This document shows, in pieces, positions 1-64,000 of a DNA stretch of 64,000 bases; position 1 is the stretch's first letter; each line of letters begins with the position of its first letter. Source of the stretch: Flavobacterium sp. HSC-61S13. GTDB lineage: Bacteria; Bacteroidota; Bacteroidia; Flavobacteriales; Flavobacteriaceae. A program made the translations under genes and the position numbers. Under the pieces are notes generated by a model, which had not been told where the DNA came from, searched no databases, and saw only the letters and a program-made list of their open reading frames with translations. The stretch lies in NCBI RefSeq assembly GCF_024171535.1, contig NZ_JALJZV010000004.1, positions 124,001 to 188,000 on the forward strand. The letters are read 5' to 3'.

Positions 1-782
1 TACAATCGTTTTATGAAGCGGATTTAAAAATGATGAATCGGGCACATAATGCGGATGAGGCATTAAATTGCTTGGTTGAAGCTACTAAATATTTTAAAAA
101 CATCTCTATTGATTTGATTTACGGAATTCCTGGTATGACGGAAGCACGTTGGTTACAGAATATAGAAACGGTATTGAGTTTGGGTATTCCGCATATTTCA
201 AGTTACGCTTTAACGGTAGAGCCCAAAACAGCTTTGTATAAAATGATTCAAACGGGTAGTATACCAAAGCCCGATGACGGTGTGGCGCACCAACATTTTT
301 TGTTGCTGATGGATCGTTTAAAAGAGGCGGGTTTTATTCATTATGAATTGTCTAACTTTGGGAAAGAGGGGTATTTTTCGCAAAATAATTCTGCCTATTG
401 GTTGGGTAAGAAATATTTGGGTGTAGGTCCTTCTGCACACAGTTTTGACGGTCAGTCACGCAGTTGGAATATTGCGAACAACGCTTTGTATATCAAAAGT
501 ATCCTTGATAAGAAATTGCCTATCGAAAGAGAGGTGTTGTCAGAAGCAGATCGGTATAATGAGTATGTTATGACAGGGCTTCGAACAATCTGGGGCGTGG
601 ATCTTGCACGTGTAGAAAACGATTTTGGAGTTCGCTTTAGATCGTATGTTGTAGCCCAGTCCGAGCGTTTTATCGCTGATGGTTTAATGAGCAACGATGT
701 GGGAATTTTAACCATAACAAATAAAGGAAAATTTTTAAGCGATGGAATTGCTGCTGATTTATTTTGGTTAAATTTGAAATAA
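1..782 (+). CDS. hemW: Radical SAM heme chaperone HemW (5' truncated)
   Basis: The reading frame is open from base 3, before the first ATG at 30, and the residues there (QSFYEADLK, then MNRAHNADEA) match the middle of HemW, so the gene begins outside the window and about the last 260 residues are seen. The radical-SAM CxxxCxxC site lies upstream of the window. Visible are the LIYGIPGMT and ISSYALTVEP stretches and the C-terminal HemW domain (YELSNFGKEGYFSQNNSAYW, GVGPSAHSF). HemW delivers heme to acceptor proteins and was long annotated as an oxygen-independent coproporphyrinogen oxidase. The last codons run into the next gene: the stop lies 5 bp before its probable TTG start. Confidence 0.9.
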   Translation, partial: QSFYEADLKMMNRAHNADEALNCLVEATKYFKNISIDLIYGIPGMTEARWLQNIETVLSLGIPHISSYALTVEPKTALYKMIQTGSIPKPDDGVAHQHFLLLMDRLKEAGFIHYELSNFGKEGYFSQNNSAYWLGKKYLGVGPSAHSFDGQSRSWNIANNALYIKSILDKKLPIEREVLSEADRYNEYVMTGLRTIWGVDLARVENDFGVRFRSYVVAQSERFIADGLMSNDVGILTITNKGKFLSDGIAADLFWLNLK

Positions 783-787
783 AAAAA

Positions 788-1555
788 TTGAAAGCAAGCA
801 TCACCTTTTTAGATAAAAATTACAACGTTGATTTTTCTCAGCCATTAGATATATCGATACCTTTGAGTGCTTCGGAGGATAATCCAATAGCCTGGTATCA
901 AAATATGCCGGAAATCAAGCCTGTGCAAGATGGAGATTGGATTGGAAAGGTCAGTGAAGGGCAATCTTCGACAAATTTTAATAACATTTTTTTTAATCCT
1001 CATGCACACGGTACTCATACCGAATGTTTGGGACATATTACATTTGATTTTTACAGTGTCAACCAGCATTTAAAGCAGTTTATGTTTTTGGCGCAATTGA
1101 TTTCGGTTTCCCCAGTAGTATTTGGTGAAGATCTGGTGATTGGTTTGGCGCAAATAAAAGAACAATGGGTCGATAACCAGCAAACAGCCTTGGTTATTCG
1201 AACGCTTCCCAATGAGGAGGTCAAGCTACACCAGAAATACTCCCATGCCAATCCTGCCTATCTAACTGAAGAAGCCGTGGTTTTTTTAAGAGAATCGGGT
1301 ATTGAACATTTATTGATAGACTTACCCAGTGTGGACAAGGAAAAAGACGGAGGTAAATTAGTTTGCCATAAAGCCTTTTGGAATATTAAAGATGTGGTTA
1401 AATTGAATTCAGAAGCGCGATTGGGAGCTACGATTACAGAGATGATTTATGTACCCACTTCAGTGGAAGATGGTAGTTATTTACTCAATCTGCAAATCGC
1501 CGCTTTTGAAAATGATGCTTCACCAAGTAAACCGATACTGTATCGCCTCGAGTAG
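788..1555 (+). CDS. Cyclase-family (kynurenine formamidase-like) metal hydrolase
   Basis: About 255 residues of the Cyclase family (PF04199). The metal-binding signature reads HAHGTHTECLGH (H-x-G-T-H pattern), about 75 residues in. Members hydrolyse N-formylkynurenine or related amides and esters; the substrate cannot be read from sequence. An in-frame TTG at 764 overlaps hemW, but I prefer the TTG at 788 (MKASITF), 5 bp after the hemW stop, because flavobacterial relatives begin at this point as I remember them. No ATG is available upstream. The close spacing suggests co-transcription with hemW. Confidence 0.78.
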   Translation: MKASITFLDKNYNVDFSQPLDISIPLSASEDNPIAWYQNMPEIKPVQDGDWIGKVSEGQSSTNFNNIFFNPHAHGTHTECLGHITFDFYSVNQHLKQFMFLAQLISVSPVVFGEDLVIGLAQIKEQWVDNQQTALVIRTLPNEEVKLHQKYSHANPAYLTEEAVVFLRESGIEHLLIDLPSVDKEKDGGKLVCHKAFWNIKDVVKLNSEARLGATITEMIYVPTSVEDGSYLLNLQIAAFENDASPSKPILYRLE

Positions 1556-1598
1556 GTTCTCGAGCAGATTTTATCTATAATTTTAATATCAAGGAATC

Positions 1599-1961
1599 AT
1601 GGACAGCATTCAATCATTTTACGAATACGCCCTTTCAAAAAAAGGAGCATCTGAACATTTCCCTTTTGATCAAAATACTTTGGTTTTTAAAGTTGGAGGC
1701 AAGATATTTGCCTTAACTGCTCTAAGTGATTGGGAAAAAGGCACGGGAATGATCAACCTCAAGTGTGATCCAGAGCGAGCTATGGAGCTTCGGGAAGAGT
1801 ACGAAGAAATCATACCGGGTTATCACATGAATAAAAAACACTGGAATACCGTAAGTTGTACGGGTAGGTTATCTTTCATGTTGATCCGAGAATTAATCGA
1901 TCATTCCTATGACTTAGTACTTGCGAGTTTGTCCAAAAAAATTAGAGACGATATCAGTTAA
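1599..1961 (+). CDS. MmcQ/YjbR family DNA-binding-like protein
   Basis: A 120-residue protein of the MmcQ/YjbR family (double-wing fold): N-terminal SIQSFYEYALSKKGASEHFPFD, then KVGGKIFALTAL, NLKCDPERAMELREEY and the C-terminal HWNTVSCTG and LIDHSYDLVLASL segments, all typical and of full family length. The family resembles CyaY-like DNA-binding folds, but no biochemical role is firmly known. It lies 43 bp after the cyclase gene on the same strand and may belong to the hemW transcript. It converges on the M56 peptidase gene with only 3 bp between the stop codons and no visible terminator. Confidence 0.85.
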   Translation: MDSIQSFYEYALSKKGASEHFPFDQNTLVFKVGGKIFALTALSDWEKGTGMINLKCDPERAMELREEYEEIIPGYHMNKKHWNTVSCTGRLSFMLIRELIDHSYDLVLASLSKKIRDDIS

Positions 1962-1964
1962 TAT

Positions 1965-3200
1965 CTATTTCGTTATAGAACTATCATCAACTTCTTCTTG
2001 GATTTTGATGGTAACAGGTATGGTGAATAAACTTCTTACCTTTTTGCCGCCATTTTCCGCTGGTATCCAAGGGATGCTGTTTTTCAGTATGTCAATAATA
2101 TGTAAATCGGTTTTTTCATCTAAACCTCTTAATATTTTGACCTCGTCAATCTTTCCGTCTTCTTCTACCATAAATTGAAATATAAGTTTAGCTACACCGC
2201 CGTCGAAAGTTTCGGGAGTTCTAAATTTACTGATAAAGTATTTGTTGAATTCTGACATACCGCCTGGGTAAGTTGCTATTTTTTCTACTGTTTGAAACTC
2301 ATTCATCGAGGGCTTTTCAGTTGTTGATGGCGCACTGTGGTTGATGGTTTGCGCTTGTACACTAAAGACGGCAATTGTGGCTAATAATAGCGAGGAAATG
2401 CCTTGTGCTAAGTTGTTTTTTCTTTTGTTAATGGTTTTTGTTGTCATCATAAAGCGTTTTTTAGTAGGTTGGTAATAGAAGGAACTGCCCAAGGTTTGAG
2501 CGTGTATTTGGGTTTGCTGTTGCATTAAAATTTGAAGATAAGCAACGGTGTTTTGCGTGGTTTTAATGACGCTTTCATCTGCTAAGAATTCGTGGTTTAA
2601 CGAAATGGCTTTTTTATAGAGATAAAAAATGGGGTTAAACCAAAAGATAATTTTTAATATTTCAATAAAAATAATGTCCGCTGAGTGAAATTGTTTGATG
2701 TGAGCGGTTTCATGAAGAATGATTTCGTTGCTGAAATCAACGTTGTCAAATCGTTCTTTTGGTAGGTATATGCGGTTCCAAAAAGCAAAAGTATGTGACG
2801 TTTTCGAAGTGAAGACATATTCGATACCGTCTTTTACTTGCGTGATTTGGCCTTTTTGTAAGGTTTGAAATTTAACCAGATTCAAGATGAATTTACAACT
2901 CAATAATAAAACACCTAACCCGTAAATCAACCCGACGAATCCAGTAATATGATCTGTTGTAGTGACCAAGGCCGATTGAGATCCAATCAGTATCGGTTGT
3001 AAGTTGGTGTTTGTGAAATTGGCGTCCCAAGGCAAGGCCGTTTCAGAGAACTTTAGTAACGGAAAACACAACGAGCAGATCAAAGCGAGCAATAGATAAA
3101 AACGTTTAAACTGATGCATCTTTAAGTTTTCAAGAAAGAGTTTGTATACCCCAAAAAGGAGTATTAAACTCAGAGTCGTTTTTAAGAGGTAGATCATCAT
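1965..3200 (-). CDS. BlaR1-like M56 metallopeptidase with TonB-like C-terminal domain
   Basis: 411 residues. Four or so hydrophobic segments lie in the first 300 residues, with the gluzincin motif HETAH at 163-167 between them, as in BlaR1/MecR1 sensors. After the last membrane segment (about 265-285) a periplasmic linker leads to a TonB C-terminal-like domain (about 325-405: TYPGGMSEFNKYF, FMVEEDGKIDEVKILRG, WIPAENGGKKVRSLFTIPVTI). There is no penicillin-binding sensor domain. The start overlaps the stop of the BlaI-like gene by 4 bp, so the two are translationally coupled. By analogy the peptidase cleaves or inactivates the repressor after an envelope signal. The TonB-like domain may sense or contact outer-membrane transporters, which is inference. 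Confidence 0.88.
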   Translation of the reverse strand: MMIYLLKTTLSLILLFGVYKLFLENLKMHQFKRFYLLLALICSLCFPLLKFSETALPWDANFTNTNLQPILIGSQSALVTTTDHITGFVGLIYGLGVLLLSCKFILNLVKFQTLQKGQITQVKDGIEYVFTSKTSHTFAFWNRIYLPKERFDNVDFSNEIILHETAHIKQFHSADIIFIEILKIIFWFNPIFYLYKKAISLNHEFLADESVIKTTQNTVAYLQILMQQQTQIHAQTLGSSFYYQPTKKRFMMTTKTINKRKNNLAQGISSLLLATIAVFSVQAQTINHSAPSTTEKPSMNEFQTVEKIATYPGGMSEFNKYFISKFRTPETFDGGVAKLIFQFMVEEDGKIDEVKILRGLDEKTDLHIIDILKNSIPWIPAENGGKKVRSLFTIPVTIKIQEEVDDSSITK

Positions 3201-3574
3201 GGCTTTGATTTTTTGAGTTCTTCATCGATAATGGTTTTGAGCTCTTCAAGTTCACTGGCTGTCATGGGGGTTTCTTTAGCGAAAAAAGAGGCAAATTGTA
3301 AAGCCGAATTGCCAAAGAAGTTTTTGATTAAACCTTGTACTTGCTTAGAAAAATATTTTTCCTTGTCAATTAGGGCATAATATTGTCTGGATTTGCCGTA
3401 TTCGATATAGCCTATAAACCCTTTTTCCGTCATGCGCTTTAACATGGTGGAAATGGTTGTACTGGCAGGTTTTGGTTCGGGAAGTTCATCGATGATCTCT
3501 TTCATAAAAGATTTTTTCAACTTCCATATCGATTCCATTAATTGTTCTTCTGCTGGGGATAATTTCATAGTCAA
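3197..3574 (-). CDS. BlaI/MecI/CopY-family winged-helix repressor
   Basis: 125 residues with the BlaI fold: LSPAEEQLMESIWKLKKSFMKEIIDELP, then the recognition region STTISTMLKRMTEKGFIGYIEYGKSRQYYALI, followed by a short dimerisation tail. Length and motifs fit the family. It is first in a two-gene operon with the M56 peptidase (4-bp overlap). In beta-lactamase systems the peptidase partner relieves repression by this protein. No beta-lactamase gene lies nearby, so the target here is likely the operon itself or distant genes. I could not pick out a clear operator. Confidence 0.92.
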   Translation of the reverse strand: MTMKLSPAEEQLMESIWKLKKSFMKEIIDELPEPKPASTTISTMLKRMTEKGFIGYIEYGKSRQYYALIDKEKYFSKQVQGLIKNFFGNSALQFASFFAKETPMTASELEELKTIIDEELKKSKP

Positions 3575-3607
3575 AAATTTTCGAGATATAATTTCTTGTA
3601 ATCGTGT

Positions 3608-4045
3608 TTATTGCTGTTTGTTAATTAGGGTTTCTCTAATTAATTCTCCGTTTTTGTAGTTCCTTACCGTTTTAAGTTTTCCTTCTTCATCAAAGTAAAA
3701 CCAATCTCCAGTATAGTACCAATGTATACGGGTACCTTTGAGGTCTAATTTTGTTTGTCCTATGGATTCCGTTGTGCCATCGGTATAATACGTAGTGACA
3801 TAACAGATTCCTTCTTTAGAATAAGCTTCTCTTTTATATAGCTTTCCGCCTAATCTGTATTGCCAAATCCCTTTGCCAAATCCTTTTCGATTGTATTTTG
3901 CATGAATCGTTTGAATTTGATCTTCATAACGCATTTTAACTTTCCAACGACCAACTCTTTCGTGGTTTTTTGTTTGGTTACTTTTACAGGCTGCATTAAT
4001 CATTAGTAATACTATTGCGAAAAAAAGTCCTACAACGGTTTTCAT
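3608..4045 (-). CDS. Unknown lipoprotein with MORN-like repeats
   Basis: 145 residues beginning with a lipoprotein signal peptide (hydrophobic LFFAIVLLMINAAC, lipid Cys at 20). The mature part holds short beta-rich units such as YNRKGFGKGIWQYRLGGKLYKREAYSKEG and WFYFDEEGKLKTVRNYKNGELI, which resemble the repeats of YwqK/MORN-like proteins. Function unknown; probably anchored in the periplasm or at the outer membrane. It ends 33 bp before the blaI-like gene on the same strand but has its own promoter (4072-4101), and may be transcribed into that operon. Confidence 0.6.
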   Translation of the reverse strand: MKTVVGLFFAIVLLMINAACKSNQTKNHERVGRWKVKMRYEDQIQTIHAKYNRKGFGKGIWQYRLGGKLYKREAYSKEGICYVTTYYTDGTTESIGQTKLDLKGTRIHWYYTGDWFYFDEEGKLKTVRNYKNGELIRETLINKQQ

Positions 4046-4071
4046 AGTCTATGATTGTGTATCACGAACTA

Positions 4072-4101
4072 CAAATGTAGATTAAAAAATTAATAATGCA
4101 A
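4072..4101 (-). promoter_or_regulatory. Bacteroidota sigma-A promoter for the 3608-4045 lipoprotein
   Basis: On the minus strand TTG (4101-4099) is followed after exactly 19 bp by TACATTTG (4079-4072), matching the TTG-N19-TAnnTTTG flavobacterial consensus. It lies 27 bp upstream of the ATG at 4045. Confidence 0.7.
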
Positions 4102-4241
4102 ATTAATGTGCTTATAATTGCTATATTTGATTTCTATTTGCTGTATTTTGCAGTAATTTATAGTATTACGGTGTTTTTTTTAATTATAAGCTAGGCTTAG
4201 TACACAGTAAAAAGTAAGGTATAATTGATAATATTAGAAAT

Positions 4242-5030
4242 ATGAAGCTGCTAAGAGTTGTGTTAGGTGTTTTGTTTGTTTTAACAGCAAGTCATACAGT
4301 CTACGGACAAGTGCCCTGTATGCTGACTGCACATTTGGATGATTTTATTCAAATGAAAGAGGAGGTTTTCGATGGCGAATCCGATTTAATTGCTAGAATT
4401 AAGGAAAGTCACAAAACCAATTGTGCCAGTTCTAGCATTGATCAGAATAAACAGATGCTCGATTATATATTGGTCAATTTTACGGCACGTTTGGATTATG
4501 AGAAGTTTAAATTGATATCGGATTCCGTGGTTTTACAACAGACCTATATAAAGACATTGGAAAAAGACAGTCTCTTTACTGCGGTATTAAATGACTTTTC
4601 GAGAAAAGTGATTGATAAAACGGAAGTAAAAGATACCGTGAGTATGAATCAGTTAATGAATTTAGCGGTTAAGTTTTTTTCAATAGCACAGATAAACGAG
4701 GACGATAATTATGTCGGTAGAGTTTGTGTCGGTTCTAACAGTATTAAAGATACAGAGCCAAATCGACACGCTTTTGCTGAGGCATTTTGTTTTGTGTCTA
4801 TCTTCGAGAATTACGAGGGAGAACGTTATAATATGTCTAAGGAATTTATAGATGTATTATGGATTCTAAAAGATATGAATTTGGGGATTAATTGCGATGA
4901 GCGATTGCTTAGAGCTCAGGGGGCCATGTTTGTATTGATGAAAAAGAATCAAAATTTAAGTGATATGCTGGAGCAAAGTTTTGAAGAAAAGAAAGACTTT
5001 TTGCCGTTTATACTTAAGAAAGAAAGCTAA
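4242..5030 (+). CDS. Unknown exported protein
   Basis: 262 residues with a clear Sec signal peptide (about residues 1-22, ending VYGQ). The mature part is mostly helical and acidic, with five or so cysteines (CMLTAHLDD, NCASSS, CVGSNS, CFVSIF, INCDE) that could form disulfides. I do not recognise a domain. It is a single-gene unit: a 196-bp gap upstream contains a TATATTTG box (4122-4129), and a bidirectional terminator follows. It is transcribed divergently from the unknown lipoprotein at 3608-4045. Confidence 0.6.
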   Translation: MKLLRVVLGVLFVLTASHTVYGQVPCMLTAHLDDFIQMKEEVFDGESDLIARIKESHKTNCASSSIDQNKQMLDYILVNFTARLDYEKFKLISDSVVLQQTYIKTLEKDSLFTAVLNDFSRKVIDKTEVKDTVSMNQLMNLAVKFFSIAQINEDDNYVGRVCVGSNSIKDTEPNRHAFAEAFCFVSIFENYEGERYNMSKEFIDVLWILKDMNLGINCDERLLRAQGAMFVLMKKNQNLSDMLEQSFEEKKDFLPFILKKES

Positions 5031-5073
5031 TATATCAATCGGTTAGACAGCGGATCGCTGTTGTTCAGATATC

Positions 5074-5112
5074 AAAAAGTTCCTTTGATCCCTTTTGGGA
5101 AAGGAACTTTTT
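5074..5112. terminator. Bidirectional intrinsic terminator
   Basis: A perfect 13-bp stem (5074-5086 with 5100-5112) with A/T-rich ends on both sides lies between the convergent genes ending at 5030 (+) and 5122 (-). Confidence 0.88.
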
Positions 5113-5121
5113 GTTCTTTCA

Positions 5122-5703
5122 TTAGCCGTGGACGGTTTCTTGTTTACCGTAATTTTGAATCAATTGGCCTTCAAAGTCTAGCCATTCTTTCCATCGCTGA
5201 TCCACATCGACTTTTTCAGTATATTTTTTGGCGAATTTCAGGAAAGTGGTGTAGTGACCTGCTTCACTAATCATCAAATCTCTATAAAAAACAGCTAATT
5301 CTTCATCTTTGATATTGTCCGATAAAACTCTAAAGCGTTCACAGCTTCGGGCTTCAATCATCGCAGCAAATAATAAACGATCGATAAATGCGTCGTTTCT
5401 GCTGCCGTCTTTTTTCATGAATTTAAACAGTTGATTGACATAATCGTCTTTGCGTTCTCTGCCTAGGGTATAACCGCGTTGTTTGATGATTTCATGAACC
5501 ATTTTAAAATGCTCCATTTCTTCAATAGCGATATCGGTTAAGGCGGTCACCAGATCTTCGTGTTCGGAGTTGTATGCTATGATGGTAATCGCATTGGTAG
5601 CTGCTTTTTGCTCGCACCAAGCGTGATCGGTTAAAATCTCTTCTAAGTTAGATTCGGCAATATTTGCCCATCTGGGGTCGGTCAATAATTTTAATCCTAA
5701 CAT
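5122..5703 (-). CDS. miaE: tRNA-(ms2io6A37)-hydroxylase MiaE
   Basis: About 193 residues from the ATG at 5703 (MLGLKLLTDPRWANIAE), the usual family start; an in-frame start 30 bp upstream would add an untypical LNLHLNYYQ leader. This is a ferritin-like diiron enzyme: the carboxylate/His ligands are visible in HAWCEQKA, EEMEHFKMVHE, EARSCERF and SEAGHYTTF. MiaE hydroxylates the isopentenyl side chain of 2-methylthio-adenosine at position 37 of tRNAs reading U-starting codons. It is a single gene, convergent with the exported protein and divergent from a glycosyltransferase 87 bp away. Confidence 0.93.
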   Translation of the reverse strand: MLGLKLLTDPRWANIAESNLEEILTDHAWCEQKAATNAITIIAYNSEHEDLVTALTDIAIEEMEHFKMVHEIIKQRGYTLGRERKDDYVNQLFKFMKKDGSRNDAFIDRLLFAAMIEARSCERFRVLSDNIKDEELAVFYRDLMISEAGHYTTFLKFAKKYTEKVDVDQRWKEWLDFEGQLIQNYGKQETVHG

Positions 5704-5790
5704 TTGATAATAGTTTAAATGCAAATTTAGCAATTATTATCGGCTTTAAAAATTGATGGTGCTCAGGCAAATATTCCGTTATTTTGTAGC

Positions 5791-7038
5791 ATGGAAAATT
5801 TTTGGAGCGGAAAGCAGTTATTGGTTGTTGGATTGGTTTGGCCGGAGCCCGGATCATCAGCTGCGGGTTCACGTATGATTCAGTTAATTCGTTGGTTTCT
5901 AAGTCAGGGTATGCAGGTTCGTTTTGCCTGTGCAGCAGGAAAATCAGACTACAGTTTTGATCTGCCGAGTATCGGGGTTCAAGAGGAAGTAATACGATTA
6001 AATGACGATAGTTTTGATGTTCAATTGACTGTATGGAATCCAGATGTAGTATTGTTTGATCGGTTTATGATTGAAGAACAATACGGTTGGCGGGTGGCTC
6101 AAAGTTGTCCAGATGCGCTACGCATTTTGGATACCGAAGATTTACATTTTTTACGCTATGCGCGACAGGACTGTTATAAAAAAGGAATTGATTTCTCTGA
6201 AGAATTCCTATATACCGATCGAGCAAAAAGAGAGATAGCGAGTATTTACCGCTCTGATGCTACTTTAATTATTTCGGAATATGAAATGAACCTATTGACG
6301 ACACGGTTTAAGGTGGATGCGGCTATGTTGTTTTATCTTCCTTTTCTTGAAGAGGAGATTACGACTTCTGTTCAATTGCAGTGGCCGTCTTTTGAGGAGC
6401 GTCGTGACTTTTTGTTTATAGGGAATTTTATTCACGAACCGAATTGGAATACCGTGCAGGTACTAAAAACTAGAATTTGGCCCGAGTTACGCAAAAACTT
6501 ACCTGGAGTAAAACTACATATATATGGGGCATACGCCTCGGAAAAGGTGATGCAATTGCATCAGCCTAAAGAGGGTTTTCTCGTGCACGGAAGGGCAGAA
6601 GAGGTGCGGGATGTATTCCTGCCGAGTCGTATATTATTAGCTCCTATTCAATTTGGTGCAGGGGTTAAAGGTAAGTTTGTCGATGCGATGAAAATGGGTA
6701 CACCCTGCGTTACTACTTCGGTGGGAGCAGAGGGAATGAAAGGAGACTTACCGTGGAACGGATATATCGCAGATACCGATGCAGATTTTATTGAGAGGGC
6801 TACACATTTATATAGTGATAAAGGCGATTGGGAACAGGCAACATGGCATGGAATCCAGATTCTAAATCAACGTTATGCTTCGGAATTGGTAGCAGGTGAA
6901 TTTTTAGAATGGATTACGGATCGTTTCGTTAATTTACAGGGAAATCGACAGTTGAATTTTACGGGTCAAATGCTTTTACATCATAGTTTGCAGAGTACTA
7001 AGTATATGAGTTTGTGGATTCAAGCTAAAAATTCCTAG
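5791..7038 (+). CDS. GT-B glycosyltransferase (GT4-like)
   Basis: 415 residues. The C-terminal half has the GT-B donor-binding signs: FLFIGNFIHEPNWNTVQVL, LHIYGAYASEKVMQL, GFLVHGRAEEVRDVF and the LAPIQFGAGVKGKFVDAMKMGTPCVTT stretch, which carries the conserved E/K-x7 region in altered form. The N-terminal half begins with LLVVGLVWPEPGSSAAGSRMIQL, typical of flavobacterial glycosyltransferases. Acceptor and sugar are unknown. It stands alone, with no polysaccharide cluster around it. Confidence 0.85.
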   Translation: MENFWSGKQLLVVGLVWPEPGSSAAGSRMIQLIRWFLSQGMQVRFACAAGKSDYSFDLPSIGVQEEVIRLNDDSFDVQLTVWNPDVVLFDRFMIEEQYGWRVAQSCPDALRILDTEDLHFLRYARQDCYKKGIDFSEEFLYTDRAKREIASIYRSDATLIISEYEMNLLTTRFKVDAAMLFYLPFLEEEITTSVQLQWPSFEERRDFLFIGNFIHEPNWNTVQVLKTRIWPELRKNLPGVKLHIYGAYASEKVMQLHQPKEGFLVHGRAEEVRDVFLPSRILLAPIQFGAGVKGKFVDAMKMGTPCVTTSVGAEGMKGDLPWNGYIADTDADFIERATHLYSDKGDWEQATWHGIQILNQRYASELVAGEFLEWITDRFVNLQGNRQLNFTGQMLLHHSLQSTKYMSLWIQAKNS

Positions 7039-7221
7039 CTTAAATGTTAAAATTTAAAATTTATTGTTTTTTTGTCAGTGCTGATGTTGTAAGGGTTTTC
7101 GTGTAAAAACAGTGTTATTTTAAAGTTTTTGTTTTGTTAAAATTTGCGTCTTAAAATTGTGTTATTGGTTTTATGTTAAAATAATGCTTAAATTTATGAG
7201 GAAAATTAAAACAATACAGCT

Positions 7222-8409
7222 ATGGATAATAATTTTATTAGTCAGGTTCGAAATTTTATTTCACCTGAATCGATTTCAGATTTGAGTAGTTCTACAGGTG
7301 AGTCTGCTGATAAGCTCGAAAAGGGTTTTAATATGTCAATTGCCTCTGTTCTTTTGGGATTGGCTAACCAAGGTAAAGGGGGTTTGTCTACCATTTTTAA
7401 TCAAGCGAAAAGTCATTTTGTAGATTCTTTAGATGGAACTGGACAGGCACCGCCGCTTAAAGGCGTGTTTTCCTCGTTGTTTGGTAATTCTAGTACAGAA
7501 GTAGTTTCGTCGATTCAAACGCATAGCGGTTTGAGTGCGTCAGCTACAAATTCGGTGCTAGAGCAAGCGACCACTGCGGTTTTTGGCTTTTTGAAAAATC
7601 TAAGCCCGAACTTTGATCTCGATGCTATTTCGAATTTTTTAAGTAATAATAAGGCCGCTTTTGCCGCAGCGCTACCTATGGGGTTATCTTGGGCAGGTTT
7701 TGGGAAATCAAGTCATGCTGAGCCGGTACGACCTGTTGTTCACGAATACGTAAAACCGGTTGCTCCAGTAAAGAAAGAAAAGGGGAGTTCGATGTGGCTG
7801 TATATTATTTTGTTGCTTATCGCAGCAGCTTTAATCTATTTTTTCCTTCGTGGTAAAGATGTGCCAACAACAACTGTGGATACTACTCAAGGGGTTATAG
7901 ATACCACAAATAATACCAATGCAGCTGTTGATTTAACCAGCAGAGAAATGCTTAAAGTAACTTTGCCAGATGGTGTTGTTATCGACGCTTATAAAGGTGG
8001 AATCGAAGATCGATTAGTCGTATTCTTAAAAACAGATTATAAAAAATTAGGGGATCAGAAGTTAAAAGACACTTGGTTTGATTTTGATAATTTGAATTTT
8101 CAAACCAACAGCGCCGTTATTACAGAAGAATCAAAACCTCAGCTGGCTAATATTGTAGCTATCTTAAAAGCTTTTCCCGATGCCAAATTAAAAATTGGAG
8201 GATATACCGATAAAACGGGAACAGAAGCGGTTAATATTAAGTTGTCTGGTGAACGAGCTAATGCGGTTAAGAAAAGTATTGAAGCAGCAGGTAAAGGCAG
8301 TCAAGTTGAAGGCGCCGAAGGTTATGGGTCAAAATTTGCCAAGTATGATGCTAGTGCACCTGAATCGGATCGCGTTTTAGATCGTCATATATCTGTGAGT
8401 GTACGTTAA
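7222..8409 (+). CDS. DUF937-transmembrane-OmpA fusion protein
   Basis: 395 residues in three parts. Residues 1 to about 160 resemble DUF937 (ISPESISDLSSSTGESADKLEKGF, SIASVLLGLANQG, LSPNFDLDAISNFL). A single transmembrane helix follows at about 192-212 (MWLYIILLLIAAALIYFFL). The C-terminus (about 280-395) is an OmpA-like peptidoglycan-binding domain (FDFDNLNFQTNSAVI, LKIGGYTDKTGTEAVNIKLSGERA). There is no signal peptide, so DUF937 is probably cytoplasmic and OmpA periplasmic: an inner-membrane anchor to the cell wall rather than an outer-membrane protein. It is preceded by 180 bp of AT-rich sequence and followed by an 8-bp repeat array. Confidence 0.85.
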   Translation: MDNNFISQVRNFISPESISDLSSSTGESADKLEKGFNMSIASVLLGLANQGKGGLSTIFNQAKSHFVDSLDGTGQAPPLKGVFSSLFGNSSTEVVSSIQTHSGLSASATNSVLEQATTAVFGFLKNLSPNFDLDAISNFLSNNKAAFAAALPMGLSWAGFGKSSHAEPVRPVVHEYVKPVAPVKKEKGSSMWLYIILLLIAAALIYFFLRGKDVPTTTVDTTQGVIDTTNNTNAAVDLTSREMLKVTLPDGVVIDAYKGGIEDRLVVFLKTDYKKLGDQKLKDTWFDFDNLNFQTNSAVITEESKPQLANIVAILKAFPDAKLKIGGYTDKTGTEAVNIKLSGERANAVKKSIEAAGKGSQVEGAEGYGSKFAKYDASAPESDRVLDRHISVSVR

Positions 8410-8415
8410 TAAGCA

Positions 8416-8487
8416 GATACGCTGATACGCTGATGCGCTGATACGCTGATGCGCTGATGCGATGATGCGCTGATGCGATGATGCGCC
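8416..8487. repeat. 8-bp tandem repeat array, nine units
   Basis: Nine head-to-tail octamers of consensus GATGCGCT (variants GATACGCT, GATGCGAT, GATGCGCC) begin 7 bp after the OmpA-like gene stop. It is GC-richer than its surroundings. It is not a CRISPR: there are no spacers. Confidence 0.95.
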
Positions 8488-8543
8488 TATACTTGAGTGT
8501 GCGTATTCGCGTATGTGCGAATAGGCAAATAGGGCATAAAAAA

Positions 8544-8567
8544 AAAGCCACCCAAACGGGTGGCTTT
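8544..8567. terminator. Bidirectional intrinsic terminator
   Basis: AAAGCCACCC, loop AAAC, GGGTGGCTTT: a 10-bp GC-rich stem with A-tract before and T-rich sequence after. It lies between the OmpA-like gene (+) and the M20 dipeptidase (-). Confidence 0.9.
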
Positions 8568-8570
8568 CTT

Positions 8571-9959
8571 TTATTTAGACAATTCTGTAAAGTATTTGTA
8601 GAACAATGGAATGGTTTCAATTCCTTTTAAGTAGTTAAATACTCCGAAATGCTCATTAGGGGAGTGAATAGCGTCACTATCTAAACCAAAGCCCATCATG
8701 ATAGATTTGGAGTTTAATTCTTCCTCAAATAGCGCTACAATCGGAATACTTCCTCCTGATCGAACAGGAATAGGTGTTTTTCCAAAAGTATCTGTATATG
8801 CTTTGGATGCGGCTTGGTAACCGATAGAATCTGTTGGAGTCACGTAGCCTTGTCCACCGTGGTGTGGTTTTACAACTACTTTAACCGATTTTGGAGCGAT
8901 GCTCTCAAAATGTTTTTTAAACAATTCTGTTATTTCTTCCCAATCTTGATTTGGAACTAAACGCATGGAGATCTTAGCATAAGCCTTGCTCGCAATAACG
9001 GTCTTAGCGCCTTCGCCAGTATATCCTCCCCATATTCCATTAACGTCTAAGGTTGGTCGAATAGAGTTTCTTTCGTTGGTGTCATAACCAGTTTCTCCAG
9101 CTACTTCCTCGATGTCCAATGCTTTTTTATAAGCTTCGATCGAAAAAGGACGTTTAGCCATTTCGGCTCTTTCCTCTTTGGATAGCTCTTCTACTTTATC
9201 ATAAAATCCTGGAATGGTAATGTGATTGTTTTCATCGTGAAGCGAAGCAATCATCTTTGCTAAAACGTTAATCGGATTGGCAACAGCACCTCCATATAAT
9301 CCAGAGTGTAAATCGCGATTTGGACCAGTAACTTCAACTTCAACATAACTTAGTCCTCTTAACCCCGTAGTGATTGATGGTTGGTCGTTGGAAATCATTC
9401 CCGTGTCAGAAATCAAAATCACATCGTTCTTTAATTTCTCTTGGTTTCTTTTTACAAACCAACTTAAACTGGTAGATCCTACTTCTTCTTCTCCTTCAAT
9501 CATAAATTTGACGTTACAAGGCAAAGCATCATTTTGAATCATATATTCTAATGCTTTGACATGCATAAACATTTGTCCTTTATCATCACAGGCTCCACGG
9601 GCGAATATGGCACCTTCTGGGTGAATTTCCGTTTTTTTAATCACCGGTTCGAATGGAGGAGAGGTCCAAAGTTCGATAGGATCGGCTGGTTGCACGTCAT
9701 AATGACCATAAACAAGTACGGTCGGTAAATTTTTATCAATTATTTTTTCACCGTAAATAATAGGGTAGCCCGGAGTCTCGCACATCTCTACTAAGTCACA
9801 ACCGGCTTTTTCTAAGCTGGCTTTTACGGCTTCCGCCGTATTTATAACATCTTGAGTATAGGCGCTATCAGCACTTACAGACGGTATTTTTAATAGTTCA
9901 ATCAACTCGTTTATGAATCGATCTTTATTTTCTTGTACGTATTGTTTAGAGTCTTTCAT
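8571..9959 (-). CDS. M20-family dipeptidase (CNDP-like)
   Basis: 462 residues, full length for M20 dipeptidases. Metal-site motifs appear in order: VYGHYDVQPADP (His/Asp), ARGACDDKGQ (bridging Asp), MIEGEEEVGS (catalytic and metal Glu), LISDTGM, and HSPNEHFG (C-terminal His). The dimerisation domain (GPNRDLHSGLYGGAVANPINVL) sits between. It is cytoplasmic (no signal peptide) and hydrolyses di- and tripeptides, which fits the peptide-import genes elsewhere in the window. Single gene. A TAGCTTTG box lies upstream (9999-9992 on the minus strand). Confidence 0.92.
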   Translation of the reverse strand: MKDSKQYVQENKDRFINELIELLKIPSVSADSAYTQDVINTAEAVKASLEKAGCDLVEMCETPGYPIIYGEKIIDKNLPTVLVYGHYDVQPADPIELWTSPPFEPVIKKTEIHPEGAIFARGACDDKGQMFMHVKALEYMIQNDALPCNVKFMIEGEEEVGSTSLSWFVKRNQEKLKNDVILISDTGMISNDQPSITTGLRGLSYVEVEVTGPNRDLHSGLYGGAVANPINVLAKMIASLHDENNHITIPGFYDKVEELSKEERAEMAKRPFSIEAYKKALDIEEVAGETGYDTNERNSIRPTLDVNGIWGGYTGEGAKTVIASKAYAKISMRLVPNQDWEEITELFKKHFESIAPKSVKVVVKPHHGGQGYVTPTDSIGYQAASKAYTDTFGKTPIPVRSGGSIPIVALFEEELNSKSIMMGFGLDSDAIHSPNEHFGVFNYLKGIETIPLFYKYFTELSK

Positions 9960-10024
9960 TATTAAAACTGATGGGTTAACATTAATTATTACAAAGCTAA
10001 TAATAAAAAAAAATTATTTTTTTC

Positions 10025-10054
10025 TTGGATATTAAATTTCAATACGTATATTTG
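10025..10054 (+). promoter_or_regulatory. Promoter of tRNA-Leu
   Basis: TTG (10025-10027), 19-bp spacer, TATATTTG (10047-10054): a full match to the flavobacterial consensus, 24 bp before the tRNA 5' end. Confidence 0.85.
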
Positions 10055-10078
10055 CAACCGCTTAGTGAAACAAAAGCC

Positions 10079-10160
10079 GCGGGTATGGTGAAATTGGTAG
10101 ACACGCCAGACTTAGGATCTGGTGCCTCACGGTGTGAAGGTTCGAGTCCTTTTACCCGCA
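10079..10160 (+). tRNA. tRNA-Leu (anticodon TAG)
   Basis: 82 nt, class II. The acceptor stem GCGGGTA pairs with TACCCGC. The anticodon arm is CCAGA-CTTAGGA-TCTGG with anticodon TAG (reads CUA). The long variable arm is TGCCTCACGGTGTG, and the T arm contains GGTTCGAGTCC. CCA is not encoded. Confidence 0.97.
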
Positions 10161-10161
10161 C

Positions 10162-10193
10162 AAAGACCTCTTCGAAAGAAGAGGTCTTTTTTT
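10162..10193 (+). terminator. Intrinsic terminator after tRNA-Leu
   Basis: A 12-bp stem closed by a GAAA tetraloop (10174-10177) and followed by a run of T, starting 2 bp after the tRNA. Confidence 0.92.
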
Positions 10194-10277
10194 ATATAGC
10201 TATTTTAATCCCAATGTTGCTTTGTTATTTAGAAAGAGTTGCTTAATTTTATAAGTATCGTTTAAAAGTCGATTTCT

Positions 10278-11123
10278 ATGGGGGAAATATTATCTCAGTT
10301 ATTGGAATACGAGATTTATGCCGGTAAGTCAATTACAGTTACTATAGGGACTATACTGTTTGTAGTCTTTACGTTGGTCCTGACTCGTTATGGGCTTAAA
10401 TTTCTAAAAAAAACGGTACTAAAAATATCCTCGATTGAGGATAGTGGGCGTCTGACAAGTGCGTTCAATTTCGTAAACTACTTCGTTTATGTGATTATGT
10501 TCTTTTTTATCCTCAATGCTATTGGAGTCAATATCAATATGTTTCTAACGACTTCCGCAGCCCTTTTTGTGGGCTTGGGTTTAGCGCTTCAGAAAATATT
10601 TCAAGATTTGATCGCCGGAATTTACATCATGATGGATAAAACACTTACCGTAGGCGATGTGATTCATATCAATGATGAGGTAGCTCGGGTTAAATTGATT
10701 AAACTGAGGTCTACTATAGCTGAAACCCGTAATCGAAAGATTATCGTGATCCCCAATAGAAAGTTTATTGACGATATTATCAATAACTGGACACAAGATG
10801 ATGAGGTGATTCGAGCACGTATAGATGTTGGTGTGTATATTGGTACTGATGTAGAAAAAGTGCGAGAAATTTTGTTAAACTGTGCTGCTGTGAATCCAGA
10901 TGTGATGAAAGATCCCTTGCCTTTAGTATTTTTAGACCAATTTGGAGAATCTTCGATTCGATTCATTTTATATTATTTTATAGATAATTCCTTTGATAAC
11001 GATCGTATCGCAAGCGCTATTCGCTTTGAAATCGATAAACAGTTTAAACTCCATGGAATTAAACTGCCTGTACCGGTTTTGCGTCTGCATCCCTTGGAAG
11101 TTCCGGTTGATTCCATCGCATAA
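10278..11123 (+). CDS. MscS-family mechanosensitive ion channel
   Basis: 281 residues. Two N-terminal membrane segments are followed by the pore helix region (NINMFLTTSAALFVGLGLALQKIFQDLIAGIYI), the signature of MscS TM3, and then the beta domain (MMDKTLTVGDVIHINDEVARV) and the C-terminal alpha/beta domain. It releases solutes on hypo-osmotic shock. The length equals E. coli MscS. It stands alone 85 bp after the tRNA terminator and converges on the MerR gene with a 16-bp gap. Confidence 0.92.
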   Translation: MGEILSQLLEYEIYAGKSITVTIGTILFVVFTLVLTRYGLKFLKKTVLKISSIEDSGRLTSAFNFVNYFVYVIMFFFILNAIGVNINMFLTTSAALFVGLGLALQKIFQDLIAGIYIMMDKTLTVGDVIHINDEVARVKLIKLRSTIAETRNRKIIVIPNRKFIDDIINNWTQDDEVIRARIDVGVYIGTDVEKVREILLNCAAVNPDVMKDPLPLVFLDQFGESSIRFILYYFIDNSFDNDRIASAIRFEIDKQFKLHGIKLPVPVLRLHPLEVPVDSIA

Positions 11124-11139
11124 AAAACACGCCTATATT

Positions 11140-11451
11140 TTATTGGCTCTTTAATTTCTTCAAGGTCTCCTCTATGGTGTTAATCCGGTTTTGAATCTTG
11201 CTAGCCGCAGCATCTAGGGTGTATCCCTCGTCTATCAATTCTTTGATTAAAAGTATTTTTTTGATGTTCTCGTAGTCATATCTACGGTTTTTTCCTTCTG
11301 CCTCTGTTAAACTTTTGATGATTCCTTTTTCCTCCCAATAGCGTATCTGTCTAGTTGGTAGACTCGTTATTTGCGAGACCTCTCCAATTCCTACTATAAG
11401 CTTGTCTAGAAATGCGTAATCGAACGATAGGGCTTTATCTTTTTCTTCCAT
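11140..11451 (-). CDS. Short MerR-family transcriptional regulator
   Basis: 103 residues: the MerR winged-helix (GIGEVSQITSLPTRQIRYWEEKGIIKSLTEAEGKNRRYDYENIKKILLIKEL) plus a short coiled coil, and no effector-binding domain or metal-binding cysteines. Divergent from the lipoprotein-SDR pair across 104 bp that hold two near-identical inverted repeats; one overlaps this gene's start codon, pointing to autoregulation. A possible promoter reads TTG-N20-TACTTTTA, with the -7 box at 11484-11477 on the minus strand. Confidence 0.88.
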   Translation of the reverse strand: MEEKDKALSFDYAFLDKLIVGIGEVSQITSLPTRQIRYWEEKGIIKSLTEAEGKNRRYDYENIKKILLIKELIDEGYTLDAAASKIQNRINTIEETLKKLKSQ

Positions 11452-11467
11452 TGTAGTTTATTTACAA
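11451..11467. promoter_or_regulatory. Putative MerR operator 1
   Basis: TTGTAGTTTATTTACAA: inverted repeat TTGTA-N7-TACAA overlapping the merR-like start codon. It differs from operator 2 (11508-11524) at only 2 of 17 positions. Confidence 0.6.
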
Positions 11468-11507
11468 TTATTGTTGTAAAAGTAAAATATTTTTATTTCA
11501 TTTGCAA

Positions 11508-11524
11508 TTGTAGATTACTTACAA
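11508..11524. promoter_or_regulatory. Putative MerR operator 2
   Basis: TTGTAGATTACTTACAA: the same TTGTA-N7-TACAA dyad, 31 bp upstream of the lipoprotein ATG at 11556 and 57 bp (start to start) from operator 1. Confidence 0.6.
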
Positions 11525-11555
11525 TACATGTTTATTAATTACAAATATTGACAAA

Positions 11556-12200
11556 ATGAAACAAACACTTTTTTTAGTTATGACGGTAATCAGTTGTAAT
11601 TCGCAAGAATTGGTAGTAGATGAGGGACAGCTAAATGCTCAATTAGAATTTTTTGAAAGTAAGGTCGTGATTCCTGCGGGTTTTGAGCAAACCAAGGTGA
11701 CCTTAGTTGAGGTAGATCAGAAGAAGGCCTATTTGTTTCGATATGAAAAGCCTGTAAATCGCGGTTTACTTCAAGAGCACTTTTCGTTTATCGTAACAGC
11801 GAATGCGCCTTTTCGTATTTTGGGTTTTACGCGAATGGATGTAAAATATCTGGATCGTGATATGTTGAGCGAAGCGCAGACCCGAGAGATTGCAACGAAA
11901 TTTTTGCTGGGTATCGATGCTGATTTAGCCAATTCTCTTGAAAATTTATGGATTGATAAGCATGGGGAGTTGATGGTCATTGATCAACGAGAAAAGCCTA
12001 TTTTTGGTATGAAATACAAATGTTATCGCAAGTCAAGTGGTGATTATGCGTGGGTCATCGTTGGATTTGATGGAAGTGTGATCACTTTTGAGCGTGACAT
12101 TATTTGGGATAATGCTGCAAATAAGCGAATAACTCAAAAATGGTTGCACGATAATTGGATTTTGGAAAACGATAAAAAACGGCAAGATGTTAAGGGGTAA
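11556..12200 (+). CDS. Unknown lipoprotein in MerR-controlled pair
   Basis: 214 residues. A short signal peptide ends in VISC (lipid Cys at 14). The remainder is a mixed alpha/beta protein with no domain I recognise. It includes a central stretch about the size of a PepSY-like or cystatin-like fold (YAWVIVGFDGSVITFERDI), which is not firm enough to name. It overlaps the SDR gene by 14 bp, so the two are likely translated from one message. The putative MerR operator lies just upstream. Confidence 0.6.
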   Translation: MKQTLFLVMTVISCNSQELVVDEGQLNAQLEFFESKVVIPAGFEQTKVTLVEVDQKKAYLFRYEKPVNRGLLQEHFSFIVTANAPFRILGFTRMDVKYLDRDMLSEAQTREIATKFLLGIDADLANSLENLWIDKHGELMVIDQREKPIFGMKYKCYRKSSGDYAWVIVGFDGSVITFERDIIWDNAANKRITQKWLHDNWILENDKKRQDVKG

Positions 12201-12954
12201 ATATGTTGTAGTGACAGGTGGAAGCGATGGAATAGGTTATGCTATTGCAGCGCAATTTGCGCAAAATGGTGCCCACGTTTGTATCGTTGGGCGGAATAAG
12301 GATAAGCTGTCTAAAGCGGTAAATAATTTGATTGTACACGGAACTACAGTTGTCGGTTTAGAGGCAGATCTGGCTATTAGTTCAGAAATAAATAATTTAG
12401 CTCAGCGTATTTTAGTTGTTTTTCCTCAAATTGATGTTTTGGTAAATAATGCTGGAATGGGGGTTTTTGTTCCGTTTGCAGAAACGGGGGAGGATTTGTT
12501 GGACAAACATTGGAATCTCAATGTAAAAGCACCGTATTTGCTATCTCAAAGTTTGTTGGAGTCGTTGATAGAGAATAGCGGGAATATCATTAATATTTCC
12601 TCCTATTTTTCACATCGAATGTTGGTCGGACGTGATACTACGGCTTATTCCTTGACAAAGGGAGCTTTGGATTCGTTTACAAAAGCCTTAGCGTTTGAAA
12701 TCGGGAAATGCGGTGTTCGTGTTAATGGTATCGCGCCGGGTAGTGTACAGACTCCTCAATTTCAGGCTAATCTTGAAAAACTGAGTATAGCGAATCAAGT
12801 CGCATTTCAAAATATGGTTCAGGCGATTTATCCCTTAGGTAAAATTGGTACTGTAGAAGATGTTGCAAATATGGCGGTTTTTTTAGCTTCTCCAAGGGCG
12901 AATTGGATTACGGGTACGGTGGTTGCAGTAGATGGAGGACTGACGACAAACTGA
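12187..12954 (+). CDS. Classical SDR-family NAD(P)-dependent oxidoreductase
   Basis: 255 residues of a classical short-chain dehydrogenase: cofactor motif TGGSDGIG (10-17), NNAG (87-90), catalytic Ser near 138-139 (NISSY), Tyr154 and Lys158 in YSLTK, and a C-terminal ANWITGTVVAVDGG. Substrate unknown; FabG-like proteins share this layout. It overlaps the upstream lipoprotein by 14 bp, and both are probably controlled by the divergent MerR protein. A small-molecule redox or detoxification role is inference. Confidence 0.9.
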   Translation: MLRGKYVVVTGGSDGIGYAIAAQFAQNGAHVCIVGRNKDKLSKAVNNLIVHGTTVVGLEADLAISSEINNLAQRILVVFPQIDVLVNNAGMGVFVPFAETGEDLLDKHWNLNVKAPYLLSQSLLESLIENSGNIINISSYFSHRMLVGRDTTAYSLTKGALDSFTKALAFEIGKCGVRVNGIAPGSVQTPQFQANLEKLSIANQVAFQNMVQAIYPLGKIGTVEDVANMAVFLASPRANWITGTVVAVDGGLTTN

Positions 12955-13018
12955 TTAATGTCTGCCAGTTTTCGGATTAATTGAGTCTTGTTTTTTTCTA
13001 AAAGTCTGTTTAATAATG

Positions 13019-13026
13019 TATTTTTG
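13019..13026 (+). promoter_or_regulatory. -7 box before GH25 lysozyme gene
   Basis: TATTTTTG (TAnnTTTG) lies 18 bp before the ATG at 13045. No TTG at the standard spacing. Confidence 0.45.
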
Positions 13027-13044
13027 TAGGCTTATAATTCCCGT

Positions 13045-13899
13045 ATGGCTACACCGAGAAAAACCATTAGAAGAAATTCAACTCCCCGAAAACCGGTTAA
13101 GAAAAAAAACACTTTTACCATACACCATGTAAAATGGGTGGTTGTGGCTGTGGTTTTTGTTGGTTTGGGAATCTGGTTTGGGATAACCTTCAAAGACGGT
13201 ATTAAATATTTTTTTAGTGAAGAGCGCAAAAATGCCGCTGAAACTACAGTCTTTGATATCAGAAACGTAGAGGTTTTAAAGCGCCATACCGATAAGGTAT
13301 TTGGTTTTGATATTTCTCATTATCAAGGAAAGATATTGTGGGAACAGGTGGATATGATTAATAAGGAATTTCCGCTTGAATATGTGTTTATACGTGCGAC
13401 TATGGGGAAAGATGGTATAGATACCGCTTTTTTGAGAAATTGGCGTAGCGCGCGCGCAAATAACTTTATTCGTGGTGCCTATCACTATTATCGTCCTAAT
13501 GAGAACTCTGTGGAACAAGCAGAAAACTTTATTCGTAATGTCAAATTAGCGGAAGGTGATTTTCCGCCTGTACTCGACGTTGAAGAACTGCCGAAGAATC
13601 AACCGATGGATAGCTTGATCAAAGGTTTAAAACGATGGATTGATGTCGTGGAGCGTCATTATGGAGTAAAACCAATCCTGTATTCGGGAGAGCATTATTA
13701 CAATAGAAATCTACAGCAAGCTTTTCCCGATCACATTATCTGGATTGCCAATTATAATTTTTTTGTTGAGAACATCAAACCGGAATGGCATTTCTGGCAA
13801 TTTACAGAAAAGGGAATTGTCCCCGGTATTGAAACTAAGGTTGATGTAAATATCTATAATGGAAATCGGAATGAGCTTCGGAAAATATTAATTCAATAA
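13045..13899 (+). CDS. Membrane-anchored GH25 muramidase
   Basis: 284 residues: a basic N-terminus, one membrane anchor at about 31-49 (VVVAVVFVGLGIWFGITF), then a GH25 lysozyme domain. Its active-site residues appear as FGFDISHYQG (Asp89) and VLDVEELP (Asp178, Glu180), and the domain includes FIRATMGKDGIDTAF and GAYHYYRP. It cleaves the glycan strands of peptidoglycan in the periplasm. Probably used in cell-wall remodelling rather than phage lysis, since no phage genes are nearby. It converges on the permease gene with a 22-bp gap. Confidence 0.9.
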   Translation: MATPRKTIRRNSTPRKPVKKKNTFTIHHVKWVVVAVVFVGLGIWFGITFKDGIKYFFSEERKNAAETTVFDIRNVEVLKRHTDKVFGFDISHYQGKILWEQVDMINKEFPLEYVFIRATMGKDGIDTAFLRNWRSARANNFIRGAYHYYRPNENSVEQAENFIRNVKLAEGDFPPVLDVEELPKNQPMDSLIKGLKRWIDVVERHYGVKPILYSGEHYYNRNLQQAFPDHIIWIANYNFFVENIKPEWHFWQFTEKGIVPGIETKVDVNIYNGNRNELRKILIQ

Positions 13900-13921
13900 A
13901 CCGATCGCAATTTTTTAGTTG

Positions 13922-15025
13922 TTATTTTTTTACGTCCAAGGCATCTCTTAATGTGTTGCCGATTAACATAAAAGCCATAACCAATAAAAACATAGCAATT
14001 CCTGGTATTAAAGCCAGGTAGGGTTTTCCCAACAAGATGTAATTGTAGTTTTCTTTAATCATCGAACCCCAGCTCGGTACAGGAACTTGTGCACCAAGGC
14101 CTAAGAAACTCAAACCGCTTTCGACTAAAATGGCCGATGCAAAATTGGCTGCTGATATCACAATTACCGGAGCCATACAGTTGGGTAAAATGTGTTTGAG
14201 AATAATCCGAATATCGGAATATCCCAAAGCTCTTGCAGCGGTAATGTATTGTTGTTCTTTGACGCTGATCACTTGCCCTCTGACTACACGAGCGACTTCG
14301 ACCCACATTGTAAGTCCTACGGCTACGAAAACCTGCCAAAAACCTTTTCCCAAAGCTAAAGTGATTGCAATAACTAGCAATAGTGTAGGTATGGACCAAA
14401 CCATATTGACTAACCACATGATCAAAGCATCGGTTTTTCCGCCATAATACCCAGCTAGGGCTCCCAGAGAAACTCCGATAATCAATGATAAAGCTACCGC
14501 AACAAATCCAATGGATAAGGATACTCTAGATCCGATGATTAAACGACTCAGGAAATCACGCCCTTGACTATCTGTGCCCAAGATGTAATATTTCTGATTG
14601 ATATAATCGTTGATAATGTTATGCGGCTTTTGCTCGTGAAAGCTGCTCAATGGCAGTGATTGGTTTTGTGCTGTAAGCGGGTTGTTGCTATATGTGGTGT
14701 AGTGAATGGAATCTTTGGTGAAATGATAATTGCTAATTGGTATTGCAGACTGTTGGTATTCTCGTCCTATAAACCAAGATTTCCAAGTGTTTACTAGGGG
14801 TGTCTCAGTCGGAAGTGTTAAGGTGGTTACGGTGAAACCCGGTTCTTTTGATCGCAGCGAGAGATCGCCAGCATTGGCATTTTGTGTTTTGTCGGGAACG
14901 ATGACATAGGCCAAGATCGAAACAAAGCTCAGTACGACAACAAACCAGAAAGATAAAACGCCCCAAAAATCCGATTGGAATTTTTGGAGCGCTAATTGAT
15001 TGTTAGAGATGGTTTTATCCGCCAT
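13922..15025 (-). CDS. ABC transporter permease, OppC/DppC-like
   Basis: 367 residues. An N-terminal OppC_N segment with one membrane helix (about 22-45) is followed by a long periplasmic insert of about 100 residues (55-155), then GTDSQGRDFLSRLIIGSRVSLSIGF and the binding-protein-dependent permease domain with the EAA loop (ARALGYSDIRIILKHILPNCMAPV). It moves peptides or other oligomers across the inner membrane. Partner permease, ATPases and binding protein are not in this window, so the gene is an orphan subunit. It starts 5 bp after prc, which suggests one transcript. Confidence 0.88.
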   Translation of the reverse strand: MADKTISNNQLALQKFQSDFWGVLSFWFVVVLSFVSILAYVIVPDKTQNANAGDLSLRSKEPGFTVTTLTLPTETPLVNTWKSWFIGREYQQSAIPISNYHFTKDSIHYTTYSNNPLTAQNQSLPLSSFHEQKPHNIINDYINQKYYILGTDSQGRDFLSRLIIGSRVSLSIGFVAVALSLIIGVSLGALAGYYGGKTDALIMWLVNMVWSIPTLLLVIAITLALGKGFWQVFVAVGLTMWVEVARVVRGQVISVKEQQYITAARALGYSDIRIILKHILPNCMAPVIVISAANFASAILVESGLSFLGLGAQVPVPSWGSMIKENYNYILLGKPYLALIPGIAMFLLVMAFMLIGNTLRDALDVKK

Positions 15026-15030
15026 TAAAA

Positions 15031-17268
15031 TTAATGCTTCTCAGCTAATTTAATCTTTTTATTAGAAAAATCGGTAGCGTGGATCGGCGCTCCTTTGTGT
15101 AGATCCTTTAAGATGTATACAGCCTCTTCTACATATACATCACTAGCTAAAGATTCATGCCATCTGTTACGTTTGTTTTCTAATATAGTGTCGTTTTTAA
15201 AACGCTCCAATTCGTAAGGTAATGAATTGAATTTTAAATGATTATTGTATTTGGAAATCGCTTTGAATTTCTTAGCTTTTTCTTCTACTTGTTCTTGACG
15301 CAATTTATACTTGTCGTAATTTAAACTAAAAACTTTCTCATCTTTGCGTTCATTGATCCATTTTGCATTTTCTGTAATCAATTTAAACTGATCATTGGTA
15401 GCAATTCTCTTTTTACTGTTAAGAATAGCAGTGCTAAAATCATTTTTTAACGGCGTATAGTTGGCGCGGTCAATTTTGTCCCACGGCATGGCGTTAGGAA
15501 TGTCGCGTTCTCCCATATCGATAAAGGAGAAACGGTCTGGTAAAACGACATCACTCAAAACCCCTTCACGTTGTGTTGATCCTCCATTAATTCTATAGAA
15601 TTTTTGTAAGGTTAGTTTTAGAGCACCTAGGTCGCCAAATGGTTGTTGGGCTTTAAGTAGTTCATTTAAGTTGATCACGTTTTGAACGGTACCTTTACCA
15701 TAAGTGTGCTTGCTTCCAATAACAACACCTCTTTTGTAGTCTTGTATTGCAGCAGCAAAAATTTCTGAGGCCGATGCTGAAAAGTTATTGACCATCACAA
15801 CCAAAGGACCTTCCCATTGTATTTTTGAATCACGATCAAACAAGACGTCTTTTTTACCTTTCGAAGATTTTACTTGAACGATTGGGCCTTGTTCTATAAA
15901 AAGACCAGCCATATCCACAACAGTTTGTAATGAACCACCACCGTTGTTTCTAAGATCCATAATAATTCCGCTAACGTTTTGTGCTTTTAAACGTTCCACT
16001 TCTTTGGTAACATCCTTAAAGGCATCGCGATTGTCTTTGTTCTCAAAATTGATGTAAAATTTTGGCAATTGAATCAAACCGTAAGTTTGATCGCCTATAT
16101 TGATCAGGCTCGATTTAGCATAGGTTTCCTCTAATTCAACAATCTCACGAATGATCGATATAACCACTACGGTACCATCAACTTTTTTTACGGTTAGGCG
16201 AACTTCAGTTCCCTTGTGACCTTTTATTTTTTTGACTACGTCCTCCAGGCGCATTCCCACAACATCTTCAGCCAATTCATCTCCCTGAGCGACTTTTAAG
16301 ATAAGATCCCCAGCCTCTAATTCTTTTCCTCTCCATGCTGGTCCACCCGGAATCAGTTCCGAAATTTCCGTAACATCATTTTTCTTTTGTAGTTTGGCAC
16401 CAATACCCTCAATAGTTCCACTCATGCTTGCATCAAATTTCTCTTTGTCCTCTGGAGCTAAATAGGAGCTATGTGGATCAAAACGTTCCACAATACTATT
16501 GACATAGATCGTAAACCAATCTTTGCGCTGCAATTCGTCTATAAAACCAAAATACTCATTTAAAGATTTTAACGTAGCTTCTCTAGCTTCTACCTCCAAT
16601 TCGGCAAAAGTTTTCTTTTCTACGGGTTTTTCATCTTTTTTCTTCGTTTTTGGAGTATAGGTGTCTGAATCCATATCGTCTTCAAATTCATCGGTAGCGA
16701 CTTCTTCACCATCTTGCAATTTTATTTTATCAGAAATCGTAGACAAAACGGAAAGTTTAAGTTGTTTTTCCCAACGCTTTTTTAAGGCCTCCTCATCGGC
16801 TGAAAATGCTTGTTTGTCGTAGTCCGCATCAAATGTTTCATTGGCATAAAGATTAAACGGTTTACTTAAGATATCTTTATAGATAACTTGAGCATCCGAC
16901 ATGCGTTGTACGATTCTATCGTGCGTTAAATTAAAGAACGACAAGTCCTTCAATTTAATCATATCATCGATTAAATACTCGTATTTTGAAAACTCATCTA
17001 TATCTGCTTGTGTAAAAAAACGTTTCGTCGGGTCCAAGGATTTGATATATTCTTTATAAACATCTTTGGAAAATGTATCGTCGATTTTTACGGGGTCATA
17101 ATGGCCTTTTTCAAGTAAATACGTAATCATTTCAATCAGTAATTGATCCTTTTCAGGATTCTCCTTCGGCTCCTTTGGCATAAAACTCCACAACAGAGTA
17201 GATACGCCTAAAATGAGTAGTATTATCTTATAGTTTCTTTTCATAAATGACCAAATAGTGTTCATCAA
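15031..17268 (-). CDS. prc: Tail-specific (C-terminal processing) periplasmic protease
   Basis: 745 residues. A membrane or signal segment (about 12-29) is followed by an N-terminal Tsp domain (DPTKRFFTQADIDEFSKYE), a PDZ domain (about 285-370: GTIEGIGAKLQ, ISELIPGGPA, LEAGDLILKV) and the S41 protease core. The catalytic Ser/Lys dyad fits Ser499 in SASASEIFAAAIQDY and Lys525 in YGKGTVQ, judged by spacing to E. coli Tsp. A Lys-rich insert at 190-225 looks disordered. It degrades or trims periplasmic proteins from their C-termini. ATG codons at 17268, 17265 and 17244 are possible starts. Confidence 0.92.
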   Translation of the reverse strand: MMNTIWSFMKRNYKIILLILGVSTLLWSFMPKEPKENPEKDQLLIEMITYLLEKGHYDPVKIDDTFSKDVYKEYIKSLDPTKRFFTQADIDEFSKYEYLIDDMIKLKDLSFFNLTHDRIVQRMSDAQVIYKDILSKPFNLYANETFDADYDKQAFSADEEALKKRWEKQLKLSVLSTISDKIKLQDGEEVATDEFEDDMDSDTYTPKTKKKDEKPVEKKTFAELEVEAREATLKSLNEYFGFIDELQRKDWFTIYVNSIVERFDPHSSYLAPEDKEKFDASMSGTIEGIGAKLQKKNDVTEISELIPGGPAWRGKELEAGDLILKVAQGDELAEDVVGMRLEDVVKKIKGHKGTEVRLTVKKVDGTVVVISIIREIVELEETYAKSSLINIGDQTYGLIQLPKFYINFENKDNRDAFKDVTKEVERLKAQNVSGIIMDLRNNGGGSLQTVVDMAGLFIEQGPIVQVKSSKGKKDVLFDRDSKIQWEGPLVVMVNNFSASASEIFAAAIQDYKRGVVIGSKHTYGKGTVQNVINLNELLKAQQPFGDLGALKLTLQKFYRINGGSTQREGVLSDVVLPDRFSFIDMGERDIPNAMPWDKIDRANYTPLKNDFSTAILNSKKRIATNDQFKLITENAKWINERKDEKVFSLNYDKYKLRQEQVEEKAKKFKAISKYNNHLKFNSLPYELERFKNDTILENKRNRWHESLASDVYVEEAVYILKDLHKGAPIHATDFSNKKIKLAEKH

Positions 17269-17447
17269 TTAATTTTCATCTAAAGTAAGTAATTTATTAG
17301 AGACTTAATATGAGGCTCCAATAATATTTTGTTAAACCTTAGTGTTAAAATTCAAAGGATAGGTTAAGTTTTTTAGCGGTTGAGCCCAAGTGTAATTGCG
17401 TATACTTATATATTTATTACTTTAGCGAAAGTAAATAAAATAATGCA

Positions 17448-18218
17448 ATGAAACAAAAACCCTTAATTTTAGTAACGAATGACGACAGTATAGTAGCACC
17501 TGGGATTCGCGCATTGATTCAGGTGATGAAGGAAATTGGTGAAGTGGTGGTAGTTGCTCCAGACAAAGCACAGTCAGCCATGGGACATGCCGTTACGATC
17601 AACAGTACCTTGTCTATCGAACGGGTGTCAATCGATCCCGATTTGGACGCGGAATATAGCTGTTCTGGAACACCGGTGGATTGCGTAAAAATCGCGTTGG
17701 ACCAAATTCTAGATCGCAAACCGGATATCTGTGTTTCCGGTATCAACCACGGTTCCAATTCTTCGATTAATGTAATCTATTCTGGAACCATGAGTGCCGC
17801 TCTAGAAGCGGGAATGAGTGGAATTCCAGCTATTGGTTTTTCGCTTCAGGATTTTAGTTGGAACGCTAATTTTGATGAAGTCATGTCTTTTGTGAAACAG
17901 CTTACCTTGGAGACCTTGAAAAATGGACTTCCTGAAGGAATAGTACTGAATGTCAATTTTCCCAAATTAAAGAAAGAGGAAATACAAGGAATAAAAATAT
18001 GTAGACAAGCTAAGGCTACTTGGCAAGAAAAGTTTGATAAACGCGTAAGTCCACACGGTAAAGAATATTATTGGTTAACAGGAGAATTTGTTAATCAAGA
18101 TAAGGGAGAGGATACTGATGAATGGGCTTTAAAACACGGTTATATTTCTGTTGTTCCAGTTCAATTTGACTTAACGGCTTATCATGCCATACAGCAATTA
18201 AATCGTTGGGAATTGTAA
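17448..18218 (+). CDS. surE: 5'/3'-nucleotidase SurE
   Basis: 256 residues. The metal-binding start TNDDSIVAPGI (Asp12, Asp13) is followed by VVAPDKAQSAMGHAVT, YSCSGTPVDCVKIAL and GINHGSNSSINVIYSGTMSAALEA, all SurE signatures. It dephosphorylates nucleoside 5'- and 3'-monophosphates. It begins the rightward run surE-lpxB-NlpC-comEC, an order I know from other Flavobacteriaceae. A 303-bp gap before lpxB makes a single transcript uncertain. Confidence 0.95.
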   Translation: MKQKPLILVTNDDSIVAPGIRALIQVMKEIGEVVVVAPDKAQSAMGHAVTINSTLSIERVSIDPDLDAEYSCSGTPVDCVKIALDQILDRKPDICVSGINHGSNSSINVIYSGTMSAALEAGMSGIPAIGFSLQDFSWNANFDEVMSFVKQLTLETLKNGLPEGIVLNVNFPKLKKEEIQGIKICRQAKATWQEKFDKRVSPHGKEYYWLTGEFVNQDKGEDTDEWALKHGYISVVPVQFDLTAYHAIQQLNRWEL

Positions 18219-18521
18219 GGGGGATTGCAAGGGGCGGTAGTTGTTTTTGCTAATTTTCAAGCTTAAAGGGATCGTTTTAAAGGGTTGATTTTAAGGCGTT
18301 GCTCGTTTTTCACACGGTTTGTAGTGCTACAATTGGCTTAAGTTTGTCTGCGTTTTTTAAAAAAATAGATGTTTTTAATACTTGCAGGCATTATCTTAGC
18401 GCTTGAAATGTAAGCCCGATGCTGTCCAACGGTCCGCACGGCAAGTTTAATCGCTCGCGATGTCACGAATTGGAAAAACATCGGCGTTGTGGGATTATTT
18501 ATAAATATTTAGTAAGTAGGT
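18219..18521. other. 303-bp gap between surE and lpxB
   Basis: No reading frame with recognisable content and no strong hairpin. The last third (about 18415-18470) is noticeably richer in CG than its surroundings (words such as GGTCCGCACGGC and GCTCGCGATG), unlike a typical AT-rich leader here. It may hold the lpxB promoter, a decayed gene piece or a small RNA; none can be supported. Confidence 0.4.
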
Positions 18522-19631
18522 ATGAAATATTATATTATAGCCGGAGAGGCCTCGGGAGATTTACACGGTTCTAATCTTATGAAGTCGCTTTTTGAAGAAG
18601 ATCCACAATCTGAAATTCGCTTTTGGGGTGGAGATTTGATGGAAAGAGTGGGGGGAACCTTAGTGAAACACTATCGCGAACTGGCATTTATGGGGTTTGC
18701 AGAGGTCATTCAAAACTTAGGGACTATTCTAAGAAATATTTCCATTTGCAAAAAAGATATCGAAGCATTTGCTCCCGATGCGATAATATTTATCGATTAT
18801 CCCGGTTTTAATATGCGCATCGCCAAATGGGCTAAAAAGAAAGGCATACCAACTCATTACTATATATCTCCTCAAATTTGGGCATGGAAGGAAAACAGGA
18901 TTAAAGCGATCAAACGCGATGTGGATCACATGTATGTCATTTTACCGTTTGAAAAGGATTTCTACGAGAAAAAACACGGTTTTCCCGTTCAGTTTGTAGG
19001 GCATCCTTTGATTGATGCCGTTGCGCAATATCGGGCAACAGCAGATCCGCAGTTTAGAGAGCGCCATCAACTTGATGATCGTCCCATTATTGCATTGCTG
19101 CCGGGGAGTAGAAAACAGGAAATCACGCGTTTGTTATCTGAGATGTTAACCGTGGTCCCGAATTTTGCAAATTTTCAGTTTGTTATCGCCGGAGCTCCAA
19201 GTCAGGATTTTGACTTTTATCGGCAGTTTCTCGTAAATAAAAATGTGGTATTTATTTCCAATGAAACTTATGGTCTGCTCAATGTTGCTTATGCGGCTTT
19301 GGTCACTTCGGGTACAGCGACTTTAGAAACGGCTTTGTTTAAGGTGCCTCAAGTGGTACTGTATAAAGCAAGTCCGATTTCTTATCAAATAGCAAAGAGA
19401 ATAATTACACTTAAATTCATCTCTTTAGTCAACTTAATTATGGATCGAGAAGTGGTCAAAGAGCTGGTGCAGAATGATTGTAATAAAAAACGCATACATG
19501 AGGAGTTTACTAAGATTATTCAAGATCAAGGTAGAACTAAAATGTTGCAAAATTATGATATACTGATAGATAAGCTCGGCGGCGAAGGGGCAAGTAAATT
19601 AACCGCACAATTAATTAATAAAAATTTATGA
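18522..19631 (+). CDS. lpxB: Lipid-A-disaccharide synthase
   Basis: 369 residues, the usual LpxB length, beginning with the diagnostic YIIAGEASGDLHG. Then follow AFMGFAEVI, FIDYPGFNMRIAKWAKKKG, YYISPQIWAWKENRIKAIK, FVGHPLID and LLPGSRKQEI, and the donor region VTSGTATLETALFKVPQVVLYKAS. It condenses UDP-2,3-diacylglucosamine with lipid X to form the lipid A disaccharide at the inner membrane, confirming an LPS-bearing outer membrane. Confidence 0.97.
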   Translation: MKYYIIAGEASGDLHGSNLMKSLFEEDPQSEIRFWGGDLMERVGGTLVKHYRELAFMGFAEVIQNLGTILRNISICKKDIEAFAPDAIIFIDYPGFNMRIAKWAKKKGIPTHYYISPQIWAWKENRIKAIKRDVDHMYVILPFEKDFYEKKHGFPVQFVGHPLIDAVAQYRATADPQFRERHQLDDRPIIALLPGSRKQEITRLLSEMLTVVPNFANFQFVIAGAPSQDFDFYRQFLVNKNVVFISNETYGLLNVAYAALVTSGTATLETALFKVPQVVLYKASPISYQIAKRIITLKFISLVNLIMDREVVKELVQNDCNKKRIHEEFTKIIQDQGRTKMLQNYDILIDKLGGEGASKLTAQLINKNL

Positions 19632-19632
19632 G

Positions 19633-19661
19633 TTGTTTTTTAAAATAAAATTCTATATTTG
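19633..19661 (+). promoter_or_regulatory. Promoter of the NlpC/P60 gene
   Basis: TTG (19633-19635), 18-bp spacer, TATATTTG (19654-19661), 22 bp before the ATG at 19684. It starts 1 bp after the lpxB stop. Confidence 0.75.
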
Positions 19662-19683
19662 TGAGATAACAACATCGATAATT

Positions 19684-20346
19684 ATGAAAACGTACGCTTC
19701 CGCCTTCTTAATTGTACTGCTGTTATTGTCTGGACGAACGCATGCAAGTTCCTTGCAAAAAGTCACTTTAGATAATATCACGCCTGCAAATAATCCTCCC
19801 AAGAATAACAATAAAGGGAAAAAGAAACCAACCTCGAATACCAAAGGTAAAGATCTAGCCGCAAACGAAACTAAAGAAGTTAGTGTAGAGGAATTGGCAA
19901 AGATTTTAAATGAGATTGATGAAACTAGTCGTAAAGAAGATACGGGTAGTTACTTAACTGAGCAATTGTTGAACAATGCAGAGGATTATAAAGGAGTTCG
20001 CTACCGATTTGGAGGCACTTCAAGAGATGGGATGGATTGTTCCGGATTTGTTACCACGGCATTTAATGCTTTGGATATTTCCCTGCCGAGATCTTCAAGA
20101 GATATGGCATCCATCGGTGAAAAAATTAATTCTTCTGAAGCGCAGAAAGGGGATTTAATCTTTTTTAAAACCGGTAAAAAATCAAGAATTAGTCACGTTG
20201 GAATTATAGTTGAAGTTAAAGGAGAGGATATTAAATTTATACACTCTTCTACATCAAAGGGGGTGATTGTGTCTTCACTTAGTGAAGCTTATTACAACCG
20301 TACTTTTGCACAGATCAATAGAGTTTACGAAAAACAACTATTATAG
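19684..20346 (+). CDS. Secreted NlpC/P60 (C40) peptidoglycan hydrolase
   Basis: About 220 residues from the ATG at 19684, chosen because a signal peptide starts there (MKTYASAFLIVLLLLSGRTHAS) and a consensus promoter lies just upstream; an in-frame start 51 bp earlier would sit on that promoter. A low-complexity Asn/Lys/Pro linker (about 35-60) precedes the NlpC/P60 domain with Cys119 (GMDCSGFV), His171 (RISHVGII) and His187 (FIHSST). It cleaves peptide stems of peptidoglycan in the periplasm. Confidence 0.9.
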   Translation: MKTYASAFLIVLLLLSGRTHASSLQKVTLDNITPANNPPKNNNKGKKKPTSNTKGKDLAANETKEVSVEELAKILNEIDETSRKEDTGSYLTEQLLNNAEDYKGVRYRFGGTSRDGMDCSGFVTTAFNALDISLPRSSRDMASIGEKINSSEAQKGDLIFFKTGKKSRISHVGIIVEVKGEDIKFIHSSTSKGVIVSSLSEAYYNRTFAQINRVYEKQLL

Positions 20347-20375
20347 TTAAATAGCAGTCTAACTGCTTGATTGAC

Positions 20376-20426
20376 AAGGAAATTTCAATATCTTCAGTCC
20401 ATGAAGATATTGAAATTTCCTTTTTT
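20376..20426 (+). promoter_or_regulatory. 21-bp perfect hairpin plus T-run over the comEC start
   Basis: The left arm 20376-20396 pairs without mismatch with 20402-20422. The loop GTCCA holds the A of the ATG at 20401, and T residues follow to 20426. It has the form of an intrinsic terminator whose right arm is codons 1-7 of comEC. A smaller 6-bp hairpin, AGCAGT-CTA-ACTGCT (20353-20367), lies just upstream. It may terminate the NlpC transcript, attenuate comEC, hide its ribosome-binding region, or do more than one of these. Confidence 0.8.
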
Positions 20427-22410
20427 AAGCCTTTCCATATTCTTTGTTTTAGGCATTTTATCTCATCCCTTTTTGACCAAGAGCCGTGTAGTGGTGCTTT
20501 TATATCTCACTAGTTGCGTGCTCTTAGCACGAATTGGGAGCAAGACTTTTTTGCATCTTTATTATCGTTGCTTTTACTGGATTTGTTATGCGGCGATCTA
20601 TTGGAGCCTCGGTTTGTTTATTGCTTCGATGCATTCGATACCCACTCAAAAACACCATTATCAGCAAGTGCTGAATAAGGAAACGAGGCAGTTTTTAAAA
20701 TTGTTAGTTGTAGAAAAACTGAAACCGAATCAGTTTTCGAATCGCTATATCGCGCAGCTTGTTCAGGTTGATCAAAAGGTGACTTTCGGTAAAGTCTTGG
20801 TTATAGAGCCGATTAAATACGATAGTGTCTCACGGTTTATCGGCGAGGAGTTACATGTTTATCAATTGGTACAAGATATTAAAAAACCTCTAAATCCATA
20901 TCAGTTTGACTACAATAGGTATATGGAACGTCAGGGCGTTGTGGGGCAAGTCTATCTAACCGATCAAAATGTTGTTCATGGCGGTCGTCAGTTTACATTT
21001 TTGTCGCGAATTGCCAATTGGCGCGACGGATTAATGGCAGGTTTTGAGATACATCAGTTTAATCCAGAGGTTTTAGCGATTATCAAAGCCTTGATGTTTG
21101 GGCAAAGGCAAGAACTTTCGACCGAGTTAAAAAGAGATTTTAGTCGTGTTGGAGTCATTCATGTTTTAGCGATATCAGGACTGCATATCGGGATACTGTA
21201 TTTTTTTATCGTAAAATTTTTAAAGCTGTTTCGATTGGAAATCCGATTGATATATCTTTTTGCGCTAATGGTTTTGTGGTTGTTTGCGTTGATTTCCGGT
21301 TTTGCGCCACCAGTCGTGCGAGCAGTAACGATGTTTACCGTATTCGTAGTAATCAAGTTTTTAAGGCGCTCGCAAAGCAACGCAAACAGTTTGGCAATAA
21401 GTTTTTTTGTTATGTTGTGTTTTAATCCCGACTATATTTATGAGGTCGGGTTTCAGCTCAGTTTTTTAGCGGTTTTTTCAATCGTTTATTTTTATCCTAT
21501 AATTCAGCCTTTCGCGAATTCCAAATGGCTGTTGCTAAAATATTTCAAAGAGATCATCGCGGTTTCCCTAGTCGTGCAAATCGGGATCTTACCGTTGAGT
21601 ATCTATTATTTTTATGAAGTTCCGTTGTTATTTCTTGTGGGCAATGTGATAGTGATTCCGTTGGTAACACTGATTTTGGGAATGTTGTTGGTGTTATTGT
21701 TTTTAAATTATTTATCTGTTGAGGGAGCCCTAGTAGTTGGGAAGTTGGTCAGTAGGCTGATTGGCATTATGAATGAACTTATTCGCGTAGTGGGACAGTT
21801 GTCGATTTACAACGCACAGCAGCTGTCGTTAAATGGCTTTTTAGCTGTGTTTACAGTCTTTAGTTTGGTGTTTGTTGGATATGTGGTTAAAAGCCGTAAA
21901 ATCGAATATTTGAGCCTTTTATTGGTGGTGATACTTGCAGGGCAGTTGTTGTATATGGATTTGATCTTTAAATCGCGATTACAATCAGAAGTTTTGTTGT
22001 TGTTTGATCGGGTTCATACCACTATACTGTTTAAACAACAGCACCTATTGGATGTATATTCGTCGAATCACAAGGTCTTGGATGCTCCTATTATAAAAGA
22101 TTATTGCCGGGAACGGTTTATCAAGGTGGTAAGTAAAAATCCGGTTCAAGGATTGTTGGAAATAAATGGTCAAAGAGTATTATTGATTGATAGCACGGGG
22201 ATTTATCAAACCGCTCTTAAAGCAGATGTATTAATCTTTGTTGGTAATGCCAAGGTCAACTACCATCGCATCATTGATTTTCATCAACCCGATTTGGTTT
22301 TGACAGCGGCTAATTTTTCATTGTGGGAAAGTGGCAGGCTTTCTGAGTTTTGTTTAAAAAAAAATATCCCTTTTCACAGTATATCGGAAAAGGGATATTA
22401 TAAATTCTAA
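20401..22410 (+). CDS. comEC: ComEC/Rec2 family DNA-uptake channel
   Basis: 669 residues from the ATG at 20401 (MKILKFPFLSLSIFFVLGIL, the usual flavobacterial start); an in-frame TTG at 20371 is less likely. An N-terminal DUF4131-like part is followed by the Competence domain (RDFSRVGVIHVLAISGLHIGIL, PPVVRAVTMFTVFVV, YEVGFQLSFLAVFSIVYFYP), with many membrane helices. The C-terminal region after about residue 520 keeps the approximate length of a metallo-beta-lactamase domain but shows no HxHxDH metal site. It carries single-stranded DNA across the inner membrane in competent bacteria. The start lies inside a strong hairpin. Confidence 0.9.
   Translation: MKILKFPFLSLSIFFVLGILSHPFLTKSRVVVLLYLTSCVLLARIGSKTFLHLYYRCFYWICYAAIYWSLGLFIASMHSIPTQKHHYQQVLNKETRQFLKLLVVEKLKPNQFSNRYIAQLVQVDQKVTFGKVLVIEPIKYDSVSRFIGEELHVYQLVQDIKKPLNPYQFDYNRYMERQGVVGQVYLTDQNVVHGGRQFTFLSRIANWRDGLMAGFEIHQFNPEVLAIIKALMFGQRQELSTELKRDFSRVGVIHVLAISGLHIGILYFFIVKFLKLFRLEIRLIYLFALMVLWLFALISGFAPPVVRAVTMFTVFVVIKFLRRSQSNANSLAISFFVMLCFNPDYIYEVGFQLSFLAVFSIVYFYPIIQPFANSKWLLLKYFKEIIAVSLVVQIGILPLSIYYFYEVPLLFLVGNVIVIPLVTLILGMLLVLLFLNYLSVEGALVVGKLVSRLIGIMNELIRVVGQLSIYNAQQLSLNGFLAVFTVFSLVFVGYVVKSRKIEYLSLLLVVILAGQLLYMDLIFKSRLQSEVLLLFDRVHTTILFKQQHLLDVYSSNHKVLDAPIIKDYCRERFIKVVSKNPVQGLLEINGQRVLLIDSTGIYQTALKADVLIFVGNAKVNYHRIIDFHQPDLVLTAANFSLWESGRLSEFCLKKNIPFHSISEKGYYKF
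22363..22399 (-). terminator. Thioredoxin-gene terminator lying inside the comEC 3' end
   Basis: A 12-bp perfect stem (22363-22374 with 22388-22399). On the minus strand it is followed by a run of T (22362-22356). It is 19 bp past the stop of the gene at 22418 and entirely within the last codons of comEC. Confidence 0.8.
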
Positions 22411-22417
22411 TACAAAT

Positions 22418-22873
22418 TTAGTTGGTTTCTTCCAAAAGTTGATCTGGAGTTTTGTAACCGACTATCGTTTTTCTAATGCTTCCGTCTTTTTCAAGAATGA
22501 CCATAGAAGGATATCCTGGAATTTTTAAAAAATCGGTAAATTGATGCATCGCATTTCTTCCTGTTCTACTGGCATCATAATTAGGATTCGAGTATTTTTT
22601 GTTTAAAAATTCGATGTCCTCGTTACCTTCAGCATTAAATTTAACAGCATTGTATTTTTCGTTGATCATTTTTATTACTGCCGGGGCACTAAAAGTATTT
22701 TGATCCAACATTTTACACGGACCACACCAATGGGTGTATACATCCATAAAAATGGGTTTTGAGTTTTTTTTCTGAGCTTTAATCGCTTCTTGAAAACTAA
22801 CCCATTTGATTTCTTGAGCCTGAGCGGTTACTCCTGCTATAGCGATTACAAAAAGCAATAAGAATTTCTTCAT
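22418..22873 (-). CDS. Periplasmic thioredoxin-fold protein
   Basis: 151 residues: a signal peptide (about 1-19, ending AQA) and a thioredoxin-like domain with WCGPC (Cys50, Cys53) in the context KPIFMDVYTHWCGPCKMLDQNTF, the DUF255/DsbD-gamma type of sequence, and the cis-proline region GYPSMVIL. It likely reduces or exchanges disulfides in the periplasm. It is last in the leftward dpp4-POT cluster, 23 bp after the last transporter, and is probably co-transcribed with it. Confidence 0.88.
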   Translation of the reverse strand: MKKFLLLFVIAIAGVTAQAQEIKWVSFQEAIKAQKKNSKPIFMDVYTHWCGPCKMLDQNTFSAPAVIKMINEKYNAVKFNAEGNEDIEFLNKKYSNPNYDASRTGRNAMHQFTDFLKIPGYPSMVILEKDGSIRKTIVGYKTPDQLLEETN

Positions 22874-22896
22874 TTTATTTAATTTTTAATCGATTA

Positions 22897-24660
22897 TTAT
22901 TTAACTCCGTGCATTAATTTCTTCATGAATGGATTTAGTAACATAACTAGTAATCCAGCTACAATCGGCACCACCGTGAAAATAAGGAAAAAGGTAGAAA
23001 GTGAATACTGATTGGTAATGTTTTCAATCTGACCTCCAATAACAGCGGCTAATTTATTTCCTACAGCAATAGCTAGGTACCACATACCAAACATAAATGC
23101 AATCATACGAGCAGGAACCAATTTAGAAACATAAGAAAGTCCCACTGGTGATAAACAAAGTTCTCCTAAGGTATGGAATAAATAGGCTAATATTAACCAA
23201 ATCATCGACACTTTAACGCCTTCAGCAACTCCATGAGAACCGTAAGCTAATAATCCAAATCCAATCGCCATAACGATTAATCCCAATCCGTATTTAACAG
23301 CGGCCGGTGGATTGTATTTACTATCCCACACTTTAGAAACAACTGAAGCGAAAGTAATGATAAAGAAAGAGTTTAAAATAGAGAACCAAGAAACGGTAAT
23401 TTCTGATGATTCCGCTGTGTATTCTTTATATAACATCCAAATAGCTACAGCCCATACTCCTAAGAAACAGATCGCTAATACGATATTGGATCCCGGTATT
23501 TTAGCCCAAGTTTGTTTTCCTAATAGGAGTAAAACCCAAGAGATAATGATTAAGGGAACTATGGTTAATAAAGTATTGACGATATTGAATGCGGTCAATG
23601 CGGATCCTTCTAAAGCGCGATCAACATTGTCTCTTGCGAAAATAACTAAAGATGAGGCTCCTTGTTCAAAAGACATCCAGAAGAAAATCGTGAAGAAGGC
23701 AAAAATGATCACGGCAATCATACGATCTCTAATGATCTTGGTGTAGCGAGACAGACGACTTACAATTAAAAAGATAAAAGCTACTAGGGCAACTAATATT
23801 GCAATACTTGGTCCATCAAGGCTTCCGTAGCTAAACGGGAACAAATTGATCTGGGCAATTTTTGACAAAGGGTCATTAATAGCGTATAAAAGACCAATAG
23901 TAGTGGTAATAGCGATTAAGATATAATCAACAAGAGTAAACGGATTTGGTTTGTCGTCTTCGTTATTCGAAGCTGCATTAGCAGTAGCGACAGCCAATTT
24001 TTTCTCTTTTGTAGGAACTTCTCCGATATTTCCGAATAACGGTTTGGCCAACCAGAATTGTAAGGTACCCAACAACATAAACACACCAGCTAAACCAAAT
24101 CCCCAATGCCATCCGATTTTTTCAGCTAGATATCCACAAAGCATCATTCCGAAGAAAGCACCTGCGTTTACTCCCATATAAAAAATAGTGTAGGCACCAT
24201 CTTTTTTCTCTGGGAATTTTTTATACATTTCTGAAAGTATAGAAGTCATGTTGGGTTTAAAGAAACCGGTACCAGCCACTAAAAGGCCTAGACCAATATA
24301 TAACATCATTGGCGTGTCTAAAGCCATAGCAGCATGCCCTAAGGTCATGATGATAGCTCCGACTACTACAGCCCAACGGTATCCGATGTATTTATCGGCA
24401 ATAATACCTCCAAAAATAGGTGTGATATAAAGCAACATAGCATAAGTACCATAAAGAGCACCAGCATTTTCTGCCGACCAACCCCATCCAGGATTGTCAC
24501 TCAAGATAGTCATGGTTAAGAATTGAATCAATAGAACTCTCATTCCATAAAAGGAAAAGCGTTCCCACATCTCTGTGAAAAACAAGACGAATAGCCCCGA
24601 GGGATGTCCTAGGACGGTAGATTTAAAAAAGTTTTGTTCTGTTGTTGTGTCTTCTGACAT
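22897..24660 (-). CDS. POT/PTR2 proton-coupled oligopeptide transporter (copy 1)
   Basis: 587 residues of the POT branch of the major facilitator superfamily. The TM1 signature FFTEMWERFSFYGMRVLL (ExxERFxYYG) is followed by GGIIADKYIGYRWAVVVG, GTGFFKPNMTSILSEMY and the PTR2 segment YTIFYMGVNAGAFFGMMLCGYLAEKIGWHWGFGLAG. It imports di- and tripeptides with protons. It is closest to copy 3 (shared GHPxGLFVLFFTEMWERFS and SWFxILNSFFIIT stretches) and longer in the central cytoplasmic loop (about 205-235). Third transporter in the cluster behind dpp4. Confidence 0.94.
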   Translation of the reverse strand: MSEDTTTEQNFFKSTVLGHPSGLFVLFFTEMWERFSFYGMRVLLIQFLTMTILSDNPGWGWSAENAGALYGTYAMLLYITPIFGGIIADKYIGYRWAVVVGAIIMTLGHAAMALDTPMMLYIGLGLLVAGTGFFKPNMTSILSEMYKKFPEKKDGAYTIFYMGVNAGAFFGMMLCGYLAEKIGWHWGFGLAGVFMLLGTLQFWLAKPLFGNIGEVPTKEKKLAVATANAASNNEDDKPNPFTLVDYILIAITTTIGLLYAINDPLSKIAQINLFPFSYGSLDGPSIAILVALVAFIFLIVSRLSRYTKIIRDRMIAVIIFAFFTIFFWMSFEQGASSLVIFARDNVDRALEGSALTAFNIVNTLLTIVPLIIISWVLLLLGKQTWAKIPGSNIVLAICFLGVWAVAIWMLYKEYTAESSEITVSWFSILNSFFIITFASVVSKVWDSKYNPPAAVKYGLGLIVMAIGFGLLAYGSHGVAEGVKVSMIWLILAYLFHTLGELCLSPVGLSYVSKLVPARMIAFMFGMWYLAIAVGNKLAAVIGGQIENITNQYSLSTFFLIFTVVPIVAGLLVMLLNPFMKKLMHGVK

Positions 24661-24685
24661 AATATAGTGATAAAAGTGAATGTTC

Positions 24686-26209
24686 TTATTTAACTTCTTG
24701 CATGAGTTTTCGAATAAAAGGCGAAATCAGTATTAGGAGAACTCCCGCTACTACGGCATATACGCCCAATTCTTTGTAACCATCTGTATAAGCGATCAAA
24801 CTGTCTAAATTACTGGTTCCCGCTTTAGACGATGACATATTCGCTCCGATAATTCCCGCTGCATACTGACCATAGGCACTGGCTAAAAACCACATTCCCA
24901 TCATCATTCCCTGTAAATTGGCTGTCGATAATTTGGTCATGATCGATAATCCAATAGGTGAGAGGCAAAGCTCTCCAAATGTAATGATCAACAAAGCAAT
25001 GGTAAAGAAATCTAAGGAAGTTATACCAGCAGCATCAGCAAAAAGTCGTGTTGCAAACAAGGCGTAATACCCCAATCCTAGTAATAGGAATCCGAGTCCG
25101 AATTTAACTACAGTGTTCGGTTCCGCGCGTTTTTTGGACAACCAAATCCACAATAATCCTAACAAGGGTGCTAAGAGAATAATGAAAAAGGCACCGCCTG
25201 AATTATTCACTCCGTTCGGATCAAGTGGTATTCCCAGTACGGTATTGCTTAAGTTCTTAGCGGCAAATATACTTAGGGAACCTCCAGCTTGTTCGTATAT
25301 TCCCCAAAATAGAATCGAGAATAAGATGAATATTAAGGCTGCAAATAATTTTTTTCTTTCGGCAGCTGTCACCTTGGTCATTTCATAGAATAAATACAAA
25401 AGGGTGGCAGGGCCAATAATAGCCATGAAATAGTCGGTATATTGTGTGTTGTCGATCATTTGAATGATCACAGGAACCATAGCCAAAGTAACGGCGTATA
25501 CGACAATTTCTTTCCAAATCGGTTTGTCTATCTGAGTGCCATCTTTTAAAACGTCTTTAGGTTGAAGTCCAATTGGACCCAGTTGTCTTTTGGTAAAATG
25601 AAAGTTGATTAAACTGATAATCATTACAAAAGCAGCCAATCCAAAGGCTACATTCCAACGGTGTTCGTGCTCAATCAGTCCAGAGAATAGTTGCCCTTTT
25701 CCTATGGCGATACAAACATATCCCCCGATTAGAGCCCCCAAGTTAATACCGGCATAGAATAATGAAAAACCTGCGTCGGTACGACTATCTCCTTTTTTAT
25801 ACAAATAACCCACCATAGTGGAGATGTTTGGTTTAAAGAAACCCGTTCCAATTACGGTGAATGCTATACCTGTGAAAAAGAAGGTATGAGGCTCATAAGC
25901 CAAAATCATACTTCCAACGATCATTAAGGCTCCTCCCCAAAATAAGGATTTTCGAAAACCTAATATCTTATCAGCGAACAAACCTCCTACAAATGTAAAG
26001 GCATACACAAAGGCCTGCGTCGCACCGTATTGTAAGTTTGCTTTTCCCTCGTCAAAATTTAATTGGTCAATCATAAAGAAGACCAACATTCCCCGCATAC
26101 CATAGAAACAAAAACGCTCCCACATTTCCGAGAAAAACAAACTCCAAATTTGCTTTGGATATTTGCCTTTAAAATTCTGGATATCTTCTAATGTTTGTAC
26201 TTGACTCAT
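24686..26209 (-). CDS. POT/PTR2 proton-coupled oligopeptide transporter (copy 2)
   Basis: 507 residues. POT signatures: FFSEMWERFCFYGMRGML, GGLFADKILGFRKSLFWGG, GTGFFKPNISTMVGYLY and FSLFYAGINLGALIGGYVCIAIG. It diverges clearly from copies 1 and 3 (different N-terminus, shorter loops, no GHPxGLF motif), so it may prefer other peptides. It lies 25 bp from each neighbour on the same strand, consistent with one operon. Confidence 0.94.
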   Translation of the reverse strand: MSQVQTLEDIQNFKGKYPKQIWSLFFSEMWERFCFYGMRGMLVFFMIDQLNFDEGKANLQYGATQAFVYAFTFVGGLFADKILGFRKSLFWGGALMIVGSMILAYEPHTFFFTGIAFTVIGTGFFKPNISTMVGYLYKKGDSRTDAGFSLFYAGINLGALIGGYVCIAIGKGQLFSGLIEHEHRWNVAFGLAAFVMIISLINFHFTKRQLGPIGLQPKDVLKDGTQIDKPIWKEIVVYAVTLAMVPVIIQMIDNTQYTDYFMAIIGPATLLYLFYEMTKVTAAERKKLFAALIFILFSILFWGIYEQAGGSLSIFAAKNLSNTVLGIPLDPNGVNNSGGAFFIILLAPLLGLLWIWLSKKRAEPNTVVKFGLGFLLLGLGYYALFATRLFADAAGITSLDFFTIALLIITFGELCLSPIGLSIMTKLSTANLQGMMMGMWFLASAYGQYAAGIIGANMSSSKAGTSNLDSLIAYTDGYKELGVYAVVAGVLLILISPFIRKLMQEVK

Positions 26210-26230
26210 TGGAGGGTTATTTTTATTGGA

Positions 26231-27805
26231 TTAACGAATTCCGTGCATTAATTTTTTCAGTATCGGAGATAGAGCAATCAATACCAAACCAGCTGCGGCA
26301 GGCAATATGGCAAATATTCCGAAGAAATAAGATATGGAATGTTCGGCACTGATCTTATCGATAAGCGATCCCGACAATCCAGCTAGTCCATTGGCAATAG
26401 CCGATGCACAGAACCATAATCCGAAGATTAAACCCAATAAGTTCTTAGGCGAAAGTTTGCTTACATAAGACAAACCTACAGGAGACAAGCACAATTCACC
26501 AGTCGTGTGAAAGAAGTATGCCAGTACCAACCACAACATACTCACTGAAGCTGCAGCGGCACCTTGAGGAATATCTTGAGATCCGTAGGCCAATACCGCA
26601 AAACCAATACCTACTAAGATTAATCCTAAAGCGAATTTAATAGGTCCTGAAGGATTCCATACTTTTTCCCATACTTTACTGAAAGTAGAAGCTAAGGTTA
26701 TAATAAAGAAGGAGTTTAATATTTGAAACCAAGAAGCGGTTATTTCCGTTTCTAAAGCGTTAAATTCTCTAGTGATTTTCCAAATTCCCAATGCCCATAC
26801 CAAAATAAATGAAATCGCAGTGAAAATGATGGTAACCGGATATTTGGTATATATTTTTTTAGCTAATCCAACCAATACCCAAGTGATGATCACCAATGGG
26901 AATAAGGTTAAAAGTGCATCGACCCATTTGAAAATAGTTCCTGCAGACCCCTCTAAAACACGTTGGGTATAGTCTTTAGCGAAGATACTCATAGAACCCC
27001 CTGCTTGTTCAAAGGATAAGAAAAAGAAAATACTGAAAAACATTAAAACACCCACAACGATCAAACGATCTCTTTTGACGTTCGACGGAATAGCTTCTTC
27101 TTCTTTTTCAATACCTTTACTAATAGCTTCTCTCTTTTCTTTTGGCGACTCACCAATAGTTCCGAATAGTTTTGTAGCAAAATAGAATTGCAACATTCCA
27201 AAGAACATAAAGATTCCCGCTAAACCAAATCCATAATGCCAGCCTACTTTTTCACCGATATAACCACATAATAACATTCCTAAGAACGCCCCTGCATTAA
27301 TACCCATATAAAAGATCGTATAACCCGCGTCTTTTTTAGCGCTGCTATCCGGATAAAGCTGACCGACCATAGAGGAGATATTCGGTTTAAATAAACCGTT
27401 TCCTAAAATCATAAATAGCAATCCTACATAAAAGAAATTCTGATTGATGCCTTCCAATGCCATGGCGGCATGTCCTAAAGTCATAATCAAAGCTCCTAAT
27501 ACAATGGCCTTCTTAAAACCCGTTAGCTTATCGGCAATAATTCCCCCTAATAAAGGCGTGAAATAAACCAACATCGTATAAAGTCCAAAAAGTTGCATAG
27601 CGTCTTCACGGGACCATTCCCAGCCGCCATCCAATACTTTACTAATCAAAAATATGGTTAGTAATGCGCGCATTCCATAGTAGCTAAAACGCTCCCACAT
27701 TTCGGTAAAGAACAATACAAATAGTCCGGCTGGATGGCCCATTACCATTTGATCTCCAATACCTTGTTTGTTTAAATGTGCGATGAGCTTTTTATTTTCT
27801 TCCAT
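26231..27805 (-). CDS. POT/PTR2 proton-coupled oligopeptide transporter (copy 3)
   Basis: 524 residues. Signatures: FFTEMWERFSYYGMRALLTIFL, GGIIADKLTGFKKAIVLG, GNGLFKPNISSMVGQLYP and YTIFYMGINAGAFLGMLLCGYIGEKVGWHYGFGLAG. Paralogous to copy 1 over most of its length. It is the first transporter downstream of the DPP-IV-like peptidase (24-bp gap), so extracytoplasmic dipeptides released by that enzyme could be taken up directly. Confidence 0.94.
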   Translation of the reverse strand: MEENKKLIAHLNKQGIGDQMVMGHPAGLFVLFFTEMWERFSYYGMRALLTIFLISKVLDGGWEWSREDAMQLFGLYTMLVYFTPLLGGIIADKLTGFKKAIVLGALIMTLGHAAMALEGINQNFFYVGLLFMILGNGLFKPNISSMVGQLYPDSSAKKDAGYTIFYMGINAGAFLGMLLCGYIGEKVGWHYGFGLAGIFMFFGMLQFYFATKLFGTIGESPKEKREAISKGIEKEEEAIPSNVKRDRLIVVGVLMFFSIFFFLSFEQAGGSMSIFAKDYTQRVLEGSAGTIFKWVDALLTLFPLVIITWVLVGLAKKIYTKYPVTIIFTAISFILVWALGIWKITREFNALETEITASWFQILNSFFIITLASTFSKVWEKVWNPSGPIKFALGLILVGIGFAVLAYGSQDIPQGAAAASVSMLWLVLAYFFHTTGELCLSPVGLSYVSKLSPKNLLGLIFGLWFCASAIANGLAGLSGSLIDKISAEHSISYFFGIFAILPAAAGLVLIALSPILKKLMHGIR

Positions 27806-27829
27806 GTTGTTGTTCTTAAGTTTGTAAGC

Positions 27830-30001
27830 TTATAAATTGTTTAGTAAAAAGTTGGTCATTTTCGTGTACAGTTGCAAACGTGTTGCTCCACCATAAATTC
27901 CGTGATTCTTGTCTGGATAAATCAGCCAATCAAATTCTTTGTTCTCTTGAACGAGTGCCTCAATCATCACCATCGTATTTTGCACGTGTACATTATCATC
28001 TGCGCTACCGTGAATCAAAAGGTATTTACCCTTGAGTTGATCGGCGAAGAAAATCGGAGAGTTCTGGTCATAACCCGCTTCATTTTCTTGTGGTGTTTTT
28101 AAATAACGTTCGGTATAGATGGTGTCGTAAAAACGCCAATTTGTAACCGGTGCTACTGCAATGGCAGTTTTAAAAACATCGGCACCTTTTAGAATACAAT
28201 TTGTTGACATAAAGCCTCCAAAACTCCATCCCCAGATTCCAATTCTTGAGGGGTCAATATAGTTAAAATTTCCTAAATATTTAGCAGCTATTATTTGGTC
28301 TTCTACTTCTAGTTTACCAAGCTGATTTTGAGTGGATTTCTTGAATTTTGCCCCTTTGAATCCGGTACCTCTTCCGTCAACGGCAACCACGATATAGTCG
28401 TTTTGTGTTAACATAGCATGCCAAAAGTCGTTAGAATCCCACCATTTGTCTGCGACTTGTTGTGAGCCAGGACCGCTATATTGGTACATCAATACCGGGT
28501 ACTTTTTATCCGATTTAAAGTTTTTAGGCTTTAAAATCCAAGCATTCATCATTTCTCCATTTTCAGTCGGGATTTCGATGAATTCTTTTTTGGGAAGTTG
28601 GTATTCTTTTAATTTATTATCTAAAGCTTCGTTGCTTACTATCGTCTTGATAGTTTTTCCTTGCTTTGAATCCTTTAATGTGTAAATCGGTGCTTGTACA
28701 CTAGATGAAAAAGTATTGATAAAAAGCTCAAAATTAGGACTGAATAAGGCCGAATTGGTGCCGGAGTCCGTTGTCAGTTGCAATTTGTTTTTACCGTTGA
28801 GCTGTATCGAAAAAACATCCCTTTTTGTACTGCCTTTCTCGACCGATTGGAAATAAATGGATTTTGATTTTTCATCATATCCGTAGTATTCGGTTACCTC
28901 CCAAGCTCCTTTAGTGACTTGCTGTAATAACTGTCCTGTTTTGGAATAGTGATAAATGTGGTTAAAACCATCTTTTTCGCTGGTCCAGATAAAACTGTTG
29001 TCCTTTAAGAAGGTCAAATTATCAGTTACATCGATATAAGCAGGATCAATCTCGTTTAAAACCACTTTTTTTGACGCATCGTTCGCGTTGATAAAAAGTA
29101 AATCTAAATTGTTTTGATGTCTGTTGATGATTTGAGCACTTAAATAGGACGAGTCATTGGTCCATTTAATTCTAGGGATATAAAAATCTTTATAATTGGA
29201 AAGATCTACGCTGGAGGTTGCTTTTGTTTTTACATCGTATAGATGTAAGGAAACCACTGCGTTTTTCTCTCCTGCCTTAGGGTATTTAAAGGCACTTTGA
29301 GTCGGATACAGTCCGGTTCCATAAATGTCCATCGAGTATTCCGGTACTGCTGTTTCGTCAAATTTGACATAAGCAATTTTAGTTCCGTCGTTATTCCAAG
29401 AGAACATACTAACTACGGCAAATTCCTCTTCATAAACCCAATCAGAAATACCGTTGATGATATGATTCTTTTGACCGTCTGTAGTTATAGTAGTTACCGC
29501 TTTAGTAGCGATGGTATAGTGATAAAGGTTGTTGTTGTGAGCAAATGCAATTTGTTTTCCATCATTTGAAAAAGCGGGTTCCTGAATGGGGAAATCTGCA
29601 ACTCTTTGTATTTTCGAACTAGCGATATCAAATAGGTAATAGTCTGCCGTAAATGACCTTCTAAAGATGGCCGTGGAATTGGTTGCTATTAAAATTTGTT
29701 TTTCGTCTGCACTGAAATTATAAGAATCAATGCTCTTGATCTCAGGAAACAGTGCTGTGTCAAACAGCGTACTTACTTTTTTTAAAGTCGCGAAGTCATA
29801 AAGATTGATTTGGGAACTGCCAGATTGGGCGTTGCGTTCTACCAAAGAATACTGATTGGTATTCTTCATAGAATTCACCGAGACCATTCTCTGAGCTTGA
29901 AAAGATCCATTCCAAATTTCATTTAAGGAAATTTGTTTTTGGCCAAAAGCGACATTTAAGGCGATCAGACAAAATAAAAGCGTAGTATGTATTTTATTCA
30001 T
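27830..30001 (-). CDS. Dipeptidyl peptidase IV (S9B)
   Basis: 723 residues: a signal peptide (about 1-20), an eight-bladed-propeller N-terminal domain with the double-Glu anchor for the substrate N-terminus (DWVYEEEF, Glu191/Glu192), and an alpha/beta-hydrolase domain with Ser593 (GWSFGG), Asp668 (GSADDNVH) and His700 (DKNHG). It removes X-Pro or X-Ala dipeptides from peptide N-termini in the periplasm. First gene of the five-gene leftward cluster dpp4-POT-POT-POT-thioredoxin. Confidence 0.94.
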   Translation of the reverse strand: MNKIHTTLLFCLIALNVAFGQKQISLNEIWNGSFQAQRMVSVNSMKNTNQYSLVERNAQSGSSQINLYDFATLKKVSTLFDTALFPEIKSIDSYNFSADEKQILIATNSTAIFRRSFTADYYLFDIASSKIQRVADFPIQEPAFSNDGKQIAFAHNNNLYHYTIATKAVTTITTDGQKNHIINGISDWVYEEEFAVVSMFSWNNDGTKIAYVKFDETAVPEYSMDIYGTGLYPTQSAFKYPKAGEKNAVVSLHLYDVKTKATSSVDLSNYKDFYIPRIKWTNDSSYLSAQIINRHQNNLDLLFINANDASKKVVLNEIDPAYIDVTDNLTFLKDNSFIWTSEKDGFNHIYHYSKTGQLLQQVTKGAWEVTEYYGYDEKSKSIYFQSVEKGSTKRDVFSIQLNGKNKLQLTTDSGTNSALFSPNFELFINTFSSSVQAPIYTLKDSKQGKTIKTIVSNEALDNKLKEYQLPKKEFIEIPTENGEMMNAWILKPKNFKSDKKYPVLMYQYSGPGSQQVADKWWDSNDFWHAMLTQNDYIVVAVDGRGTGFKGAKFKKSTQNQLGKLEVEDQIIAAKYLGNFNYIDPSRIGIWGWSFGGFMSTNCILKGADVFKTAIAVAPVTNWRFYDTIYTERYLKTPQENEAGYDQNSPIFFADQLKGKYLLIHGSADDNVHVQNTMVMIEALVQENKEFDWLIYPDKNHGIYGGATRLQLYTKMTNFLLNNL

Positions 30002-30204
30002 TATAATTTACTGTCAAAAAAACTTCCAATTTTAGTGAAAAAATATGAGCCCTGCCAACTTTTTTTTTGAATTAACCAAAAATAGTGTAAAACTGCCGCT
30101 TCTTCATCGCTTTTCTTCGATTAAAATTATATTAAATGTTTTTTTTGAGAGTATTCTAAGGTATTTAGATGTTCGTTCCAATTTTTAATGCCGAGGTAAA
30201 CGCT

Positions 30205-30212
30205 TATATTTG
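30205..30212 (+). promoter_or_regulatory. -7 box of the HMG-CoA reductase gene
   Basis: TATATTTG (TAnnTTTG) 20 bp before the ATG at 30233. No TTG at the standard spacing. Confidence 0.55.
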
Positions 30213-30232
30213 CAGTAACTAATAAGAAGAAG

Positions 30233-31549
30233 ATGGCTTCAAGTATCAAGGGATTTTCAAAATGGACTAAAGAAGAGAAATTGCAATGGCTTGCGAAAAC
30301 GTATTTCTCTGAATCAGAGGAGGTCATTCAGTTGATTAAAACATATTGGAATTCCGATGAGGATTTGCAGAAATTGCACGATGAATTTATTGAGAATACC
30401 CTAACCAATTTTTATTTGCCTTTTGGTGTGGCTCCAAATTTTTTGATAAATGGGCAGTCCTATACACTGCCGATGGTTATCGAAGAAAGTTCGGTAGTGG
30501 CAGCAGCGGCAAAAGCCGCAAAATTCTGGTCAGAACGCGGTGGATTTACCGCAGAAGTTCTCAATACAGAGAAAATTGGGCAAGTACACTTTACTTATAA
30601 AGGTAATGCTGAAAAATTGGAACGATTTATTGATGCAATTCAAGATCAATTTTATTCCGATACAGAAGCGCTTACTCAGAATATGAGAAAGCGTGGGGGT
30701 GGAATTTTAAAAATTGAGTTGAGGAATAAGACGCAACTACTCGAAAATTATTACCAACTGCATGTTACTTTTGATACGAAAGACAGCATGGGGGCCAACT
30801 TCATCAACAGTTGTTTGGAGCAAATCGCATCTACACTTAAACTTGCCGTTTTGCAGTATGAGCCTTTTACAGCAGAAGAAAAGGAATTGGAGGTGGTGAT
30901 GAGTATACTGTCTAATTATGTGCCGAATTGTGTTGTTCGCGCAAGTGTAAGCTGTGCGGTTGCCGATTTGGCTTCAGCTGAGATTACCAATCCGCAGGAG
31001 TTTGTAGACAAATTTGTTCAAGCCGTTCGCATTGCTGAAGTCGAACCCTTTAGAGCGGTAACGCATAATAAGGGAATTATGAACGGTGTTGATGCCTTGG
31101 TATTGGCGACGGGTAATGATTTTAGAGCTGTGGAAGCCGGGGTGCATGCTTACGCTTCGAAAGAGGGGACTTATTCGAGTTTGTCACATGCTAAAGTAGA
31201 GAACGGAATTTTTACTTTTTGGGTTGACTTGCCTTTGGCATTAGGAACAGTAGGTGGATTAACCTCTTTACATCCAATGGTTAAAGTGGCTTTGAAATTA
31301 TTGGGTAATCCCAATGCAGAAACCCTGATGCAAATTGTAGCAGTGGCCGGATTGGCGCAAAATTTTGGTGCTTTGAAATCATTGACTACAACGGGTATTC
31401 AACAGGGACATATGAAAATGCATTTAAAAAACATCCTCAATCAGTTTGAGGCTACCGATGATGAAAGGAAAAATGCGATTTTACATTTTGAAAAAAACAT
31501 CGTTTCTCATAGTGCAGTAGTAGAATTGCTGGAAAGCCTTAGAAAGTAA
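30233..31549 (+). CDS. HMG-CoA reductase, class II type
   Basis: 438 residues. Recognisable are the N-terminal [48 protein letters not shown], the cofactor-binding [39 protein letters not shown] and [21 protein letters not shown]. These fit class II (bacterial) HMG-CoA reductase, full length, without a membrane domain. It converts HMG-CoA to mevalonate; here in a biosynthetic context, since mevalonate kinase and diphosphomevalonate decarboxylase are also in the window. A GYDIA-family kinase begins 3 bp after its stop. Confidence 0.94.
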   Translation: [438 protein letters not shown]

Positions 31550-31552
31550 TTG

Positions 31553-32470
31553 ATGGAAAATCGACGTTTTTATAGCCATGGAAAACTGCTGATTACAGGA
31601 GAATATTTGGTGTTAGATGGCGCTCAAGCCTTGGCTTTACCGACTAAGTATGGTCAGGATATGCAGGTGTCTCTTTGTGAAAAACCGGCGATTATTTGGC
31701 GGTCCATGGAAGTTGATGGTACGGTGTGGATGGAAGAACGTTTTTCTGTTAATCGGATTGTTGATGGTGGTATCGAAAATAGCGACTCGGATTATTTAAA
31801 AACCCTATTGCGTATACTGGGTGCTGCTGCAAAAGCAAATCCCCATTTCTTTAAATCTTCCCAGGGATATTGTATAGAAACACGACTTGAGTTTCCAAGG
31901 TTATGGGGCTTAGGAACTTCTTCAACTCTGATTAATAATATTGCCCAGTGGGTGGGTATCGACGCTTTTCAACTGCTTGAAGATTCTTTCGGCGGCAGTG
32001 GTTACGATATTGCTTGCGCACAGCATGATACGGCTGTGTTATATACCAAAACGGCCTGCGGTCCTCTAGTGGAGGCTGTGGAATTAAAACCGGTTTTTTC
32101 TCAGTATCTGTACTTTGTTTATCTCAATCAAAAACAGAGCAGTAAAGACGGCATTGCTCGGTATCGGAATTTTTCAGGGGATATAACCTCTAAACGGGAT
32201 GAGATAAATGCGATTACCAAACGCTTACTTCAGGTTACTGAGCTCGATGAATTGGAATTGTTGCTGGAGCAACACGAAACGATCATTGCTTCTGTCATCG
32301 GTATGCCCAAGATAAAAGATTTGAAATTCCCCGATTTTCCTGGAGCGATTAAAAGCTTGGGTGCCTGGGGAGGCGACTTTGTTTTGGTGACAGCTAAAAA
32401 AAATCCCCAAGCTTATTTTAAAGCTAAGGGATTTGAAACAGTTTTGTCTTACGACTCGATGATTTTATAA
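31553..32470 (+). CDS. GHMP kinase, GYDIA family
   Basis: About 305 residues from the ATG at 31553 (an in-frame TTG precedes it directly). GHMP motifs: N-terminal HGKLLITGEYLVLDGAQALALP, phosphate-binding RLWGLGTSSTLINNIAQW (motif 2, slightly unusual), GGSGYDIACAQHDTAVLY, which contains the naming GYDIA residues, and a C-terminal LGAWGGDFVLVTA (motif 3). It is placed 3 bp after HMG-CoA reductase. The substrate is not assigned for the family as far as I know; phosphomevalonate is a reasonable guess from context. Its stop overlaps that of the convergent lipoprotein gene by 6 bp. Confidence 0.92.
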   Translation: MENRRFYSHGKLLITGEYLVLDGAQALALPTKYGQDMQVSLCEKPAIIWRSMEVDGTVWMEERFSVNRIVDGGIENSDSDYLKTLLRILGAAAKANPHFFKSSQGYCIETRLEFPRLWGLGTSSTLINNIAQWVGIDAFQLLEDSFGGSGYDIACAQHDTAVLYTKTACGPLVEAVELKPVFSQYLYFVYLNQKQSSKDGIARYRNFSGDITSKRDEINAITKRLLQVTELDELELLLEQHETIIASVIGMPKIKDLKFPDFPGAIKSLGAWGGDFVLVTAKKNPQAYFKAKGFETVLSYDSMIL

Positions 32471-33010
32471 TACGGGACGCAAGGTGTTGCTAAACGTAAT
32501 GCGAAACGGTACTTCTTTATCCGCATTGTTTTTCATAACGTAAATAAATTTAAACATTTTGAGGTGGTTGCTCTCTATAGTCAAGCTTTTTCCGGTGTAA
32601 TTATCATATAAAGTCAGGTCTTGTGAGTTGTCTACACGAACAGACTTCGCGATACCCGTTTTTAAATCCGACATGGTCATTCCGTTAAAGTAGTTTTTTT
32701 CATCTCCTTTGATACGGATGTTTTCTCCCTTATATCCCTTGGTCAAAATCAGCACGGAATATTGCGGATCAGTCGCTTTCATTCCTCGTAGATAATTCTC
32801 TTTTGTCTTTTCGGAAACGGATCTAAAATCATCGCGTACTTGTGCGTAATCCGGAAGATCAATCACATCTTTTTCTTCGGGTAAACGATCCTCTTCTTTA
32901 ATTTTTTCTATGGTCTCTTCAATGGTTTCTTCCGTTTTACTAAAGATGGGTTTTACCGTTTTACACATCGAAAAGAAAACGATGATCAAGAGAAAAGTAA
33001 ATTTTTTCAT
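32465..33010 (-). CDS. Unknown lipoprotein
   Basis: About 181 residues from the ATG at 33010, chosen because the signal peptide starts there (MKKFTFLLIIVFFSMC, lipid Cys at 16). An earlier in-frame start would add an implausible leader. An acidic Glu/Lys-rich stretch (KTEETIEETIEKIKEEDRLPEE) precedes a compact domain (SVLILTKGYKGENIRIKGDEKNYF, KSVRVDNSQDLTLYDNYTGKSLTIES, FRITFSNTLRPVL) I do not recognise. Function unknown. Confidence 0.68.
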   Translation of the reverse strand: MKKFTFLLIIVFFSMCKTVKPIFSKTEETIEETIEKIKEEDRLPEEKDVIDLPDYAQVRDDFRSVSEKTKENYLRGMKATDPQYSVLILTKGYKGENIRIKGDEKNYFNGMTMSDLKTGIAKSVRVDNSQDLTLYDNYTGKSLTIESNHLKMFKFIYVMKNNADKEVPFRITFSNTLRPVL

Positions 33011-33195
33011 ATGTAGATTTAATTTATGCATGCAGCTCATTTCGTATCGCCTTGATTATTTTGGTGTTTGCTTGTTAACTCTTTTTAAAAGCGATTTCAT
33101 CAATCGGTTTTTTTAAAGTCAAGTCATTATAGCGTTGCCTTGTCCGTCATAGACGCTTTTTGCCAGCGGTAGCAATTTTTTAATTTTGAATGAAT

Positions 33196-33224
33196 TTGAT
33201 AAATGCTTAAAGTACTTATCTTTG
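33196..33224 (+). promoter_or_regulatory. Promoter of the BaiN-like flavoprotein gene
   Basis: TTG (33196-33198), 18-bp spacer, TATCTTTG (33217-33224). It implies a leader of about 60 nt before the TTG start at 33292. Confidence 0.7.
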
Positions 33225-33291
33225 TCGTAAAGATAAATTTTTTTCGAGAGAATTAAAAGTTATACTTTTTAAAACTCAAAAACAAGCGGTA

Positions 33292-34521
33292 TTGAAGAAT
33301 TACGATGTATTAATAGTGGGTGGTGGTGCCGCAGGTTTTTTTACAGCTATTAATTTAGCGGAAAAAAATAAAGGAATAAAAATAGCGATTCTAGAAAGGG
33401 GAAAAGAAGTTTTGTCGAAAGTTCGTATTTCGGGTGGAGGTCGATGTAATGTGACTCACGCTTGTTTTGATCCCAAAGAATTGACTGAATTTTATCCGCG
33501 CGGATCCAAAGAGTTACGCGGTCCATTTAATCAATTTTGTACCGGTGATACCATAGAGTGGTTTGAAAAGAAAGGCGTTACTTTAAAAATCGAAGAAGAC
33601 GGACGGATGTTTCCAGATACCGATTCTTCGGAAACCATCATCGATTGTTTTTTAAAGGCTACTGCGGAATTGAATATCGATATATTAACGGGATATAGCG
33701 TTCAAACTGTTTTTCAAAAAGATAATAGTTGGAAGATAGATACCAATCAAGGGGCTTTTGAAGCTAATTGTTTGGTGTTTACAACGGGTAGTAATCCTAA
33801 GATATGGAGTTTATTGGCTGAACAAGGACATCAGATTGTCGAACCGGTCGCTTCGTTGTTTACCTTTAATATTAAAGACAAAAGATTGGTTGACTTAATG
33901 GGAATTTCCGCTGCTGCTACGGTTAAGGTGAAGGGATTGAAGTTGGAGGCAACGGGACCTTTGTTGATTACGCATTGGGGGCTTAGTGGGCCGGGAATCT
34001 TGAGGTTGTCAGCATGGGGTGCCAGAGAATTGGCAGCCAGAAGTTATCAATTTCACATACAGGTGAATTGGTTGACCGATGACTTTAGCGTTGAAGATGC
34101 CGAACAAAAGCTCGCTGAAATCAAACAGGATAATTCGAAAAAGATCGTTGCGAAAAAATCCCCGTTTGATTTTCCGAATCGTCTTTGGGAACGTTTGGTA
34201 TTGGCGGCAGGGATTGCGGAAGAAGCCAAATGGGCTGATATAAATAAGAAGGAATTGCAGGCTTTGGCTCTTCAATTGACAAGTTCTGAATTTCAAGTCA
34301 ATGGTAAAAGCACTTTTAAAGAGGAGTTTGTTACGGCAGGTGGAATTGATTTAAAAGAGGTCAATTTTAAAACGATGGAGAGCAAACTTTTAAAAAATGT
34401 TTTCTTTGCCGGAGAGATTTTAAATATAGATGCGATTACTGGAGGGTTTAACTTTCAAAATGCTTGGACGACTGGATTTATTGCAGCTACTGCAATTTCA
34501 GAGCGTATAAATCAAAAATAG
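33292..34521 (+). CDS. BaiN/RdsA (HI0933)-family flavoprotein
   Basis: 409 residues from a TTG start; no in-frame ATG precedes the Rossmann motif VLIVGGGAAGFFTAINLAE, so the TTG is well supported. Conserved family blocks are KVRISGGGRCNVTHA, the SLFTFNIKD region, GPLLITHWGLSGPGILRLSAW and the C-terminal FAGEILNIDAITGGFNFQNAWTTGF that closes the FAD site. Relatives reduce double bonds with NAD(P)H, but the substrate here is unknown. Single gene with its own consensus promoter and a strong terminator. Confidence 0.92.
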   Translation: MKNYDVLIVGGGAAGFFTAINLAEKNKGIKIAILERGKEVLSKVRISGGGRCNVTHACFDPKELTEFYPRGSKELRGPFNQFCTGDTIEWFEKKGVTLKIEEDGRMFPDTDSSETIIDCFLKATAELNIDILTGYSVQTVFQKDNSWKIDTNQGAFEANCLVFTTGSNPKIWSLLAEQGHQIVEPVASLFTFNIKDKRLVDLMGISAAATVKVKGLKLEATGPLLITHWGLSGPGILRLSAWGARELAARSYQFHIQVNWLTDDFSVEDAEQKLAEIKQDNSKKIVAKKSPFDFPNRLWERLVLAAGIAEEAKWADINKKELQALALQLTSSEFQVNGKSTFKEEFVTAGGIDLKEVNFKTMESKLLKNVFFAGEILNIDAITGGFNFQNAWTTGFIAATAISERINQK

Positions 34522-34544
34522 TATAAGGTGTTAAATGAATATAT

Positions 34545-34582
34545 AAAAGCAAAGGTTAAGTATGTACTTAACCTTTGCTTTT
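34545..34582. terminator. Bidirectional intrinsic terminator
   Basis: A near-complete palindrome: 34545-34562 is complementary to 34565-34582 (17-bp stem with loop ATGT), with A/T tracts at both ends, between convergent genes ending at 34521 (+) and 34589 (-). Confidence 0.92.
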
Positions 34583-34588
34583 TTGGTA

Positions 34589-35065
34589 TTAGGGATTTAA
34601 TGTCCAAATGCTGTAATTGAGTATTGCTGCAAAACTGAGCCATAATATATAAGGTATCAATAAATAGGAGGCTAAAGGTGTTATTTTGTAAAATTGACGA
34701 CAGGTCAATATAACGAAAAGCAATAGTAAAAGCAATTCGAAAAAGGCGATTCTTGGGTTTTGCATTCCGAAAAACAATATAGACCATAAAGCGTTTAATG
34801 CCAATTGAATTCCAAATAGAATCAAGGCTTTTTTAACCAAGTTTTCCTTAGTCGCAAAATGGTTCCAGACCATCCCTGCTGCGATTCCCATCAGGATGTA
34901 GAGTATAGGCCACACAATTGGAAATACGTAATTAGGCGGATTAAAAGACGGTTTCGCAATTAACGGATACCAAGTGCTTAAACTGCTTCGCGTAACGATA
35001 CTCGACAAATAACCAACACCGGAACAAACCAGTATACCCAAGGTAATCTTTATTATTTTTTTCAT
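34589..35065 (-). CDS. TspO/MBR tryptophan-rich sensory protein
   Basis: 158 residues with about five membrane helices and the TspO landmarks WYPLIAKPSFNPPNYVFPIVWPILYILMGIAAGMVW, ALNALWSILFFGMQNPRIAFFELLLL and LLIPYILWLSFAAILNYSIWTLN. The family binds porphyrins and is linked to stress responses and porphyrin handling. Single gene, divergent from diphosphomevalonate decarboxylase. Confidence 0.95.
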   Translation of the reverse strand: MKKIIKITLGILVCSGVGYLSSIVTRSSLSTWYPLIAKPSFNPPNYVFPIVWPILYILMGIAAGMVWNHFATKENLVKKALILFGIQLALNALWSILFFGMQNPRIAFFELLLLLLFVILTCRQFYKITPLASYLLIPYILWLSFAAILNYSIWTLNP

Positions 35066-35104
35066 CTCAGTAGCTTTATAAGTTCGGAATCTATCTTAAA
35101 AAAT

Positions 35105-35112
35105 TATCTTTG
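35105..35112 (+). promoter_or_regulatory. Possible -7 box of the diphosphomevalonate decarboxylase gene
   Basis: TATCTTTG (TAnnTTTG) 72 bp before the ATG at 35185, in the gap shared with the divergent tspO-like gene. Confidence 0.45.
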
Positions 35113-35184
35113 TATTTATAAGGTGTAAAAAAGACTGATTAAGAATTTTTACTCGGTATTAGTTGTATAAAAATAAGCAAAAAC

Positions 35185-36264
35185 ATGGGGCAAGAAAAAT
35201 TTATATTTGAGTTTAGTGGAAAGAAAGTAGAAAAGGGGACTTTTCAGTGGAGCGCACCGAGCAATATTGCTTTGGTCAAATACTGGGGAAAAAAAGAACA
35301 TCAGATTCCAGCGAATCCATCTTTGAGTTTTACTTTGACCAATTGTAAGACGATTACCAAGCTCGATTTTCAATTAAAAGAAGCCTCGGGAATCAGTTTT
35401 GATTTGTTTTTTGACGGGCAACCCAAGGAAGAATTTAAGCCGAAAATCCAAAAATTTTTAGAGCGCATTGTGAACTATTGTCCTTATATTAATGATTATC
35501 ATTTTATAATACATACCGAAAATACCTTTCCGCATAGTTCGGGTATCGCTTCTTCCGCATCGGGTATGGCTGCTTTAGCGGTCAATTTGATGCAATTAGA
35601 GCAGACTTTAAATCCACAGATGACTGTCGCGTATTTTGATCAAAAAGCTTCATTCTTGGCTCGTTTGGGCTCTGGAAGTGCTTGTAGAAGTATCTCTGGT
35701 GAGGCGGTAGTTTGGGGAACTCATCCCGAAATTGCCGGTAGCTCTGATTATTTCGGTGTGCCTTTTGATGCGCCACTCCATCCGATTTTCCAAGATTATC
35801 AAGATGTGATTTTATTGGTAGATAAAGGAGAAAAGAAAGTTTCTAGCACCGTAGGACATGATCTGATGCACAACCACCCATTTGCACAACAGCGCTTTGA
35901 GCAGGCTCCTGTGAATTTGTCTAAATTAAAGTTGGCCTTGGAGACCGGTGATTTGGAAACTTTTATCGCCATAGTTGAAAGTGAGGCATTGACCTTGCAT
36001 GCGATGATGATGACTTCGATGCCTTATTTTATTTTGATGAAACCGAATACTTTGCAAATAATTGAACAGATCTGGAGTTATAGAAGTCAATTTAAAGTGC
36101 CCTTGTGTTTTACATTAGACGCTGGTGCCAATGTTCATCTATTATTTCCGAAGAAAGATCGCGAGAAGGTGCTGGAATTTGTTGAAAACACCTTAGCTCC
36201 TTTATGTCAAAATGGGCATTATATAGTGGATGAAATGGGCTCTGGGGCCCAAAAAATGATGTAA
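35185..36264 (+). CDS. mvaD: Diphosphomevalonate decarboxylase
   Basis: 359 residues. The N-terminal APSNIALVKYWGKKE is the classical decarboxylase start. Then come NPSLSFTLTNCKT, the ATP site HSSGIASSASGMAALA, the diagnostic LGSGSACRSISGEAVVW and CFTLDAGANVHLLFPKKD. It performs the ATP-dependent decarboxylation of mevalonate diphosphate to isopentenyl diphosphate. An N-terminal extension of about 20 residues (QEKFIFEFSGKKVEKGTFQ) precedes the core. It stands 3 kb from HMG-CoA reductase on the same strand but as a separate unit. Confidence 0.95.
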   Translation: MGQEKFIFEFSGKKVEKGTFQWSAPSNIALVKYWGKKEHQIPANPSLSFTLTNCKTITKLDFQLKEASGISFDLFFDGQPKEEFKPKIQKFLERIVNYCPYINDYHFIIHTENTFPHSSGIASSASGMAALAVNLMQLEQTLNPQMTVAYFDQKASFLARLGSGSACRSISGEAVVWGTHPEIAGSSDYFGVPFDAPLHPIFQDYQDVILLVDKGEKKVSSTVGHDLMHNHPFAQQRFEQAPVNLSKLKLALETGDLETFIAIVESEALTLHAMMMTSMPYFILMKPNTLQIIEQIWSYRSQFKVPLCFTLDAGANVHLLFPKKDREKVLEFVENTLAPLCQNGHYIVDEMGSGAQKMM

Positions 36265-36580
36265 TCTCTATTTTATTGACCGCTAAAGAAGCATTGTTGT
36301 TTTTTAAATTAAAAGTGGTATTCTTTTTGTATTACTATATAATAGAAGGTTGGCAATTTTATCATTTTATTTTATTAAATTTGAGAGAGTGCCATAAGGA
36401 ACCTACGGGTATTTCGCTTTACATAATAAAGCGTTTGCTGGCAGGGTGTTGATTTGAAAGCGACAGTTTTATAATGGTTAATTAGTCGTTGTCTGCTCAA
36501 AGATTATGGGCATTTTTTGCAAGTCAATTCCTTTGTGATAAAATGTTAGCCTATAAGGTTAATGAAAATATTATTTAGAT
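36265..36580. other. 316-bp gap before the LpoB operon
   Basis: AT-rich with no recognisable frame. It holds one weak hairpin, CGCTTTA-CATAA-TAAAGCG (36415-36433), and no clear TAnnTTTG box. It presumably carries the mvaD terminator and the promoter of the following three-gene operon, which I could not pin down. Confidence 0.4.
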
Positions 36581-36943
36581 ATGAAACAGTTATTAAAAAT
36601 TCTCGTTTTTTCTGTTACCGTCTTAAGTACAGTTTCTTTATTCGCTCAAGTAGCGGATCAAAATCCTAATTTTAGAGAAAGTCAGGATAAATATTTGCGC
36701 ATCAACGATAGTCTTGCGGAGACCTTGGGTACTACAGTACAACAGACCTATAAAGCGCGAGATTGGTATGATGAAAGAGAAGAGCGCAAAGCGTTAAGAC
36801 GAACTCGAAATCATGAGGCTCGAATGAATCGTACTTATTATTCGGATTATAATTCACCGTATTATTATAATTCGTGGAACAGTTGGAGAAGGTATGTTCC
36901 TAATATTGGCTTTAGATCAGGAGATTTTTGGTTTTCATTTTAA
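36581..36943 (+). CDS. Small secreted Tyr/Arg-rich protein
   Basis: 120 residues: a signal peptide (about 1-22, LFAQ end), then a charged stretch (DWYDEREERKALRRTRNHEARMN) and a Tyr/Asn/Ser-rich tail (YYSDYNSPYYYNSWNSW). I recognise no domain. It is the first gene of an apparent operon, 23 bp before the LpoB-like lipoprotein and 628 bp before the COG3014 gene. By context it may be part of an envelope complex; that is inference. Confidence 0.6.
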   Translation: MKQLLKILVFSVTVLSTVSLFAQVADQNPNFRESQDKYLRINDSLAETLGTTVQQTYKARDWYDEREERKALRRTRNHEARMNRTYYSDYNSPYYYNSWNSWRRYVPNIGFRSGDFWFSF

Positions 36944-36966
36944 AAATTTAATTTATAAATAAGATT

Positions 36967-37560
36967 ATGCAGTTAAAACGTATCGCAATAGCAGCACTTA
37001 TGGTTGCTTCAGGTGTATTTATCTCTTCCTGTGGAAGACAAGTTACGCGAGTTAGTACAGAAGAAACCATTGATATTAGTGGGCGCTGGAACAATACTGA
37101 CTCTAGAGAGGTAGCTGAGGAAATGACGAATAAAATCTTAAATGATCCGTGGATTGGCAACCATACCGAAGAACATCAAGGTAAGAAGCCGGTGGTGATT
37201 GTCGGGATGGTATTGAATAAAAGTCATGAACACATCGATGCAGAAACTTTTGTAAAAGATGTGGAGCGTACTTTTATACAATCACAACGCGTGCGTTTGG
37301 TGCAGGGAGGAAAGAAAAGAGAAGAATTGCGTGCAGAAAAAGCAGATCAGCAAACCAATGCATCGATTTCAACCATGAAGAAATTCGGATTGGAAAATGG
37401 AGCGGATTATATTTTACAGGGTTCTATAAATTCAATAGTAGATTCACATAAAAAGAAAAAAGTAGTGTATTATCAGGTCGATTTAGAATTGACAAATATT
37501 CAAACCGGTGAAGTGGTTTGGATTGGAGATAAAAAAATAGCAAAATACGTTAAAAACTAA
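36967..37560 (+). CDS. lpoB: LpoB-like penicillin-binding protein activator lipoprotein
   Basis: 197 residues with a lipoprotein signal (FISSC, lipid Cys at 22) and the LpoB/CsgG-like fold: TIDISGRWNNTDSREVAEEM, KKPVVIVGMVLNKSHEHIDAETFVKDVERTF, ENGADYILQGSINSIVD and YQVDLELTNIQTGEVVW. In E. coli LpoB reaches from the outer membrane to activate PBP1b; in Bacteroidota the target is presumed similar. The middle gene of an operon with a small secreted protein and a COG3014 lipoprotein, a grouping found in other bacteria too. Confidence 0.88.
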   Translation: MQLKRIAIAALMVASGVFISSCGRQVTRVSTEETIDISGRWNNTDSREVAEEMTNKILNDPWIGNHTEEHQGKKPVVIVGMVLNKSHEHIDAETFVKDVERTFIQSQRVRLVQGGKKREELRAEKADQQTNASISTMKKFGLENGADYILQGSINSIVDSHKKKKVVYYQVDLELTNIQTGEVVWIGDKKIAKYVKN

Positions 37561-37571
37561 ACCTCATTTCA

Positions 37572-39005
37572 ATGATTATTCATCGAGGCTTAGCTATGAT
37601 TATGAGAACATCAACACTGTTAGTGTTGATGTTTTTCGTATTTAGTTGTGCCACCTACCACGATCGTATTACGGAATATTATAAGGAAGTCGCTTCTGGA
37701 GATATGTCTCAGGCTGATAAAGCATTAGAGAAAAACGCCTTACTGAAAAAACCGCGTAACAAGTTGTTGTATCTGATGGAAAAAGGGCGTGTGGCTCATT
37801 TAAACGGCGATTATGTCAATAGTAATCGGTATTTTAATGAAGCGGATCTTCTAATTGAAGTGGGATTAAAAAGCAATACAGATGCTTTGGTAGGAGCTGT
37901 GCTTAATCCGATGTCTCAAAATTATAAAGGAGAGGATTTTGAAATCTTTATGTTGCACTATTACAAGGCCTTGAATTATCTGTATTTAGGACAGAGTCAA
38001 GAGGCTATAGTCGAAGCTAGACGGATCAGTTTGCAGAATCAGACACAGGGCGATAAGTTTAACGATAAGGATAGCCGATATTCCAAAGATGCCTTTTCAT
38101 TGATTCTTCAGGGATTGATTTACGAACAAGATAAGGACTATAACAATGCTTTTATCGCATATAGAAATGCGGTAGAAGTTTTTCAAAGTATGCCGGATCA
38201 AACGTATTATGGCGTTGTACTGCCTGAAAATCTAAAATATGATGTGATGCGTGCGGCTTCAAAAGTTGGTTTTACCAGCGAACTTCAAAAATTTGAAAAA
38301 CAGTTTAATTTGACTTTTAAAGATTATGATGCTGGAGCGGCAGGAGAAGTGGTGGTTTTTTGGGAAAATGGAATAGCGCCGGTGAAAATTCAGAAAGATT
38401 TGGTTTTTACTTTGGTTAAGGGATCTAACGGCAGTATGTTTTTTACGGATGTCGCTGGGGGATTAATCATTCCGTTTGATTTTAGTATTGGAGGTGGTGG
38501 ATCTAGTTTGGATGCTGTTCACAGTTTGAGAGTGGCCTATCCGGAATACATCTCTCGAGTACCACTATATCATTCGGCAAAAATCACTTCAGTAGAAGGA
38601 CAAACCTTTAGTTTTGAAAAAGTAGAGGATATCGATCAATTGGCTATTCAGACGTTGAAAGAACGTTTTGGAAAAGAAATGGGGCAGGTATTGACACGTT
38701 TGGCTATAAAAAAAGGAGCAGAATACGCTTTGAGTTCTTCAGCAAAATCCTCTGACGGTAATAATGCTGTTTTGGAAGGATTGGGGATTGGTATGCAATT
38801 GTTTAACATGATTTCAGAAAAAGCCGATACCAGAAACTGGCAAACCTTACCTTCCCAAATCAATTATGTTCGCGTTCCATTAAAAGCTGGAACCAATGTC
38901 ATTGAAATTGACTTAAAAAAGAATACCGGGGAATTGGTTAAGGATCAAATAAAAATTGAAGCTAATGGGCAATTGCAATTCTATAATTATACTACTTTAA
39001 AGTAA
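37572..39005 (+). CDS. COG3014-family lipoprotein
   Basis: 477 residues from the first ATG; ATG codons at 37596 and 37602 are alternatives, and MRTSTLLVLMFFVFSC from 37602 is itself a complete lipoprotein signal. The N-terminal half has TPR-like helices (KNKLLYLMEKGRVAHLNGDYVNSNRYFNEAD, HYYKALNYLYLGQSQEAIVEARR, ALIYEQDKDY-type spacing). The C-terminal half is beta-rich. It forms an operon 11 bp after lpoB. A 12-bp hairpin covers the codons just after 37602. Function unknown; by context it is involved in outer-membrane or peptidoglycan assembly. Confidence 0.82.
   Translation: MIIHRGLAMIMRTSTLLVLMFFVFSCATYHDRITEYYKEVASGDMSQADKALEKNALLKKPRNKLLYLMEKGRVAHLNGDYVNSNRYFNEADLLIEVGLKSNTDALVGAVLNPMSQNYKGEDFEIFMLHYYKALNYLYLGQSQEAIVEARRISLQNQTQGDKFNDKDSRYSKDAFSLILQGLIYEQDKDYNNAFIAYRNAVEVFQSMPDQTYYGVVLPENLKYDVMRAASKVGFTSELQKFEKQFNLTFKDYDAGAAGEVVVFWENGIAPVKIQKDLVFTLVKGSNGSMFFTDVAGGLIIPFDFSIGGGGSSLDAVHSLRVAYPEYISRVPLYHSAKITSVEGQTFSFEKVEDIDQLAIQTLKERFGKEMGQVLTRLAIKKGAEYALSSSAKSSDGNNAVLEGLGIGMQLFNMISEKADTRNWQTLPSQINYVRVPLKAGTNVIEIDLKKNTGELVKDQIKIEANGQLQFYNYTTLK
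37607..37636 (+). promoter_or_regulatory. Hairpin plus T-run in the start region of the COG3014 gene
   Basis: A 12-bp perfect stem, AACATCAACACT / AGTGTTGATGTT, with loop GTT and five T ending at 37636. It starts 3 bp after the ATG at 37602 and 46 bp after the lpoB stop. Possible intra-operon terminator or attenuator. Confidence 0.55.
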
Positions 39006-39051
39006 GAAATTTAGCGTGCAGTCGTCTTGTACACGCAAAAGTAAACGATAT

Positions 39052-39088
39052 AAAAAAGGGGTTATCTGTACAGATAACCCCTTTTTTT
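39052..39088. terminator. Bidirectional intrinsic terminator
   Basis: A 17-bp palindromic pairing (39052-39068 with 39071-39087) with a GGGG/CCCC core and A6/T7 ends, between the convergent LpoB operon (+) and carbonic anhydrase (-). Confidence 0.93.
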
Positions 39089-39181
39089 ATTGACGGTTTT
39101 TTTAAGTAGAACCATTTCGTCAGACTTGTTTAGCTAGGAAACGGTATTTCATACGCGTCAGGTCCAAACTTCAAATCGGAT

Positions 39182-39817
39182 TTAAATAAACTTCTGAGTA
39201 AGTATTTCTACTTTTCCACTCGATACATCATAGTGAGCACCAACAATTCCGATGCGGTCTTGTTCCAGCAAGGATTTTAATACCTCACTTTGTCTTGGAA
39301 TCGCTCTTACAGACTGAATTATATGTTCTTTGGTGACTTCAGAGATTAATTCTTTTTCTGAATATTCTTCCCATTCCTCGCGTTGTTTGATCGTTTCGAG
39401 TGCAGGACTAATTTTAGCAAGAACATTGGTTAGTTTTCCTAATTTTTTCTCTTGGCAAGCACCTGTGATAGCACCACATTGGCTGTGTCCTAGAACGAGA
39501 ATTAATTTGGTTCCGACTAATTTACAGGCGTATTCAAGACTTCCAATGACTTCGTCTGTTACGATATTACCAGCGATTCGGATACTAAATATATCTCCAA
39601 TTCCTTGGTCAAAAATGTGTTCAATAGGTGTACGGCTGTCCATGCAGCTCAATACTATGGCATGGGGGTGTTGTCCGTTTTTGGTTTCTTCGATCTGACT
39701 TAAGAAGTTACGATTGAATTTTAAGTTGTTTACAAATCGATTATTACCTTCAATTAATATGTTTAAACTTTCTACTGGTGTTGTATTTGCTAATATTTCT
39801 GCTGTTATGGTATTCAT
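39182..39817 (-). CDS. Beta-class carbonic anhydrase
   Basis: 211 residues with the zinc and catalytic residues of beta-carbonic anhydrases: CMDSR (Cys58, Asp60, Arg62) and HSQC (His111, Cys114), plus FSIRIAGNIV and GSLEYACKLVGTKLILVLGH. It interconverts CO2 and bicarbonate in the cytoplasm. It starts 2 bp after the stop of a SulP transporter gene, so transport and hydration are co-expressed. Confidence 0.96.
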   Translation of the reverse strand: MNTITAEILANTTPVESLNILIEGNNRFVNNLKFNRNFLSQIEETKNGQHPHAIVLSCMDSRTPIEHIFDQGIGDIFSIRIAGNIVTDEVIGSLEYACKLVGTKLILVLGHSQCGAITGACQEKKLGKLTNVLAKISPALETIKQREEWEEYSEKELISEVTKEHIIQSVRAIPRQSEVLKSLLEQDRIGIVGAHYDVSSGKVEILTQKFI

Positions 39818-39819
39818 AA

Positions 39820-41382
39820 TTATATGGATTTTCTGTGTTGAAGAATAATGGATTGGTTTGCTGTTTCGTTGTTGAATTTCTTGTGGAAGCCACTGATTTG
39901 AACTTCGATATTCTTTTCTTTTGCATGGGCATTGATAAAGTCCTCGATCAATTCCACAATATCGATGTGGATGTAAACCGATTGTTTGGCATCAATGTAA
40001 GCAACAGAGTTTTTTGGCAAGCTGTGTAAACGGGTTTTAATCGCAGACTTATTAAGAAAAGAAACCTCTTCTGCCAGTTTAATATGGTGAAAAACAGGGG
40101 TGTCTAAATCGTGCCTCTTTTCGTATTTGAATGCTTTTTTTAAGTTTCCAAACAAAAGGAAAGCAACGCTGGTTGCGAGTCCTACAGCAACACCGATTAA
40201 AAGGTCTGATAATACTACCATAGAAAAAGTGGCAACAAATGGTACAAATTGGGTATATCCCTTTTTCCAAAAGTGTACAAACAATACGGGTTTGGCTAAT
40301 TTATATCCGACCAATACCAATACGGCTGCTAATGTCGCTAGCGGAATTAAATTCAGCACAAACGGTATGGCTAAGATGGCTAATAGTAAAAAAACTCCGT
40401 GTATGATTGTGCTGGTTTTGTAGACTCCTCCTGCATTGATATTGGCAGACGATCGAACGACCACTGATGTCATTGGTATACCGCCAATTAAGGCGCTCAA
40501 AACATTCCCAATTCCTTGCGCTTTTAACTCTCTATTGGTGTCGGTATTTCGTTTGAGTGGATCTAAACGATCCGATGCTTCAATACATAATAGGGTTTCT
40601 ATGGAAGCAACTAGTGCAATGGTACAACCGATAATCCATACAGCTGGATTTAAAAAACCACTCCAATCGGGTAGTACTAGTATATTGGCAAGTTCCGAAG
40701 CATTTTGAAATGTCGGAATCGAAACCAGGTTAGAACCGCTAATAGCAAAACTCGAGTTGGTTTGTATCCAGATAAAGTTAATCAAGATAGCTACTGCAAC
40801 AGCTACTAAGGCTCCAGGCAACATTTTGATTTTCTTTAAAAAGGGGTTTCGCTCCCAAAAGAGTAAGATACCCAAGGAAATCAAAGTAAGGATCACAGCG
40901 CCAAAATGAATTTGCTGTAGAATACTACCCTCGTTTCCTTGAAATAGTGTGGATAGGGTTGTTACTCCGAATATTAACGGGATTTGTTTGATAATAATAA
41001 TGACACCTATTCCGGCCAACATGCCTTCAATGACATTACTTGGAAAGAAATTGGCAATAGTACCCGAACGTAAATAACCTAGTATGACTTGAAGTACTCC
41101 GGCTATAATACCTGCGCACAAAAACAATTGGAACGAACCCAAATCGGTAATGGCACTTAGTATAATAGCAGATAAACCTGCGGCGGGTCCGGTAACGCTG
41201 ATATTGGAATTGCTTAAAAATCCAACAACGATACCGCCTATAATTCCGCTAATAATTCCTGCAATTGGAGGTGCACCCGATGCTAAAGCAATTCCCAAAC
41301 AAAGGGGTAGGGCCACTAAAAAAACGACAAGCCCGGGTGCAAAACTGGTTTTCAGTTTTGTAAATATATGTGTGTTATTCAT
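39820..41382 (-). CDS. SulP-family anion (probably bicarbonate) transporter
   Basis: 520 residues. An N-terminal membrane domain with the SulP signatures (GLVVFLVALPLCLGIALASGAPPIAGIISGIIGGIVVGFL, SVTGPAAGLSAI, NTNRELKAQGIGNVLSALIGGIPMTSVVVRSSANINAG-type region) is followed by a short STAS domain (about 440-520). The family moves sulfate, bicarbonate or other anions. The carbonic anhydrase 2 bp downstream makes bicarbonate the likely substrate, by analogy with BicA and other SulP-CA pairs; this is inference. Confidence 0.92.
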   Translation of the reverse strand: MNNTHIFTKLKTSFAPGLVVFLVALPLCLGIALASGAPPIAGIISGIIGGIVVGFLSNSNISVTGPAAGLSAIILSAITDLGSFQLFLCAGIIAGVLQVILGYLRSGTIANFFPSNVIEGMLAGIGVIIIIKQIPLIFGVTTLSTLFQGNEGSILQQIHFGAVILTLISLGILLFWERNPFLKKIKMLPGALVAVAVAILINFIWIQTNSSFAISGSNLVSIPTFQNASELANILVLPDWSGFLNPAVWIIGCTIALVASIETLLCIEASDRLDPLKRNTDTNRELKAQGIGNVLSALIGGIPMTSVVVRSSANINAGGVYKTSTIIHGVFLLLAILAIPFVLNLIPLATLAAVLVLVGYKLAKPVLFVHFWKKGYTQFVPFVATFSMVVLSDLLIGVAVGLATSVAFLLFGNLKKAFKYEKRHDLDTPVFHHIKLAEEVSFLNKSAIKTRLHSLPKNSVAYIDAKQSVYIHIDIVELIEDFINAHAKEKNIEVQISGFHKKFNNETANQSIILQHRKSI

Positions 41383-41453
41383 TTTTTTTAGATAAAATTT
41401 GACAATAGGGGGCGTACAAATGAAATTTGTAGCTGTTATTTTGCAGTCAAAGT

Positions 41454-41753
41454 TTATGCTAAGTCTGGAGGCGGATCGGGGATTTCGCGGCTATCTACAC
41501 GTGGTAATCGATCGTTAATGGTGTCGAATGCTGTAGATTTTGCAGAAGCAATACGATCTAGAGTTAGATCGGATAAGTGATCCAATATATTAAAAGGATG
41601 ATGCTCTTCTTCGCTATTGGTAATTGGTTTTTTATTCTCTTCGGAAATACTGATTGTAGGTATGTTTAGGTCAATATCAAACGCAACCGCAATGGTAGGC
41701 AGTGCGAGGAAATTGATAAAGAAACCTAAAACGAGTATACTCAGTATTTTCAT
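41454..41753 (-). CDS. Small exported acidic protein, unknown
   Basis: 99 residues. A hydrophobic signal peptide (about 1-24, FINFLALPTIAVA) is followed by an acidic, mostly unstructured-looking mature part with a central EEEHHPF and a Pro-rich C-terminal end (EIPDPPPDLA). No known domain. It lies 71 bp upstream of the SulP gene on the same strand and may be in the same transcript. Confidence 0.5.
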   Translation of the reverse strand: MKILSILVLGFFINFLALPTIAVAFDIDLNIPTISISEENKKPITNSEEEHHPFNILDHLSDLTLDRIASAKSTAFDTINDRLPRVDSREIPDPPPDLA

Positions 41754-41943
41754 AGGGTGTAAAAATAATTTTTTCAGCGCTTTTTCTCTTTTTTTTCTTG
41801 TTAAACTTAAATTAAATTTATTAGTACTACTTTTGAGGGACTTTTTGGTGAGCCAGAATCACCATCGGAATGTTGAAAAGTTTTATGCTGAGGTATTAAT
41901 GCAATATACTTGCAGTTGATTTGAAAATTAAAGACCGTATCCC

Positions 41944-42294
41944 TTGAAACCACAAATTTGTACCCATTGTAAAGAGCCCATTGTTTGTAGCGCTGAAGAC
42001 ATTCAAAATTGCGACTGCCAGAAATTGGAATTACGCCCCGAAACCATTGCTTTTTTAGGCACAACTTTTCATAAGTGTTTATGCAATAATTGCCTTAAAA
42101 AGTTTGATGAAATGATCGCCTTTTCATTGGTAAATGATTTTCCAAAACGCCGTAGTGAGATGGTAGAAGGGATTCACTATTATATTGAAAACGAATATTT
42201 TGTATTTACAGAACAATATCATCTGATGAAGGGACAATGTTGTCAAAATGGCTGTAGACACTGTGTATATGGATTCAAAAATCAGTTTTTATAA
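41944..42294 (+). CDS. Cysteine-rich CWC / DUF5522-like protein
   Basis: 116 residues from a TTG start (KPQICTHCKEPIVC follows directly; no ATG available). The N-terminal half is a CWC-type zinc ribbon (CTHC, NCDC, CLCNNC). The C-terminal half ends with GQCCQNGCRHCVYGF, the cysteine-rich motif of DUF5522. At least ten cysteines suggest one or two metal sites. Function unknown. It precedes the mevalonate kinase gene on the same strand by about 70 bp. Confidence 0.78.
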   Translation: MKPQICTHCKEPIVCSAEDIQNCDCQKLELRPETIAFLGTTFHKCLCNNCLKKFDEMIAFSLVNDFPKRRSEMVEGIHYYIENEYFVFTEQYHLMKGQCCQNGCRHCVYGFKNQFL

Positions 42295-42332
42295 AAATCA
42301 GCTAATAAAGTAATTATCAGTTAAAAAATCCG

Positions 42333-42340
42333 TATTTTTG
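42333..42340 (+). promoter_or_regulatory. -7 box of the mevalonate kinase gene
   Basis: TATTTTTG 24 bp before the ATG at 42365. It lies between the chosen start and the longer in-frame start at 42338, which supports the shorter form. Confidence 0.55.
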
Positions 42341-42364
42341 TACTCAAATATTACTTTTACTGCT

Positions 42365-43303
42365 ATGAAAGGACCATTATTTTATTCGAAAATATTATTA
42401 TTTGGAGAGTATGGAATTATAAAAGATTCCAAAGGACTTTCCATTCCTTATAACTTCTATAAGGGAGCTTTAAAAATGGGTGATTCTCCAACAGAGGAAA
42501 CCCAGAAATCCAATGAAAGTTTACGCAATTTTGCAGCTTATTTAGAAGATATGCAAGAGAGTAAACCAGAGTTAGTGGTTTTCAACCTTCAAGATATGCA
42601 TAGTGATATTGCTGATGGGCTTTACTTTGACTCTAGTATTCCGCAAGGTTATGGAGTTGGAAGTAGTGGCGCTTTGGTCGCTGCTATCTATGACCGTTAT
42701 GCACAAGATAAGATTACGGTGTTGGAAAACTTAACCCGTGAGAAATTATTACAACTCAAAACCGTATTTGCAGAAATGGAATCTTTTTTCCATGGAACAA
42801 GTTCGGGTTTAGATCCGTTGAATAGTTATTTGAGTTTGCCGATTTTGATCAACTCCAAAGATAACGTAGAACCTACCGGACTTCCTTCTCAAAGTACACA
42901 AGGGAAAGGAGCAGTGTTTCTATTGGATTCAGGAATCGTTGGTGAAACTGCGCCGATGATTACTATTTTTATGGAGAGTTTAAAAGATCAAGGTTTTAGA
43001 AAAATGTTGAAAAATCAATTTGTAAAATATACAGATGCCTGTGTAGAAAGTTTTTTACACGGCGATATGAAAGCGCTTTTCTCGAATACAAAAAAATTAT
43101 CTAAAACGGTATTGAATAACTTTAAACCGATGATACCAGAACAATTTCATCAGATTTGGGCACAAGGTATCGAATCAAATGACTATTATTTGAAATTGTG
43201 CGGATCTGGCGGCGGAGGTTATATACTCGGTTTTACGGAAGATTTAGAAAAGGCGAAAGCTTCGTTAAAAGATTACGAGTTAGAAGTGGTGTATCAATTT
43301 TAA
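42365..43303 (+). CDS. Mevalonate kinase
   Basis: About 312 residues from the ATG at 42365 (KGPLFYSKILLFGEYGIIKDSKGLSIPY, motif 1). The phosphate loop GYGVGSSGALVAAIYD and the GTSSGLDPLNSYLSLPIL segment with the catalytic Asp follow, and the C-terminal LKLCGSGGGGYILGF is motif 3. It phosphorylates mevalonate; with HMG-CoA reductase and MvaD it gives most of the mevalonate pathway in this window. UbiA-type prenyltransferase follows 55 bp later. Confidence 0.92.
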   Translation: MKGPLFYSKILLFGEYGIIKDSKGLSIPYNFYKGALKMGDSPTEETQKSNESLRNFAAYLEDMQESKPELVVFNLQDMHSDIADGLYFDSSIPQGYGVGSSGALVAAIYDRYAQDKITVLENLTREKLLQLKTVFAEMESFFHGTSSGLDPLNSYLSLPILINSKDNVEPTGLPSQSTQGKGAVFLLDSGIVGETAPMITIFMESLKDQGFRKMLKNQFVKYTDACVESFLHGDMKALFSNTKKLSKTVLNNFKPMIPEQFHQIWAQGIESNDYYLKLCGSGGGGYILGFTEDLEKAKASLKDYELEVVYQF

Positions 43304-43358
43304 TTTTTCTTTATTTATTAACCTTAACCTTCGCTAAAGGCGAATAAAAAATAAACTC

Positions 43359-44279
43359 ATGCTTTCAAGGAAGACAAAATTGATATTGATGAAAATATTC
43401 AGTTTCTTTTCTGTGATTCGTGGGTATAATATATTTGTTATCGTCGTAGCGCAATATCTGGCATCGATATTTATTTTGGCTCCAGAGAAACGGGCTTTAG
43501 ATGTATTGTTGGATCCTCAATTGTTTCTTATTATTTTTTGTTCAACCCTTGCTATAGCTTCGGGCTATATCATCAATAATTTCTACGACAAAGAAAAAGA
43601 TCTAATCAATAGACCCAAAAAAACCATGTTGGATAGGCTGGTTAGTCAGAAGACCAAGTTACGGGTGTATTTCTTTCTTAATTTTGTATCTGTTTGCCTA
43701 GTCACAGTAGTGTCATTGCATGCGGGACTTTTTTTTTCTTTTTATATTTTTCTACTGTGGTTTTATTCTCATAAGCTCAAACGTTATCCGATCATCGGTA
43801 ATCTAACGGCTTCTTTTTTAGTGATCCTGCCTTTTTTTGGAATTTTAATGTATTTCCAAAACTACTATGAAGCGATATTTTTACATGCGTTATTTCTGTA
43901 TCTGATTGTATTAATTCGCGAAATTGTCAAGGATATGGAAAACATCAAAGGTGACTTGGCCAATGGATATCAAACTTTTCCGGTGCGCTTTGGTGAGAAT
44001 ACCGCCAAAAGGGTGATTACTTATCTGGTTATTCTAACGGTCATTCCGGTTTATTTTTTAATCGAGGAGCATCATGTGGGTTATATGAGTATTTACTTTT
44101 ATTTCAGCTTGATCATTTTGTTGTTTTTTACGTTTAAACTGTGGAAATCCCAAACGATATTCCAATATCATCAGTTGCATATCAGCTTAAAACTGTTGAT
44201 TCTGCTCGGTGTTTTTTCGATTGTTCTGATCAATCCGAGTGTAGTGATTAATGGGAAACAACTCTTTAACGGATTGTAA
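43359..44279 (+). CDS. UbiA-family prenyltransferase
   Basis: 306 residues with about eight membrane helices and the two Asp-rich motifs of UbiA enzymes: INNFYDKEKDLINRPKK and REIVKDMENIKGDLANGYQTFPV. The sequence most resembles the geranylgeranylglycerol-phosphate geranylgeranyltransferase-like UbiA proteins of Flavobacteria; the actual acceptor is unknown. It uses polyprenyl diphosphate and so sits logically next to mevalonate kinase. ATG at 43389 is an alternative start. Confidence 0.87.
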   Translation: MLSRKTKLILMKIFSFFSVIRGYNIFVIVVAQYLASIFILAPEKRALDVLLDPQLFLIIFCSTLAIASGYIINNFYDKEKDLINRPKKTMLDRLVSQKTKLRVYFFLNFVSVCLVTVVSLHAGLFFSFYIFLLWFYSHKLKRYPIIGNLTASFLVILPFFGILMYFQNYYEAIFLHALFLYLIVLIREIVKDMENIKGDLANGYQTFPVRFGENTAKRVITYLVILTVIPVYFLIEEHHVGYMSIYFYFSLIILLFFTFKLWKSQTIFQYHQLHISLKLLILLGVFSIVLINPSVVINGKQLFNGL

Positions 44280-44348
44280 AGCAGTGCAGTGTAAAAAATT
44301 TTATCGCAATTCGCGAAAAAACTAATTAATAGTAGTCTATTTAAATGG

Positions 44349-44356
44349 TATCTTTG
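44349..44356 (+). promoter_or_regulatory. -7 box of the pseudouridine synthase gene
   Basis: TATCTTTG (TAnnTTTG) 14 bp before the ATG at 44371. Confidence 0.55.
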
Positions 44357-44370
44357 CAAAAATAAGTAAT

Positions 44371-45243
44371 ATGAATAACGGTAAGGGAAGCGATAAAAAC
44401 GCTAAGAAAAGCTCTAGTAAGAATAAGCCAAAGGGGAAAACTTTTAAAAAGGATGTTAAGAAATCAACATTCGTTAGTGCGAAACCGGTGGTTGAAAGAA
44501 AACCTAAACAGAAGAAAGTCACTTCTTTAGATGAAGATAGTATCCGATTAAATAAATATATTTCAAACTCAGGAGTTTGCTCAAGAAGAGAAGCAGACAT
44601 CTACATTGTTTCTGGTAACGTAAAGGTTAACGGAGAAGTAATTGTAGAAATGGGGTTCCAAGTTAAGCCGGGCGATGTCGTTAATTTTGATGGTGCAGTA
44701 ATCAATCCGGAGAAAAAAGTCTATGTATTGTTGAATAAACCTAAGGGGTTTTCAACGATAACTGAAGAAATCGTTAGTCCAGAGAATGTATTGACTTTGG
44801 TAAAAGGAGCTTCAAAAAGCATGTTGAGTCCGATTGGTAGAATGGACAAAACTACTTTAGGATTGCTGTTGTTTACCAACGATACAGAGATGATCCAGAA
44901 GTTTACAACAGCCAACCAACGTTCTTCTAAAATGTATCAAGTTTCTTTAGATAAAAATCTAAAATTTGAAGATTTAGAAAAATTGGAAAAAGGATTGACT
45001 TTGGATGGTCATAAAGTGTATATCGAAGAGATTAACTATGTAGACGATCAACCTAAAACGGAAATTGGAATCAAATTAAAAGCGACCAATGTAAAAACGG
45101 TACGTAATTTATTTGAATCATTAAGTTATAATGTATTGAAAGTAGACCGAGTGGTATTTGCTGGGTTAACTAAGTTCAACCTACCGAGAGGAAAATGGAG
45201 AACTTTAACTACTCAAGAAATCATCAACTTGAAAAACGCATAA
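44371..45243 (+). CDS. RluB/RsuA-family rRNA pseudouridine synthase
   Basis: 290 residues. A Lys/Ser-rich, probably disordered N-terminal tail (1-50) is followed by an S4 RNA-binding domain (IRLNKYISNSGVCSRREADIYIVSGNVKVNG, 58-88) and the catalytic domain with GRMDKTTLGLLLFTND (catalytic Asp159), LLNKPKG and VDRVVFAGL. It isomerises a uridine in 23S or 16S rRNA. The basic tail is typical of Bacteroidota homologues. A strong terminator follows. Confidence 0.93.
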   Translation: MNNGKGSDKNAKKSSSKNKPKGKTFKKDVKKSTFVSAKPVVERKPKQKKVTSLDEDSIRLNKYISNSGVCSRREADIYIVSGNVKVNGEVIVEMGFQVKPGDVVNFDGAVINPEKKVYVLLNKPKGFSTITEEIVSPENVLTLVKGASKSMLSPIGRMDKTTLGLLLFTNDTEMIQKFTTANQRSSKMYQVSLDKNLKFEDLEKLEKGLTLDGHKVYIEEINYVDDQPKTEIGIKLKATNVKTVRNLFESLSYNVLKVDRVVFAGLTKFNLPRGKWRTLTTQEIINLKNA

Positions 45244-45246
45244 AAC

Positions 45247-45280
45247 AAAAAACTCGTTAGTATTCACTAACGAGTTTTTT
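45247..45280. terminator. Bidirectional intrinsic terminator
   Basis: A 15-bp perfect stem (45247-45261 with 45266-45280), loop ATTC, A6/T6 ends, between the convergent genes ending at 45243 (+) and 45324 (-). Confidence 0.95.
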
Positions 45281-45323
45281 TGTTTGATATAAATCGGCAT
45301 TCTTGTTAATCATCTAAAGACGA

Positions 45324-47453
45324 TTAAAGTCCTCTTTTTGCCAGTAGGGCTTTGGGATTGGGTTCATGCCCTCTAAAATTGAAATACAATTTTAAAGGAT
45401 CTTCGGTACCGCCTTTTTCCAAGATGTTTTTTCTAAAACTTTGCGCCGTTTTAGCGTCAAAAAGACCGTTGGATTTAAAAGCTTCAAACGCATCTGAATC
45501 CAATACTTCAGACCAGATATAACTGTAATAACCCGACGCATAACCTCCAGCAAACAAATGCATAAAATAGGTGCTGCGGTATCGAGGAATGATGGCGTTG
45601 GTCAATTTTAACTGTTGTGTCAGTTTGGACTCAAAAGCATTGACATCTTCGTCTATCTCTTGTGTTTGTGTATGGTATTTCATATCCAATAAAGACGCTG
45701 CTAAATACTCTGTAGTAGCAAATCCCTGATTAAAAGTCTGTGCCTTTTGAAGTTTCTCTATCAAGGCAGTAGGAATGCTTTCACCGGTTTTGTAATGCTT
45801 GGCAAATTGTTTTAATACGCTGGGTTGTGCTGCCCAGTTCTCTAAAATCTGCGAAGGCAATTCAACAAAATCTCTAGGCACATTAGTGCCGGCAAGACTT
45901 CTGTAGTTCACATTGGACAATAAGCCGTGTAAAGCATGTCCAAACTCGTGAAAAACCGTGGTGGTTTCCTCAAACGTCAGTAGTGCAGGGGCGTTGTCGG
46001 TTGATTTGGAAAAATTGCAAACGATAGAGATGATTGGAGCAATTCGCTTTCCGTCGCGGGTTTGTTGTTTGCGGAACGACGTCATCCAGGCACCTCCTTT
46101 TTTGTTTGATCTCGCGAAGAAATCTAGGTATAAAATACCCACTAGAGTTCCATCTTTTTCAGTGACCTGCCAAGTTGTAACATCTTTATGATATTTCGGA
46201 AGTTCGGGCAAGGCTGTAAACTGTAGACCATAAAGTTTGGTTGCCACGTCAAAAACACCCTGCTGTACTTGTGGTAAACTCAAATACGGTTTAAGGGCAT
46301 TCTCATCGAAGTCAAAACGGGATTTACGGATTTTTTCAGTATAAAAGCGCCAATCATAAGGTTGCACATTGCCAGTGATACCGTCTTGATGCAGTAACTT
46401 CTGAATATCTTGTTCCTCTTGATTCGTTTTTACTTGAGCCGCATTCCATAACTTATCCAGTAATTGATAAACCGTTTCTGGATTCTTAGCCATGTTTTCC
46501 TCTAAGACATAAGAAGCGTGATTTTTATAACCCAATAATTGTGCGCGTTGCATTCTTAAATTGGCTAATTCGATTACCAGTTTCTTATTGTCGTATTTGT
46601 TATCTTGATTGGCTCGGTGTTGGTAAGCCTCCCAGATCGTTTTTCTCAATGTTCTATTTTCGGCATATTGAAGAAAGGGAATCACGCTACCGTGGTTTAA
46701 AGTGAATACCCATTTGTTTTCCTTACCGCGGGCTTTGGCTTCTGCGGCAGCGGCTTCCATAAGATCTTGAGGCAGTCCTGCCAAGTCTTTTTTATCGGAT
46801 ACCTCCAGGGCATAGGCATTGCTGTCGGCTAACAAATTGTCTCCAAATTGAAGAGAGGTTAGGGCGAGTTGCTGATTGATCGCGCGAAAATCCTTTTGTT
46901 CCTCTGTTTGTAGTAGAGCGCCATTTCGAACAAATTTTTTATAGGTTTTCTCTAATAAAGTGCGTTGCTCCTGATTTAGTTTTAGTGCTTCTTTGGCCTC
47001 CCATATCAATTGTATCCTTTTGAATAAATCGGCATTTAGATAGATGTTGTCTTGATGTTCGGACAATATCGGAGCCATTTTTATAGCCGTGGCTTGTAAA
47101 TCATCGTTGGTGTTAGCGCTTAAAAGATTGTAGAACACCGATGAGATTCGATCTAATAACAGACCGCTGTTTTCGAAGGCGACTATCGTATTCTCAAAAG
47201 TGAGCTTGGACTTGGATTTGATGATGTCATCAATTTCTTCTTGTTGGTCTTTGATGCCTTCAGACAAGGCCGTTTCAAAATTTTTATTGTCAATTTCATC
47301 AAAAGGAGGGACTTCAAAAGGGGTTTCCCAAGTGGCCATAAGCGGATTGTTTTCTCCACTGCTGTAAGCGGTGTTTTCCCGTTTACACGACAAAGTACTA
47401 GCAGCAATGAGGGTTAATATTATAATAGAACGAAAGTTTGTATTCATCATCAT
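45324..47453 (-). CDS. M3-family peptidyl-dipeptidase (Dcp-like) lipoprotein
   Basis: 709 residues (three consecutive ATG codons at the start). A lipoprotein signal ends at Cys23 (AASTLSC). The M3 zinc motif is HEFGH (502-506) with the second part FVELPSQILENW. Dcp-type context: NFSKSTDNAPALLTFEETTTVFHEFGHALHG and AGGYASGYYSYIWSEVLDSDAF. It removes C-terminal dipeptides from peptides; the signal places it in the periplasm or on the outer membrane, fitting the window's peptide-use theme. It may be co-transcribed behind the AsmA-like gene (36-bp gap). Confidence 0.92.
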   Translation of the reverse strand: MMMNTNFRSIIILTLIAASTLSCKRENTAYSSGENNPLMATWETPFEVPPFDEIDNKNFETALSEGIKDQQEEIDDIIKSKSKLTFENTIVAFENSGLLLDRISSVFYNLLSANTNDDLQATAIKMAPILSEHQDNIYLNADLFKRIQLIWEAKEALKLNQEQRTLLEKTYKKFVRNGALLQTEEQKDFRAINQQLALTSLQFGDNLLADSNAYALEVSDKKDLAGLPQDLMEAAAAEAKARGKENKWVFTLNHGSVIPFLQYAENRTLRKTIWEAYQHRANQDNKYDNKKLVIELANLRMQRAQLLGYKNHASYVLEENMAKNPETVYQLLDKLWNAAQVKTNQEEQDIQKLLHQDGITGNVQPYDWRFYTEKIRKSRFDFDENALKPYLSLPQVQQGVFDVATKLYGLQFTALPELPKYHKDVTTWQVTEKDGTLVGILYLDFFARSNKKGGAWMTSFRKQQTRDGKRIAPIISIVCNFSKSTDNAPALLTFEETTTVFHEFGHALHGLLSNVNYRSLAGTNVPRDFVELPSQILENWAAQPSVLKQFAKHYKTGESIPTALIEKLQKAQTFNQGFATTEYLAASLLDMKYHTQTQEIDEDVNAFESKLTQQLKLTNAIIPRYRSTYFMHLFAGGYASGYYSYIWSEVLDSDAFEAFKSNGLFDAKTAQSFRKNILEKGGTEDPLKLYFNFRGHEPNPKALLAKRGL

Positions 47454-47489
47454 TAGTTAGGTTATGTAAACTTATAAAAAAGAAAATGA

Positions 47490-49085
47490 TTAATCTTTGT
47501 CCTTGGACTGCTGTTTGCTATTGGTTACTAAAAAAGTTTTCTTGAGCCCATCTGCGAGGCTGATCCACATATAATTAAAAAACGATTTTTCAGGATTTCG
47601 CAGTTGCTCTATTTCTGCCTCATTAAAGGTGTTGTCGGTGTCTTTACGCACAAATAAATTGCCAATTGCCGAAAGAAATTTGTTTTTCTTTTGCCCATTC
47701 TTTCGTAGAAATTCAATCTTAAAATCGTGGTATTTGATTTTAAAATCCCCTTTGGACTCCTTATTGTTGCCGTAAATATTAAAAAAAACTTGTTCTAGGG
47801 TTCCCGTAGTAGTAGCATTGATTTGCGGACGTAAAAAAGTATTGAGATTGGCTGTAGGCAATTGGTGAATACTGCCCGAAAAGGTAAATTGATCCGAGGT
47901 ATTGTTAACGTCAAAGTCCCAATTTACTTGTAGTGATGCGTTATTCATAAATTTACTGTGTACCTTAATCTTGGTTTTCTTCTTTTTTTCCTTGGCGGCA
48001 ATGCCGCTCAGTAGGTCGGTAATCTCGGCATTAAAAGCATCAAATGTAATATGGCTGGCTTCGGTATTGAAATCGATCTGCTCAATGTATTCGATGGCGC
48101 TATGTTTTATATTCACTGTGTCCAGAGCTAAATAGAAGTTGAGATCCCGTAGCTTTTTTGAAAACAACGGTTTGATTGAGGTGTCGTCAGCGACCGCTTT
48201 ATTTCTATATACCACGGCATCTAAACTATCCAATAGTAAATTTGAAGCGGAAAATTCTAAGTGTTCCTTGTTCATAGTCCATTTGATCTTGCTCAAATGA
48301 AGTTGGGAATTTTTAACCTCAAATAAATCGGTCTCCTTATTTATTTTCTTTTGAAAGTCAGTGCGACTGTACAGCGGTTTTAGGTGGATGTTTTTTACGT
48401 CTAAATTATCTTTGTCCAAGGAAGTTTTTAAGGTGCTTATAGTATAAAAAGCATTGATTTTCGCATAGAGACTGTCATAATGGATTTGGTAGTTCTCAAA
48501 TCGGAACGGTATTTTGTCTTTTAAGGACGTGGAATCAACGGCTAGATTATGCAGGTCAAAATTGAAATTTTGTAAATATACTAAACTGTTGATGCCTATG
48601 GAATCGCGTAATTGTATCGTACCTCCAGACAATTTCAAATGATCGATAGCGATCAAGTGTTCAAAAGGTTTTTTGGCAAGGGTATCCGAAGTTTTTGCAG
48701 CGCCTTTTTTTAATGTGATATGGGGGTTTTTAATATGAATTGCGTTTGCGGTAAACTTATTGCGGAATAAATCAAATAAGCCAATTCCCGAAATGTCAAG
48801 CTCCTCAATTTGAGTTTCAATAATGCTGAAACCGTTATTTAGGGTATCTGACTTTGGTTTAAATATCAGATTTTTAAACGATGCTGTGCGTGAAATTAAA
48901 TTCATATCATAATCCGTATAACTGATGGAATAGGATAGATTTGGGTTTTCATTGACGGCAAGATTGAGCTTTTTTGCCGTCCAAGGTTTTATAAATAGCC
49001 AACCCAAGATAATTGTCAACAGCAAACAACCAACGATAGCTAAACCGATGTAGGCGGCAATTTTGATACTATTTTGCTTTTTCAT
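47490..49085 (-). CDS. AsmA/DUF748-like membrane-anchored protein
   Basis: 531 residues: one N-terminal membrane helix (about 8-32, AYIGLAIVGCLLLTIILGWLFI), then long beta-rich repeats of the kind seen in AsmA/TamB/DUF748 proteins (LSYSISYTDYDMNLISRTASFKNLIF, LKLSGGTIQLRD, ADDTSIK-type spacing, FTFSGSIHQLPTANLNTFLRPQINATTTGTLEQVFF near the C-terminus). Such proteins span the periplasm and may help lipid transport or outer-membrane assembly. A specific role is not visible. It ends 36 bp before the M3 peptidase gene. Confidence 0.7.
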   Translation of the reverse strand: MKKQNSIKIAAYIGLAIVGCLLLTIILGWLFIKPWTAKKLNLAVNENPNLSYSISYTDYDMNLISRTASFKNLIFKPKSDTLNNGFSIIETQIEELDISGIGLFDLFRNKFTANAIHIKNPHITLKKGAAKTSDTLAKKPFEHLIAIDHLKLSGGTIQLRDSIGINSLVYLQNFNFDLHNLAVDSTSLKDKIPFRFENYQIHYDSLYAKINAFYTISTLKTSLDKDNLDVKNIHLKPLYSRTDFQKKINKETDLFEVKNSQLHLSKIKWTMNKEHLEFSASNLLLDSLDAVVYRNKAVADDTSIKPLFSKKLRDLNFYLALDTVNIKHSAIEYIEQIDFNTEASHITFDAFNAEITDLLSGIAAKEKKKKTKIKVHSKFMNNASLQVNWDFDVNNTSDQFTFSGSIHQLPTANLNTFLRPQINATTTGTLEQVFFNIYGNNKESKGDFKIKYHDFKIEFLRKNGQKKNKFLSAIGNLFVRKDTDNTFNEAEIEQLRNPEKSFFNYMWISLADGLKKTFLVTNSKQQSKDKD

Positions 49086-49246
49086 AGGCTTGAATATTAA
49101 ATGGAACAGACGCGGATTGTTCGTTTTGCTACCTCAATTTAAGCATTTTAATCTTTTTTACTGGTTTAAATTTGTAAATAAATCGAATAGACATCGAGTT
49201 ACAGCTGATCTTGCCCCACAACAGCGGCGCTTTTTGTGTTTAGAAA

Positions 49247-49357
49247 TTAGGTCAATACAAATTGTAATTCCGCTTCCAATTTCACCTCTTCACTAACGAG
49301 TGCACCACCGGTTTCCAAAGCGGAATTGCTATTTAAACACCAGTCTTTACGGTTGAT
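49247..49357 (-). pseudogene. Decayed 3' fragment of a yceI gene
   Basis: The minus strand reads INRKDWCLNSNSALETGG followed by ALVSEEVKLEAELQFVLT and TAA: 36 codons plus stop matching the C-terminus of the intact YceI gene at 51208-51738 with 4 amino-acid changes. By my count 90 of 111 bases match, and about two thirds of the differences are silent. Homology stops abruptly at 49357, and there is no upstream part of the gene. Same orientation as the intact copy. Confidence 0.9.
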
Positions 49358-49704
49358 TATTAGGATTGATTTTTTACTCGTATAAAAGAATTAAAAGTTG
49401 TTTGTTATTGACTCATGATAGAAGTTAAAGATGTATGATTGGATGTGTTATAGGTTTTTTAAGTGTTTTAATTGGAAGTTATTGAGTTTTTGATGTTGTT
49501 TTTTGTTAAAATATTGATTGAATTACATGTTGTTTTTTAAATTATTTTTGAGATTTTACATTATTTTTTAAAATTCAATAATTTTTGTTAAAAAAGTATT
49601 GAATTGTTTTATTTTTTGATTTAAAGTTAAAGTTTTGTGTTTTTTTGTTGGTTTAATACTGATTTTATATGTTTATATAATGTTAATTTTAAAATGTAAA
49701 TATT
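49358..49704. other. T-rich, C-poor leader of 347 bp
   Basis: No frame or hairpin. The + strand is strikingly rich in T and poor in C, with repeated words such as TTTTGTTAAAA (about 49500 and 49585). It runs up to the split lipoprotein ATG at 49705 and differs from typical intergenic sequence in this window. Confidence 0.6.
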
Positions 49705-50520
49705 ATGAAAAAAATAATTGTTACAGTATTGATTTTCCCCTTGTTATTTTCTTGTGCAAATAACGATATGGAAATGGATAGTATTAAGGAGAGTAAGACT
49801 TCAAGGCACACAGAGACTGAGGAGGCGGTTAATTGGGATTTTGTTGCGGACAGACGAGCTGGTAGCGTTGTAGGTGCGGATCTTATTGGTGGAGTATTTG
49901 GTTTTTTAAAAGGAGGGTTTGTAGGTGCACTTTTGTGGGGAACATTGTCATCTGTAGCCCAATCTACGGTTAATGAGTTATAATCTTTGCCAGCGTATAT
50001 TGGTAAGATAGAAGACGATTTTATTTTAAATAACCAAAATCCTTACGAATTTGTAGGATTATTTCATTACAAGGTTATTAATGAAGAATTAAGAAAATCG
50101 TATGGTTCTTACAAGAATATGGATGAGGTTTTATTTGAAAATCATTTTAATGACTTTGTAGCTTATAAAGATAGTCAAGCGGTTATTTATCCAGAATTAA
50201 ATAGGGGTAATTATCCTTATGAGGATTATGAACAAGATTTTGATGCTTTTGTTACTTTCCACGACGGTGTTAAAGAGGAGTGGTTGTCGCAAGAAATGAA
50301 TTCACATAGTTTAGAAGTATTGCAAAATTATTTCACTATTTTAGAAAAAAGTAAAAGTGTAAAAGACTTTGTTTATAAGTCATTAGACGCGGAGGAATTT
50401 TTATTGGCAGATACCACTTTAGATTTGACAGAAAAGAAGTTGCTTTTGTCGACCATGTCAACGGCTAGGATTGGTTTGCAATATTGGGGTTGGGTAATTC
50501 GAGAGTTAGATAAAGATTAA
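49705..50520 (+). pseudogene. Lipoprotein gene interrupted by one in-frame TAA
   Basis: Two open frames lie in the same phase, separated only by TAA at 49981-49983. The first (49705-49983, 92 residues) is a lipoprotein (LLFSC, Cys17) with a Gly-rich hydrophobic segment (GADLIGGVFGFLKGGFVGALL). Directly after the stop the frame continues as SLPAYIGKIEDDFILNNQNPYEFVG for another 179 residues with no proper start (only TTG at 49987). Read through, this gives one protein of about 271 residues. A nonsense mutation, sequencing error or recoding are the options. I do not recognise the family. Confidence 0.7.
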
Positions 50521-50531
50521 TATTTAATGTT

Positions 50532-51143
50532 ATGAATAAAGCACTGTATACTCTATTACTGAGCATGGGATTTTTTTCAACATTTGCCCAGGGAAAACCA
50601 GAATTTGGAATGACTTTATCTACTTATAGTGGGACAGCTGTATTGGAGCAAAAAGGGCAAGTTGATTTAAACGGCTTTGTACGCTATGGAGCCGAAGTGA
50701 TGACTCGGTTGGTTTGGGCTGAGCAATGGGGTGTTTTTGCGGGTATCGGTACTCATGCCTTTTATGCCAACAAAACGCTTTCAGGTGAAACCATAAGTAT
50801 AGCTAGCAATTATTTGGTGGTTCCTTTTGGGGTGAGTTATGGAATTCCGCTATTTAAAAGTGAAGAGCAAAAAACAGCACCGTTGTGGTTGCAAATTGAT
50901 GTGGGAGCTCATGTTGGAAATTTGAGAAAGCATGAAGAAGATTCGGTGGATTACTCTTCTACTCAATCCAATTTGGGTTGGAATTTTGGAATCAACGGTA
51001 AACTTGGAATGGTTTATCAGTTCTATAATAAATTCAATTTCGGCTTAGGCTTGGTGGCCAAACGCGATTTGACCGATATAAAAGATCAAAAAATCACACA
51101 GTCCAATGCGCTATACGCGAGTTTGGGTTACCGATTTCGATAG
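50532..51143 (+). CDS. Outer-membrane beta-barrel protein (porin-like)
   Basis: 203 residues: a signal peptide (about 1-19, STFAQ) then alternating-hydrophobicity strands (FGMTLSTYSGTAVLEQKG, EVMTRLVWAEQWGVFAGIGTHAFY, YLVVPFGVSYGIPL, LQIDVGAHVGNL, FNFGLGLVAKRDL) ending in ASLGYRFR, the terminal strand with the C-terminal aromatic/Arg end of outer-membrane barrels. Function unknown. It starts 11 bp after the split lipoprotein and probably shares its promoter. Confidence 0.8.
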   Translation: MNKALYTLLLSMGFFSTFAQGKPEFGMTLSTYSGTAVLEQKGQVDLNGFVRYGAEVMTRLVWAEQWGVFAGIGTHAFYANKTLSGETISIASNYLVVPFGVSYGIPLFKSEEQKTAPLWLQIDVGAHVGNLRKHEEDSVDYSSTQSNLGWNFGINGKLGMVYQFYNKFNFGLGLVAKRDLTDIKDQKITQSNALYASLGYRFR

Positions 51144-51158
51144 GGTCATGGTATAAAA

Positions 51159-51190
51159 AAGCGTCGTATCTACAATTGGACACGACGCTT
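51159..51190. terminator. Bidirectional intrinsic terminator
   Basis: AAGCGTCGT (51159-51167) pairs with ACGACGCTT (51182-51190), with an A-tract before and T-tract after, between the barrel protein (+) and yceI (-). Confidence 0.8.
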
Positions 51191-51207
51191 ATTTTTTTGA
51201 CTATAAA

Positions 51208-51738
51208 TTATGCCAATACAAATTGTAGTTCGGCTTCTAGTTTTACTTCTTCACTAACAAGTACGCCTCCAGTTTCCAAAGCGGAATTCCAGTTTAGTCC
51301 CCAATCCTTACGGTTGATTTTCCCGACTACGTTAATCGCTAATTTAGTGTTTCCCCATGGATCTTTCATTTCTCCACCGAATTCCGTTTCCAAATGAACG
51401 ATTTTAGATACGCCATGCATATTTAGTTCTCCTGTAATCGTGTAGTCATGTCCGCTTTTTTTACTGACTTTGGTAGAGGTAAAAGTTACTTTTGGAAATT
51501 GTTCCGCATCAAAAAAATCGGCACTCATTAAGTGTTTATCGCGATCTGCATTTTTGGTGTTGATTGAAGCAACTTCGGCAGTAAAGCTCAAAGCAGCGCT
51601 TTCAAAGTCTCCCTCATTCATAGTGATTTCACCTTTATAATCAGTAAAATTTCCTTTGATATTGGTGATCATCATGTGTTTGATCTTAAACTCAATACTT
51701 GAATGTGTGTTGTCGATAGTCCATTTTTGTTTGTTCAT
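51208..51738 (-). CDS. YceI-family polyisoprenoid-binding-like protein
   Basis: 176 residues, no signal peptide. Family blocks: WTIDNTHSSIEFKIKHMMITNIKGNFTDYKG, SFTAEVASINTKNADRDKHLMSADFFDAEQFPKVTF, YTITGELNMHGVSKIVHLETEF and INRKDWGLNWNSALETGGVLVSEEVKLEAELQF. The lipocalin-like barrel can bind isoprenoid chains in studied members. It is the second gene after pirin (20-bp gap). Its last 37 codons have a decayed second copy 1.85 kb away at 49247-49357, same orientation. Confidence 0.95.
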   Translation of the reverse strand: MNKQKWTIDNTHSSIEFKIKHMMITNIKGNFTDYKGEITMNEGDFESAALSFTAEVASINTKNADRDKHLMSADFFDAEQFPKVTFTSTKVSKKSGHDYTITGELNMHGVSKIVHLETEFGGEMKDPWGNTKLAINVVGKINRKDWGLNWNSALETGGVLVSEEVKLEAELQFVLA

Positions 51739-51758
51739 GGTATTTTGTGTTTTTTTAA

Positions 51759-52490
51759 TTATTGATAAAAAGATGGTAGTTCTTCTGGAAATTCCATCAA
51801 GAGTAGTTGCGTGTTTTCTTGGGCAGTGATTTCGAATTTTTCGGTGTCGGTAAAACCTATAGCATCTCTGCGGTTGAGCTTTTGACCGTTGATTTCCAGT
51901 GAACCGGAGATGACAAAAACGAAAACAGCATTATCCGCTTTTTGCAATTGGTATTCCAATTTCTTGCCCGCATCCAAATCACTGAGGTAAAACCAAGCAT
52001 CTTGGTGGATCCATACGGCATTTTCTGTTGGATTGGGAGTCAATACAGTTAATAACTGATTGTGCATACCGCTTTTGTCCATCGTTTTTTGCTCGTATCG
52101 AGGTGTTACATTAAGTGTTTTGGGAAACAGCCATAGCTGTAAAATCTCTACGGGTTTATCATCGTTTGCATTGTATTCACTATGCTCAATACCCGTACCT
52201 GCACTCATCACTTGGATATCGCCTTGGCGGATAATGGTGCCGTTGCCCATACTGTCTTTATGGGCCAAATCGCCGGATAGTGGAATGGTGATGATCTCCA
52301 TGTTTTGATGGGGATGCGTACCGAAACCCATACCAGAATCGATAAAATCATCGTTAAAAACGCGTAATACACCAAAGTGTATACGATCAGAATTGCGATA
52401 ATTGGCAAAACTAAAGGTATGATGAGATTTCAGCCAACCGTGATCGGCATAACCTCTTGAGGAATCTGAAAATAAAATAAAATTGCTCAT
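51759..52490 (-). CDS. Pirin-family bicupin protein
   Basis: 243 residues. The N-terminal pirin domain has the metal-binding GMGFGTHPHQNMEIITIPLSGDLAHKDSMGN and GTGIEHSEYN (His/His/His/Glu site); the C-terminal cupin follows (SGSLEINGQKLNRRDAIGFTDTEKFEI). Some pirins are quercetin dioxygenases, others redox sensors; the role here is unknown. It pairs with yceI, an arrangement common in Bacteroidota. Confidence 0.93.
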   Translation of the reverse strand: MSNFILFSDSSRGYADHGWLKSHHTFSFANYRNSDRIHFGVLRVFNDDFIDSGMGFGTHPHQNMEIITIPLSGDLAHKDSMGNGTIIRQGDIQVMSAGTGIEHSEYNANDDKPVEILQLWLFPKTLNVTPRYEQKTMDKSGMHNQLLTVLTPNPTENAVWIHQDAWFYLSDLDAGKKLEYQLQKADNAVFVFVISGSLEINGQKLNRRDAIGFTDTEKFEITAQENTQLLLMEFPEELPSFYQ

Positions 52491-52643
52491 ATACTTGGTT
52501 ATTTAAATATAGTGATAATAGTGTTAAAAAACAATGTTTTTTATATGTATCTCTTTATTTATTATTGTATAACAAATATATTAAGAATAATGCTTCTTCT
52601 GCTTAATGTAGGTTAAGAAATGGTTTCGTTTCTTTTTCTCGTC

Positions 52644-52687
52644 ATTCGTGATTCGTGATTCGATTTTCGACTCCCGATTTTCGACTC
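52644..52687. repeat. Short degenerate tandem repeats after crp
   Basis: ATTCGTG occurs twice head to tail and partly a third time (52644-52662), followed by two copies of CGATTTTCGACTC (52661-52673 and 52675-52687). It lies 4 bp past the stop of the Crp-family gene. Confidence 0.85.
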
Positions 52688-52691
52688 TCGA

Positions 52692-53276
52692 CTAACGATT
52701 ATTCCCGAGCAATAATTTTCGTTTCATCTTACTAAAGAATTCTGGGGTAACGCCCAAGTAAGAGGCAATGTGAATCTGTGGTACCTTATCTTTTATGGTT
52801 GGATATTTTTGGCAAAAGCGTTCGTAGCGTTCTTCAGCTGTTAAGCTGAGGTTATCGATAATTCTTTGTTGGTTGGCAATCAGAGAATTTTCGATTAAGA
52901 TTCGGAAATACCTATCGATTTTCGGTATTTGATCAAACAACAATTGTTGGTCTTCTTTACGCAAGCATAATACGGTGGTGTTTTCGATGGCTTCAATAAA
53001 GAGTTGTCCGGGTTTACCAGATAGAAAGCTATACATATCGGCCATCCACCAGCCCGATGTGGCCAAACTCAAAGTGTGTTTGACACCTTGCTCATCGATA
53101 TTGTAACTCTGTAATATGCCATCGAGCACAAAAAAGGACTGATGGCATATTTCATTTTCTTTTAATAAAAGTTCCTTTGCTTTAAAGGTTTTTTTAGTGA
53201 CTTTGGAGCAGAGAAAATCTTTTTCCTCCTCGGTAAGGTCTACGTGTTTTGCAATACTTTCTAAGAGTAAATCCAA
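52692..53276 (-). CDS. Crp/Fnr-family transcriptional regulator
   Basis: 194 residues from a TTG start 11 bp after purT; no usable ATG lies nearby. The N-terminal cyclic-nucleotide-binding-like beta-roll (EICHQSFFVLDGILQSYNIDEQGVKHTLSLATSGWWMADMYSFLSGKPG) is followed by a degenerate helix-turn-helix (PQIHIASYLGVTPEFFSKMKRKL). There are no Fnr-type cysteines. Flavobacterial homologues of this small type are common and usually of unknown ligand. Overlap of function with purT is not evident; the pair may simply be co-transcribed. Confidence 0.88.
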   Translation of the reverse strand: MDLLLESIAKHVDLTEEEKDFLCSKVTKKTFKAKELLLKENEICHQSFFVLDGILQSYNIDEQGVKHTLSLATSGWWMADMYSFLSGKPGQLFIEAIENTTVLCLRKEDQQLLFDQIPKIDRYFRILIENSLIANQQRIIDNLSLTAEERYERFCQKYPTIKDKVPQIHIASYLGVTPEFFSKMKRKLLLGNNR

Positions 53277-53287
53277 GTTGATTGACT

Positions 53288-54454
53288 TTAATTGATTACG
53301 GTAATATGGCTTTTGAGTTCCTTTGCTCGGTCTACTAACTGTTCTACAGCAGCGTCTGGTGATCCGTAAGTCAATACCACACCCATTCTGCGATAGGGTC
53401 TAGCGGTAGGTTTGCCGAAAATTCGGAAATCCGACTGAGGTTCCGCCGCAATTTTTTCAAAGCCTGCATAGTTAGGGCTATCCGAGTTCGCCGTTGCGAG
53501 TATTACGGCACTTGCTCCAGCGCGTTCTAAGGTTATTTCTTTGATCGGCAATCCGAGTATCGCTCGGAGGTGTAATTCAAATTCATTGTAGTTTTGAGTG
53601 CCGGCTAAAGTAACCATGCCCGTATCGTGTGGACGTGGTGAGAGCTCTGAAAAAACAACTCCCTCTTTAGTTAAAAAGAATTCCACTCCAAATAATCCTG
53701 CGCCACCTAGGGCTTGGGTTACTTTTTGTGCCATGTCTTGTGCCTCAGTTAGCTGAGCCTTGGTAATATGAGCCGGTTGCCAGCTCTCTTGATAGTCGCC
53801 GCGTTCTTGACGATGGCCAATCGGTGAGCAAAACAAAGTAGGTAGCTGGTGTTGCGTTACCGTTAGTAAGGTAATCTCCGATTCGAAAGTAACAAAGGCT
53901 TCGACGATCACTTCAACAACATCTCCGCGAGATCCTTCAACCGCATAATTCCATGCTTTTAAAATGTCTTCGGTATTTTTAATAGTTGACTGACCTTTTC
54001 CAGAAGATGACATCAATGGTTTTACGACACACGGCATACCAACTTCTGCTACTGCCTTGGTCAATTCTTCAGCAGAGGTGGCGTACTGGTATGCGGCTGT
54101 TTTAATGCCTAAGGTTTTAGCCGCTAAATCGCGAATCGCCTTTCGATTCATCGTATAGTTCGCTGCTTTTGCAGATGGAACTACGGTGATTCCCTGAGCT
54201 TCATAATCGTAAAAACGCTCCGTTCTGATCGCTTCTATTTCCGGTACTATAAAATCGGGTTGGTGTTTGGCAACAATATGGTCTAAGGCGGCGCCGTCTA
54301 ACATATTGATGACTTCAAAAGCATCAGCAACTTGCATGGCTGGAGCATTTTCATAGCTATCTACAGCAATGATATATTGACCGAGGCGTTGCGCTGCTAT
54401 GGCAAATTCTTTGCCCAGTTCACCAGAACCCAATAAAAGGAGTTTTTTAATCAT
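53288..54454 (-). CDS. purT: Formate-dependent GAR transformylase PurT
   Basis: 388 residues: the N-terminal [22 protein letters not shown], the region [43 protein letters not shown], and the ATP-grasp core [13 protein letters not shown] and [31 protein letters not shown]. It formylates 5'-phosphoribosylglycinamide with formate and ATP in purine synthesis. Full length. Followed by a Crp-family gene after 11 bp. Confidence 0.97.
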
Positions 54455-54548
54455 GATTGTGTTGTAATAGTAGTTGGTATAGTCTATGAGGGTTTAGGGC
54501 TGATAACAAGCCCTAAAAACCGATTCATAGGAATTTCAAATATACAAA

Positions 54549-54572
54549 AAAACCTCACTAGAGTGAGGTTTT
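54549..54572 (-). terminator. Intrinsic terminator of the aminotransferase gene
   Basis: AAAACCTCAC / GTGAGGTTTT, loop TAGA; on the minus strand a T-run follows. 5 bp past the stop at 54578. Confidence 0.88.
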
Positions 54573-54577
54573 AAGTA

Positions 54578-55771
54578 TTAGTTACTCAAGGTATCTTTAA
54601 TGCGCTTTAGCGCTTCTTTTAATTGATCTTCACTGGTGGCATAAGAAAAACGGATGCAATTTGGGTTTCCAAAAGCGTCTCCTGTTACCGTTGCTACGTG
54701 AGCTTTGTCTAATAGTAAAAATGAGAAATCATCAGCATTTTTTACTTCAATACCCTGTATGGTTTTACCAAAGTAATGGGATACATCTGGAAATACATAA
54801 AAAGCTCCCTCGGGAACATTTATTTTTAAACCCGGTATATCCTGAATTAAACCAACAACCAAATCGCGTCGGTTTCTAAATGCCTGAACCATTTCACGTA
54901 ATACAGAAGGATCAGCTTCTAAGGCGGTAATAGTAGCTCGTTGTGCTATGGTATTGGCGCCACTAGTTACTTGGCCTTGCATTTTTGTACAGGCCTTCAC
55001 TATAAATTCAGGTGCTCCAATATATCCAATTCTCCATCCCGTCATCGCAAAAGCCTTAGCGACACCGTTAACGGTGATCGTACGCTCAATCATCGTACCT
55101 ATAGAAGCAATACTGCAATGTTTACCAGAGAAATTGATGTGTTCATAAATTTCATCAGCAACGACAAAAATATTGGGGTGTTTGTCTAATACCGCTACTA
55201 AGGCCGTTAATTCGTCTTTGCTGTATACCGAACCACTCGGGTTGCAAGGAGAGCTAAACCACATCATTTTGGTTTTATCCGTGATGGCAGCTTCAAGCTG
55301 TTGTGGGGTCATTTTAAAATCGCTCTCAATCGAAGTGGGAACTTCCACCGGAATTCCTCCAGACATTTTGATAATTTCAGCATAACTCACCCAAAATGGA
55401 GCAGGTAAGATGACCTCGTCTCCAGGATTGATCATCACTTGACCAATATTGTAGAGCGATTGTTTGGCTCCTGTAGAAACGATAATCTGGCTCGGAGTAT
55501 AAGTAAGGTCGTTGTCTCTCTTGAATTTCTTAACGATAGCCTGTTTTAATTCTACATAACCATCCACTGGAGGATAAGAACTGTAGTTGTCATGAATGGC
55601 TTGGATAGCAGCTTCCTTGATAAAATCAGGGGTATTAAAGTCCGGTTCTCCTAAACTTAAACTGATGATGTCAATTCCCTGTGCTTTAAGCTCTCTTGCC
55701 TTGGCGGCCATCGCTAAAGTTTGGGAAGTGGATAGACTGTTTATTCTATCGGATAATAAATTCGTGCTCAT
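54578..55771 (-). CDS. aspC: Class I PLP aminotransferase (aspartate aminotransferase type)
   Basis: 397 residues: SLSLGEPDFNTPDFIKEAA, the YPPVDGYVELKQAI motif, SPCNPSGSVYS (Asn177), VVADEIYEHI (Asp206, Tyr209), the PLP lysine Lys239 in GVAKAFAMTGWRIGYI, and the C-terminal RFSYATSEDQL with the substrate-carboxylate Arg. It is of the AspC (Ib-gamma-like) type that converts aspartate and 2-oxoglutarate. Single gene. A TACCTTTG box lies upstream on the minus strand (55805-55798). Confidence 0.93.
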   Translation of the reverse strand: MSTNLLSDRINSLSTSQTLAMAAKARELKAQGIDIISLSLGEPDFNTPDFIKEAAIQAIHDNYSSYPPVDGYVELKQAIVKKFKRDNDLTYTPSQIIVSTGAKQSLYNIGQVMINPGDEVILPAPFWVSYAEIIKMSGGIPVEVPTSIESDFKMTPQQLEAAITDKTKMMWFSSPCNPSGSVYSKDELTALVAVLDKHPNIFVVADEIYEHINFSGKHCSIASIGTMIERTITVNGVAKAFAMTGWRIGYIGAPEFIVKACTKMQGQVTSGANTIAQRATITALEADPSVLREMVQAFRNRRDLVVGLIQDIPGLKINVPEGAFYVFPDVSHYFGKTIQGIEVKNADDFSFLLLDKAHVATVTGDAFGNPNCIRFSYATSEDQLKEALKRIKDTLSN

Positions 55772-55797
55772 TGGGAATCAAAATTAGTAATGACGCT

Positions 55798-55805
55798 CAA
55801 AGGTA
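55798..55805 (-). promoter_or_regulatory. -7 box of the aminotransferase gene
   Basis: TACCTTTG on the minus strand, 27 bp upstream of the ATG at 55771. Confidence 0.45.
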
Positions 55806-55860
55806 ATTATTATCTAGGAGATAATAGAAAGGAATAAAATTTTTTACACGTTAAAATGTG

Positions 55861-55868
55861 TACTTTTG
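55861..55868 (+). promoter_or_regulatory. -7 box of rsmG
   Basis: TACTTTTG (TAnnTTTG) 15 bp before the ATG at 55884. Confidence 0.5.
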
Positions 55869-55883
55869 CTAAAATTTTTTAGC

Positions 55884-56513
55884 ATGGAAGAGATCTTAAA
55901 ATATTTCCCCGATTTAACCGACGAACAGCTTACTCAGTTTAAACAACTCGAGGAATTATATGTTGATTGGAATTCGAAAATCAACGTAATTTCCAGAAAG
56001 GATATCCAAGAATTATACGTCAAACACGTGTTGCATTCTCTGGCTATTGCGAAGGTTATGCAGTTTTTGCCGGAATCGGATATTTTGGATGTCGGTACAG
56101 GTGGTGGATTTCCAGGGATTCCATTGGCGATATTGTTTCCGGAGACCAATTTTTATTTGATCGATGTTATTGCTAAAAAAATTAGAGTTGTCAATGAAGT
56201 AGCTACTGCTTTGGGATTGAAAAACGTAAAAGCAGAACAAAAACGCGCTGAGTTGGTCGAAGAAAAGTTTGACTTTATCGTCAGTCGTGCCGTTACCAAT
56301 ATGCCTGATTTTGTGAGCTGGATTCGTTATAAAACCAAAAGAGACAATTTACACGATTTAGACAATGGAATCCTCTACCTAAAAGGAGGTGACCTGACAG
56401 AAGAGTTAAAAGATTATCCTAGAGCCGTAGAATTTCCTATTGCCGATATCTTTGATAACGAATTTTTCGAAACCAAAAAAGTGGTCTATTTGCCGTTAAA
56501 ATACAGAGGGTAA
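55884..56513 (+). CDS. rsmG: 16S rRNA (guanine527-N7)-methyltransferase
   Basis: About 209 residues from the ATG at 55884 (MEEILKYFPDLTDEQLTQFKQLEELY, the typical flavobacterial start); an in-frame TTG 18 bp upstream lies on the promoter. The SAM-binding motif is ILDVGTGGGFPGIPLAI (Asp69-Gly78 region), with INVISRKDIQELYVKHVLHSLAIAK before it and FIVSRAVTNMPDF after it, both GidB/RsmG signatures. It methylates G527 of 16S rRNA. Convergent with the following small membrane-protein gene. Confidence 0.95.
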   Translation: MEEILKYFPDLTDEQLTQFKQLEELYVDWNSKINVISRKDIQELYVKHVLHSLAIAKVMQFLPESDILDVGTGGGFPGIPLAILFPETNFYLIDVIAKKIRVVNEVATALGLKNVKAEQKRAELVEEKFDFIVSRAVTNMPDFVSWIRYKTKRDNLHDLDNGILYLKGGDLTEELKDYPRAVEFPIADIFDNEFFETKKVVYLPLKYRG

Positions 56514-56576
56514 TAACCGCTTCCACTACTTTATATATACCGATCCCTCCTTTGTAAGGGGGGATTTCGTTGACAA

Positions 56577-56795
56577 CTACTTGAGATTTTCGATGAGGAT
56601 TATGACGGCAATAACAATCGCTGTCATAACCAAGATGGAAGTCGCGTTTGCAAAATTGATCGTCCAACCCATTACCGGTATTCTCTTGGGGATGAATATT
56701 CTTTTGTCCTCGCGATTGTAATAGAAAACGCCCCATATCCAATTGGAAGGGTCGTTGTGCCATTGATGGTGTTTTCCTTTTTTATCTTCGCCCAT
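56577..56795 (-). CDS. Small DUF5808-like membrane protein
   Basis: 72 residues. It begins with a hydrophilic WHNDPSNWIWGVFYYNREDKRIF and PKRIPVMGWTINFAN block, which I know as the DUF5808 motif, and ends in one membrane helix (ILVMTAIVIAVIILI). The full family length and conserved Trp/Asn/Pro residues make it a real gene in spite of its size. Function unknown. It converges on rsmG. Confidence 0.82.
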   Translation of the reverse strand: MGEDKKGKHHQWHNDPSNWIWGVFYYNREDKRIFIPKRIPVMGWTINFANATSILVMTAIVIAVIILIENLK

Positions 56796-57178
56796 GATTC
56801 CGTTGTTTATATTACAAATATAAGATATACAGTTGATTGTTGCAAGGAATTATATGCGAGAATGGAATGAGATTCTCGAGCTTTAATCCTATTTTTATTT
56901 AATAATTGTGTTTATAGGAACTTCGTCGGCAGATTTTATCCAGTTCCATGGATTGCTCAAAGCTTGTATATTTAAGATCATTCTCAAATAAGAATATTTG
57001 TGATTAATAGAAGTAACGTGAGAGGATTCGCGCGGTTGCTGAGAATTATTTTAAGCTTTGTATCGAAATAGCCGAAATACACTTTCGATTTTTAGATGTT
57101 TAAGTATAGCAGTGCTTCGTGAAGTGATAAAAAAAATGGTTTTGCGCGTAGCAAAACCATTTTTTAAAAGTTGAGATA
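56796..57178. other. 383-bp gap between DUF5808 gene and uspA
   Basis: No frame of note. It holds the region upstream of the DUF5808 gene and, at its right end, the terminator of the UspA gene (57131-57165). The middle (about 56850-57110) shows nothing I can name. Confidence 0.5.
57131..57165 (-). terminator. Intrinsic terminator of the BCCT-UspA operon
   Basis: A 15-bp perfect stem (57131-57145 with 57151-57165), loop GCGTA, with A6 ends (T-run on the minus strand). 14 bp past the stop of the UspA gene at 57179. Confidence 0.93.
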
Positions 57179-58048
57179 TTATTTTACAAACAACAGACAA
57201 GTATTGGTCGGTCTTTGAATGATGTCATTCGCGACACTGCCTAGAAATAAATCTTTAAAACCGGTCCTCCCTTTAACGCCGAGTATCATGATACTCGCAT
57301 TGAGGCGTTCGCTTTGTTCGAGCAGGGTGGTGGGGATGCTTTTTTCTCCTGCGGCTATAATCTCGATATCGGAATAGGTCGCATATTTTTCATTCCAGTC
57401 CTTTTGTCTTTTTGCAATATCTAGATCGGTCGCTTCTTTGATTCCCTTGGCTGTGATTGTCGGTAAAAAAGCCCAATTGAATTTGGATATATAAACGGCT
57501 TTATGATTGATTTTTTGGCCTTTAGAGTTGTTTTTAAATCGATCGGCCCAATTCATAATTGTGGTGGTGTATTTGGAAAAGTCAATCGCATCAATAATTG
57601 TGGTCAATGGACTGCGGTAGGTTTCGGGTACCATCAAAATAGCCGACGGAAAAACGCGAATCAGCTTTTGTGCGAGTCCACCGTTGCCTACAAAACTTTG
57701 TTTATTGCCCAGTACCAGCAAATCAAAGTGTTCACTTTTAAAGAGATTCATAAAGGCTAGTTCGGAATAGTTCTCCATTTTCACCCGTATTTCAAACTCG
57801 TATTCCGGTTCGGTGTTTTGAATTTGATCTTGCAATCGCTTATTGATCTGGTTGGTGATGCGATCGGTGTTTTGTGGTGTTAAAAAGTCTTTAGGCAATT
57901 CGCCCATCTTGATGTTATGGATAAAAACCACCTTGTCGACGGTCAATATCTTGCATAGTATTTTAACGTATTCGATCAAAAATACATCCATGCTCGATAG
58001 ATCCAGACCTATTAAAATACTTAGTTTTTTGTTTTGGGTTGCGGTCAT
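57179..58048 (-). CDS. Tandem-domain universal stress protein
   Basis: 289 residues with two Usp domains. The first (1 to about 145) lacks the full ATP motif. The second ends with MILGVKGRTGFKDLFLGSVANDIIQRPTNTCLLFV, the G-x2-G-x9-G-S nucleotide-binding pattern. It starts within the stop codon of the BCCT transporter gene (1-bp overlap, TAATG), so the two are tightly coupled, as in other osmolyte transporters that carry a Usp partner thought to gate transport. Confidence 0.9.
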   Translation of the reverse strand: MTATQNKKLSILIGLDLSSMDVFLIEYVKILCKILTVDKVVFIHNIKMGELPKDFLTPQNTDRITNQINKRLQDQIQNTEPEYEFEIRVKMENYSELAFMNLFKSEHFDLLVLGNKQSFVGNGGLAQKLIRVFPSAILMVPETYRSPLTTIIDAIDFSKYTTTIMNWADRFKNNSKGQKINHKAVYISKFNWAFLPTITAKGIKEATDLDIAKRQKDWNEKYATYSDIEIIAAGEKSIPTTLLEQSERLNASIMILGVKGRTGFKDLFLGSVANDIIQRPTNTCLLFVK

Positions 58049-59643
58049 TATATGTCGTTATTATTTTGTTCGTCAATCAGTTCAGAGATGATGTCTTTGT
58101 AACTGCGTTCTTGTTTGGATTTGAGTTGTTTGTTTTGTCGTTGCAGTTCTTCGTTAAGTCCTTTGTGTAGGCTATAACACATAATTAGTATAATTACAGC
58201 AAAGGGGATACCTGTGATAATCACCGCGGTTTGTAAGGCGCTAAGCCCGCCTCCCCACAATAAGATAATGGCGATAAAACCCTGTAGGAAAGACCAAAAT
58301 ATTCGTTGCCAAACTGGAGTGTATTCTGCATTTCCAGAGGTAATTCCGTTGACCACTAAGGAGCCGGAATCCGACGAGGTAATAAAAAATACAAAAATTA
58401 GGATCAGTGCAAGAACAGAGAGAAAGCGCGTGAATGGGAAATTTTCTAGAAACACAAAGAGGGCCGTAGACATATCGTCTTTAACCGCGGATATCATGGT
58501 CAGGTCGCCTTCAAGTATAAAGTGTAAGGCGGTTCCGCCAAAGATATTCATCCATAAAAGAGTCACTAAGGACGGTATGATTAATACACCGAGAATAAAT
58601 TCTTTTACGGTACGCCCTTTAGAGATGATCGCGATAAAACTACCGACAAACGGAGACCAAGCAATCCACCAGGCCCAATAAAATATGGTCCAGCGGTTTT
58701 GCCATCCGCTATTGCTAAAAGTGTCGTTCCAGGTGCTGATATCTATAAAATTCGCCAGATAGGAACCGGTGTTCTGAATATAGCCTTTGAGAATAAACAA
58801 GGTCGGTCCGAGTATGAATATCAATGACATCAGTATCAGTGCTAAAATCATATTACCGGTGCTCAGTAATTTAACACCGCGATTTAATCCCGATACAACC
58901 GATATGGTGGCAAAGGATATGACAACCAAAATCATGATGGATTGAATCAGTGGTGAGATTTCCCAACCGAATAAGAAAGTAAAACCCGCACTGATTTGCG
59001 TAACGCCCAATCCGAGTGAGGTGGATAGTCCAAAGATCGTAGCTAATGCGGAAAGTATATCAATGCTGTGTCCACGCCATCCGTGTATTTTTTCGCCCCA
59101 AAACGGATAGAACAAAGATCGAAACGACATGGGTAGGTTTCTGTTAAACGAGAAAAAAGCCAAGGCTAGTCCGACAATCGCATAGATCGCCCAGGCGTGA
59201 AAACCCCAATGGAGGCTAGTGAAGTTCATCGCTTGAATAGCGGTTTGCACGGCATCGCCAGCTGGACGAGGAGCATCACTAAAATGCGATACGGGTTCGG
59301 CCACACTATAAAACATGATTCCGATTCCCATTCCTGCGCTAAACAGCATGGTAAACCACGAAGCCGTGGTAAATTCGGGTTCGGCCTGATCTCCGCCCAA
59401 CCGTATTTTTCCAAATTTGCTAAACGCGAGATAGACGCAGAATATCAAAATGATATTGACGGCAATGACTAGAAACCAACCGAGGTTTTCCGTGATCGAA
59501 AGCTGGGTTTCGGCAAACCATTGATCGATGGATTGTGAAAATAATAAACAAAGGGTTAAACTGACTGTGATCAGGATAATTGTCGTGAAAAAAACCGGTG
59601 GATTGACAACTAGTTTTTTGTTTTCGATGAGTTTTTTTAACAA
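58048..59643 (-). CDS. BCCT-family betaine/carnitine/choline transporter
   Basis: 531 residues from a TTG start. Signatures are [33 protein letters not shown] (Gly-rich TM3) and [34 protein letters not shown], the conserved Trp block lining the substrate site. The N-terminal motif [12 protein letters not shown] and the roughly 12 helices fit. It imports quaternary ammonium compounds, mostly for osmoprotection. Substrate not resolved. The C-terminal tail ([24 protein letters not shown]) may contact the Usp protein. Confidence 0.94.
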
Positions 59644-59976
59644 GAGTTATATTTTTAAAGATTAAACGATATAACCCAGTACTTTTAATTTCTCGGGTTT
59701 ATGTGTGGTTTTTTATGTAAATTACTGAAAAAACACCACATTTGTGTTAATTAGAAGGAGAAATAAGTATAATAGTTTTTTACACTACAACTATGAATCA
59801 TACTGTGGTGATAAAAAAGTACTGAATAATTGGTGAAAGCGCATTAACGGGTCGTTTGTTGGAAACAAACATCAGGAAGTTAAGGCGATATAAAATCGAC
59901 GCTAAATAATCAATAGGGTCTGAATGATTTATAAAAGATAACAGCTAGTTCGAAGAACTAGCTGTTAAGGAAAAGT
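59644..59976. other. 333-bp gap between BCCT and P5C dehydrogenase genes
   Basis: AT-rich. It contains the aldehyde dehydrogenase terminator (59939-59967), a weak hairpin GTTTGTT-GGA-AACAAAC (59854-59870), and the region upstream of the BCCT gene. No gene visible. Confidence 0.55.
59939..59967 (-). terminator. Terminator of the P5C dehydrogenase gene
   Basis: A 13-bp perfect stem TAACAGCTAGTTC / GAACTAGCTGTTA, loop GAA; T-rich (TCTTTTAT) on the minus strand afterwards. Confidence 0.8.
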
Positions 59977-61602
59977 TTATCCTAAAAAAGGATATTTATA
60001 GTCAGTTGCTGGGATAAAAGTCTCTTTGATTGTTCTAGGAGATACCCAACGGATTAGATTTAAAATAGATCCAGCTTTATCATTGGTTCCCGAAGCTCTT
60101 GCTCCACCAAATGGCTGTTGTCCAACTACAGCACCCGTAGGTTTGTCGTTGATGTAGAAGTTTCCTGCTGCATTGCTCAAGGCTTTAGTAGCCTGAACGA
60201 TCGCGTAACGATCTTGACTGAAGATTGCTCCTGTCAAGGCATAAGCAGAAGTACTATCTACTAATTTAAGGGTTTCTTCCCATTTCGCATCTTCGTAAAC
60301 GTAGATGGTTAATACCGGTCCGAAAAGCTCTGTTTTTAAAGTTTCGTACTGTGGGTTAGTAGTCAAAATTACGGTTGGCTCAATAAAGTATCCAACAGAT
60401 TTGTCATACTTACCTCCTAAGATTACTTCGGCATCACTGTCTTTCTTAGCTTGTTCAATGAATGAAGCCAATTTGTCGAAAGAGCTTTCCGAGATTACTG
60501 AAGAGACAAAATTAGTAGGGTCTTGTGGTGTTCCCATTTTGATGGTAGCCAAGTCCTGAGTCATTTTTTCTTTTACAGCACCCCAAAGTGAAGCTGGAAT
60601 ATACGCTCTTGAAGCGGCAGAACATTTTTGTCCTTGGTATTCAAAAGAACCTCTTGTTAAAGCGACAGCTACTTCGATTGGATCAGAAGAAGGGTGTGCT
60701 ACTACGAAGTCTTTACCACCAGTTTCTCCAACGATTCTTGGGTATGTTTTGTAGTTGTTGATGTTTTGTCCAATTTTAGTCCACATACTGTTGAAAACAG
60801 AAGTCGAACCGGTAAAGTGGATACCAGCAAAATCAGGGCTAGCTAATAAAGTATCCGTAATCATTGCTGAATCACCGTAAATCACGTTGATTACTCCGTC
60901 TGGAAGACCTGCTTTTTTGAAAACTTCAACGATAACATTCGCAGAGAAAATTTGAGTTGCGCTTGGTTTCCAAACAACAACATTCCCCATCATCGCTACA
61001 GACGCAGGTAAGTTACCTGAAATAGCAGTAAAGTTAAAAGGAGTAATAGCATATACAAATCCTTCCAATGGACGGTGCTCTAAACGGTTCCAAACTCCAT
61101 CGGTAGAAGTCGGTTGTTCCGAATAGATCTGAGTCATGAATTCCACGTTAAAACGCAAGAAGTCAATAAACTCACAAGCCGCGTCAATCTCAGCTTGGTG
61201 CATCGTTTTAGCTTGAGCAATCATCGTAGCAGCATTGATTTTTGCGCGGTATGGACCAGCAAGTAATTCAGCGGCTTTTAAGAAGATTGAAGCACGGTGC
61301 TCCCAAGGCATTTCAGACCAATTTTTACGCGCTTCCAAAGCCGTAGAAATCGCTTTCTCAACATGGCTTTTTTCAGCTAAATGGTATTGACCTAAAAGGT
61401 GCTTATGATCGAATGGAGGGTGAAGTGTTTTGGTTTTGCCCGTTTTGATTTGTTCACTTCCAATAAATAGAGGAATATCTACCTGTTGGTTATATTGTTC
61501 CGTGAATGATTCTAAAACTGCTTCTCTTTCTTTAGTTCCTGGAGCATATGATTTAACGGGTTCGTTAAATGCTTTTGGAACATTATAAATTCCTTTAGGC
61601 AT
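59977..61602 (-). CDS. L-glutamate gamma-semialdehyde (P5C) dehydrogenase
   Basis: 541 residues, the length of stand-alone P5C dehydrogenases. N-terminal GIYNVPKAFNEPVKSYAPGTKER, then GFVYAITPFNFTAISGNLPASVAMMGNVVVWKPS (cofactor), GETGGKDFV (Glu293) and GSFEYQGQKCSAASRAYIP (catalytic Cys327). It oxidises glutamate semialdehyde to glutamate with NAD+ in proline breakdown. Proline dehydrogenase is not in the window. Single gene with its own terminator. Confidence 0.95.
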   Translation of the reverse strand: MPKGIYNVPKAFNEPVKSYAPGTKEREAVLESFTEQYNQQVDIPLFIGSEQIKTGKTKTLHPPFDHKHLLGQYHLAEKSHVEKAISTALEARKNWSEMPWEHRASIFLKAAELLAGPYRAKINAATMIAQAKTMHQAEIDAACEFIDFLRFNVEFMTQIYSEQPTSTDGVWNRLEHRPLEGFVYAITPFNFTAISGNLPASVAMMGNVVVWKPSATQIFSANVIVEVFKKAGLPDGVINVIYGDSAMITDTLLASPDFAGIHFTGSTSVFNSMWTKIGQNINNYKTYPRIVGETGGKDFVVAHPSSDPIEVAVALTRGSFEYQGQKCSAASRAYIPASLWGAVKEKMTQDLATIKMGTPQDPTNFVSSVISESSFDKLASFIEQAKKDSDAEVILGGKYDKSVGYFIEPTVILTTNPQYETLKTELFGPVLTIYVYEDAKWEETLKLVDSTSAYALTGAIFSQDRYAIVQATKALSNAAGNFYINDKPTGAVVGQQPFGGARASGTNDKAGSILNLIRWVSPRTIKETFIPATDYKYPFLG

Positions 61603-61639
61603 ATGATAATAAATTTAATAGTATTAATAATATAGAATG

Positions 61640-61647
61640 CAAAGGTA
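61640..61647 (-). promoter_or_regulatory. -7 box of the P5C dehydrogenase gene
   Basis: TACCTTTG on the minus strand, 38 bp upstream of the ATG at 61602. Confidence 0.5.
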
Positions 61648-61714
61648 CGATTTTTAACTCAAAGAGGTTGGTATTCTTCAGTATTTCTCTGAAGAAGCAA
61701 GCTGGTGTGTTACT

Positions 61715-62101
61715 TTAATTAAGTGCAAATGGGGCACTTAAGCGGAAAGTAGGGATGTATACTTTAAAGGAACGGGTGGTGGTAAAATTGATCATACCGT
61801 AAAAACCGCGCATCGCTCCAAAGGGAGAGGTTAACAAACAACCCGAAGAATAGCTGTGCGATTCACCGGGTTTTAATACCGGTTTTTTTCCTATAACTCC
61901 CTCTCCATCTACTTTTTCCATATCGTTTAACGCATCAAAAATCTCCCAATGACGCGAGTGCAATTGCACCGAATCCTTGCTTTGATTTTCGATGGTGATT
62001 TCATAACTGAAGGCAAAATGAATTTTGTGGTTTTTGAAATACGTGCCTTCAAAATCAGTCTTTACGGAAATTTTAATTCCTTTAGTAATTTGAGAAACCA
62101 T
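61715..62101 (-). CDS. apaG: ApaG-family protein
   Basis: 128 residues, the usual ApaG length, with IKISVKTDFEGTYFKNHKIHFAFSYEITIENQSKDSVQLHSRHWEIFDALN, KPVLKPGESHSYSSGCLLTSPFGAMRGFYGMI and a beta-sandwich pattern throughout. ApaG is linked to Co/Mg resistance and shares its fold with the F-box-associated domain; its exact role is unclear. It lies 68 bp after the T9SS plug protein gene on the same strand. Confidence 0.95.
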   Translation of the reverse strand: MVSQITKGIKISVKTDFEGTYFKNHKIHFAFSYEITIENQSKDSVQLHSRHWEIFDALNDMEKVDGEGVIGKKPVLKPGESHSYSSGCLLTSPFGAMRGFYGMINFTTTRSFKVYIPTFRLSAPFALN

Positions 62102-62169
62102 AATTATAGATTTTGAAAAGTAGAACTATCCAAAAGTAGCAAATAATTAATTACGAGACAATTAAAAAA

Positions 62170-63423
62170 TTAATATATTATATTTTCAGAATTTCCTTCT
62201 CCTATGCCAATAACACGATCGTATAAATCGTTGTTGCCGCGATAGTAAACCAATACTTGATATTGATTTTCGGTTTCCGCAAAGTTTCCGTCTATAGGAT
62301 CTTCTAAGTCAATGCGTTGGTTGTTAACCGTAGTGTATTGGAAGTTGGTAAAACCTTGTTTGATCAATAGTGCTTTTTCGTAGGCTTGGGTTTCGGCGTT
62401 ATAGCTCATTAAATTATCGGATGTAAATTCGTAATTGTTAAACATACCGGTGATGTAGATTTGTTTTTTACCAAAAGCTTCAGGGCTAACCAAGGTAAAA
62501 TAGATCCAAGTGTAGTCTGCTTCTATGCTGGCATTGTCACGGTTGATGTTGCGCGGATAAAAACTTCCATTGATATCGGGAAAAAAGGTATAGGGTTTGT
62601 TGGCTCGTGGTAGGTTTGGATACAAATGGGTATTATATATTTCATCTGCCGTAACCTGTCCGATCATGTTGTTGTTGCCTCGGATGTCTTTATTGTCAAA
62701 ATTGAGGAATTCATTACCACCCCAGAACTGGGTTTCTTTATTGTATTTGTAAATTAAATCTGTACCGATGGTGTATTGGGGTTTGATTCTGGAAATGGAA
62801 GTAGCCCATTGTCCGTTTTGAAAAATATAAACCTTAATGTTTTGTACCGGGTTTTGATAGGTCTGTTCGCCCAGTTTAATGGTGAAGTCGACATTCTGTT
62901 TTGTGGTAAACGTTCCCAAATCGCGTGATCTTTTGATCACTACCGGTACGTTGACCAGCTCTTCATACACAATAAATTTTCTGCGGATCATCACTTCCTC
63001 TGATCGGTTGGTGATTTCCAGCACGTAATTACCGCTTTTTAGGATGTTGTATTTCGAATTGGGAATAGTCAGATTGTAGTGAGAGTATAATTGTAAGGTG
63101 TTGAATGAATTGGCATAAGAGGCAATACGTTGGTCGTCCATACCGTCCAAATAATCGATTTTACTCAATTGTGACGGGCTCCAATCATAGTTATATTGGG
63201 TGATGTTGTAATAATAATCAGATTCTCCGGCCAGTAAATCATCAAATTCAAAATTAATCGATGTTCCCAGTCGAAAAAACGGAACCACTGCTTGATTATT
63301 TTTCATAAACGCAGCAGACTTGATATAATTGGATGTTTTTTCTTGTATGTTGTTCTGTCCTTGGGCTTGAATGCTAAAAACAATTAGGGCTAATAGGCTT
63401 ATTTTGATTTTGGAATATAACAT
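62170..63423 (-). CDS. Type IX secretion system Plug protein (DUF5103 family)
   Basis: 417 residues: a signal peptide (about 1-22, ending AQGQ), then the DUF5103 pattern: IKSAAFMKNNQAVVPFFRLGTSINFEFDDLLAGESDYYYNITQYNYDWSPSQLSKIDYLDGMDDQRIASYANSFNTLQLYSHY, and the C-terminal region INGSFYPRNINRDNASIEADYTWIYFTL and GMFNNYEF. In Flavobacterium johnsoniae this family (Plug) closes the periplasmic side of the SprA translocon channel. Strong sign of a complete T9SS in this organism. Confidence 0.88.
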   Translation of the reverse strand: MLYSKIKISLLALIVFSIQAQGQNNIQEKTSNYIKSAAFMKNNQAVVPFFRLGTSINFEFDDLLAGESDYYYNITQYNYDWSPSQLSKIDYLDGMDDQRIASYANSFNTLQLYSHYNLTIPNSKYNILKSGNYVLEITNRSEEVMIRRKFIVYEELVNVPVVIKRSRDLGTFTTKQNVDFTIKLGEQTYQNPVQNIKVYIFQNGQWATSISRIKPQYTIGTDLIYKYNKETQFWGGNEFLNFDNKDIRGNNNMIGQVTADEIYNTHLYPNLPRANKPYTFFPDINGSFYPRNINRDNASIEADYTWIYFTLVSPEAFGKKQIYITGMFNNYEFTSDNLMSYNAETQAYEKALLIKQGFTNFQYTTVNNQRIDLEDPIDGNFAETENQYQVLVYYRGNNDLYDRVIGIGEGNSENIIY

Positions 63424-63523
63424 AGAACCTTGATTTAAAGCGAATAATAGTCACAAATATAGACTAATTGTTGCGATTCAAAAATAGAAATGCAGCAGAA
63501 AATTAGATTTTGATAAAATTATT

Positions 63524-64000
63524 TTAAGGTTTAAAACAAACCGGGATGATTTCTCCGGGAGCCAGACAATATCTCTCGATTTCATCGTTGCTCAATAAAG
63601 CGGTATAGTCCACTTCGTTTACAACAAAACCAATGGATCGCAATTTATTGAAGTAATCGCGTCCATATATCCGAACGTGGTCGTACTGACCAAAAACACG
63701 AGCGCGTTCTTGGCGATCTGTTATGCTGTTGTCTTCAAAGGTCACAGCGCGGTTTAAATCTTGCGGAATTTGAAAAATACCCATTCCTCCCGGTTTTAAA
63801 ACGCGAAACAGCTCTTTCATTGCCTGAGTGTCATCTGGAATGTGTTCCAATACGTGATTGCACAAAATGACATCAAAAGCATCGCTTTCAAAAGGTAGGT
63901 TGCAGATATCGGCTTTGACATCTGCCAAAGGAGACTCTAAATCGGTTGTGATATATTCTAAATTGGCCTGTTTTCTAAATCGCTTGTAGAACGCTTGCTC
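63524..64000 (-). CDS. SAM-dependent methyltransferase (5' truncated by window end)
   Basis: The frame stays open from 63524 to the last base, reading EQAFYKRFRKQANLEYITTD before the visible TTG/Leu at 63928, so the gene starts outside the window and about 158 residues are seen. Class I fold: PLADVKADICNLPFESDAFDVILCNHVLEHIPDDTQAMKELFRVLKPGG covers motifs II-IV. The N-terminal SAM motif (GxGxG) is not included. The substrate is unknown; this group often methylates lipids or small molecules. Confidence 0.88.
   Translation of the reverse strand, partial: EQAFYKRFRKQANLEYITTDLESPLADVKADICNLPFESDAFDVILCNHVLEHIPDDTQAMKELFRVLKPGGMGIFQIPQDLNRAVTFEDNSITDRQERARVFGQYDHVRIYGRDYFNKLRSIGFVVNEVDYTALLSNDEIERYCLAPGEIIPVCFKP

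Follow-up and report, generated by a model that had tools for sequence, protein, structure and literature searches.

What does a perfect hairpin do over the start codon of comEC, the gene for the inner-membrane DNA pore of natural transformation? The question arises in a 64,000-nucleotide stretch of the Flavobacterium sp. HSC-61S13 genome (hereafter the window), where comEC (20401-22410, plus strand; Pfam Competence and DUF4131) opens inside a hairpin with a 21-bp stem.

The comEC locus and its start codon

On one strand of the window lie surE, lpxB, an NlpC/P60 gene (nlpC; 19684-20346, plus strand; Pfam NLPC_P60) and comEC; a thioredoxin-like gene is convergent with comEC. The co-directional nlpC, which is the presumed source of read-through, ends at 20346, leaving 54 nt to the comEC ATG, and TATATTTG (19654-19661, plus strand), as read from the sequence, resembles a -7 box of its own.

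For comparison, we used 129 of the 383 genus genomes that match at E<=1e-60, mostly the most similar ones; the genus is probably Flavobacterium in its broad sense. Loci that duplicate the window or its sister (L001, L002, L033) and a truncated match from another genus (L034) were left out, and L061 was excluded for having no assigned start, which gives 128 comEC starts. Each start was placed at the aligned position or, in later loci, at the nearest start codon within 30 nt; a few of these assignments, such as that of L008, may be wrong. The nearest relative found is the metagenome-assembled genome UBA1682 (the sister), and a search of 398 genus genomes returned no comEC match at E<=1e-130 besides it. 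Identity to the sister is uneven, at approximately 90% over much of the region, 100% in a stretch of nlpC (20100-20250) and 63% near the comEC 3' end (22050-22200).

Translation of comEC likely starts at ATG 20401, because 105/128 genus relatives have Lys as the second residue from the aligned start, Phe/Tyr-Pro occurs at residues 5-9 in 121/128 as it does in the window, and an in-frame TTG at 20371 reads TTA in the nearest relative. In 126 of the 128 relatives, the first ORF of 90 or more codons found upstream runs in the direction of comEC. At the opposite end of the gene, the codons of the ComEC C-terminal motif IPFH...EKG make up a 13-bp inverted repeat (22363-22399) with a minus-strand T-run after it; this is likely a terminator of the convergent thioredoxin-like gene, placed within comEC coding sequence. 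A helix of at least 8 bp was present within the final 90 nt of comEC in 47 of the 49 genus loci examined.

A 21-bp hairpin over the start codon

An inverted-repeat check finds 20376-20396 (AAGGAAATTTCAATATCTTCA), in the nlpC-comEC gap, to be 100% complementary to 20402-20422, the first codons of comEC (protein start MKILKFPF), all on the plus strand. The two arms form a 21-bp stem around the 5-nt loop GTCCA (20397-20401), so that of the ATG (20401-20403) the A is the final loop base and TG are the first bases of the right arm. At the foot of the stem, a T-run (20421-20426, plus strand) places two T inside the stem and four past it, all of them belonging to Phe/Pro/Leu codons of comEC. Ahead of the main stem is a 6-bp hairpin, AGCAGT-CTA-ACTGCT (20353-20367, plus strand; arms 20353-20358 and 20362-20367), in which the pair 20354/20366 is G-C in the window and A-T in the nearest relative, a two-sided change. 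The first-pass annotation had described a flawless stem with a 5-base loop over the ATG, a small hairpin preceding it and a right arm encoding the first ComEC codons, and we recover each of these features at exact coordinates.

It had also judged a chance match very unlikely, and the fold of 20340-20440 bears this out, at -37 kcal/mol relative to a shuffle mean of -13.1 (z -9.1; none of 200 shuffles equals it). Among the 46 perfect hairpins (stem of 12+ bp, loop of 3-12 nt) in 447.5 kb of the same genome, that of comEC has the longest stem. When 370 ORFs from the same 447.5 kb were scored by their longest Watson-Crick helix joining the 45 nt upstream to the 36 nt from the start, comEC again ranked first with 21 bp, the runner-up reached 9 bp, and the average was 5.48 bp; these were ORFs of 100+ aa with the ATG of the longest ORF taken as the start, which makes the starts noisy. 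The covariance models of Rfam 15 produced zero matches at E<=1 in 17000-23500.

A promoter-like box within the left arm

Overlooked by the first-pass annotation, a -7 promoter-like box, TATCTTCA (20389-20396, plus strand), sits inside the left arm with its first T 12 nt before the ATG, a spacing suited to an mRNA that starts at the ATG. The promoter box of F. johnsoniae is reported as TAHHTTTG with T at -12 (PMC6847099), and in F. psychrophilum the -7 box occupies -12 to -5 relative to the transcription start, leaders have a median length of 24 nt and leaderless mRNAs make up 5.5% (PMC9723704). The window box fits TAHHTTTG except for its final base, which is A rather than G, and the last base is likewise not G in 26 of the 70 relatives with a box. 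These 70 of the 128 species, window included, carry TAnnTT either 12 nt (49) or 13 nt (21) ahead of the comEC start, compared with about 3 per position in shuffles, and the two middle (H) positions contain 0 G in all 70. Because the box lies 12-13 nt from the start and such a box spans -12 to -5, the comEC mRNA would be leaderless or nearly so in the 70 box species. A TTG 19 nt ahead of the box (20367-20369, plus strand), read from the sequence, is a weak -33 candidate; the cross-species comparison upstream of comEC gave no clear -33 motif.

Cognate pairing among relatives

In the sister, the corresponding position carries a perfect core of 18 bp, with an identical right arm and differences at two of the three outer left-arm bases. 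The longest Watson-Crick helices are those of the window (21 bp), the sister (18), L078 (16), and L017 and L019 (12 each). Most species of the genus lack a clear hairpin of their own, and the pairing is a population effect: a Watson-Crick helix of 8+ bp is found in 38/128 cognate combinations compared with 9.3% of non-cognate ones. Upstream DNA pairs with its own first codons over 7.05 bp, relative to 5.85 bp with the permuted codons of other species (z 12.0, n=128). The excess survives thinning to <60% identity (n=55, z 7.4), as well as thinning to <70% together with removal of the four longest helices (n=78, z 7.4), and cognate folds average -12.1 kcal/mol versus -8.4 in 300 chimeras. Phylogenetic simulations, in which upstream DNA evolved along a tree built on about 92 residues with site frequencies kept and indels not simulated, gave a null with a mean of about 0 and an sd of about 0.1; the observed excess of 1.19 was reached in 0/120 of them at each of two rates. 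Pairing at the comEC start is therefore kept among relatives.

Control starts displayed no excess, either at nlpC (5.22 cognate versus 5.43 non-cognate bp, n=45) or at the thioredoxin gene (5.41 versus 6.07, n=44); values below the non-cognate level are as expected if starts avoid structure, and positions -20 to +20 are described as generally less paired in F. johnsoniae (PMC6847099). Eleven other leaderless-like starts of the window genome average 5.45 bp, though many of these may be chance box matches. In the 15 species in which at most 20 nt separate comEC from the upstream ORF, there is no excess (z -0.1 with Watson-Crick pairs, 0.2 with G-U). Where the upstream gap is at least 110 nt (n=14), pairing is retained; a pure read-through model might predict its loss at such gaps, though this is not required. 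The excess is present in the species with a box at 12-13 nt (n=70, z 8.4) as well as in those lacking one there (n=58, z 5.5), and some box species, such as L010, L038 and L054, pair scantily. A reading in which the promoter box by itself accounts for the pairing is insufficient, as the excess persists against a null that includes the box and is seen in species lacking it as well. In other genera of the family (69 used of 133 family genomes with a match), the excess is weak, with a Watson-Crick z of 3.2 and, allowing G-U, a z of 1.7 (p 0.055). Clear cases among these genera are L174, L179 and L195, where AGTAACTT and AAGTTACT pair across the comEC start over 8-11 bp.

The first-pass annotation had proposed compensatory changes as a check. 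Two-sided changes within single columns are few. Counted on independent tree pairs in which the right base differs, and requiring both pairs to be Watson-Crick with the left base changed, they number 4/6, 2/7, 2/12, 3/16 and 1/13 in five variable columns, which is suggestive only. It had further held that relatives with the same ComEC N-terminus and no pairing arm would speak against a functional hairpin. Many relatives with a similar N-terminus do lack a clear hairpin, but pairing in the full set is far above the null level.

Pairing in sense-strand RNA or in DNA

Across all 128 species, the cognate excess rises from 1.19 with Watson-Crick pairs to 1.62 when G-U is allowed and is 0.70 when A-C is allowed instead; the corresponding values are 1.25, 2.05 and 0.66 in the box class, and 1.20, 1.49 and 0.80 in the thinned set (z 9.4, 9.3 and 5.3), where G-U raises the mean excess and leaves the z no higher. 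Within six variable column pairs, A-C combinations number 15 against 40.1 expected and G-U 46 against 56.6 in the box class, and 6 against 20.1 and 22 against 31.7 in the thinned set; as the six were chosen from 14 for variation and excess, only the contrast between G-U and A-C is informative. A DNA dyad would treat G-T and A-C mismatches alike, and the better tolerance of G-U therefore points to pairing that acts in sense-strand RNA. Given a sense RNA and the placing of the promoter, the paired RNA would have to come from upstream.

Alternative explanations

The first-pass annotation had read the hairpin as a terminator as well. Under this explanation, an intrinsic nlpC terminator overlaps the start of comEC, which relies on a promoter of its own for transcription. 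A terminator scan does flag 20377-20421 with its T-rich tail in the window, and both the sister (L004) and L017 have 6 T within the 8 nt past their best helix; only 24/128 species, however, have 5 or more, and the window itself has four T in the 8 nt that follow the full stem. Of the 46 long hairpins of the genome, 36 have arms that begin AAA, unlike that of comEC, whose G+C share of 0.24 is the seventh lowest of the 46, though not unique. A conserved terminator role is rejected on the grounds that the U-tract is not kept across relatives, and the explanation as a whole is unlikely; some additional termination in the window species is possible. The hairpin could also be a structured leader of comEC's own mRNA, a thermometer or riboregulator, with a promoter that lies ahead of the left arm. 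The RNA-level evidence would fit it equally, as would the excess where no box lies at 12-13 nt, and heat could conceivably melt short AT-rich stems. Yet the whole nlpC-comEC gap is 54 nt here, the box falls inside the left arm and the region has no Rfam match, which together leave this explanation with a slim chance.

Slimmer still is the prospect that the repeat works as DNA, either as an operator for a dimeric regulator or as a cruciform over the comEC promoter. The dyad does cover the -7 box and the start, and box spacing is fixed in 70/128 species, but the half-sites vary among species along with the codons (TACTTT, TATCTT, TATTTT, TACCTT), and G-U is tolerated above A-C, mismatches that a DNA dyad would not tell apart. 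Furthermore, 20340-20500 has no second copy in the genome at E<=0.001, although a short degenerate site would escape such a search. The G-U/A-C contrast and the missing second copy make the operator reading unlikely. Finally, the pairing might be a by-product, as the complement of ATGAARNTA is similar to the -7 box, and TA..TT pairs with AA..TA from sequence alone. Template switching at imperfect palindromes is a repeat-perfecting mechanism and could complete the match without selection; the two left-arm differences from the sister (AAGG in the window, AGCG in the sister) could be one templated event. Against this stand the survival of the excess under a null whose site frequencies include the box, its absence at the two control genes and at the 11 leaderless-like starts (many of them perhaps chance boxes), and the strand bias. 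We consider it the least probable of these explanations.

A proposed fold-back lock on read-through transcripts

We propose instead that the hairpin acts as a fold-back lock in RNA, one that stops comEC from being translated on transcripts entering from nlpC, with a probability of about 0.57. The proposal builds on computed features, namely the hairpin, the genus-wide cognate pairing, the sense-RNA bias and the spacing of the -7 box; from these we infer the transcription start, the read-through and the translation block. In RNA that reads through from nlpC, the left arm would pair with the first comEC codons and hide the start. RNA from comEC's own putative promoter, whose -7 box sits within the left arm, would begin no more than about 1 nt from the ATG, and would carry neither the left arm nor the lock. 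Only this promoter would then give rise to ComEC, and since the lock is limited to read-through RNA, no melting signal would be needed. Among the forms observed, that of the window species is the longest, and some termination may be contributed there by the T-run.

By folding, the helix is predicted to hide the comEC start in long transcripts: the predicted pairing of the first 15 nt averages 0.49 in leaderless and 0.70 in read-through RNA across the genus. In the window, the read-through value is 0.93, but the leaderless start is itself predicted to be paired (0.79). Other observations also weigh against the lock, including the many species without a clear hairpin, the box species that hardly pair, the weak support outside the genus and the excess in the 58 species lacking a box at 12-13 nt, for which no promoter has been placed. 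A broader version is more tentative, with the odds marginally against it: genus-wide, the -7 box may both launch a leaderless comEC mRNA and serve as an anti-start strand that blocks translation whenever its transcription comes from upstream, such that promoter and first codons co-evolve as a stem.

If the proposal is true, ComEC is tied to its own promoter, and the study of this promoter gains a direct and testable motive. F. johnsoniae possesses comEC along with other competence homologues, but it was not competent under conditions effective for Riemerella columbina (PMC7965970). The lock would also illustrate a way in which a gene within a co-directional cluster is insulated in bacteria that lack Shine-Dalgarno sequences, and that RNA pairing can link a promoter element to a coding start.

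Comparison with known systems

This kind of device is already known from phage and insertion elements. Among the papers listed by our literature searches, none described a hairpin at the comEC start, or such a device at a chromosomal competence gene with the -7 box within the blocking strand. Translation-inhibiting hairpins at starts include thermometers and riboswitch platforms, and the comEC start region is similarly paired; unlike them, it lacks an Rfam match, and an mRNA from its own promoter would bypass the hairpin. Among insertion elements, IS10 is protected from outside transcription. Likewise, IS200 has one stem-loop that ends impinging transcripts and a second that occludes the ribosome binding site (PMC3196728). 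The window also features two hairpins in a row, but the comEC locus is not a mobile element and its upstream hairpin is 6 bp long without a T-run.

A close parallel in mode of action is the I-TevI hairpin of phage T4, which forms only on transcripts from upstream promoters and hides the translation start, while RNA from the proximal late promoter does not contain enough sequence to form it; the same source names segB and mobE, along with sequestration of the ribosome binding site in soc and e (PMC2988022). For comEC, too, the start would be hidden in upstream-promoter RNA, and RNA from the proximal promoter is predicted to lack the hairpin. The differences are that comEC is chromosomal, in a phylum described as without Shine-Dalgarno sequences (PMC6847099), and none was seen directly ahead of the comEC ATG in the window. 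Because no Shine-Dalgarno sequence is sequestered, we regard the comEC hairpin as working like the I-TevI type and do not class it as a member. In comEC, the start and the first codons would be hidden, its own mRNA is predicted to be leaderless, and the -7 box forms part of the blocking strand.
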